A DNA stretch of 34,436 bases from assembly GCA_903919615.1 (NCBI GenBank), contig CAIXIX010000433.1, positions 1-34,436 of the forward strand, read 5' to 3'. Position 1 is the stretch's first letter, and each line of letters starts with the position of its first letter. The translations under genes and the position numbers were made by a program. Below, piece after piece: positions 1 through 34,436 of the stretch. Below the pieces are notes generated by a model. That model saw only the letters and a list, made by a program, of their open reading frames with translations. It did not search any database and was not told the DNA's origin. This DNA comes from an uncultured Chthonomonas sp. Its GTDB lineage: Bacteria; Armatimonadota; Chthonomonadetes; Chthonomonadales; Chthonomonadaceae.

Positions 1-67
1 CGCAGCAAGCGGCGCCACTACTTTACTCGAATATTGCGGGATAGTGCGGTTTTGCAAGTGGGAGAAG

Positions 68-616
68 ATGAAGGTGGTTTACGAGCAGATTGAACAGATG
101 TTTGCCGCGCGCGGCGACTGTGAGTATTATGGGGAGGCGATCTCTCAATCGGAACATGCGCTCCAGTCCGCTCAGCTTGCTGTGGAAGCTAGGGCGGCAG
201 ACTCTCTTGTAATCGCAGCCTTGCTGCATGACATCGGTCACTTGCTTCATAACGAAGGGGAGGACGCGGCAGATCGCGGAATCGACACACGGCACGAAGA
301 TGATGGTGAAGCATGGCTTTCCAAATGGTTCGGGCCGGAGGTTAGCGTACCGGTTAAGCTGCACGTGGACGCAAAGCGGTATCTGTGCGCGATTAATCCG
401 GGGTATCTGGCCGGGCTTTCACCTGCGTCTGTCAAGAGTCTGGAGCTCCAGGGTGGCCCATTCGATGATGCAGGAGTTCACGCCTTTGAAGCGAACCCGT
501 TTTTCCAGGATGCGGTCAGGCTGCGTGCCTGGGACGATACAGCAAAGGTCGTGGGAATGGAAACGCCGCCACTAAACGCCTACAAGGATCGCATCGACTC
601 GCTAGCTCGTGGATAG
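68..616 (+). CDS. PhnZ-like HD-domain diiron oxygenase (phosphonate degradation family)
   Basis: The 182-residue protein matches the PhnZ branch of the HD superfamily. PhnZ is a mixed-valent diiron oxygenase that cleaves the C-P bond of hydroxylated aminoethylphosphonate. Visible residues are Y20, E23, H30, the H54-D55 pair, H76, H99 and K103. Those up to H76 fall exactly four positions before PhnZ residues Y24, E27, H34, H58/D59 and H80 as I recall them, and the last two sit five before H104 and K108. A late RAWDD motif fits the final metal-ligand Asp. I chose ATG 68, with GGGAG just upstream, over the GTG at 44. The next gene follows 52 nt downstream. No PhnY-type dioxygenase is visible, though the window begins only 67 nt upstream. 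Family assignment is strong; the substrate is inferred. Confidence 0.85.
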   Translation: MKVVYEQIEQMFAARGDCEYYGEAISQSEHALQSAQLAVEARAADSLVIAALLHDIGHLLHNEGEDAADRGIDTRHEDDGEAWLSKWFGPEVSVPVKLHVDAKRYLCAINPGYLAGLSPASVKSLELQGGPFDDAGVHAFEANPFFQDAVRLRAWDDTAKVVGMETPPLNAYKDRIDSLARG

Positions 617-668
617 ACCTATGTCCACGAATACTACCTATTTATCTAACACCCAGGAGCATATACGG

Positions 669-1589
669 ATGACAGGCATGAATCGCAGAGAACTACTGGC
701 AGGCTCAGCAGCAGCTGGCCTAGGCGCATTGACGGTTCTCGGTTCCGAACCCGCGAATGCAACAACAGTACAGGATATCGGGCCGGCAGATCGCCGTCCC
801 AAGAAGGCAGTTATGTACAGCATGCTGCCCGGCAATCTGTCCTGGGAGGATCGGTTTAAGCTCGCGAAAGATGTGGGCTTCGAAGGAGTTGAGGGACCTC
901 CCTGCAGCGAAAAGGAGGCGGAGGCAATCCGAAAAGCTTCTGATGCTGCGGGCCTGCGCGTTCACTCCGTAATTTTCGGCGGCTGGGATGCACCGCTCTC
1001 CAGCGGAGACCCGGAAGTTGCCGCACGCGGAATTAAGAACGCAGAGAATGCCATGAAAGCTGCCCACATCATGGGAGCCGACGACATTCTGCTGGTGCCA
1101 GCGCTGGTAGATGCTAACACCCGCTACGGCGATGCATACAAAAATTCGCAGGAGAACGTTAAAAAGCTTATCCCGCTAGCCGAAAAACTCAAAGTGATGG
1201 TGCTTATCGAAGAGGTATGGAATAACTTCCTGCTTAGTCCGTTGGAGTACTGCACCTACGTGGACGCGTTCAAGAGCAAATGGGTCCAGTCCTACTTCGA
1301 TATCGGCAATGTGGTCGCGTTTGCCTGGCCGCAGGACTGGATCCGAACGCTTGGGCCTCGCATCAAGAAGATGCATCTGAAGGACTATAAAGGCGGTCCG
1401 GGGCTTTTTGGCTCGCGGGGCGGTAACTTCGTGAATATCCGTGACGGCTCAATCGATTGGCCAGAGGTGCGTAAAGCGATTGATGAGATTAAATACACCG
1501 GCTATATCACCACGGAGCTTGGCGGCGGAGACGAGAAGTATCTGCGAGACATCGTTGCTCGCTTTGACAAGATCCTCGCCGGAGTGTAA
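669..1589 (+). CDS. Tat-exported sugar phosphate isomerase/epimerase-like TIM barrel
   Basis: A 306-residue protein of the xylose isomerase-like/AP endonuclease 2 TIM-barrel family. The N-terminus has MNRRELL followed by a small-residue hydrophobic stretch and an ANA-type cleavage site, so Tat export is predicted. The expected metal-ligand pattern is present: Glu181/182 in LIEEVW, Asp211 in SYFDIGN, His236 in KMHLKD and Glu283 in TTELGGG. The catalytic site therefore looks intact, unlike other enzymes in this window. I placed the start at ATG 669 because AGGAG lies at 655-659 with good spacing; the open frame extends back to a GTG at 609 that overlaps the previous gene. The substrate is unknown; isomerase, epimerase or dehydratase activity on an extracytoplasmic sugar is possible. 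Confidence 0.85.
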   Translation: MTGMNRRELLAGSAAAGLGALTVLGSEPANATTVQDIGPADRRPKKAVMYSMLPGNLSWEDRFKLAKDVGFEGVEGPPCSEKEAEAIRKASDAAGLRVHSVIFGGWDAPLSSGDPEVAARGIKNAENAMKAAHIMGADDILLVPALVDANTRYGDAYKNSQENVKKLIPLAEKLKVMVLIEEVWNNFLLSPLEYCTYVDAFKSKWVQSYFDIGNVVAFAWPQDWIRTLGPRIKKMHLKDYKGGPGLFGSRGGNFVNIRDGSIDWPEVRKAIDEIKYTGYITTELGGGDEKYLRDIVARFDKILAGV

Positions 1590-1606
1590 ACCGTTCGACG
1601 CATTAC

Positions 1607-1632
1607 GGGCTGCCCTGTTATCAGGATAGCCC
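1607..1632 (+). terminator. Imperfect hairpin after the TIM-barrel gene
   Basis: GGGCT (1607-1611) pairs with AGCCC (1628-1632), and CCTG pairs with CAGG around a TTAT loop, with a two-base internal mismatch. It lies 17 nt after the stop codon. No U-tract follows, so this may be a weak terminator or an mRNA-stabilising hairpin. Confidence 0.35.
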
Positions 1633-1672
1633 ATATTGCATCACTTATGCTAACAAGACGAACAGAGAATTT

Positions 1673-2458
1673 ATGTGGCACAGGTTCATGTGGATAATCG
1701 CCAGTTGGTTACTGCTTACGGCATCCATTGGCGACAGGTCGACGGCATCTGCCGATGAGGCGGGAGACGCGAAGCGCGCCGCTCTGCAAAAGGTCCATCG
1801 CGTGGTAATTGTCCCGCCGTTTTTCGGGACCGACACGTTAGGTGAGTTGCCGCCCAGAACCGATAAGAGCGGACGGCAAGAGTTAGCTGACACCCCAATT
1901 GATGAAAAGGCCAGAGAGCGCCGAAATGAGTATATTGAGGTGCTGAAGAAGCTTGAGATCCATGCTCGAGAAACGCTTCCGACCAGGCTTGCGGCGAGAA
2001 CCCCATTTGTTATTACTCCCGGCGCGGATACGGTTCACATCCTGGAGGCGCTCAAGAAGGCTCCACCTGCCGTGTTTAAGAACGGCGGACGGATTATGGG
2101 CAAAAAGTTCGACCAGCCGGATACCGAGACTGTACTCAAAATAGCCACAGAGGCGAAAGCGGACGCAGTGTTGCTGTGTGCGTTTGATGAGCCGCGAAGG
2201 AATTCGGGAGGGTACTATTTCGACCCTCTGTCTGGCCCAGGATATGATGTTCCGAAGGTTCACGATAAGGCGACGTTCGACCTTATAACGCTCGACGGGA
2301 ATGCGGTGATTCATCAGACCGTTGAGGTCGTTCATCCGGTAACAAAGCTAGGCCAAAGGCTCTTTCTGCTTGCAGACTGGACGGAGACGGTCGATCAGAT
2401 TATTGAAGATTTTATGGACGAGTTAACACGATACACGCCGCACGTAAAGGGCAAGTAA
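1673..2458 (+). CDS. Exported protein of unknown function
   Basis: A 261-residue protein I do not recognise. The first about 27 residues form a signal peptide (hydrophobic IIASWLLLTASIG, then a probable cleavage near STASA). The mature part begins with a strand-like HRVVIVPPFFG, followed by a charged helix and a later strand KADAVLLCAF. This alternation of beta strands and helices could be a small alpha/beta domain. There is no lipobox cysteine and no membrane segment after the signal. The start at 1673 has a weak ribosome site; ATG 1688 is an alternative. It converges with ygfZ, leaving only 9 nt between the two stops. Codon use and composition look coding throughout. Confidence 0.7.
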   Translation: MWHRFMWIIASWLLLTASIGDRSTASADEAGDAKRAALQKVHRVVIVPPFFGTDTLGELPPRTDKSGRQELADTPIDEKARERRNEYIEVLKKLEIHARETLPTRLAARTPFVITPGADTVHILEALKKAPPAVFKNGGRIMGKKFDQPDTETVLKIATEAKADAVLLCAFDEPRRNSGGYYFDPLSGPGYDVPKVHDKATFDLITLDGNAVIHQTVEVVHPVTKLGQRLFLLADWTETVDQIIEDFMDELTRYTPHVKGK

Positions 2459-2467
2459 CAGCCGTTG

Positions 2468-3415
2468 TTATCCCCGGTAGAACGGCAGTTCGACAACACT
2501 GAACACCGCTGCCCCATCAAGTATGTTAACGATCGCTCCCGGCTCTCGATGTTCGTTTCTCACGTATCCCAGTGCGATCGCCTGGCCACTCATGGCCGGT
2601 GAGATTGCCGTGAAGCTCGTGACGCGACCCGTCTCTTTCGGTACACCGCCATCTTCAGCGGCGTAAATCATTGGTGAATCGATGCTGTATTCGCCCTCGG
2701 TTAGCACCAGGCCTGTAAGTGCACGATTGGTGTGACCGCGCGAATCGATGCGTGCGATCACCTCCTGCCCCATGTAACAGCCTTTGGTCAGGCTGATATG
2801 CGAGGTACCAAGCCCGGCTTCAAGCGCAATCGTGCTCTGATCCATATCGACCCCGTATTGGGGAATACCCGCTTCGATGCGCAACAGGTCTCGCGTTTCG
2901 GCGTCTATAACGGTCGACCAGCGGTCTTTCGCCATCTCCAGCGCAGCATTAAGCGATTCTCCCGATAACCAGACATCAACACCGCCGCTGCCAGTGCGAT
3001 CTCGCCGTTTGATTCTGCCTAGATAAGCAGACGCTATTTCGCTGGCAATGCCTGCAGAATCTGGCCCCTGGATCGTTAAGACGGACTCACTAGCGGGAGT
3101 AAGAGCGACATCCTCGGTTATGACGTATCGGTCTAACAGATCGACCAGATAGGCTGCGCGGCTAGCAGGCGCCTCGATTACGATCGTTTCTGAATCCGGG
3201 AGATCGTGCAATGCGATATCTGCCAGGAGGTGCCCGGTGGCATCGAGGACGCAGGCGTATAGTGTGGTTGTTTCGCCCGATTTCAGACGCCGGGTGTCGT
3301 TCGATACCATGCCCTGAAGCCAGGTATAGCGATCTTCACCAGTAACGGCGATTAGGGAGACATCATCGGCAATCCACACGCCGGAGTGCTGGCGCACTGC
3401 ATTGTACTGGTCCAT
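2468..3415 (-). CDS. ygfZ: YgfZ/GcvT-family folate-binding protein
   Basis: A 315-residue protein of the GcvT-like fold. The YgfZ signature KGCYMGQE is at residues 211-218, including the conserved cysteine. N-terminal VTGEDRYTWLQGMVSND is also typical of this family. YgfZ proteins bind folate and support Fe-S enzyme maintenance and tRNA modification (for example MiaB activity), which is relevant in a region rich in Fe-S proteins. I prefer ATG 3415, one nucleotide after the upstream SDR stop, over an in-frame TTG at 3436 that overlaps that gene. The tight spacing suggests translational coupling with the SDR gene. Confidence 0.88.
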   Translation of the reverse strand: MDQYNAVRQHSGVWIADDVSLIAVTGEDRYTWLQGMVSNDTRRLKSGETTTLYACVLDATGHLLADIALHDLPDSETIVIEAPASRAAYLVDLLDRYVITEDVALTPASESVLTIQGPDSAGIASEIASAYLGRIKRRDRTGSGGVDVWLSGESLNAALEMAKDRWSTVIDAETRDLLRIEAGIPQYGVDMDQSTIALEAGLGTSHISLTKGCYMGQEVIARIDSRGHTNRALTGLVLTEGEYSIDSPMIYAAEDGGVPKETGRVTSFTAISPAMSGQAIALGYVRNEHREPGAIVNILDGAAVFSVVELPFYRG

Positions 3416-3416
3416 G

Positions 3417-4169
3417 TTAAATCGTTCTTGCGGCAACCGTTGCAGATGCCTGTGCGATAGGTTTAATTACAATCTCATCGATATTTACATGGGGCTTGCG
3501 CGTTACCGCCCACTGGATGGCATCGGCGACATCCTCTGCAGAGAGAGGAGTTAGGCCGGCATAAACTTTTGCAGCGCGCTCTGCATCGCCAGAGAAACGC
3601 ACGAGACTAAACTCTGTCTCCACCATGCCGGGCGCCACTTCGGTGATGCGGATTGGTTTGCCGACAAGTTCGAGCCTCAGGACGCGAGTAATCGCAACTA
3701 CGGCGAACTTTACGGCATTGTATCCCGCGCCGCCGGGATAGGCTTCCCGCCCTGCGATACTCCCAATATTAACAATATGCCCGGCACCGGATGCCTCCAA
3801 CACAGGCAGCAGGCCACGGGTTACGCGCATGAGACCGAGTACGTTTGTGTCGTACATGTGCTCCCAATCGGCATCTTTAGAATCTGCAAATTTATCAAGC
3901 CCGAGCGCGCCGCCGGCGTTATTTACGAGCACATTCGCACGCGGGATATTCGAACAGAACGCCTCAACGCTGGCAGCATCCGTTACATCCAACTCCAAAC
4001 AGAGCGCGCCCAGCGGGTCGCCTAAGGATTGCAGCTTTTCCAGGCGTCTTGCGCCCAGAACCAGGTCAAAGCCTGCCTCATGCAATGCTACCGCCGTGGC
4101 AGCGCCGATGCCACTGCTGGCGCCCGTAACGACCGCTAACTTTCGCTCTGTCTTACCAATCTCTGTCAA
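3417..4169 (-). CDS. Short-chain dehydrogenase/reductase, NADP-type (YdfG-like)
   Basis: A classical SDR of about 250 residues. The Rossmann motif is TGASSGIG near the N-terminus, then NNAG, the catalytic Ser in the NIGSIAG segment and the YNAVK catalytic Tyr-Lys pair. LGARR after beta-2 favours NADP over NAD. The overall pattern resembles YdfG-type serine/3-hydroxy acid dehydrogenases, but the substrate cannot be read. I chose the TTG start at 4169 because AGGAG stands at 4178-4182 with 8 nt spacing; the longer TTG at 4196 runs into a hairpin. Its stop is one nucleotide before the ygfZ start. Confidence 0.88.
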   Translation of the reverse strand: MTEIGKTERKLAVVTGASSGIGAATAVALHEAGFDLVLGARRLEKLQSLGDPLGALCLELDVTDAASVEAFCSNIPRANVLVNNAGGALGLDKFADSKDADWEHMYDTNVLGLMRVTRGLLPVLEASGAGHIVNIGSIAGREAYPGGAGYNAVKFAVVAITRVLRLELVGKPIRITEVAPGMVETEFSLVRFSGDAERAAKVYAGLTPLSAEDVADAIQWAVTRKPHVNIDEIVIKPIAQASATVAARTI

Positions 4170-4197
4170 CTGCCGTACTCCTGTTCCGAAACACAAA

Positions 4198-4233
4198 CCG
4201 GACCGCAGGCGCGTGCTGCGCCATGCGGTCCGG
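4198..4233 (-). terminator. Hairpin terminator after the NodB-fold gene, in the SDR leader
   Basis: A 10-bp perfect stem (CCGGACCGCA at 4198-4207 with TGCGGTCCGG at 4224-4233) continues inward, after a one-base bulge, with GGCGC/GCGCC around a small loop. On the minus strand it is followed by TTTGTGTTT, as expected for an intrinsic terminator. It starts 17 nt after the stop of the NodB-fold gene and ends shortly before the Shine-Dalgarno of the SDR, so it could also act as a leader structure. Confidence 0.7.
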
Positions 4234-4250
4234 AATCGAATCCTCTTCGA

Positions 4251-4958
4251 TTAGAGTTCCGTGATAAGCTGCGTCATGGTTACAAATCGCGCGTTCTTAC
4301 CCTTAAGATACTCTATGGTAGCGCTCAAAGTTGCAGCATTGTCCACGCAGTCGTGCAGTGCGAGATTCAATACTGGCGTAACCTTCAGTGTGGCATCAAT
4401 AATTGGTTTCAGTTTGTCGAAACCGCCGTCGAGATACCCCGATGCTCCATCGATGTTCGCAACGGGCAGTTCCCAAATCTTTGCGCTTCCCTGCTGATGG
4501 GGGTGGTCATAGGAGGGATGGTACGGCGCGACGGTTGAACCTGAGGGCCGACCTGTGGCTGATCCGGTAGAAGAGTCGACCATAATGCCGATATCTTCTA
4601 GCGCAGCGATGTCTCCCGCTTCAATATCTCCTTTTGCGGCGCGAAACGCTGTTGGTTTGATCGAGTAGGATTTCAGAATGTCTTTGCCGATTCGAATGAG
4701 GTCGCCGCGTGCTACTGTGTTGCTTGCGCCGTTGTCAAATGTGATGTAGAGACCGAGTTCATGCCAGGCGGGGATTTTGTGGAGGTATTCGTTGTGGTAA
4801 AGCTTTACGTTAGTCATCGGATCATGTTCAGTTACGCCAAGAAGCCACGTTAAGGGTATGGTGTACTTCTCGGCTGTATCCACAATCTCCGATACGTAGC
4901 ACTTTCCCTGCGCGGCGCAGACGCTGTCTACGCTAATGACCACGAGTGGTATGGGCAT
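4251..4958 (-). CDS. NodB-fold (polysaccharide deacetylase-like) protein with altered metal site
   Basis: A 235-residue protein with the order of motifs seen in polysaccharide deacetylases. A first strand VISVDS stands where TFDD is usual. IPLTWLLG stands for the ATFF strand, HELGLYITFDNG for the (G)HExGxHxxxH motif, FRAAKGD for the RxPxG motif, and LALHD for the terminal His motif. The usual Asp-His-His metal triad therefore looks replaced (D to S, H to Y, H to D). There is no signal peptide, so it is probably cytoplasmic. GGGAGGG precedes ATG 4958. It could be a non-catalytic or re-purposed member. The fold assignment is moderately sure; the reaction is unknown. Confidence 0.65.
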   Translation of the reverse strand: MPIPLVVISVDSVCAAQGKCYVSEIVDTAEKYTIPLTWLLGVTEHDPMTNVKLYHNEYLHKIPAWHELGLYITFDNGASNTVARGDLIRIGKDILKSYSIKPTAFRAAKGDIEAGDIAALEDIGIMVDSSTGSATGRPSGSTVAPYHPSYDHPHQQGSAKIWELPVANIDGASGYLDGGFDKLKPIIDATLKVTPVLNLALHDCVDNAATLSATIEYLKGKNARFVTMTQLITEL

Positions 4959-5142
4959 TGTAGTGTCCCTCCCTGTTCTGTTTTTATGCCTGCACTCTCA
5001 ACGTGGAGAGTGAAGGCTTGCTGCACGACTGTTATGGACCGTTTCTGCAACGATTCGCTTTACTCCTTCCCAACCTTAAAATGCGTGAACGATTTTCCAA
5101 CTTTCTGGCAAAGATGTGGATTAGACCACTCACAAAACAAAA

Positions 5143-5177
5143 ATCGGCCCGGAACTGCAATGCAGTTCCGGGCCGAT
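5143..5177 (-). terminator. Strong intrinsic terminator of the redox operon
   Basis: A perfect 17-bp inverted repeat with a single central base: left arm 5143-5159 begins ATCGGCCCGG, right arm 5161-5177 ends CCGGGCCGAT. On the minus strand it is followed by TTTTTGTTTT. It lies 44 nt after the stop of the last gene of the 5221-12203 operon and is the clearest transcription end in the window. Confidence 0.9.
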
Positions 5178-5220
5178 TGAACGTAGTCTATAGATTTATC
5201 TCGCTTGGGAGCGAAGAAGT

Positions 5221-6270
5221 TTACGCAAGGTGCGTTTCGAAGCCATCGATTCGAGCAACCTTGGGGCTTACGCCGCCGATGTTCTCTTCGAAGAGATCCA
5301 TGTTGCCAAGATTCGATACGCAGGTGCAGAAGATCGGCTTGCCGTCTGGCCGCTTCTCGTGCATCACTTCGCGAATAAGCGCGCGTCCGACTTTGCCGTT
5401 GGCCTTGAGCTCATCCATCTTCGCGACATCGGCTCTCATCTTGCCATTGCCGTGCGCGTAGATCTTCATTGCAACCATGGCGATACCGGCCTTGCTCGCC
5501 TTGGCGAACACTTCCTGAACTTCCTTGGGATAGCCATAGGAGTACCAGACCTGCATGGAGTCGACGACGCCGGATTCGATTTCAGCATTAATCAGGTCGG
5601 CGTAGCGCTCGATCTTCTCAGGGTTTCCCGCATCGCTGTTGGAGTACGGGTGCTGGGAAACTCCGAAATATCGAGCTTTGCCTTCCTTCTTCAGCTTTTG
5701 GAACACTTTGAAGGTGACATTGTCGCCCTTGTTGAATGATTCCAGGTTGTGCCAGCCGTAGTGGGCACGGTATACGTCGTAGTACTTCAGACCGTTGCGG
5801 TCGAGCGAGGAGACGACCTGGTTGTACGCTTCGTCAAAGTTGTTGGGGTCGTGGCCCGGAGACGTCGTATCAACCGTCATGTCGGTGTAGTAAGACTCGC
5901 GCGGTAGGGCCTTGACTGCGTCTGGAACGCGATTCCAGTAGCCGCCTTTGTGGATGAAGTTGACACCCATCTGAAGCGCCGGCGCCAGAAGTTCACCATT
6001 CCAGTCGGAGGACATACAGATCGGGGTCACCATCATCTTACCGTGCCGCTTGCCGTACGGAACTTTCGGCAGCGTGCCCAGCCCGTCTACGATGAGTTCT
6101 GCAGCCTCAGCGCGCTGCGATTGCGTAAGCGACATGCCCGTGAACGCTGCTGCTGCGAGGCCTGGTCCGGCGGCAGAGGCTACGGTTAGCACTTGCATGA
6201 AATCGCGGCGAGAAAGCGGCTTCTCGCGGGATATCGATTTGAGGCGATCCATCGATCCATCGGATTGCAT
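5221..6270 (-). CDS. Tat-exported aldo/keto reductase-like protein (copy 1)
   Basis: A 349-residue protein with an SRRDFMQV twin-arginine motif (residues 20-27), a hydrophobic Ala-rich segment and a cleavage site near AEA (residue 57). The mature part has the AKR barrel pattern: GVNFIHKGGYWN (102-113), YYDVYRAHYGW (163-173), YFGVSQHPYS (201-210) and repeated AxKASxAGI helices. In standard AKRs the first segment reads NxxDTAxxYG. Here Asp is His107, and no Lys is visible in the next strand (YYTDMTV); a His (170) is kept in the third. AAGGAG precedes ATG 6270. It is closely similar to the copy at 6803-7870 and is last in the operon. Function is probably extracytoplasmic, where NADPH is not available. 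Confidence 0.85.
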   Translation of the reverse strand: MQSDGSMDRLKSISREKPLSRRDFMQVLTVASAAGPGLAAAAFTGMSLTQSQRAEAAELIVDGLGTLPKVPYGKRHGKMMVTPICMSSDWNGELLAPALQMGVNFIHKGGYWNRVPDAVKALPRESYYTDMTVDTTSPGHDPNNFDEAYNQVVSSLDRNGLKYYDVYRAHYGWHNLESFNKGDNVTFKVFQKLKKEGKARYFGVSQHPYSNSDAGNPEKIERYADLINAEIESGVVDSMQVWYSYGYPKEVQEVFAKASKAGIAMVAMKIYAHGNGKMRADVAKMDELKANGKVGRALIREVMHEKRPDGKPIFCTCVSNLGNMDLFEENIGGVSPKVARIDGFETHLA

Positions 6271-6349
6271 AGTTGAAGCTCCTTAGAAACACTCATTTGT
6301 ACCCGATACATCAGGCACGGAATAGACGGCGCTGTGTGGCTTGGTGACA

Positions 6350-6724
6350 CTAACTGCCAGGATGGATGCCGCCCCAGGCGGCGCGTTTTAAGACGTGATC
6401 GAACTCAGAGCTATTCAGCATCAAGTTCATACGTTCGAACATTGGTAACGGAGCCAGCGAGCGCTCCGATCCGATAGATTCGCCCGTTCGGGCGTTAAAG
6501 ACCGCCGGCCAATCTCCCGCATCGCTCTGAGCCACCGTTAAAAGGTGGCCCACATGAAGTGCGCGTCCCAGTCGAGACGTGTCGGCTTCCGTGACCAGAT
6601 CGATCTGCGCCTGCATCGTTGATATCACGAACTCCATGGTGAGCACGTCCACGTCCGGTTCAGGCAGCGGGAAACAGTTAAACGCCCACTCCGGAGGCGA
6701 TAGAATCAGCTCATCTGGTTCCAA
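6350..6724 (-). CDS. Small protein of unknown function, 5' end uncertain (possible frameshift)
   Basis: An open frame of 124 codons starting at a TTG with no convincing ribosome site. It contains FPLPEPDVDVLTMEFVIS, a charged helix and a C-terminus ending GGIHPGS. I do not recognise it. There is no signal peptide or membrane segment in this frame. Immediately upstream, in a different frame, an ATG at 6788 only 14 nt after the previous stop opens a 25-codon peptide (MMQENRN... ending FIGTR) that stops inside the start of this frame. Joining the two by one base shift would give a single protein of about 148 residues properly placed in the operon. So this may be a frameshifted gene, a sequencing error or a short leader peptide. 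Confidence 0.5.
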   Translation of the reverse strand: MEPDELILSPPEWAFNCFPLPEPDVDVLTMEFVISTMQAQIDLVTEADTSRLGRALHVGHLLTVAQSDAGDWPAVFNARTGESIGSERSLAPLPMFERMNLMLNSSEFDHVLKRAAWGGIHPGS

Positions 6725-6802
6725 TGAAGATCCAAGTCTCCGGAAGTTCGCTCTGTTTAGGCACGATATTGCGATTTTCCTGCATCATGCAAGAATTATC
6801 TG

Positions 6803-7870
6803 CTAGGCGAGATACTCTTCGAAGCCATCAAGCGCGGCAACCTTCGGGCTGACACCACCGATGTTCTCCTCAAAGATCGCCTGGTTGTGCAGGTTTGAGA
6901 CACAAGTATGGAAGATCGGCTTGCCATCGCTGCGCTTGGTGGTCATCACCTGCCGGATCAGCGCTCGGCCAACCTGATCACCCGCCTTTAGCTCCTGCAA
7001 GCGTGCGGAGTCGGCACGCATTTTGTCGTTGCCGTGTGCGTATATCTTCATCGCCGTCATGCCGATTCCGGCGGCGCTTGCCTTTGCGAATACTTCTTCT
7101 GCGCCTTTGGGGTAACCGTACGAGTACCAGACCTGCATACAGTCTATCAGTCCGGAATCAATCTCTGCTTGTATGATCTCTGCGTACCGGTCCGCCTTTT
7201 CAGGATAAGATATGCCGCCTGACGCATCTACCGTTTTAGCATAAGGATGCTGAGATACGCCAAAGTACTTGACCTTGCCTTCCTTCTTCAATTTTAGGAA
7301 GGCTTTGTAAGAGGCATTGTCGCCCCCATTGAAAGCCTCGAGCCCGCGCCAGCCAAAGTGCGCTCGGAAGATGTCGTAGTACTTTAGCCCGTTGGCTTCC
7401 AGCGATTGGGTTACCTGATTGTAGGCCGCGTCGAAGTTATCCGGGTTGCGGGGCGTGTTATCGACGGTGATGTCGGTGTAGTAGGACTCGCGCGGCAGCG
7501 CTTTGATCGCATCTGGCACCGGCCCGCGCCTCCCCCAGTATCCGGCCTTATGGATAAAGTTGATGCCGAGCTCAACAGCAGGCGCGAACAGGTCTGCATT
7601 CCAGTCCTGACAGATACAGGTCCTGGTCACCATCATGTTGTCCATCTTTGTGCCGAACTTAACTTTAGGGAGCTTACCAAGCCCCTGAACAATCACCTCA
7701 GCCGCCTCGGCCCGCTGGCTTCGCGTAAGTGAAAAACCCGCGAAGGCAGTCGCGGCAAGGCCGGGACCGGCTGCGGCCGCCACAGTGGCAACCTGCATAA
7801 AATCTCTGCGAGAAAGTGGCCTCGATTGAGACTCTGTTCGAAGCGCATTCAGTTGATCGTCAGATTTCAT
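6803..7870 (-). CDS. Tat-exported aldo/keto reductase-like protein (copy 2)
   Basis: A 355-residue paralogue of the protein at 5221-6270, with the same SRRDFMQV Tat motif, signal region and barrel landmarks: GINFIHKAGYWG, YYDIFRAHFGW and YFGVSQHPY. The usual AKR Asp (in DTAxxY) is again His, and the catalytic Lys position is again not Lys. The shared substitution in both copies argues for a distinct conserved site rather than random decay. Compared with copy 1 it has short insertions (GRRGPVPD; a KTVDASGG loop). I chose ATG 7870, preceded by AGGGAG, over the GTG at 7900. It lies 36 nt after the polyferredoxin stop in the same operon. Confidence 0.85.
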   Translation of the reverse strand: MKSDDQLNALRTESQSRPLSRRDFMQVATVAAAAGPGLAATAFAGFSLTRSQRAEAAEVIVQGLGKLPKVKFGTKMDNMMVTRTCICQDWNADLFAPAVELGINFIHKAGYWGRRGPVPDAIKALPRESYYTDITVDNTPRNPDNFDAAYNQVTQSLEANGLKYYDIFRAHFGWRGLEAFNGGDNASYKAFLKLKKEGKVKYFGVSQHPYAKTVDASGGISYPEKADRYAEIIQAEIDSGLIDCMQVWYSYGYPKGAEEVFAKASAAGIGMTAMKIYAHGNDKMRADSARLQELKAGDQVGRALIRQVMTTKRSDGKPIFHTCVSNLHNQAIFEENIGGVSPKVAALDGFEEYLA

Positions 7871-7906
7871 CCTGTTGCTCTCCCTATTTTCGCGTTTCAC
7901 TCAGCA

Positions 7907-10072
7907 CTATGGACTGGGATTCGGGTTGTAACCGCCGGTTGGCGAGGCGCCTCCACTCGGGCCGCTGGTCGACTTATACAGTTCCAGCTCTTCCTTAACA
8001 GGGGCATAGTAGTCGTCCTTGCCGGCCTCTTTCCTGTTCTCCCAGTTTCGTCGGAAGAAACCATCAAATGGGTTCTCATGGGGCTCAACATAGGATCCGG
8101 GCTGGCCCGCTTTGTCCTGCTCTCCCCTATCCTCCTGGAAGGTATAGACGACGATCGAGTGATCCGGCAGAACCGGGCAATGGTACTCGCATATTCCGCA
8201 TCCGGTACACAGCTTCTCATCAACGGTGGGCACGCGCTTCACGCGACCACGGTTATCCTCTTTGCCCGCATCGTTCTTATGATCGATGGGCAGAGTCGGA
8301 TCTTTTGAGAGTGTATCGTCAAACGTATCCTTGAAGATAACCGCCGAGTACGGGCATACTTCTGCACAGACGATACAATCTCGGCCGCCGTTCCATGCAA
8401 CGCAGGTAGAACGATTGACGTTTGCAAGCCCCATCTTCAGCTTGTACCGTTTGTCCTGCCAGGTGAATGGCCGGATGGCTCCCGTTGGGCAGACATCTCC
8501 ACAGCTTGAGCACTTCTCGGCACAGGGCCCGATGCTGGGCACCAGAATAGGCGTCCAGAGACCCTGTAATCCTGTCTCCAGCGTCGCTGGCTGCAGCGCA
8601 TTGGTAGGGCACACCTTCATACACTCAGCGCACCGGGTGCATGCGGACAGGAACTCACTTTCCGGCAGCGACCCTGGCGGGCGCATCGCCTTGTTGTTGT
8701 GATGGTACCGGCGCATCGCACCCTGATAGTCTGCGGCGCTCCCACGAGCGGCGGAGCCCCACAACATGCCAGCGCCAATGGCAGCGACCACACGCCTCCT
8801 GCCAAGATCAATCTCGCTCTGTGGCTCTGGTCGCGGTGCCGATCCCTTTGGAGCCATTCCAAGCGCCTCTTTGATGCCTGCCGGGACCTTGGCTTGAATC
8901 TGAATGACATCGGTGGGACAGATGGTCTCACACCTGAAACACTGAATACACTCAGAGATGCTGTGCATCTCCTCGTAGGCAGCCTTCTTATCCAGGTTGT
9001 CGTAGCAGCCCATTCTCGACTGGATTTCGCACTTTTTGCAGTGGATACAGCCATCCATCTTGATGTAGTGACGAAGCCAGGAAACACGGGACACAAGTGC
9101 AAGCAGCCCGCCGTAAGGGCACAGGTTGCGACACCAGAACCGCTCCTGATAACCGGAAAGAGCGATGACGCCGATAAACATCAGCAGCACCGGCACACCA
9201 TTCCAGTAGGTGAGGTTCTGCATATGCCAGCCATCCATGTTACCGCCAAGGTTATAGATGACGTGGCCGACACCAGCATGATCTGCCACATTGAGCAGAC
9301 CATTCCAGATATAGGCCACAGGCGCATAGAAGCAGAACGTAAAGGTGCGGGTAATGAGGGAGATAGGGTCGCCGAATGTGAGAATATCGACGCCGAAGAC
9401 GATGGCGCCAATGCCAATCAGCAAGTACAGATACTTCCAGTTTCGGAATCGCCTTGTGTCGGATCGCTTTTTTGTGTAGAACAGGCGGCCTTTACGGAAG
9501 AGCAGCCTGTCCCCAATATCTATCGCAGTGCCAAGAGGGCAGATCCATCCGCAGAAAATACGTCCGCCCCACATCGTCAGGAGCAAAATGAAGACGCTTG
9601 GGCCAATCGCATAGACCGGCATTTTGTGCGAGGCAATGCTGTTCTTAAGCGTGTTCAAGAAGTCCATCGTCATGAACAGGTTCTTGGGAACACCGCCCCA
9701 GTTCTGGCTTGTCGCCGTAGTAAGGAAGAAGAACAGAACGAACAGGCAGAACAGAAATACCTGAGTTGACCGCCGGATTAGCACAATGCGATGAGACGCA
9801 GGATTGCCCGGCGCCTCCTTCATGCGTTTCTTCTGGTCTGCGGTAAACTTCGCAGCGGCAGCGGCCGCGCTCTCAGGCGTAGCCGTCATCAGTCTCACAG
9901 CAGGTGCAGCTCCAACGGATCCTGCTCCTCTCTGAACGACGCCAACCTGCCCGAGACCAATTCGGTTTGCGTCGGCAGAAGGTTTGGCGCTCTGTTTGCT
10001 CTTACAGCCGCAACCGCTTCCGCAGCCCCCGCCAGCGACCAATCCTCGTGGTGTTAGCGGTATATCCGCCAT
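7907..10072 (-). CDS. Fused NapH-NapG-like membrane polyferredoxin
   Basis: A 721-residue protein. Residues 17-23 form a Cys-rich CGSGCGC cluster. Four or five membrane spans lie at about 103-122, 155-169, 213-233, 240-260 and 293-307. Within this part are the NapH/NosR/CcoG-type motifs CGWICPLG (174-181) and CRNLCPYG (314-321), then two [4Fe-4S] motifs (CIHCKKC..., CIQCFRCETICP) at 342-385. Residues 424-446 (GRRRVV then a hydrophobic stretch) look like a retained Tat/anchor segment. The rest holds four more cluster motifs (CTRCAECMKVCP, CAEKCSSCGDVCP, C...CIVCAEVCP, CTGCGICEYHCP), the exact NapG/MauM arrangement. Known NapH and NapG are separate proteins passing electrons from quinol to a periplasmic acceptor. 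GGAG precedes ATG 10072. Confidence 0.9.
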   Translation of the reverse strand: MADIPLTPRGLVAGGGCGSGCGCKSKQSAKPSADANRIGLGQVGVVQRGAGSVGAAPAVRLMTATPESAAAAAAKFTADQKKRMKEAPGNPASHRIVLIRRSTQVFLFCLFVLFFFLTTATSQNWGGVPKNLFMTMDFLNTLKNSIASHKMPVYAIGPSVFILLLTMWGGRIFCGWICPLGTAIDIGDRLLFRKGRLFYTKKRSDTRRFRNWKYLYLLIGIGAIVFGVDILTFGDPISLITRTFTFCFYAPVAYIWNGLLNVADHAGVGHVIYNLGGNMDGWHMQNLTYWNGVPVLLMFIGVIALSGYQERFWCRNLCPYGGLLALVSRVSWLRHYIKMDGCIHCKKCEIQSRMGCYDNLDKKAAYEEMHSISECIQCFRCETICPTDVIQIQAKVPAGIKEALGMAPKGSAPRPEPQSEIDLGRRRVVAAIGAGMLWGSAARGSAADYQGAMRRYHHNNKAMRPPGSLPESEFLSACTRCAECMKVCPTNALQPATLETGLQGLWTPILVPSIGPCAEKCSSCGDVCPTGAIRPFTWQDKRYKLKMGLANVNRSTCVAWNGGRDCIVCAEVCPYSAVIFKDTFDDTLSKDPTLPIDHKNDAGKEDNRGRVKRVPTVDEKLCTGCGICEYHCPVLPDHSIVVYTFQEDRGEQDKAGQPGSYVEPHENPFDGFFRRNWENRKEAGKDDYYAPVKEELELYKSTSGPSGGASPTGGYNPNPSP

Positions 10073-10136
10073 CTGTCTATCTCCAACGGCCCCTGTGCAG
10101 GCGCCCTGATTGCATCAATGGTGATTTGCTGCGGCG

Positions 10137-11201
10137 TCAGGCGCCAGCAGGTCCTGCGATCTCTTTAACATTCAGCTGACTCGTATCGATCTGTCCTCTG
10201 CCCAGGCTATTCGCCAGCACCAGATGATTTACATCACCGGGGGATACGCTCTTCGTCGTGAGAAATCTGCAGCAATAAGAATCAAGCGCGACCGGATCGA
10301 TTCCGGCGACTACCTTATGGGGAGTGGTCACCTCGCCTGGTCCCTTCGGGCCTCGCGTCTGAAGCGCTCGCGTCGCATCCGTTACGATCAGCGTCGGCTT
10401 AATAAAGCAGTTGAGCTCCGCGATGCAATCGTGGAGGCCATAGCGATGGTAGTCCTTGCGATTCCAGATATTGCCCATTAGCTTCTTCATCGCGATCGTA
10501 ATGGTGGCCGCTTCGTGATCCTTAACGACAGGATTAACGATGAAGCAGTCCGCCTCCATAATGTCGTGAGGAATGTGCTGATCGATCTGGTTGAAGTGGT
10601 GACGCGCATCATACTTCTTGCCATCTGTTGTCAAGGAAGGCACAAAGGAGGGGATATCGACGGCCTTGTACATCGTCACCTCGGTCGGCGACAGCAGTTT
10701 TGCCTTTGTTCCCTTGACCGCGCCATTGGCGCCGCATATTTCAAAGGCCATCTTCCAGTCGTCGAGGGTGTAGTCGATGCAGGTAATCCTGGATGCGCCT
10801 GCGCGCTCGCAAAGCTGAACCAGCCTTCGGAGAACATCCGGGTGAGTCGCGGCAGCCTGTTCTGGCGTGCGCATCCAGCCCATATTGGGACTAATAACGA
10901 CCTTGTCACCCTTCTTAACGAATCTTTCGATGCCGCCAAGCTCATTGATTGCTCGCTCGGTGATGTCGCCATATGTTTGCGGGTTGCCCTCAACGCAGAC
11001 AATATCCGGGGTTTGCGGAGTGGCTTTCGTGGGTGGACGGATACCGTGTGGCACCGCAAAACCCTCTTTGTTAAACCAGCTAACACCGTAGATACCGCCA
11101 AGCAGCGCCGTACCGCCCGCAATTTCAAGGAACTTGCGCCTGGACGCTTTGCGGTCCTCCGGCTCAATTGGCGCACCTGTTATGGATCGTACGTCATTCA
11201 T
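10137..11201 (-). CDS. DUF362 domain protein with Tat signal
   Basis: A 354-residue DUF362 protein. ASRRKFLE at about residue 19 followed by a hydrophobic Gly/Ala-rich helix is a Tat signal or membrane anchor. The DUF362 core shows VVISPNMGW, ASRITCIDYTLDDW, DCFIVNPVVKDHEAATITIAMKKLMGNI and a terminal GIDPVALDSYCCRFL segment. DUF362 proteins often accompany ferredoxin-type modules but their chemistry is not established. This copy has no CxxCxxC cluster of its own, so Fe-S centres would be supplied by the adjacent polyferredoxin. It follows the DUF6599 gene after 18 nt and precedes the polyferredoxin by 64 nt. Confidence 0.88.
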   Translation of the reverse strand: MNDVRSITGAPIEPEDRKASRRKFLEIAGGTALLGGIYGVSWFNKEGFAVPHGIRPPTKATPQTPDIVCVEGNPQTYGDITERAINELGGIERFVKKGDKVVISPNMGWMRTPEQAAATHPDVLRRLVQLCERAGASRITCIDYTLDDWKMAFEICGANGAVKGTKAKLLSPTEVTMYKAVDIPSFVPSLTTDGKKYDARHHFNQIDQHIPHDIMEADCFIVNPVVKDHEAATITIAMKKLMGNIWNRKDYHRYGLHDCIAELNCFIKPTLIVTDATRALQTRGPKGPGEVTTPHKVVAGIDPVALDSYCCRFLTTKSVSPGDVNHLVLANSLGRGQIDTSQLNVKEIAGPAGA

Positions 11202-11219
11202 GATGTGCCTCCATGCTAA

Positions 11220-12203
11220 CTAACCAGCCTTGGCAGCGGCCGCTTTCACCAAGCCTGCAGCAGCAGCCTGGCTCTTTGCATCATCCGCTACACTTCGAAT
11301 ACCGATCAGGGTCTTTCCCTTTACCGCAGCGATAACCACGCCCGTAAACTTTGTCTTGAGCGAAATTGCTTTGTCGCCAAGCCCGGCAGGGGCGGCAACT
11401 TTACCGCCATTGGCGATGTTAGACGGCTTTGTAAGATACGCAGAGTACTTTGTGAACGCCTCTTTTGCAGCCGATGCCGACGGATACTGCGCAACGAACA
11501 TCTCAGCCTGCTGACCCGCCGACGGATATCTTGCGACCATTCCGTTGCGAATGTAAGACTGTGCCGCTATGTCTGAAAGACGGTACTGCTCCGTCCTCGG
11601 AGTAAAACCCGATGGTAGGGTCTTAACAATTTCTGGAAGCGCGGTGGACCCCGATAGTTTACCAGCGATCGCCGCAGCTATCTTTGGCATCACCGCCTGA
11701 AATGGCGCCTTGTTGGATGCTGTTATTGCGAGCCGTACATAGTACGGCCCCTTCCAGAAATTAAGCGCCGTCGACTCTTTGTATCCCTCTGCGCCAATCT
11801 TTACGATTGCCGCGCTTGGGCTTCTCTGGCTCGAGTAGTACCCATAGGCCTCCGTCGGAGACCCAAACTGAAATACATCCGCCGTCATCAACTGATTTCC
11901 AACGCCACCAGGCGCATATTCAGCGTGGGCACATTCCTTCACGTTATATCTGCGCAGCGCTTCGGCCTCGCCATCCAGCAAGTTTTCAAGAGAGGAGGGC
12001 GTAAACATTGCGATACCGGTTTTGGTGATCTTGAAGCTGTCTGCAGCCGCTGGCAGTGAACCCTTTGTATCGGCTCGGGCATTCGTCAGTAGAACTGCAA
12101 CAGCTCCTGTCACGACCAGAGCGAATCCCTTTCGAACCGCATTCCTAACGACTCCCGCACTTTGCGAAGATTGGAATGATGCACTGCTGCTAATAACGGA
12201 CAT
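11220..12203 (-). CDS. DUF6599-like exported protein, first gene of the redox operon
   Basis: A 327-residue protein with an uncleaved-looking or long signal (hydrophobic FALVVTGAVAVLLT, then ARA at about residue 44). The mature part contains LENLLDGEAEALRRYNV, matching the GGAELYxxYGF-type helix of DUF6599 proteins. DVFQFGSPTEAYGYYSSQR follows, and two alpha/beta halves repeat this pattern (MFVAQYPSASAAKEAF in the second). The C-terminus is Ala/Lys rich. GAGGAG precedes ATG 12203. The family function is unknown, but it commonly sits beside DUF362 and 4Fe-4S genes. The position suggests a periplasmic accessory or substrate-binding role, which is inference. Confidence 0.75.
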   Translation of the reverse strand: MSVISSSASFQSSQSAGVVRNAVRKGFALVVTGAVAVLLTNARADTKGSLPAAADSFKITKTGIAMFTPSSLENLLDGEAEALRRYNVKECAHAEYAPGGVGNQLMTADVFQFGSPTEAYGYYSSQRSPSAAIVKIGAEGYKESTALNFWKGPYYVRLAITASNKAPFQAVMPKIAAAIAGKLSGSTALPEIVKTLPSGFTPRTEQYRLSDIAAQSYIRNGMVARYPSAGQQAEMFVAQYPSASAAKEAFTKYSAYLTKPSNIANGGKVAAPAGLGDKAISLKTKFTGVVIAAVKGKTLIGIRSVADDAKSQAAAAGLVKAAAAKAG

Positions 12204-12512
12204 CCAAACGCTCCTCTAGGAATTTCGGCGCAGATTGAAGGAAACGGGAGTTTATCAACTTTCGCTTTGGAACTCCGTTTTGCGCCGTAATCAATACAGT
12301 GTGATGAGGGCGATTGGCAGGAAGAGAGCCCGCCTCACGTAGGCGTGATCACGCTCTGCTTATCTATACCCTCATAGACGCGGCTGATGCGTAAAGGTTG
12401 CATCATTCGTCGCGGAAAAACAAATCCTCGTGAATGGTTATTGTACAGGTTTTGGAAGCTGAGTGTCAATCGCGAAGGTCGAGGCATGCATAGTGCCCGA
12501 AATATATGTGTG
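12204..12512. other. Intergenic region carrying the probable redox-operon promoter
   Basis: About 310 nt without a supported gene, between the phosphoesterase-propeller gene and the DUF6599 gene, both on the minus strand. It should hold the end of the first transcript and the promoter of the six-gene operon. The only distinct element I see is the 12-bp palindrome at 12343-12354. No clear T-run terminator is visible. Confidence 0.5.
12343..12354. promoter_or_regulatory. Palindrome GCGTGATCACGC upstream of the redox operon
   Basis: A perfect 12-bp dyad about 140 nt upstream of the DUF6599 start. A further TCACG half-site lies just to its left (TCACGTAGGCGTGA). It resembles a transcription-factor operator with TGATCA core, but the factor is unknown and the distance from the start codon is large. 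Confidence 0.3.
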
Positions 12513-14690
12513 CTACTTTACGACTCCTGGCCCATTAATCGCCTGCACATCGTCTGCCATGGTGGTTGTGTAGAGCAGATTGCCATCATATTCCGGCGTG
12601 GAGTAGATGTTGCCCGGGCCAAGCTCATATCCCCACAAACGGGTTCCATCTGCGTTGTTCAGGATGGAGCAGTGGCCACGGATACCCATGATCGCCACGC
12701 TTCTGCCATTCTGAGCTGCCCGTGCCGAAACTCCTTCGAACCGCTGACCTGTGATTGTTCGCCATTCCAGCGTCCCCGAAGTGCCGTTGACTGCATACAC
12801 ATCGCCGTTTGGCCCAGTGCCCGGCACGATGACATTTGTGCCGCACAAGGTTGGCGAGCAGGTTCTGAGAGGGTCCATTTCTCCACCGGGCCGCCAGAAC
12901 CACTTCTCCGCGCCTGTAACACTGTCGAGACAGTAGAGGGCGCCGTCTTGAGCTGCGACATAAACTCTTCCTGCGGCTACACCGGGAGCGGTGGACGAGC
13001 CGGTGTTCGCGGCTGAGCTTTTCGCGAACTTCCAACGCACGGCGCCCGTAAGCGCCTCTGCGGCATAAGTGGTTCCCGATGATGAGGTCACATAGAAATA
13101 CTCATCATCCGTGACGACACTGGAAGTGAAGGGACCTGCAGCGTCAATATGCCACTTCTCAACTCCAGTCTCAAGATCGATACCGACGATACGGTTGCCA
13201 CTTGGCACGCAAACTGTGCCATGCGCTGCCGCAGCAGTTGCATAGATCGTTTCGTTCGATTCCCATTTCCATTTTAGCCTGCCGGCATTTGCTCCGTTAG
13301 CCTCGATTGCGTACAGCGTTCTATCCGTTGAGCCGGCAATGACAAGGCCACCGAAAACCACCGGAGATGTGACAAACGAGCCCTTAGCCGGAAAAATCCA
13401 GTGTCGCTTACCCGTTGCCGTGCTGCAGGCGTACACCTTGCCATCGAGAGCAGTAACGTAGAGCGAGTCGCCGTTAAGACAAGGGCTTGTCTGTATTGGC
13501 GCGGGCAGGTCGATAGCCCAGCGTCTTGTAGGCTCTCGACTGTCCCGCTCAACTTCAAATATCAGCTCTTCTAAGAAGTTGAGACCGCCTGAAGTTGTAA
13601 TCCGCAGGTCAGAAGAGTGAATTCCAATGCTAAGGTCTCGCGTAGGAAATACATCCGACCAGATGTCTCGGCGATCTTTTGTCAGAGGTTTCCATGGGCC
13701 GCTATCAATCCGGTACTCCCCCTTCTCTTTATCCGGATTGTCTGATACAGCCCGGGGAGATAGTGTGGCTGCTGGCCGCTTGCGAGCCAGGAAAGGAATA
13801 TCTGGATCGTCCCACGCTGTCTTGATAGACGAAGGCTTACTCTTGGGATTGGCTGGCAGTGAGACAAGATGTTCCGGCTTACCCGTACCCGTGATTTCAA
13901 TCCGATCAACCGTCACGATTGCCGGCGTTGCTGTAACTATGAGAGCGGACTGCGACGATAGCGGGCGACTGCCAAAGACCATCGTTCCATTTAGTGAGAA
14001 CGAGGTGTCGTGCGCAGGATCTCCCGTGAACACCGCCACGACATTGTGCGTTTTCAGGTGCGCCATGAGCTCATAATCGTTATCGAAAAGACGTGTGGCA
14101 GGTGATTCTTGAGCGATGGGGTGTGTTACGAACAAGAGGACGGGTTGTTCTGGGCGCACTCGTTTGAGATCGCGATCCAGCCAGTCGAGCTGCGCTTTGT
14201 CTACATGCCCCTCTACCCTATTCGCAATCGTCGTGTCCAGAAGTACAAAATGAGCGGCGCCTAGATCAAACGAATGGTACAGATGGTTGAAGACCCGAGC
14301 GAAGGGCTCCTTCCCCGGAGCGAGGGGAGATACATCTGACGGACCCGGACAAGCGTAGATAGGTATCCCGGCGTCTGCAGACTGCTTCACCGTTTGCTTA
14401 ACGCGTTCAAAATCTGCTGCGGATCCCGAAGCGGTGATATCGCCAAGAACCAATACAAATGTTGGCTTTTGTTTCAGCGCCGAAGTACGATTAAACAGGG
14501 GCGCGAAAACGTCTGGCCCATTCGCAGATTGATGCGGACTTGCGACAATAACAAGGGAGACCACCCCATTTCGGTCGTCGCTCTTCTGGGGCGCTGCACG
14601 GCTTACTGTGGAGAGTTGTGTGGCAGCGACCACGAGCGCTGCCACAAATACATTACGGAGTCGCCAATTCAGTAGAGAAGCATCGTTCAT
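12513..14690 (-). CDS. Exported metallophosphoesterase-like/PQQ-type beta-propeller fusion
   Basis: A 725-residue protein with a signal peptide (about 1-32). Residues 44-265 follow the calcineurin-like phosphoesterase order but with changes: SPH (51-53) stands for DxH, GD is kept (83-84), GPSD (116-119) for GNHD, VTH with H190 is kept, and GDPAHD (223-228) for GHxH. The two-metal centre is therefore incomplete. After a linker, residues from about 388 to the end form a PQQ-like/BamB-type propeller with repeated blades such as DGKVYACSTATGKRHWIF and DGALYCLDSVTGAEKWFW. These blades may bind a protein, polymer or quinone. The gene is 90 nt downstream of the SHOCT-like gene and about 310 nt upstream of the redox operon on the same strand. 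Confidence 0.82.
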   Translation of the reverse strand: MNDASLLNWRLRNVFVAALVVAATQLSTVSRAAPQKSDDRNGVVSLVIVASPHQSANGPDVFAPLFNRTSALKQKPTFVLVLGDITASGSAADFERVKQTVKQSADAGIPIYACPGPSDVSPLAPGKEPFARVFNHLYHSFDLGAAHFVLLDTTIANRVEGHVDKAQLDWLDRDLKRVRPEQPVLLFVTHPIAQESPATRLFDNDYELMAHLKTHNVVAVFTGDPAHDTSFSLNGTMVFGSRPLSSQSALIVTATPAIVTVDRIEITGTGKPEHLVSLPANPKSKPSSIKTAWDDPDIPFLARKRPAATLSPRAVSDNPDKEKGEYRIDSGPWKPLTKDRRDIWSDVFPTRDLSIGIHSSDLRITTSGGLNFLEELIFEVERDSREPTRRWAIDLPAPIQTSPCLNGDSLYVTALDGKVYACSTATGKRHWIFPAKGSFVTSPVVFGGLVIAGSTDRTLYAIEANGANAGRLKWKWESNETIYATAAAAHGTVCVPSGNRIVGIDLETGVEKWHIDAAGPFTSSVVTDDEYFYVTSSSGTTYAAEALTGAVRWKFAKSSAANTGSSTAPGVAAGRVYVAAQDGALYCLDSVTGAEKWFWRPGGEMDPLRTCSPTLCGTNVIVPGTGPNGDVYAVNGTSGTLEWRTITGQRFEGVSARAAQNGRSVAIMGIRGHCSILNNADGTRLWGYELGPGNIYSTPEYDGNLLYTTTMADDVQAINGPGVVK

Positions 14691-14745
14691 AGGGCGTAAG
14701 TACGTTAATGCTATCTCAAAATCCTACCTATCCTGCGTGTTCGGG

Positions 14746-14758
14746 CAATTCCGAATTG
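14746..14758. promoter_or_regulatory. Short palindrome CAATTC-C-GAATTG
   Basis: A 6-bp inverted repeat with one central base, in the 90-nt gap before the phosphoesterase-propeller gene and about 56 nt upstream of its ATG. Possible operator; equally it could be chance. Confidence 0.2.
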
Positions 14759-14780
14759 TTAATGCAGGTCAAAATGCAGG

Positions 14781-15359
14781 CTACCCTGCGGCGCTATCGA
14801 GCCGGTCGATCTGCCTGATCAGGCGCATCGCATCCTCTGCAGAGATCAAGCCTGAACTCACCATCTCCAGAATTCTCGCTCGTGCGCCAGAGTGTTCTGG
14901 CAGGTCTGCCTTGGCTTCAATGGCAGGCAGCGCAGGCGCTGCGCTGCCTCGAGCAAGTGAAGTGGCCTGATCGCGAACCGCCTGCCCGACCTCTTGCGTC
15001 TTTCTTCGTACGATGTGTTTAAAGCCAGACCAAGATTCTTGAGCTGCGGTTCGAGCCGACTCTTTTATTGCGGCCTTGGTGAGGTTCCAGATCAGAGGAG
15101 CGAGGCCGGGCGGCACCTGCAGCGTATAGCTGGTGCCATCCGGCCTCTGCATCAGTATTTCTACCGCCTGTTCTGGGGCCAGTTTGGGCGTCACCTCGGG
15201 ATTAACGCGCTGTACCTGTTGAACGGGCAGGCTTGCAGCGACAATGGCGTTCGCCCGTTCGGCTTCAGAGATCGCAGCCAGCAGGCTAGCGCCGTCACTC
15301 GGGCTGAGAACGCCATGCGCAACGAGTTCGAGAACTTTATCCTTCTCCTGCTGACTCAT
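14781..15359 (-). CDS. Protein with two SHOCT-like helical hairpins
   Basis: A 192-residue soluble protein. A hairpin of the type VLELVAHGVLSPSDGASLL lies at the N-terminus and a second, ILEMVSSGLISAEDAMRLI, near the C-terminus. They flank a middle segment containing EILMQRPDGTSYTLQVPPGLAPLIWNL, a strand pair and amphipathic helix that could touch the membrane. The same hairpin starts the LiaX-like protein upstream and ends the DUF2089 protein. No signal peptide or membrane span. GGAGG precedes ATG 15359, and the gap to the upstream gene is 51 nt, so it is the last member of a three-gene operon. Function unknown; an envelope-stress accessory role is inferred. Confidence 0.75.
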   Translation of the reverse strand: MSQQEKDKVLELVAHGVLSPSDGASLLAAISEAERANAIVAASLPVQQVQRVNPEVTPKLAPEQAVEILMQRPDGTSYTLQVPPGLAPLIWNLTKAAIKESARTAAQESWSGFKHIVRRKTQEVGQAVRDQATSLARGSAAPALPAIEAKADLPEHSGARARILEMVSSGLISAEDAMRLIRQIDRLDSAAG

Positions 15360-15410
15360 GAGACCTCCAAGAACTAACTGCGCGGATCCGTAACCGCTGA
15401 AAGCTTATCC

Positions 15411-16829
15411 CTAACCGACTTCAACGATGTGAGAGTCACCCGATATCGTCTGAACGTTGATCGTTCCTGCTCCCGTCCCGATCACGCCGCTCCAGAGAGT
15501 TTCGGTGGCAACAACCTCTTGCGCATTGTGATCGCATCGCAGATCGCCACTGGCCGTAGTCATGGATACGCGCGCATTTGTGTCTGCAGAGAGAGCAAGC
15601 GAAACGTCGCCAGATACCGTGTTAGCGTGAAGTGTGCCAGAAAACGCGGAATCGATGCGTACGCGCACGTCGCCGGATACTGCCTGTGCCTGAACGCGAT
15701 TTGCAGACAGCTTATCTGCAAGAACATCTCCGGATACCGCCTTAATCGCAACGTTTCCAGATGCATTCGTCAATGCAGCATCCCCACTTACCGACTCTAC
15801 GACGATATCGAGCGGAGCTTCAAGACCAACCCCCGTTACCGATACATCACCAGAAACAGACTTACACTCGACGCGACCGCCCTCCACGTTCATTACGGTC
15901 ACGTCTCCGCTAACGCTGTTGGCAGAGAGGCCTTTGGATACCTGATTCGCCTCAATAGCGCCACCCTCCGATGCAACCGTGGCTGTCCCGGCTATTGAGT
16001 CCAGCTTGATGGCGCCGATTGTCGTCTCCCCGCGCACATCGCCTTCGAGATTCTTAAGGGTCAATACACCTGTGGTAGTGACCGCTTCGATTCTGCCAGA
16101 GAGACCCTCAATTACGACGTCTCCGAAATGTGTGCTTGCGCGAACCGATGATATCGAAGGAATCGAGATCTCCAGATCGACAACACCATCTCGAAAATGA
16201 TCCGGAGCGCTCACCTTCACATCGAGCCGACTGTCCGTGGCGAAATGATCTACCACAATCGAATCCGCAAGCTGTTTCAACCCTTCCGTGGCCCCCCAGA
16301 CGATGCGCTTGTAGCTCACTGTCGCAGTTGCACCTTCAGCAGGCCTAACAACTACATTGCCAAGCGGATTCTCTACGAGCAGTGCTGCGCCAGACTCGAG
16401 GTGGAATTCTGCCGTGTGTGTTTCAATCGACTCGGGCAGGCTAGCGCTATTTAAGGGCCGAACATCAATACCATCCGTCCAGCTTTTCACCTTAGCGCTT
16501 ACGACAGCGCCCCACGAAGCGCTAGCACGCGTTGCAGTGCGAAGCTGGGCCTGAACTCGCGCCACGATCTTCTCGGGCTGAACTTTCGAGACGGCTTTAG
16601 AAATTCGCTCACCAAGATGCTCGAGATCAAACTCAATCTTGGGCGTCTTCAGTTTCGCCGCGAAATCCTCCATAAACGGCGCGGCCTTCGGAGGCGCCTC
16701 TGGCGCAGGGGGTGGAGTCGCGGCCTTTGCTGGTTCACCCTTTAGAGCTGAAATTAGCGCCTCGGCCTCAGCCGAAGTGATCTTTCCCTCCTGCAACAAC
16801 TGCAGGACACGCATCACGTGGTCTTCCAT
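15411..16829 (-). CDS. LiaX-like protein: SHOCT-like hairpin plus DUF4097 beta-repeat domain
   Basis: A 472-residue protein. Residues 1-32 (VLQLLQEGKITSAEAEALI) form the SHOCT-like hairpin, then a Pro/Ala-rich linker. From about residue 150 a DUF4097 beta-solenoid-like domain runs to the end. It carries at least eight copies of an xSGDx turn, six of them VSGD, at roughly 20-residue spacing, giving one strand pair per turn. The organisation resembles Enterococcus LiaX, which senses cationic antimicrobial stress. Here there is no N-terminal signal, so export or surface location is uncertain. AAGG precedes ATG 16829. It lies 72 nt after the DUF2089 gene, whose product probably regulates it. Confidence 0.85.
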   Translation of the reverse strand: MEDHVMRVLQLLQEGKITSAEAEALISALKGEPAKAATPPPAPEAPPKAAPFMEDFAAKLKTPKIEFDLEHLGERISKAVSKVQPEKIVARVQAQLRTATRASASWGAVVSAKVKSWTDGIDVRPLNSASLPESIETHTAEFHLESGAALLVENPLGNVVVRPAEGATATVSYKRIVWGATEGLKQLADSIVVDHFATDSRLDVKVSAPDHFRDGVVDLEISIPSISSVRASTHFGDVVIEGLSGRIEAVTTTGVLTLKNLEGDVRGETTIGAIKLDSIAGTATVASEGGAIEANQVSKGLSANSVSGDVTVMNVEGGRVECKSVSGDVSVTGVGLEAPLDIVVESVSGDAALTNASGNVAIKAVSGDVLADKLSANRVQAQAVSGDVRVRIDSAFSGTLHANTVSGDVSLALSADTNARVSMTTASGDLRCDHNAQEVVATETLWSGVIGTGAGTINVQTISGDSHIVEVG

Positions 16830-16901
16830 AGCGCTACCTTAATCCTCTCAGTATTTCTAATGGTCAAACTCGTTGCGCAGCAAATGGCGTCGCTGCGGTA
16901 C

Positions 16902-17291
16902 TTATCGCTGTGATCTAAGCGCCTCTGCAACCTGTTCTGCAGTAAGCGAGCCGCTCACGAGCGAATCAAGCAAGTTTCGCGTGCGGTCAGGTTCTGGAAC
17001 AGGTATCTCTGCCGACTCAGCAGTTGGAGCGGATAGCCCAAGCGCAGCAATCGCAGCGGTCAGCCTATTGCGAACCGTCGGATAGGAGAGATTCAGCTCC
17101 TTCTCCACGCGGCTCAGATTGCCTTCGCACCGCAGGAAGAGCTCAATGAAGCTGTAGTGCTCCGCTGGGAGCCTGCAGAAACGGCAGGCCTCAAATTGGC
17201 TCTCGATCCGGGTTCCGCACGCCCTGCATTCCAGCCGCGATACGGTTAGTTCTTGTTCGCAAACTGGACAGTTAGATAGCGCCTTTGGCAT
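16902..17291 (-). CDS. DUF2089 family zinc-ribbon/HTH regulator
   Basis: A 129-residue protein. The N-terminus has two CxxC pairs (CPVCEQ, CRACG) forming a zinc ribbon, then CRFC, followed by a helix-turn-helix segment (LSRVEKELNLSYPTVRNRL). A C-terminal SHOCT-like hairpin (LLDSLVSGSLTAEQVAEAL) completes the standard DUF2089 order. GGAGGG immediately before ATG 17291 decides the start over the GTG at 17306. DUF2089 proteins commonly sit beside DUF4097/SHOCT genes, as here. It is probably the transcriptional regulator of this operon. The same hairpin in all three products suggests direct contact between them. Confidence 0.88.
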   Translation of the reverse strand: MPKALSNCPVCEQELTVSRLECRACGTRIESQFEACRFCRLPAEHYSFIELFLRCEGNLSRVEKELNLSYPTVRNRLTAAIAALGLSAPTAESAEIPVPEPDRTRNLLDSLVSGSLTAEQVAEALRSQR

Positions 17292-17312
17292 AAAACCCTC
17301 CGACACACTTTC

Positions 17313-17318
17313 ACTATA
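17313..17318 (-). promoter_or_regulatory. Possible -10 box for the DUF2089 operon
   Basis: On the minus strand TATAGT lies about 22 nt upstream of ATG 17291 and 18 nt after a weak TGAAAC that could act as the -35 element. The 82-nt gap after the TPR gene is AT-rich and includes an ATATT/AATAT inverted repeat near 17360. This supports a separate promoter but is not proof. Confidence 0.3.
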
Positions 17319-17373
17319 CGTAATGATTGCTTAGTAGTTTCACCACAAAACCTAAGATATTCCAATATTTGCT

Positions 17374-18324
17374 TTAATTTTTCTTAACCCTACCCGTTGT
17401 CTCTGCTTTGGGTGCAGATCCAGGCAGGGATGATGCAGGAGAACTGGCATCATACAGCTTTTGTTTGAAAGCGATCGCTTCGGCGTATCCGGGATCGATC
17501 ACCAGTGCATTGTCCAGCGCATTTAGCGCGCGCGCCTTCTGGCCAGATCGGTCATACGATTGCGCGAGATGGAGATAAGTGGTTTTCACCGCTTCCTGCT
17601 CAGCGGTCCCGGTCGGATAGTCCTGGATCGCCTCCGAGAGAACGGTAATCGCATCCGGATAGTCTTCATTCTTGAACAGTGCCCATCCATAGCTATCTTC
17701 CGTCATAGCGTAAAGCAGCTTTTCCGGGCTGCCATCTGTGTCCACTCCAGGCGTGCTCTTCAGGGAACTAAGTGTCTTCTGCAATACCTGAATGGCTGTA
17801 TCTACATCAGGTCCCTTGCCGCTCGCAAAATCCGCAAGAAGGTAACCATAAGTATTGGCAACGACGAGATCATCTGGCGCAAGCTGATGGCCTTGTCGCG
17901 CCGCCTCTAGGGCCTCTCTCTTTTCGTCGGCGGTCGGAATGAGTGAGGCAACCTCTGCGATTGCCCTCCAGATGGCTGCACGCTCCACCGGAGGTTGATT
18001 TGCGCAAGCTTTCAAAGCGCGATGCCCATATTCTAGAGCAGCCGTATTTGCCTTCGCCGCCACACACGCCTGCATCACATTCAGGTATGCCAGTGTATCG
18101 TCTGGGCGCGGTTTCAGCGCAGCCTCAAACTCACGCCGGGCATCTGCCTCTTTCCCATGTTTAAGTGCGTCTACGGCTCCAGGAAACGCGATTGGCTGCG
18201 GGGACGAACGCAGTCGCGACTGCTGCAATGCAAAGGATACAACCACGGCGAACAGTATGGGGAGCCATAACATGCGCACTAGCTGTGGAACAGGAGGGAG
18301 CTTGCCAGGTTGGCGTGGTGCCAT
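17374..18324 (-). CDS. Membrane-anchored TPR protein
   Basis: A 316-residue protein with one N-terminal membrane span (LWLPILFAVVVSFALQQ, about 19-35) and a following TPR array. Repeat-like helices include ALKHGKEADARREFEAALKPRPDD, TYLHLAQSYDRSGQKARALNALDNALVIDPGY and a central block with DDLVVANTYGYLLADF. The C-terminus is Ser/Pro rich and ends basic (GRVKKN). The TPR face should be extracytoplasmic if the span is type II with N-in orientation. It is last in a run of five minus-strand genes from prfA, 53 nt after the CPBP gene. It is likely a scaffold for envelope proteins; partner unknown. Confidence 0.85.
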   Translation of the reverse strand: MAPRQPGKLPPVPQLVRMLWLPILFAVVVSFALQQSRLRSSPQPIAFPGAVDALKHGKEADARREFEAALKPRPDDTLAYLNVMQACVAAKANTAALEYGHRALKACANQPPVERAAIWRAIAEVASLIPTADEKREALEAARQGHQLAPDDLVVANTYGYLLADFASGKGPDVDTAIQVLQKTLSSLKSTPGVDTDGSPEKLLYAMTEDSYGWALFKNEDYPDAITVLSEAIQDYPTGTAEQEAVKTTYLHLAQSYDRSGQKARALNALDNALVIDPGYAEAIAFKQKLYDASSPASSLPGSAPKAETTGRVKKN

Positions 18325-18377
18325 ATCTTGCTGCTTTCTAGCGACTCTTCATCGGCCGGTTGAACGTGATTTCTAAG

Positions 18378-19502
18378 TTAGTGATGGGGCGGCGTTGCCG
18401 CCATCGATGAAATAAGGAACGCAGCGCCATTATTTACGGCGTGCATAGATATCGTGACCCAGAGCGACCCCGTCTTTTCGTACGCAATCGCCAGGACTAA
18501 GCCCATAGGTATGATAATCACGACGGATAGCGGAGATCCATGGCTCAAGGCAAAGCAGATAGCGCTAAGCAGGACCGCAATCTTGATCCCCCATCGGTGC
18601 TTCAATGCGTTATAAAGTAGACCTCGAAAAAACACCTCTTCTCCAATCGGAGCAGCAATCGCTCCTGCAAGTGCGAAACACAGCTTGAGCCCGTGGCTCT
18701 GGATGTCTTCGAACATGCCACCTGCAGATGTTGCCGCGCTGATATGATCGATCTTATCGATAAACGCCTTCGATAAGAGGTGATGCGCGCCAATGTCGAC
18801 GACTTTTTCCAGCGCTCCTGCCGCCAGCAAAAGGGCTACTCCAAGGCTCGCTCCCAAAATGATTTCGCGAGGTTTTGGCGCACGCAAGCCTATGCTCTTC
18901 AGGTTTGTCCCGTACCTGTGAACGAGGTATCCCGTTATCCCTACAAACCCGACGTTTTGGAGCACCAGACCAAGGATGGTAACCGCCATGGCGTAGGCGG
19001 ACCCTACGGGATTTGTCGATCCAGTCACATAGGTAGGGATCAACGCAAACACAGTAAACAACACTACGGCGCCCATAACAGCCTGGAAAGCGACAAACGG
19101 GTGAACGAGGCTCCATACGGGGGCAAATGGTGAGACGGGCGCCGCCGAAACCTCCATCTCGGCGGCACCTGAAAAGGTCGCAGGCAGGAACGGAACGTGA
19201 TCTACCGGCACATCAGCTTGTGCCAGTTTATTGTCTGGCTCTTCTCCTATCTCAGCCAGTTCAAGCGGCGGGATCTCAGGAACGAGAAAATCAGGCTGAC
19301 CATTGCTAACTTCGGTTTCGGTCCCAGTGTAGCTGGCAGGAACTGGCGGGGTGAAACGGAATCGGCGATTGTAGGCGTTCATCAGGTTCAAGTACTTGAC
19401 CCATTGAACGAGGATCGCGATATCGATCGAGCCGAAGACCAGCATAACGACGAGGGCGACGGCAAGAATCGCTTGTTGGTCTTGAGGCGTTAACGTCTGC
19501 AT
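18378..19502 (-). CDS. CPBP family intramembrane glutamic protease
   Basis: A 374-residue membrane protein of the CPBP (CAAX protease/Abi) family. Key residues are the E288-E289 pair and R293 in GEEVFFRGL, H321 in FALSHG, and H354 with N358 in SMHAVNN, the full catalytic set. It has about eight membrane spans. The N-terminus is unusual: one span at about 11-33 is followed by a roughly 90-residue acidic, Pro-rich soluble linker before the protease core begins near residue 130. AGGGG precedes ATG 19502. It lies 37 nt downstream of an ABC ATPase that has no permease of its own in the window. It could process a membrane protein or act as the ATPase's membrane partner. Confidence 0.9.
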   Translation of the reverse strand: MQTLTPQDQQAILAVALVVMLVFGSIDIAILVQWVKYLNLMNAYNRRFRFTPPVPASYTGTETEVSNGQPDFLVPEIPPLELAEIGEEPDNKLAQADVPVDHVPFLPATFSGAAEMEVSAAPVSPFAPVWSLVHPFVAFQAVMGAVVLFTVFALIPTYVTGSTNPVGSAYAMAVTILGLVLQNVGFVGITGYLVHRYGTNLKSIGLRAPKPREIILGASLGVALLLAAGALEKVVDIGAHHLLSKAFIDKIDHISAATSAGGMFEDIQSHGLKLCFALAGAIAAPIGEEVFFRGLLYNALKHRWGIKIAVLLSAICFALSHGSPLSVVIIIPMGLVLAIAYEKTGSLWVTISMHAVNNGAAFLISSMAATPPHH

Positions 19503-19539
19503 AAGATCCCCTAACTGGAACTGAGAGCTAAATCTAATG

Positions 19540-20346
19540 CTACTTCAGATACCTGATCAACTCGGCATACTCGGCGCCACCCGTGAGCTGTAAGAAAATA
19601 TCCTCGAGGCTCAGTTCTTCGAGGCTGCCGACCGGCTCTCCCTGTAGACCTGAGCCAGAGCGAAGTTCATCAAGTGTGCCAAGAGCAACCAGCTTACCGA
19701 GGTTAACAATCGCCACTCTGTGGCACAGCTTCTCGGCAATCTCAAGAATATGCGTCGAGATAAATATGGTTACGCCGCGGCTGCATAGCTCTCGAAGGAT
19801 ATCCTGCATCGCTCGCGCGCTCTGCGGATCCAGGCCGACCGTTGGCTCATCAAGGAAGATTACGGAAGGTGAATGGATGAGCGCGCCCGCAAGCGCCATC
19901 TTTTGGCGCATGCCGCGCGAATAGCCTTGGATTAGCGCATCTCCCTTCTCTTCGAGAGCAAACAGCCGCAGAAGATCTTCGATCTCTTTTGACCTGTTCT
20001 CCTTGCCGACGGAGTAGAGATCGGCCATAAAGTTGAGAAATTCGCGGCCGGTCAGTTTCTCGTAGAGGTACGGGTTATCAGGAATGTAACCATATATGCG
20101 TTTGGCATCCATGGGCTGACGCGTGATATCGTAACCGCCGACTGTTGCCGTGCCTGAGGTTGGAGGAATTAGGCCGGTGACCATCTTGATGGTAGTGGTT
20201 TTTCCGGCGCCATTTGGCCCAAGAAAACCGAAGATTTCACCTCTACGGACCGCAAATGAGATAGAATCTACCGCAGTAAATGCGCCAAATCGTTTGTACA
20301 GATCTGTGCATTCGATCATATTCTGAACTTCAACGTCGCCGCTCAA
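19540..20346 (-). CDS. ABC transporter ATP-binding protein (ABC-2/CcmA type)
   Basis: A complete ABC ATPase with Walker A GPNGAGKTT, signature YSRGMRQKMALA, Walker B VIFLDEPTVGLDP and H-loop STHILE. It is most similar in style to NatA/CcmA-like export ATPases. The start is uncertain. A TTG at 20346 overlaps the prmC stop (TTGA) and has GGGAG six nucleotides upstream, which I prefer. ATG 20319 (MIECTDLYKRFG) is the alternative and gives the more typical N-terminus. No ABC-2 permease follows; the next gene is a CPBP membrane protease 37 nt away. Confidence 0.9.
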   Translation of the reverse strand: MSGDVEVQNMIECTDLYKRFGAFTAVDSISFAVRRGEIFGFLGPNGAGKTTTIKMVTGLIPPTSGTATVGGYDITRQPMDAKRIYGYIPDNPYLYEKLTGREFLNFMADLYSVGKENRSKEIEDLLRLFALEEKGDALIQGYSRGMRQKMALAGALIHSPSVIFLDEPTVGLDPQSARAMQDILRELCSRGVTIFISTHILEIAEKLCHRVAIVNLGKLVALGTLDELRSGSGLQGEPVGSLEELSLEDIFLQLTGGAEYAELIRYLK

Positions 20347-21254
20347 ATTGCGCTCCCTGTTGACCTGCGCCCGATCACCACACGATCGATCCCCGCCAGG
20401 TCTTTGAGACAATCTACCTCATCGAATTCGCTGGATCGCAGCATTTCACTCAGTATTTGTGCCTGCCCGATGCCGCACTCAACTGCCAGATAACCACCGG
20501 GCTTAAGAACCCGGATCGCCGAAGGAATGAGTCGCCGGTAAGGGTCCAGCCCGTCTTCGCCTCCGTCCAAAGCAAGGATCGGCTCATGCGCTCTCACTTC
20601 AGGAGCAAGAAGCGGTATTTCGGATTTCGAGATATAAGGAGGGTTCGATACAATCAGGTCGGCCATACCCGTAATGGCTTCAAGCAGATCGGATTGCAGC
20701 CATCGAACTCGGTCCTGCACTCCGTGGTCGCGCCCGTTCTGGCGGGCAACATGAAGGGCCTCGGCAGAGATATCGATGCCGACTGCACTTAGTCGGCTGC
20801 AATGGACAAGCGAAGACACCGGGATACACCCGGTGCCCGTGCCAACATCGATCAGGACTGGTGAGCCCGAACTACTCAGCTTTGAGTAAATACTACGTAC
20901 GAAATCGACGATCAGTTCAGTTTCTGGACGTGGGATAAGTGTGTGTGGCGATACGCGATACGCAAGACCGTAGAACTCTTTATAGCCCCGGATGTAGGCA
21001 AGCGGCCTTCGAGACAATCGGGACAGGAGCATCAATGCAAGACCATCTCGCTTCGCCGGATCCTGGATGTCAACGATACCAGCAATCACTGCAGCCCTGG
21101 AGACATCGAATGCGTCGCAGATTAGAAGCTGCGCTTCCAGGCGGCCATCCTCGATACCAGCGTCAGCTAAAGCTGACGCTACAGCAGATCGAAGCTCCCG
21201 ACAATCGGATGCAGCAAGGCAGTTCTGTACTATCTCTTGGTCCGGCTTCAGCAT
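20343..21254 (-). CDS. prmC: Release factor glutamine N5-methyltransferase
   Basis: A 303-residue protein with an N-terminal helical domain and a SAM-dependent methyltransferase domain. DVGTGTG is the SAM-binding loop and SNPPYIS the NPPY substrate motif that recognises the Gln of the GGQ loop. IPRPETE in front of the catalytic domain is also diagnostic. PrmC methylates the GGQ glutamine of release factors, and here it lies 51 nt downstream of prfA, the conserved arrangement. The ribosome site before ATG 21254 is weak (CCAGG), which fits translational coupling. Confidence 0.95.
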   Translation of the reverse strand: MLKPDQEIVQNCLAASDCRELRSAVASALADAGIEDGRLEAQLLICDAFDVSRAAVIAGIVDIQDPAKRDGLALMLLSRLSRRPLAYIRGYKEFYGLAYRVSPHTLIPRPETELIVDFVRSIYSKLSSSGSPVLIDVGTGTGCIPVSSLVHCSRLSAVGIDISAEALHVARQNGRDHGVQDRVRWLQSDLLEAITGMADLIVSNPPYISKSEIPLLAPEVRAHEPILALDGGEDGLDPYRRLIPSAIRVLKPGGYLAVECGIGQAQILSEMLRSSEFDEVDCLKDLAGIDRVVIGRRSTGSAI

Positions 21255-21305
21255 CAGCCTGGGCTGCCCTTAACAATATGTATCGAAGTTCGGCTTGGAA
21301 TGGAA

Positions 21306-22394
21306 CTACTTGGAGCTCTCGTCGCGCATTTTCTCAGCCATATCGGCAAGAGTCAGCCCGTCAATAAACTCCTGGATATCGCCATCAAGAACAGCAGGCA
21401 CGTTAAATATGGTCTTATTAATTCGATGATCGGTTACGCGCCCATCTTGAAAGTGATAGGTCCGGATTTTCTCACTTCGTTCACCGCTGCCGACCTGCGA
21501 GCGACGTGCACCGGAGAGCGCGTCGTTCGCCTGCTGAAGCTTTAGCTCATACAGGCGCGTTCGAAGTGCATTGCGAGCTTTGATCTTGTTTTGAAGTTGG
21601 CTGCGCTCATCCTGACACTGAACCACAATTCCAGTTGGAATGTGAGTGAGCCTGATGGCGGTTGCAACCTTCTGGACGTTCTGACCACCGGCGCTGGAGG
21701 AGTGATAGATGTCCTCTTTAATGTCCTTTTCGTCGAGCTCGACATCGACTTCATCTGCTTCAGGAAGAACCGCAACGGTTATCGTGGAAGTCTGCATTCT
21801 GCCGCTAGATTCGGTAACTGGAACGCGCTGAACGCGATGCACGCCGCCTTCAAACTTCAACTGGCTATACGCGCCCTGCCCCACAACCTGAAACGTAACT
21901 TCCTGAACGCCGCCGATACCTGTCTCCTGAATATCGATAACTTCAGTCTTCCATTTGCGTCGCTCTGCGTAACGGGTGTACATGCGGAATAGTTCGCCGG
22001 CGAATAGCTTGGCTTCCTCGCCACCTGCTGCGGCACGGATCTCCATCTGTACGTTTCTGTCGTCGTTCGGATCCTTGGGCGCCAACATCAAGCGAATATT
22101 CTCTTCAAGCTCGTCGCGCCTCGACTTTAAGGTATCGAGCATCTCCATGCCCAGTTCACGCTCGGAAGGGTCGCCTGCGGAGCCCAGCATATCCTCAGCT
22201 TCAGGAATATCTGCGAGAACCTGCCTGTACTCTCTGTAGGCCAGGGCCACGCCTTCGATCTCCATCTGAGCCTTTTTAGCCTGCAGATAGCGCTGGTAGT
22301 CCGAGCTAAAATCTGGATCGTTTAACTGGGCGTCCAGTTCACGATAACGCTGCTCAATTTCATCAAGTTTAGGTTTTGCCTGTTCAAGAGCCAC
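21306..22394 (-). CDS. prfA: Peptide chain release factor 1
   Basis: A 362-residue class I release factor, the usual RF1 length. The anticodon-like tripeptide is PVT (192-194, the PxT type of RF1 that reads UAA/UAG), and the catalytic GGQ is at 236-238. The GTG start at 22394 has AAGGTGG upstream and yields the normal N-terminus. An in-frame extension to 22439 would run through an inverted repeat and is unlikely. It heads the prfA-prmC-ABC-CPBP-TPR series. Confidence 0.95.
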   Translation of the reverse strand: MALEQAKPKLDEIEQRYRELDAQLNDPDFSSDYQRYLQAKKAQMEIEGVALAYREYRQVLADIPEAEDMLGSAGDPSERELGMEMLDTLKSRRDELEENIRLMLAPKDPNDDRNVQMEIRAAAGGEEAKLFAGELFRMYTRYAERRKWKTEVIDIQETGIGGVQEVTFQVVGQGAYSQLKFEGGVHRVQRVPVTESSGRMQTSTITVAVLPEADEVDVELDEKDIKEDIYHSSSAGGQNVQKVATAIRLTHIPTGIVVQCQDERSQLQNKIKARNALRTRLYELKLQQANDALSGARRSQVGSGERSEKIRTYHFQDGRVTDHRINKTIFNVPAVLDGDIQEFIDGLTLADMAEKMRDESSK

Positions 22395-22425
22395 TACGCG
22401 ATGCCACCTTCCGCACAAGATAAGG

Positions 22426-22455
22426 GGTGCGTCCACCAATTAGCAATGACGCACC
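22426..22455 (-). promoter_or_regulatory. Inverted repeat in the prfA leader
   Basis: GGTGCGTC (22426-22433) and GACGCACC (22448-22455) form a perfect 8-bp stem around a 14-nt loop. It ends about 31 nt upstream of the prfA GTG. No T-run follows it. It may be a leader-RNA hairpin or an operator shared with the divergent comF promoter. Confidence 0.4.
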
Positions 22456-22615
22456 GTAACGAACCATTGTACTCCAAATAAGTTGAAGAAGAAAGTCTAT
22501 GAGGTCTTTGAGGTTGAACTCGCTGATGCGGTGTATCAGTTCGGTTCACCACCATACTGCAAGAAATCCCGCCAACTTAAGGTAAAACCAGTTAGGCATC
22601 TAAATGGGAGCAGCA

Positions 22616-23371
22616 ATGCTATTTTCTGGACTTAACAGCGCCATAACAGGTCTGCTCGATCTTATCTATCCCCCGGTTTGCGCAGTGTGCAACGAAGGTC
22701 TGGATTCTGGATGCCTGTGCAAATCGTGCATCGAGAGCTTTCGGCTTATAGACGCGCCCTATTGTGATCGGTGCGGTGAACCCATTCGCAGGGACAAATT
22801 GATCTGTCGAAGATGCGAGGGGGGAGCAAATCCTCGTTACGACTGGTCCTACGCGGCGTTTCAGTATAACGGAGCGATGCTGAGGGCAGTTCATCGGCTG
22901 AAGTATGACGGGATGAAAGGGCTGGCGCATCCGCTCGGGGCACTGTTTGCCGATGCGCTGGAGACCGAACCGTTCTTTGCCAAAGCATCGACAGGCGCCA
23001 CGAATACGAGCCGAAAGTTCGATCTTGTTGTGCCCGTACCGCTGCATCCCTCCCGCCAACGAGCCCGTGGTTTCAATCAGGCTGAGGCGCTCGCGAAGCC
23101 CCTCGCCGAACGGTGCGAATGCCCAGTGCGCACGGATATCATAAACCGCATCAGGCGGACATCGACTCAAACCACCATGAGCTCAGAGGCCCGAGCGATG
23201 AATGTTCGCGGTGCTTTTGCCGTGGTGGATCGAGGCGCGTTGTTCCAGAAAAACGTCTTGGTCGTTGATGATGTTTTGACGAGCACCGCAACTGCGAGAG
23301 AGATTGCGAAAGTGCTTATGGAGGCCGGAGCAAATTGTGTTTACGTGGCTGCGCTTGCGCGCAGTATCTAG
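22616..23371 (+). CDS. comF: ComF family phosphoribosyltransferase-like protein
   Basis: A 251-residue ComF protein. The N-terminus has two zinc-binding CxxC groups (VCAVCNEG, CLCKSC; YCDRCGE, CRRC), and the PRT fold has VVPVPLHPSRQRARGFNQ and the PRPP loop VLVVDDVLTSTAT. ComF proteins take part in natural transformation or fork repair in several phyla. I chose ATG 22616 with GGGAG six nt upstream; ATG 22604 is possible and adds four residues. It overlaps the modB 3' end by 4 nt on the opposite strand, so the two transcripts must converge. No other competence gene is in the window. Confidence 0.9.
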   Translation: MLFSGLNSAITGLLDLIYPPVCAVCNEGLDSGCLCKSCIESFRLIDAPYCDRCGEPIRRDKLICRRCEGGANPRYDWSYAAFQYNGAMLRAVHRLKYDGMKGLAHPLGALFADALETEPFFAKASTGATNTSRKFDLVVPVPLHPSRQRARGFNQAEALAKPLAERCECPVRTDIINRIRRTSTQTTMSSEARAMNVRGAFAVVDRGALFQKNVLVVDDVLTSTATAREIAKVLMEAGANCVYVAALARSI

Positions 23372-24051
23372 GTTGTCCGGCTCGATCCGAACTTAGAAGC
23401 CGTCACTGAGAATAGGAAAGCAAGAACCGACAGAACGAGAACTAGCATCAACGCAGTGTGATCATCGCCGAGATTTACGGAATCGTACACTGCCAGGCTC
23501 ATCGTGTGGGTGCCATCTGCCCCAGGAATATTACCCCCGACCATAAGCGCAACCCCAAAATCGCCTAAGGACCGCGCGAAGGCAAGGCTGGTTCCCGCAG
23601 CGACAGCTCTAAGCGACATCGGGAGCTGTATGCGCCACAGACAGCTAATCGCTGATGCGCCATCCAGCCGCGCGGCTTCGAGGATGCGATGGTCCACGAG
23701 CTGAAACGCCGTCTGGACTGTTCTGACCATCAGCGGGAGACTCACCGTGCTGACCGCGACAGCTACGCCCTGCCACGAAAACACAAGATTTGAGCCCGTT
23801 AACTGATGGTACGCTCGGCCAATCGGGCTGCGCACCCCCATCGAAATAAGGAAGAAGTAGCCAAGCGCCGTGGGAGGCAGCACTAGTGGGAGAGTAATGA
23901 TCCCTTCAAAAAGCGATCTTGCCCTTAAGCGCCGGGACGACAGGATAGCTGCCAACGGTACGCCGACAGCGAGACAAAACAGGGTGGAGACCACTGCAAT
24001 CCGTACAGAGACAAATAGCGCCGTAAGGTTTACATCGCTCCAGAAGGTCAC
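23368..24051 (-). CDS. modB: Molybdate ABC transporter permease
   Basis: A 227-residue membrane protein with the ModB pattern: five or six spans, the permease loop LDGASAISCLWRIQLP followed by FARSLGDFGVALMVGGNIPG, and a final span near LMLVLVLSVLAFL. It starts at GTG 24051, overlapping the modA stop as GTGA, so translation is coupled. No modC ATPase follows; comF meets it tail-to-tail instead. The partner ATPase must be encoded elsewhere unless a general one is used. Confidence 0.92.
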   Translation of the reverse strand: MTFWSDVNLTALFVSVRIAVVSTLFCLAVGVPLAAILSSRRLRARSLFEGIITLPLVLPPTALGYFFLISMGVRSPIGRAYHQLTGSNLVFSWQGVAVAVSTVSLPLMVRTVQTAFQLVDHRILEAARLDGASAISCLWRIQLPMSLRAVAAGTSLAFARSLGDFGVALMVGGNIPGADGTHTMSLAVYDSVNLGDDHTALMLVLVLSVLAFLFSVTASKFGSSRTT

Positions 24052-24851
24052 GGTTTTGCGCCACTGCTCGTGGTAATGGAACTGAATTCAGCTGAGGAAA
24101 AGCCGTGTTTTTTCAGAATGGCCTGGCCCTGTTTACTTAAGACATACGCTTCAAATTTTAGAGCGGCATCTTGATGCTGTGAAGCCGCTACCACTCCCAT
24201 CGCCTGCACGAGCGGTGCATGCGTGCTGTCTGCAAGAGGCACGAACTTCCCCGCAGCATGCAGCCCCAACGATAGACTCACGATCGCCGCATCTGCGTTG
24301 CCGCTCTGCGCAAACTGCATCGTCTGCTGGATATTCTCACCAAAAACAAGCCGATCGGCAAGTTTATCCCATAGGTGCGCTCCAATCAACGCCTCCTTCG
24401 CCGCACGGCCGTACGGGGCCACCGCAGGGTTTGCGATGGCGATTTCCTTTATTTGAGGCAAAGCCAACTCGCTTAACGAAGTGATCGCGAAACTGGGCGA
24501 TGCCGAATATATTCCGATATGGCCAACAGCATAGCTGTGCACAGAACTCGCAGTAATCACCTGTTTCTGCGACAAATCATCTATATAGGAGCGGCTTGCT
24601 GCAGCATAAAGATCAAACGGAGCTCCTTTTTCAATCTGACGTGCAAGCAGTCCGCTCGCCCCAAACGTGATGTCGATCTTGATGCCGGTCTGTTTTGTGT
24701 AGGAATCTGCCAGATCCTTAAATGCATACACGAGATCGGATGCGGCAGCTAATCTAAGAGATTGCTGACCTGGAGCTAGCTGGGCGTGTAGGCTTGACGG
24801 CAGGCAGAAACAGACAACAAAGACGAACAATGAAGAGATCAACGAGCGCAC
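24048..24851 (-). CDS. modA: Molybdate ABC transporter substrate-binding protein
   Basis: A 267-residue periplasmic binding protein with a signal peptide (VFVVCFCLPSSLHA, cleavage about residue 24). ModA landmarks are LRLAAASDLVYAFKDLA, ITFGASGLLARQIEKGAPFDLYAAA and the later NPAVAPYGRAAKEAL. It binds molybdate or tungstate for ModB. The start is GTG 24851 with GGAGG 10 nt upstream. The upstream region contains a G-run cluster at 24914-24952. Confidence 0.93.
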   Translation of the reverse strand: MRSLISSLFVFVVCFCLPSSLHAQLAPGQQSLRLAAASDLVYAFKDLADSYTKQTGIKIDITFGASGLLARQIEKGAPFDLYAAASRSYIDDLSQKQVITASSVHSYAVGHIGIYSASPSFAITSLSELALPQIKEIAIANPAVAPYGRAAKEALIGAHLWDKLADRLVFGENIQQTMQFAQSGNADAAIVSLSLGLHAAGKFVPLADSTHAPLVQAMGVVAASQHQDAALKFEAYVLSKQGQAILKKHGFSSAEFSSITTSSGAKP

Positions 24852-25233
24852 CAGCTTCCGTCCTCCAATCCGGGTCTTATTCGATATACAAGTTTGACAT
24901 ATTCCGGCAAGGCGGGGGAATGGGGACTGGGGATAGGGATCAGGGGTTGGGGCTACAACCGGATAAATGTGGTCGTATCCATTCAGTTACAGTTTGCGTA
25001 AGCTATCCACGTACTTCTTCTCATTGTGACAAGGAGCTACGTTGCAGCTAACCGCTTTTCATTGCGTCCTTGCTGCCTTTGCGCGACACTTTTCTTCGCG
25101 CAGTCAGTTAGCGTGCCGCGCTGGTCCGTCAGGCATCCACGCACAAATTTTTGCGCCTTCTGCGCCTTTTTGGGGCTTTGAATCTGCAGCTACTTCCCCG
25201 CGCGCTTGCGCACTTCCCTGCCTTTGGTTGCGG
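24852..25233. other. Intergenic region between the modA start and the PEP-CTERM gene end
   Basis: About 380 nt without a supported gene. It holds the modA promoter region, the G-run cluster at 24914-24952 and most of repeat copy A (25061-25247). No ModE box or molybdenum-cofactor riboswitch could be recognised by eye. Confidence 0.5.
24914..24952 (+). other. G-quadruplex-type cluster of six G-runs
   Basis: Six runs of 3-5 G at 24914-24918, 24922-24925, 24929-24932, 24936-24938, 24943-24946 and 24949-24952, separated by loops of 2-4 nt. This exceeds the standard G3+N1-7 quadruplex rule. It lies about 60-100 nt upstream of the modA start codon on the opposite strand, so the modA transcript or template would carry C-runs and the non-template strand the G-runs. 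Confidence 0.75.
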
Positions 25234-25247
25234 CTATGCTGCTTTAT
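25061..25247. repeat. Diverged intergenic repeat, copy A
   Basis: Three blocks shared with copy B at 26561-26697, in the same order and orientation: TTGCGTCcTTGCTGCCTTTGCG-type (25061-25083), GCAGCTACTTCCC (25186-25198) and a block ending TTGCGGCTATGCTG (25212-25247). The last block overlaps the final codons of the PEP-CTERM gene at 25234. Confidence 0.65.
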
Positions 25248-26274
25248 TTCGTCTGTGCTGCTTGCGTACCCACAATGCACTTGAAGCAAGAAGCGAAAGG
25301 AGCATTGCGTTTGCGCCAGGCTCGGGGGTCGTACCATTGGCATCCGGATGAATTCCACCGCCTGGCGCCCCATCACCGCCTGAACCGGTACCGGTCGGAG
25401 TGCCTTTTAGTGGTGGTGCAGATCGCACGTTTTGTGGTAGCGCAAGCCGCACTGTGTCGCCTTTCACTCCCGGCGCATAGGTATACACGCCAGGCGCAAG
25501 TGCGCTGTTGCTCTTTGCGGGAGCCTGCACAGTCGATGCGCTGCTTGAGGAAAGGAATACAGGAAATCCAGCGTTCAACTCGACTGGCAGCTTATACATA
25601 AACTGCTGCGCGGCTGTGCCATTCGCCCTTGGCGCCTGAGTGATATAAAGAATGTTGTCCTGAATGGACATTGCATCAACTTCAGAAAGACCGTTTTCGC
25701 CGTATTTGATGGCTACGTCAGAGTGAGTTAAATCTGGGTTAAACACAATAACTGCTGCCGATGCACCCGATACTGCGGCATAGATGCTTCCTTTGGGACC
25801 AATGGCGATATCTTTTAGTCCGGGCACCTTTGTTTCTGCGGCAATTTTGCCAGTCGATACCGCAACTTTCGTAATGACCTGGTGCTGAACTTCCGGCACT
25901 ATAATGTACTTGCGCTCTATGACTGCCGGAGTGCCTATCATGCCGAAAGGGTGCAGGGTGTCATCGTCGTTCTTAACTTTAACACGGCCAGTACGCAGCC
26001 CAGAGATACTGTATTTGTCGATCGAATCGTTATTAACAACAAGGACTGCCTCATCCTTGTTGGGTGCGATCGCTCCATCTTCCGAGTTATCTGCGACTCT
26101 GCCAGCAGGCGGCAACGGCGCTGGAAGCTGGCTCTGAACGATTTTCGTCTTCTTCAGCTTCGGCGAGTCGTAACCTGTCACCGTATAAAAATCGGTTTGG
26201 GCAAATGCCTGAACCGATAGGCACGCCGCTAGCGCCACAATACACCATATATGTTTTGAATTGAAAGTGAACAC
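25234..26274 (-). CDS. PEP-CTERM protein with propeller-like repeats (copy 1)
   Basis: A 346-residue exported protein. A signal peptide covers about 1-25 (WCIVALAACLSVQAFA). The middle contains NHL/propeller-like strands such as DGAIAPNKDEAVLVVNN, GSIYAAVSGASAAVIVFNP and ILYITQAPR. A Gly-rich linker precedes a C-terminal TPEPGANAM, a hydrophobic helix and basic RKQHRRNKAA, the PEP-CTERM sorting signal handled by exosortase. The exosortase is not in the window. Start GTG 26274 with AGGG upstream. The last codons overlap repeat copy A. A second PEP-CTERM protein is at 33012-34190. Confidence 0.82.
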   Translation of the reverse strand: MFTFNSKHIWCIVALAACLSVQAFAQTDFYTVTGYDSPKLKKTKIVQSQLPAPLPPAGRVADNSEDGAIAPNKDEAVLVVNNDSIDKYSISGLRTGRVKVKNDDDTLHPFGMIGTPAVIERKYIIVPEVQHQVITKVAVSTGKIAAETKVPGLKDIAIGPKGSIYAAVSGASAAVIVFNPDLTHSDVAIKYGENGLSEVDAMSIQDNILYITQAPRANGTAAQQFMYKLPVELNAGFPVFLSSSSASTVQAPAKSNSALAPGVYTYAPGVKGDTVRLALPQNVRSAPPLKGTPTGTGSGGDGAPGGGIHPDANGTTPEPGANAMLLSLLASSALWVRKQHRRNKAA

Positions 26275-26728
26275 AGTTCAACCCTGGCTTTCAAGCTTGA
26301 AACGACAGCCGCTCTGGACGCGTTATGAATTCAGCAAACAGCTGAAGAAAAGGGAAATTGCCAGCGTGGACAGATAAATAAAACCTTCGTGGGGATTAGA
26401 TTATAGCACGACTGCGGTAGACGCGTCAAACCTTGTGCGTCAAACTCTTGCAAACTTCAAGCTCAGACCGTTAGTTACGCGAGATTCAGACCATTATGTG
26501 CATTAACCGCGGACTTCACCTCATTTTGTGAAGAAATTGCGTTTCAGCCAAGCCCAATTCTTTGCGTCTTTGCTGCCTTTGCGGCCCAGAAATCAGTTAA
26601 CAGCAAAACCATCGAGACTCCGCTGAGCCTCTTCCCTCGCGAAGCGAACTTCCCTGCGCAGCTACTTCCCTGTCTTTTTGCGGCTATGCTGCCTTATACA
26701 TATCGCCTTTGCTCGGTCAATATAGAAG
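26275..26728. other. Intergenic region with repeat copy B
   Basis: About 450 nt upstream of the PEP-CTERM gene and downstream of the 26729 kinase gene. It carries copy B of the diverged repeat (26561-26697). No gene, tRNA or obvious terminator was found. Confidence 0.5.
26561..26697. repeat. Diverged intergenic repeat, copy B
   Basis: Counterpart of copy A. The first block (26561-26583) matches copy A at 21 of 23 bases, GCAGCTACTTCCC (26658-26670) is identical over 13 bases, and the block at 26664-26697 matches with a few changes. Together the copies flank the PEP-CTERM gene at 25234-26274. Confidence 0.65.
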
Positions 26729-28561
26729 TCACGCCACCATCAAACTCGCAACTTTTGCAAATAGCTCCTGAATTTTAAACGGTTTCATTAGCATAGGTAA
26801 TGCGCCGGGCGCCTGCAATGAGCCCTGCATCGCCTGCTCTGCAAAACCAGTAATGATTAAAACCGGGGTATCTGGAGACGTCTCATGTAATCTCCGCGCG
26901 AGTTCAATACCGGATATTCGTGGCATGAATACATCGGTAATTAGGAGGTCGATCTGTTCACCGGAATGGTTCAGAAACTCGAGGGCTTCACTCCCATCCG
27001 CTGCAGTGAACACTCGGTATCCTGCGCTGCTAAGCGCACGTGTCATTAGCTCGCGCAACATGTAGTCATCGTCTGTGATTAGCACGGATGCCTTATCGGT
27101 CTGCTCAATGAGCGGATGACTAACACCGGTAACTTGGACAGGCGAAATAAGAGCTGATACTGCAGACACCTGGCGGCTATCAGAGACATGAGCTGGCAGA
27201 AAAATCTCTACCGTGGTTCCGACTTTGACATCAGAGTGTAACGCGACGCGGCCGCCGTGCCTCTCGACAATTTCCCGGACCATCGATAAACCGAGCCCCG
27301 AACCACCTTTCGCCAACTTTGTAGTAAAGAACGGCTCAAATACGCGTTCCCGCATCGTTAAAGGAATGCCATTGCCAGTGTCCGTAACAGCGATTCGAAT
27401 TTGGCGAACAGGCTCAGTGGATCCGCCATCGCCGTGGTCCGATTGCGGCTCCTGTGTGCACGAGAGTGTTATCGTTCCGCCTGTCGGCATCGCATCCCGG
27501 GCATTTATCACCAGGTTTAAGATGGCCTGTTCAATCTGACTGGTGTCAGCGACGATCAATCCCAACTCTTCATGAAGATTCGTCTGGAGTTTGATCGAAG
27601 TTCCAAGCAAGGGACCGACCAAATTAACTAGATTTCTGATAATGCTTTCAACTGGGACCGTTGCCAGATGCTGTGTCCGCAGATGGGTCGCGGCACGGAT
27701 TCTTTCGGTTAGTTTTGCAGCCTTGTCCACGGCATCCTGCAGGTTCTTGAGCCCGTCCGATACGAACGCTTTGTCAAAATCGTCATCCTCGATAGCATCA
27801 CCAATCAGCTCGGCCTGACCGCTAATGATAGCAAGCATGTTATTGAAATCATGCGCAATTGATCCGGCAAACTGATCAATGTTTGTTAGCGCTTGAAGAT
27901 GCAACGCTTTGCGCTCCGCATCTTCTGCTCGCTTTAGTGCCGATCTTACTTCAGAATTCAGTCGGTCGACCTCTGCCTGTAAACTCTGCTCTACTTCCTG
28001 TAAGGCCATTCTAACCAGAGCTGCAGAGATAAGCCCCGCGGTTGTCTCCAGCCACGCTGCCTCATTTCCTTTAACCGTTGCGTCGTGGAATAGACTTAGA
28101 ACACCGAAGTGGTTCGCGCCAGAGCTGAGCCGGGAAGAGGTGAATCGAGAAGACACTATGGCATTTGATCGAAATGCAACTGGACACAGTACTCGCAAAC
28201 GGTCTAAAACCATATCAGGTGTAGTACTAAAACTTGCCAGATCATCACAATGAAACCGAACCCATGGGGAAGCATAAACCGGCCCGTTCGCCAGAACTGC
28301 ACAGGCCACGTGGTCATCGTGCTCCTTGCCGAAGAGCACAATCAAAGCGGCCGACGCGTTAAGTTGGGGCAAAACAAGAGATCCGACGAGATTTGCCAGT
28401 TGATCCCGTGTGGGCACGGCGCCAAAAGCGGCCATAAGACGGTGTAATCGTAATAAGTCGTGCTGTGGTTCCAGCAGCAGCTCCTTCACGCTCTTGATTT
28501 CAGGCGCGGGCAAGGCTTGCACTCCACGTAGACCACTTGAAATAGTTAGTCGGTTGTACAT
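26729..28561 (-). CDS. Hybrid histidine kinase with GAF-like sensor and intact receiver
   Basis: A 610-residue protein without membrane spans. Residues about 40-190 look GAF-like, followed by a coiled coil (192-222). The HisKA-type helix has IAHDFNN with H237, the HATPase N-box is NLVINARDA (349-357) and the G2 box GSGLGLS (420-426). The receiver (about 490-605) has the acidic pocket DDD (497-499), phosphoacceptor D543 in LLITDVFMP and K593 in LMKPF. It should work as a complete cytoplasmic phosphorelay hybrid; the input signal is unknown. The ribosome site before ATG 28561 is weak. It is followed by about 450 nt without a gene. Confidence 0.9.
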   Translation of the reverse strand: MYNRLTISSGLRGVQALPAPEIKSVKELLLEPQHDLLRLHRLMAAFGAVPTRDQLANLVGSLVLPQLNASAALIVLFGKEHDDHVACAVLANGPVYASPWVRFHCDDLASFSTTPDMVLDRLRVLCPVAFRSNAIVSSRFTSSRLSSGANHFGVLSLFHDATVKGNEAAWLETTAGLISAALVRMALQEVEQSLQAEVDRLNSEVRSALKRAEDAERKALHLQALTNIDQFAGSIAHDFNNMLAIISGQAELIGDAIEDDDFDKAFVSDGLKNLQDAVDKAAKLTERIRAATHLRTQHLATVPVESIIRNLVNLVGPLLGTSIKLQTNLHEELGLIVADTSQIEQAILNLVINARDAMPTGGTITLSCTQEPQSDHGDGGSTEPVRQIRIAVTDTGNGIPLTMRERVFEPFFTTKLAKGGSGLGLSMVREIVERHGGRVALHSDVKVGTTVEIFLPAHVSDSRQVSAVSALISPVQVTGVSHPLIEQTDKASVLITDDDYMLRELMTRALSSAGYRVFTAADGSEALEFLNHSGEQIDLLITDVFMPRISGIELARRLHETSPDTPVLIITGFAEQAMQGSLQAPGALPMLMKPFKIQELFAKVASLMVA

Positions 28562-29474
28562 GATATGACGTCTCGATCAAAGTATTGCGGATCTGGGTGT
28601 CTGGATCGCAATTTGAATTGTGCTTGTTTGGAAAATGCTGAGCCATACCATCCTGCCTGGTACGCTCTGCGATAGTTTGTGTTCATGTGCTGTACTGCGA
28701 AAGCACCTGTCGTCCGATCGAATCGCAGGATCTGAGATAAACTTAGCTGCCTTGAATAAGCTCAGAAACGGCTGCGGCAAGCTCGGCTGTTTTGAAAGGC
28801 TTTTGCAGCAGCCGATACTCCTGGCACGTGGCAATCATTTGTCACTTACCGTGATACTGCGCACGATCACCAGCGATCCACGCTAAATCAACCCAAAGCC
28901 GTGAACACTGTGGAAATGGGTGCGACCTGCTGCCATGAGCGCTTATCACGATAAGTTAATCACGCGACCGTTAATTTTCCATTAATGGATACTGCGATAT
29001 TAATGGGGTTTGGAGAACGATAACATCAGGTGTCACTGGAATCAAACTTTGCGCACCTCTAAAATTCGAGTGGTGCTAGCGGCCGATCCCGATTTTGCGC
29101 TTTGGTATTTCAAATTGGAGAGTTACTCATTCATGAGCATAACTATCTTGGAGCCGCTTACGCTTTCTGGAGCAATCTAAGGGTCTGTTCTAGTCGCGCA
29201 AAAACGCAGGTGGGTCAAGTTGAAGCCATCAGGGAAGGGAGATCGATCCAGCTTCCTACTCAATCAGCACGGCAATCCAAATTCGAGTCCTTTTGACTAA
29301 GACTGGTGATGCACTAGATAACACTCAGTACGATGTTCAAGATGACAGCGTATGGCCGCTTCCTCGTAGGGACGGCTTGCGGCCAGGAGACTACAGAATG
29401 ACTTAATGGATCGCGAGGCATTGTGTGCTTGCCGCAGCGGAATGGATGCATTCCGGAGCCAGGCGCTTGCGCGT
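28562..29474. other. Gene-poor region between two histidine kinases
   Basis: About 910 nt without a complete gene. It contains the 31-codon receiver-domain tail at 28743-28838 (minus strand), an AT-rich patch with the palindrome CCATTAATGG at 28979-28988, and a 43-codon plus-strand frame (29049-29180) that starts like a response regulator (KIRVVLAADPDF) and then loses all resemblance. Together this suggests decayed signalling genes. Confidence 0.6.
28743..28838 (-). pseudogene. Remnant C-terminus of a receiver domain
   Basis: Thirty-one codons ending in TAA read as the last helices of a receiver: YRLLQKPFKTAELAAAVSEL. They include the conserved Lys-Pro after strand 5. Just upstream in the same frame is a TGA, preceded by a further segment beginning AWIAGDRAQYHGK, where IAGD could be the degraded TGD/SGD strand. 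No start or N-terminal half is visible. Probably the leftover of a third hybrid kinase or response regulator. Confidence 0.6.
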
Positions 29475-32400
29475 CTATCTCGGCAAGGAGGATCCAAACG
29501 GAATATTAGGCCGCCACGATAGCCTGCCAACAACAGATGTTATATCTTGGGCTCGCAGCGGCTCTTCGAGCCAGTAGACATTCTCGCACTCCAGAAGGTC
29601 CCCTGGTAATTTATCTCGAGGAATGCTAGAGCTGATAGCAACTGGGCGATTCGGTTGGGTTACCAGCGACCGTCTGGCAATCTGTGCGCCGGTTATACCC
29701 TGTAATACGAACCTGGTAACGATCAAACCGACTTGATCGCCAAATTCATCGAGGAAACGCATCGCATCTGGCCCGGAAGTTTTTTCTATCACCGTGAATC
29801 CAACTCTGCGAAGCGCTTCTGCAATGGACTGCAGCTGGTTCGGATCTTCCTCAATTATGAGAATGTCTCCTAGCTTGCCGTCCCAGGCATTCTCATTGAT
29901 CAGGTTCTCTGCGCTAGCTTCAAATTTCTTTACTGATGGAAGCATTACTGTGAACTTTGAACCGGCGCCGGGCGACGAATGCACATCGATGTGTCCAGAG
30001 TTCACCTTGACGATCCCGTAGATGGCAGCTAGCGATAGCCCTATGCCACGGCCTACATCCTTGGTAGTAAAGAACGGTTCAAAGAGTCGCCTTTTAACCT
30101 CGGGCGTCATGCCAACTCCAGTGTCCGCAACAGTAATGGCGAGATACTCACCCCATGTTTCAAGATCCGTGGCGGTACTGTCTGGATCTCCGGTAAAGCG
30201 CTCAGTTGTTATCGTAACGATTCCATGATTGGAAATCGCTTCACAGGCATTTCTTAACAACCCGAGGACAACGCTCTTCAAATTCTCGGTATCGATCCAT
30301 ATTTCTGGGGCATTCTTCGATAACTGAGTTTCAATTGTGACCCGGTCTCCAGTAAGATCGGGATCAAGCGCAGCCAACCATTCGCTTAGCAATGTATTTG
30401 GCTGAATTCGCCTTGGCCTGCTTGCCTGTTTGCGCGCAACCGACATAAGCTGCCCTGTGAGATTTGCAGCACGTTCTGCTGTCTTTGCAATGTTCTCAAG
30501 GATACCGCGCTGACCGGCAGAGCAAGTTATGTCTTCCAGCCCAATCTCGGCGGACCCCGAGATGATCCCAATCATGTTATTGAACTCGTGTGCCGTACCA
30601 CCAACTAATCTATTTATTGCCTCCATCTTCTCGGCATTTCGAAGATGTTCATCTATGCGAATTTTCTCAGTAACATCCAGACAGGTGTTGACCAACTTGA
30701 TAACTGCGCCGTCATCGGATTTGATCGGATCTCCCGTAATTCGCTTTACACGCTCGGCACCTGTTTCGTCGTTCAGCCTCAGGTCAAGCTCATACCCGAT
30801 TCCCAGAGTAATCGCCCGATTAATCGCGTCGCGGAATAGATCGGCATCTTCTTTGATGAATCGATGGATTACGGAATCGAGGTCGATGGGAACCTGATAT
30901 GTCTGAGTCCGGCTGAAAGCTTCAATCAACGATTCGGACATCCAGATGTCACCAGTAAACGTGTCATATTCCCAACTGCCTATTCCCGCCACCCTCTGTG
31001 CATTTTCAAGGCGACGCTTCGTCAGCTCCAATTCAGCCTGAACCTGCTTTAGTTCACTAATATCCCGAGCAATCGCAGACTTCCACAAGGGTCTGCCCGT
31101 GAGGTCGCCATGGGTGAACGCCTTCAGCCAGATGGGGACATCCTTGCCATCTGCCGAATACCACAGTACCTCGCCAGAGCAATGCCCGGTCATTTTCAGC
31201 TCACGTGTTAGCTGCTGCATTCGAGCCATCTGATCTGGCGTACTAATATGGAGCTGAGAGACATGAAAGTCATTGATGGACTCTTCGTCAATCCCTGCAA
31301 AATTGCGCATCGATTTATTCGCATAGACAAGTTGAAGATTAAGGTCAGCAGTACCGATAAAGTCGCTTGTGGATTCTACTAGCAGTTTAAACCTCGACAG
31401 TTCAAGTTCGGCTGTTTTGCGAGCCGTAATGTCCAACACTGTGCCGGACATTCGCACTAATTGCCCGGTCCCATTGACCTCGTGCCGTCCCCGCGCTTGA
31501 ATCCAGCGATACTGCCCATCGCGCTGCCTCACCCTGATGTCAAAATCATATGGCATGTTATCTTGAAGCATGCGTTGCGTAGCCTGATTCAAGATCGAGA
31601 CGTCATCGGGATGATACCGTTCCAATACTGCAGTCAGGCTTGGAGGCCCCACTAAAGGGTCAAAATCCATGATCCTGTACAATTCACTGGACCAATGAAA
31701 GACTTGGTTACAAACATCCCATTCCCAGTTCCCGATCTTAGCGATAGATTGTGCCTCATCGTACTGCTCAGCAAATCTCTGAAGGATCTGTTCTCGCCTC
31801 TTGGTAATGTCCCGGCAAATTACCACTCCGACCTGACTATTTAAGGCCGTATCAACAAAGCGGCTATAGACCATCTCGTACCAGCATATCTTGCCAGTAA
31901 TAGATCTAATGGAAACGGACTCTGAGACCGGCTCCCCGGCGAAGAAATCTCTCCAACTCGCCGCGACATGGCCGGCGAGGTCGGCATTGCCACCCACCAT
32001 GTCCAGGAGGTTTGCGCCCATCACGCAGTCGATTCCAAAATCGTCCTTTAATACTTGAATAGAAGATCGATTAGCCCAAAGCAGATTAAGATCTGGATCG
32101 ACTACAATCGCCATATCCGACATTTGATCGAAAATCTCATGCATCGAAGCAAGGAGCATGGTTATCGAATTGGGAAAGTTCCGATTGCCAGCGCTTGCTC
32201 CAAGCCTGCCACATGCGTGGGATATCAGACCGGCCGCCGCCGACAAAAACTCCTGTTCCCACGACTTATACCGCTTCGGCTTAGTGCGAAACATCGTAAG
32301 TGAACCCGCAACTCCAGCAGAGCTAGGATTCGTCAAGGGAACTGATATGCGAGTTGATTTGCCGGGAGGCGCGCTGGCATTCGTCGCAACGTCGCCCACA

Positions 32401-32645
32401 ACGCGAAATAAAGAATGCCCAGAATTCACGCGGTATTCAAACGTAAACGCAGCGGCTCCGATTGCCACAGGCAGGACGACAATGGCGTAGTCAACACCTA
32501 AAGGTATGCAAATGTTACCTACAATGACCTCAGCGAGTTTATCCCAAGATGAAACGTGCGTTAGCGCTTCCGTGGTTCGGAACAACACCTGGAATGAGCT
32601 CAACACTACGGTTCTTGCCTTCACAGGTGATGAATTGTCGTGCAA
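29475..32645 (-). CDS. Large multi-PAS hybrid histidine kinase with degenerate receiver
   Basis: A 1056-residue protein with no membrane spans. A GAF-like region (about 15-150) is followed by four PAS units (about 165-285, 295-412, 415-532, 545-665); two start with the IAKIGNWEWD/VAGIGSWEYD-type PAS_3 motif. HisKA carries H686 in TAHEFNN, the N-box is LLRNACEA (796-803) and the G-box GRGIGLSL (865-872). The C-terminal receiver (about 927-1040) lacks the key residues: EED (932-934) replaces the acidic pair, R978 stands where the phosphoacceptor Asp should be, and E1029 replaces the conserved Lys. The TTG start at 32645 has AAGG upstream. The kinase core looks active, so the phosphoryl group must pass to another protein. 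Confidence 0.9.
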   Translation of the reverse strand: MHDNSSPVKARTVVLSSFQVLFRTTEALTHVSSWDKLAEVIVGNICIPLGVDYAIVVLPVAIGAAAFTFEYRVNSGHSLFRVVGDVATNASAPPGKSTRISVPLTNPSSAGVAGSLTMFRTKPKRYKSWEQEFLSAAAGLISHACGRLGASAGNRNFPNSITMLLASMHEIFDQMSDMAIVVDPDLNLLWANRSSIQVLKDDFGIDCVMGANLLDMVGGNADLAGHVAASWRDFFAGEPVSESVSIRSITGKICWYEMVYSRFVDTALNSQVGVVICRDITKRREQILQRFAEQYDEAQSIAKIGNWEWDVCNQVFHWSSELYRIMDFDPLVGPPSLTAVLERYHPDDVSILNQATQRMLQDNMPYDFDIRVRQRDGQYRWIQARGRHEVNGTGQLVRMSGTVLDITARKTAELELSRFKLLVESTSDFIGTADLNLQLVYANKSMRNFAGIDEESINDFHVSQLHISTPDQMARMQQLTRELKMTGHCSGEVLWYSADGKDVPIWLKAFTHGDLTGRPLWKSAIARDISELKQVQAELELTKRRLENAQRVAGIGSWEYDTFTGDIWMSESLIEAFSRTQTYQVPIDLDSVIHRFIKEDADLFRDAINRAITLGIGYELDLRLNDETGAERVKRITGDPIKSDDGAVIKLVNTCLDVTEKIRIDEHLRNAEKMEAINRLVGGTAHEFNNMIGIISGSAEIGLEDITCSAGQRGILENIAKTAERAANLTGQLMSVARKQASRPRRIQPNTLLSEWLAALDPDLTGDRVTIETQLSKNAPEIWIDTENLKSVVLGLLRNACEAISNHGIVTITTERFTGDPDSTATDLETWGEYLAITVADTGVGMTPEVKRRLFEPFFTTKDVGRGIGLSLAAIYGIVKVNSGHIDVHSSPGAGSKFTVMLPSVKKFEASAENLINENAWDGKLGDILIIEEDPNQLQSIAEALRRVGFTVIEKTSGPDAMRFLDEFGDQVGLIVTRFVLQGITGAQIARRSLVTQPNRPVAISSSIPRDKLPGDLLECENVYWLEEPLRAQDITSVVGRLSWRPNIPFGSSLPR

Positions 32646-33011
32646 TTTGACCTTCTATAAACCGCAATGACATCAATATGTCTGGACTGATGCTAATGCG
32701 CAATGCATCGATCATATCGTCGTCAACGGTCTTCCGGACGGATGTCGTGTATGACTGACACTGTTAATCATTGCTTCTCGTAAGACCTGCGCCTCGGATC
32801 TGAAACAAAAACGCACAATGACCAGATTTACGCCACATGTTCCTTATGCTTGTTCGCCGTCTACGATAGTAATAAAGCGGGCCGGTGACATCCTTGGGCG
32901 TAGCAGTATCCATCACCAACAATAAATACAGCCTCGGGCCAATGTTTGGCCCGAGGCTGTTTCTATAACTATCGGTTTGAAGTGTGCCGATATCGTCTAG
33001 AGATAGTCTCT
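32646..33011. other. Intergenic region upstream of the multi-PAS kinase
   Basis: About 365 nt. It contains the terminator hairpin at 32938-32970 and otherwise no gene or RNA I can support. It must hold the kinase promoter. Confidence 0.5.
32938..32970 (-). terminator. Hairpin terminator after PEP-CTERM gene 2
   Basis: A perfect 15-bp stem, ACAGCCTCGGGCCAA with its complement around a TGT loop, starting 42 nt after the stop of the minus-strand PEP-CTERM gene. The minus-strand 3' side reads ATTTATTG, a weak U-rich tail; the plus-strand side has TTTCTAT, so it may work in both directions. Confidence 0.75.
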
Positions 33012-34190
33012 TTAGGCGCGGCGGCGGCGGCGCGCGAAAGCGCCGATGGTAACGAACCCGGAGGTCAGCAGGAATGCAAGAGAGCTTGGCTCGGGCGTGT
33101 TGTAACCCGCATCACCCGCAGGAATAAAGTCGGCTCCAAACTCAAGGTACTTGGGAGAGTAGAAACCGCCGACCCCTGCCGGACCACCGGCGCCACTAAC
33201 GTCTCCTGGCTCGCCAGGGATGAACGCTGTGGAAACAACAGTGTGGGTAGTCGTATTGTACTTGTAGATGCCATCGACGGGTGTGGCGCTGCCACCCGTA
33301 TTGGCGGCATCTCCGAGAGCTGCAATGTACAGGTTGCCGTCTGGGCCAACGCTGCTTCCAAAGATGAAGTTCAGATCTGGTGAGGTCACGCTGTGGCTGT
33401 AAGTCAGGCTCAGGTCGCTACTAATCGTGTATTCCCACACGCCGTTACCGGAATCGCCATGCTGATTCTGATTGATGTATAGCGTGTTGCCGGAGATAGA
33501 CATACCCGATGGATTGCTGAGACCATGATCGTCGGCAGCAATAACCTGAGTAACGGGGCCAGTATATCCGCCGTTTACGAAACCGGCCGTGCTGTATGCC
33601 TTAACACCGATGCCGCCAGTGGAATACGAGGCGCCATACAACGTCGTGCCGTCCGCCGAAAGAACAACGTCGTGCGCGCCGCTCTGTGCTACCTGGCCGA
33701 CTAAGTGACCGGTGGCAAGATCGAACTTGTCGATGACACCGCCGTTCTGTTCAGGCGCATACATATATTTGCCGTCGGGCGTAATGATACAGTTGCCTGT
33801 CTCATTCATGTCATAGGTCACCCAACTGCCACTTAGAAAATGGGTCAGCGCAATCTGGCCGATTTCATTACCGTTCAGGTCATAGCGAGTGAGCTTGGTG
33901 GCGCTGCTTCCAGCATGACCGCCAACCACGATGATATCGTTATGGGTTCCCTGAATACCTTCTTTGATTGATCCAGAGATCAGTACAGCGCTATTTGGTC
34001 CGCCCAGATTACCAGGCGCTCCATCGGGAGTCACATTGGTAATGGAGCCACTGACGTAGGTGAAAGAGTAGCGCAGAAGATTACCACTGGCGTAATCGGT
34101 GATATAAATATCATCCGTCTGAGCATGGGCTACCGCAGACAGACACAGGAGTGCAAAACCTGCGAGCGGCAAAGAGACATTAGAACGCAT
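33012..34190 (-). CDS. PEP-CTERM protein with propeller-like repeats (copy 2)
   Basis: A 392-residue exported protein. Signal peptide 1-23 (LAGFALLCLSAVAHA). The mature region has repeated strand patterns of an NHL/YVTN-type propeller: DDIYITDYASGNLLRY, CIITPDGKYMYAPEQNGGVIDKFD, VVLSADGTTLYGASYS and GPDGNLYIAALGD. The end is a textbook PEP-CTERM signal: NTPEPSSLAFLL, hydrophobic helix, RRRRRA. GGAGG precedes ATG 34190. It shares signal type and overall design, though little close identity, with the protein at 25234. It is probably anchored or secreted through exosortase into an extracellular matrix. Confidence 0.9.
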   Translation of the reverse strand: MRSNVSLPLAGFALLCLSAVAHAQTDDIYITDYASGNLLRYSFTYVSGSITNVTPDGAPGNLGGPNSAVLISGSIKEGIQGTHNDIIVVGGHAGSSATKLTRYDLNGNEIGQIALTHFLSGSWVTYDMNETGNCIITPDGKYMYAPEQNGGVIDKFDLATGHLVGQVAQSGAHDVVLSADGTTLYGASYSTGGIGVKAYSTAGFVNGGYTGPVTQVIAADDHGLSNPSGMSISGNTLYINQNQHGDSGNGVWEYTISSDLSLTYSHSVTSPDLNFIFGSSVGPDGNLYIAALGDAANTGGSATPVDGIYKYNTTTHTVVSTAFIPGEPGDVSGAGGPAGVGGFYSPKYLEFGADFIPAGDAGYNTPEPSSLAFLLTSGFVTIGAFARRRRRA

Positions 34191-34436
34191 GAAGTGTCCT
34201 CCGAAATTATAACCGGGATCAAACGACGTGTCTTAGCGTCTGAGGTGACTGCATCGACTTGGGAGATCTCAATACGAAGAATAACGCATGTTATTATGGA
34301 CCCAACAAAGCGATACAGTCAAGTGGTTTGCGCGGGGCTGATCCTAAAATTATATTAACAATTAGAGCGTTCTGTGCGTGGTGAGACTAATATATCGTGA
34401 AAACGTAGATGCTAACTATGTATCATATCTCGGCCA
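34191..34436. other. Upstream region of PEP-CTERM gene 2
   Basis: About 245 nt to the window edge, AT-rich toward the end. An ATAAC/GTTAT inverted repeat at 34281-34294, about 90 nt before the start codon, could be an operator. No gene is evident before the edge. Confidence 0.4.

Follow-up and report, generated by a model that had tools for sequence, protein, structure and literature searches.

How might proteins with the fold of AKRs, textbook cytosolic NAD(P)H enzymes, be powered once they have been exported? The question is raised by the window analysed here, a 34,436-nucleotide stretch from an Armatimonadota bacterium near Chthonomonas, itself described as carbohydrate-scavenging (PMC4959169). 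A real six-gene operon occupies its minus strand at 5221-12203, where ORF analysis gives the order DUF6599, Tat-DUF362, NapH-NapG fusion (NapHG), Tat-AKR, small protein and Tat-AKR. A sigma-70-type promoter-like site (TTGACA-18-TACAAT; minus strand, 12440..12469), defined by an 11/12 consensus match only, lies ~240 nt upstream of the DUF6599 gene, and an intrinsic terminator (minus strand, 5142..5178) with a 17-bp stem and a T-run (dG -33.6 kcal/mol, z -7.6) stands 43 nt past the last stop codon. The consensus scan found no minus-strand promoter match inside the operon span, and Rfam and tRNA scans of the window were empty. Sec-like signals, Tat motifs or TM helices occur in five of the six proteins, the small protein being the exception, and the genome encodes TatC.

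An earlier, sequence-only reading had described six same-strand genes over this span, closed by a strong terminator and encoding a DUF6599 protein, a Tat-DUF362 protein, a NapH-NapG-like fusion and two Tat-exported AKR-fold proteins, with five of the six products predicted to be exported or membrane-bound. All six ORFs were recovered, and each of these points is borne out by the terminator, domain, motif and fold evidence given here. It gave a gap range of 18-79 nt; the gaps are, in order, 18, 64, 6, 78 and 79 nt, the shortest separating NapHG from the first AKR gene (AKR1) and widening to 36 nt if AKR1 starts at its better-placed ATG (7870). Two neighbouring genes were rejected as members: a metallophosphatase/beta-propeller gene (12513-14690), not observed at related loci and located beyond the promoter match, and a downstream polysaccharide-deacetylase-like gene (4251-4958), which follows the terminator and was unseen at loci outside family f1. 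Within f1, the polysaccharide-deacetylase-like gene often adjoins the AKR.

The two AKR-fold proteins, which are 69% identical, both carry predicted Tat signals: AKR1 (365 aa; minus strand, 6803..7900, likely start ATG 7870; PF00248, E 2e-7) and AKR2 (349 aa; minus strand, 5221..6270; PF00248, E 1e-8). Their assignment is weak by sequence and firm by modelled fold, the AF2 model of AKR2 (pLDDT 86.7) forming a (beta/alpha)8 AKR barrel with fold-search matches at VIA-align Z ~21 and rmsd 3.1-3.3 over ~240 residues. The catalytic tetrad Asp-Tyr-Lys-His is nevertheless dismantled. Separate alignments agree that only the His (H170) remains in AKR2, with H107 in place of the Asp, W112 in place of the Tyr (W, Y or F in relatives) and no Lys in strand 3, D134 being nearby. 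Three of the four tetrad residues are lost throughout the aligned orthologs, and a new set (H107, K108, D134, H170 and H207) is invariant at the active-site location across divergent proteins. Q240 and E329-N330, which correspond to residues that contact NAD(P) in typical AKRs, are retained in AKR2 and would be compatible with nucleotide binding, which the protein may still perform; the usual G-x-x-T/S motif preceding E-N is altered. Members of the AKR11/L-galactose-dehydrogenase group (PDB 1ynp, 7ezl) share the barrel and the catalytic His, whereas the window proteins are Tat-exported, have His for Asp and Lys for Thr, lack the conserved Tyr and the Lys, and carry an altered C-terminal NADP motif. 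The tandem AKR arrangement was seen only in the window genome, and neither this nor the tetrad loss was mentioned in the sequence-only reading.

In the closest relatives outside the module, a Tat-exported AKR is followed at its C-terminus by a 2x[4Fe-4S] ferredoxin domain, and the gene often lies beside DUF6599; we take this to be a COG1453-like architecture. Module AKRs group with these ferredoxin-fused proteins in the tree (clade 99/98, sister pair 89/78), which supports common descent. The two groups have SxH and MK motifs in common, many of the ferredoxin-fused proteins are likewise Tat-exported, and both occur near DUF6599. The window AKRs differ in lacking the C-terminal domain, with no Cx2Cx2Cx3C motif as against two in the nearest relatives, and in adjoining NapHG instead. 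Cytosolic ferredoxin-fused AKRs, and some of the exported ones, retain the whole tetrad, which is replaced by HK in the lineage leading to the window proteins. Tentatively, and with less than even confidence, we suggest that the exported AKR site was rebuilt (HK/D/H/H) to use Fe-S electrons, supplied by its own fused ferredoxin at first and later by a separate, quinone-linked NapHG. A search of the open-access literature found no papers on exported or ferredoxin-linked AKRs.

The NapH-NapG fusion (721 aa; minus strand, 7907..10072) was identified from NCBIfam NapG/NapH matches together with motif and hydropathy analysis, and has the features of a dual Sec/Tat polyferredoxin in one chain: a NapH-like N-terminal part with four Sec-type TM segments and two cytoplasmic-side Cys groups, an internal twin-arginine motif (GRRRVVAAIGAGMLWGS, RR at residue 425) and a NapG-like Fe-S tail whose four Cys groups are predicted to lie in the periplasm. 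The internal motif is retained in 16/16 full-length module members, and the Cys groups are kept. The same plan, with four Sec segments and cytoplasmic Fe-S, a twin-arginine preceding a fifth, Tat-dependent segment, and a periplasmic polyferredoxin tail, is seen in the MLMS-1 fusion, whose Sec/Tat dependence was demonstrated by Tooke et al. (2017, PMC5449189); for the window protein, a Tat-dependent last segment is predicted by analogy, such dependence having been shown for the MLMS-1 homologue only. In the window, this type of fusion belongs to an operon with an exported AKR, DUF362, DUF6599 and the small protein. It likewise shares homology and a predicted quinone-to-periplasm Fe-S path with the NapGH quinol dehydrogenase of nitrate respiration, which carries electrons outward from quinol (cited in PMC5449189), but differs in being a single fused protein. 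No NapA, NapB or NapC genes occur in the operon, and the molybdopterin-family genes of the genome (PF00384 matches) lie on other contigs.

The remaining proteins are less easily placed. The DUF6599 protein (327 aa; minus strand, 11220..12203; PF20244, E 1e-45) has a Sec-type N-terminus, and the DUF362 protein (354 aa; minus strand, 10137..11201; PF04015, E 5e-40) combines a clear DUF362 domain with an N-terminal twin-arginine motif, SRRKFLEIAGG, whose RR is present in nearly all relatives. DUF362 belongs to Pfam clan CL0471 together with LarA (PMC11770544), but a nickel-pincer cofactor finds no support in the window protein. In the open-access literature we found no papers on DUF6599, and the few on DUF362 give no function. 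The small protein (124 aa; minus strand, 6350..6724, start codon, TTG, uncertain) has no Pfam or NCBIfam match; residues W13, P19, H57, H60, Q66, W72, P92 and E107 are invariant in the alignment. Its model (pLDDT 93) gave no Foldseek match at E 0.001 or better; VIA-align superposed 123 residues on a portion of GH76 (Z 11). We predict a four-helix portion of an (alpha/alpha)6 toroid, incomplete beside the six-hairpin barrels of GH76, GH47 and AGE proteins in having only four main helices. A redox-enzyme chaperone fold, also considered, did not appear among its structural matches, although the protein may still have one. It has no signal peptide and is therefore unable to act outside on its own.

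Conservation of the set extends well beyond the window. One identical set of 18 among 291 Armatimonadota genomes encodes the exported AKR, the small protein and a close relative of NapHG (at least 64% identity), and same-family genomes that lack one of the three lack all three; it is this identical distribution that places the gene set far from chance. The order DUF6599-DUF362-NapHG-small-AKR is retained across families f1, f2, f3 and f5, and the AKR precedes the small-protein gene in f7; in 5 genomes the module is split over two unlinked loci. DUF6599 directly adjoins an AKR-ferredoxin gene at 8 loci, where a rough null expects ~0.06, and one locus brings AKR-ferredoxin, DUF6599, DUF362 and NapHG together. 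At another (L061), a gene upstream of DUF362 was considered as DUF6599-like and rejected for want of Pfam support. In the plasmid collection neither the AKR nor DUF6599 had a relative, and NapHG matched only at 25-28%, on Bacteroidales plasmids. DUF6599-DUF362-NapHG is the older core, which the AKR joined later. The sequence-only reading had staked its proposal on these genes being conserved together in other genomes, and among Armatimonadota it survives that comparison. Its description of the set as uncharacterised stands in that no account of the full gene set was found in the open-access literature, although the NapH-NapG fusion itself had already been described (Tooke 2017, PMC5449189).

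We propose, at a probability of about 0.5, that these six genes specify a system for electron transfer across the cell envelope, in which an exported AKR-fold protein is linked to NapHG and quinone, probably as a quinol-fed reductase. In this model, the NapH-NapG fusion would exchange electrons with the quinone pool at the inner membrane and relay them through ~six [4Fe-4S] clusters towards the periplasm, where the remodelled AKR may dock, exchange electrons with it and then act on a small molecule. DUF362 and DUF6599 would be exported partners of the fusion and the AKR; the small toroid-like protein may aid AKR folding or export, or travel with the AKR. Fe-S clusters carry single electrons and AKR chemistry moves hydride, so the model requires a two-electron cofactor in the AKR; candidates are bound NADP, a flavin and a metal coordinated by H107/D134/H170/H207. 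Three lines support an AKR fold running on Fe-S/quinone electrons and not NADPH: the loss of the tetrad Asp, Tyr and Lys, the fusion of the nearest relatives to a 2x[4Fe-4S] ferredoxin domain, and the perfect co-distribution with the NapH-NapG fusion. The same lines support the Fe-S/quinone link in the earlier idea of a periplasmic oxidoreductase fed by quinol instead of NADPH, while its oxidoreductase activity and outward electron direction are parts that we still infer. Counted against the model were the need for a two-electron cofactor, the split module in 5 genomes, the retained NAD(P)-contact positions, the missing signal of the small protein and the tetrad loss, which also fits a non-catalytic AKR.

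The electrons could also run the other way, the exported AKR oxidising a periplasmic substrate such as a sugar or alcohol and NapHG delivering the electrons into the quinone pool. The nearest solved sequence relatives are sugar dehydrogenases (L-galactose dehydrogenase) and the genome is related to the carbohydrate-scavenging Chthonomonas (PMC4959169, as above), but characterised NapGH sends electrons outward from quinol (cited in PMC5449189) and no sequence feature sets the direction; we consider this reading unlikely, though worth keeping in mind. Much the same weight goes to the AKR being a pseudo-enzyme (a ligand-binding protein, structural subunit or sensor), with NapHG and DUF362 doing the redox work. 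The tetrad losses across aligned orthologs fit this, as does the presence among the best structural matches (Z ~21) of SmbA, an AKR-fold receptor for c-di-GMP and ppGpp; SmbA, however, is a signalling protein whose match is tied with, and no better than, those of true AKRs, and the invariant H107, K108, D134, H170 and H207 suggest reworking of the site, not decay, in a lineage whose relatives bear ferredoxin domains.

Glucose-fructose oxidoreductase is exported with tightly bound NADP(H), and the Tat pathway exports folded, cofactor-loaded proteins. An AKR exported in this way and working independently of NapHG would accord with the retained Q240, E329 and N330 positions, but the replacement of the catalytic Asp, Tyr and Lys, the absolute AKR-NapHG co-distribution and the ferredoxin fusion in AKR relatives make it improbable. 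Most improbable of all is that unrelated exported proteins merely share an operon: the split modules and the tandem AKR restricted to one genome are what such a cluster might produce, yet it is contradicted by the identical distribution, by an order conserved over five families, and by the independent DUF6599-AKR and DUF6599-DUF362-NapHG linkages.

The operon shows a natural context for NapH-NapG fusions other than nitrate respiration, and supplies a concrete set of partners, and hence a testable role, for DUF362 and DUF6599. If the rebuilding of the AKR site suggested above is true, it would represent a new way of powering chemistry on the AKR fold beyond the cytoplasm, in a compartment that lacks NADPH. 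Such an exported lineage, conserved although its tetrad is dismantled, with relatives fused to ferredoxin and a quinone-linked polyferredoxin dedicated to it, would show how this fold can be repowered outside the membrane.

The six minus-strand genes of the sequence-only reading are all present at the positions it gave, encoding DUF6599 (11220-12203), a Tat-exported DUF362 protein (10137-11201), a NapH-NapG fusion (NapHG, 7907-10072), AKR1 (6803-7900), a small protein (6350-6724) and AKR2 (5221-6270), with Pfam matches to DUF6599, DUF362, Fe-S domains and AKR. Intergenic gaps measure 18, 64, 6, 78 and 79 nt, the third becoming 36 nt with the better-placed AKR1 ATG. The gene set is bounded upstream by a minus-strand promoter match (12469-12440, 11 of 12 consensus positions) and downstream by a terminator (17-bp stem, dG -33.6 kcal/mol, z -7.6), with no minus-strand promoter match found inside the operon span; RNA families and tRNAs were sought throughout the window and none was found. 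The genome encodes TatC. Directly upstream on the same strand, a single gene (12513-14690) joins a metallophosphatase-like domain to a BamB/PQQ-type beta-propeller, and did not turn up at related loci. A 235-aa protein (4251-4958), polysaccharide-deacetylase-like by eye, has no Pfam or NCBIfam match; its counterpart adjoins the exported AKR in seven relatives of family f1, whereas in the window the terminator stands between.

The exported AKR, the small protein and NapHG (at least 64% identity) occur in an identical set of 18 of 291 genomes, although the genomes are related, so that the Fisher values for this co-distribution (5e-29) suggest more independent events than took place. Presence and absence of the module alternate inside three families, and same-family members without the AKR (g4, g7, g8, g11) also lack close NapHG and DUF6599. 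A Chthonomonas-named MAG from the same phylum, Armatimonadota, carries an AKR 77% identical to that of the window, whose genome holds no copies of this type beyond the two described here. Gene maps show the order DUF6599-DUF362-NapHG-small-AKR in families f1, f2, f3 and f5, and NapHG-AKR-small in f7. The module lies in two pieces in G002, G003, G005, G012 and G014, on two contigs in draft genomes and about 1.7 Mb apart in the single-contig G003. A ParB-like gene separates DUF362 from NapHG at four loci (L032 16550-17356, L052 7748-8506, L053 3171-3986, L054 4468-5223).

The DUF6599-DUF362-NapHG core probably predates its link to the AKR, since distant NapHG (81 genomes) and DUF6599 (87) coincide in 63 of the 291 (odds ratio 27), DUF362 adjoins NapHG at the majority of the distant loci examined, and both the window's genome and its sister G001 have, at a separate locus, a second DUF6599 with an adjoining Tat-DUF362-like gene (L074 5480-7341, L075 5978-7896).

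NCBIfam resolves the 721-aa NapHG into NapH and NapG halves. Four TM segments and Cys groups predicted to face the cytoplasm are accompanied by a twin-arginine motif within the chain (GRRRVVAAIGAGMLWGS, RR at 425), kept in 16 of 16 full-length module members, and four further Cys groups. This layout agrees with the dual Sec/Tat polyferredoxin family, of which a NapH-NapG fusion has been shown to require both pathways (PMC5449189). Ahead of the first TM segment, residues 14-26 (about 9995-10033) form a Cys/Gly-rich stretch, GCGSGCGC, of a type mostly confined to f1.

The AlphaFold2 model of the exported AKR (mean pLDDT 86.7) matches AKRs at Z of about 21. Separate alignments consistently place His107 at the position of the catalytic Asp and His170 at that of the catalytic His, with no Lys left in strand 3; W, Y or F occupies the catalytic Tyr position. 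H107, K108, Y111, D134, H170, W173, H207, Q240 and K269 (AKR2 numbering) are invariant in 16 aligned orthologs and, by homology, would sit at the active-site mouth. Just upstream of the small gene, seven f1 relatives (L032 10127-11128, L033 7817-8857, L047 6846-7916, L034, L036, L037, L038) encode a canonical cytosolic AKR with the full catalytic tetrad, next but one to the small gene in L032; no close ortholog was found in the window's genome (best match 47%).

Profile searches found Tat-exported AKRs with a C-terminal 2x[4Fe-4S] domain in other families. Five share the His-Lys (HK) replacement of the catalytic Asp and next residue, the Tat motif being unseen in one (L069, contig cut off). 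In a maximum-likelihood tree the HK ferredoxin-AKRs and the window type form one clade (99/98), two of the former being sister to the window type with moderate support (89/78). The residue table gives a graded series, from a cytosolic ferredoxin-AKR with full tetrad, through exported ferredoxin-AKRs with the tetrad full or nearly so and then HK, to the exported HK AKR without ferredoxin, the one type tied to NapHG; as the tree is midpoint-rooted, we only infer the order of events. DUF6599 immediately adjoins a ferredoxin-AKR at eight loci in several families (about 0.06 expected under a rough null), and at L077 a Tat ferredoxin-AKR is divergent from DUF6599-DUF362-NapHG. Gene-fusion reasoning argues that the AKR barrel may exchange electrons with Fe-S clusters.

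The small protein occurs only together with ferredoxin-less AKRs, so that a helper role for these is the simplest guess. Eight residues, including an HxxH motif, are invariant in 18 sequences, and its confident model (pLDDT 93) looks like a four-helix portion of (alpha/alpha)6 toroids, matching GH76 at Z 11; Foldseek alone gave no significant match. Longer toroid-like proteins weakly match its profile in two genomes (L072 6161-7735, L071 5554-7281), the former also weakly matching GH88, GH127 and GH47.

Both the domain families of the operon and its NapH-NapG fusion are already known; in the open-access literature we found neither the gene set nor exported HK-type AKRs described, and no function for DUF6599. 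On the best reading, electrons would pass from the quinone pool through the NapHG clusters to the exported AKR-fold protein and on to a small-molecule substrate, and we place the operon among membrane Fe-S electron-transfer systems of a familiar sort, with an unusual AKR branch.
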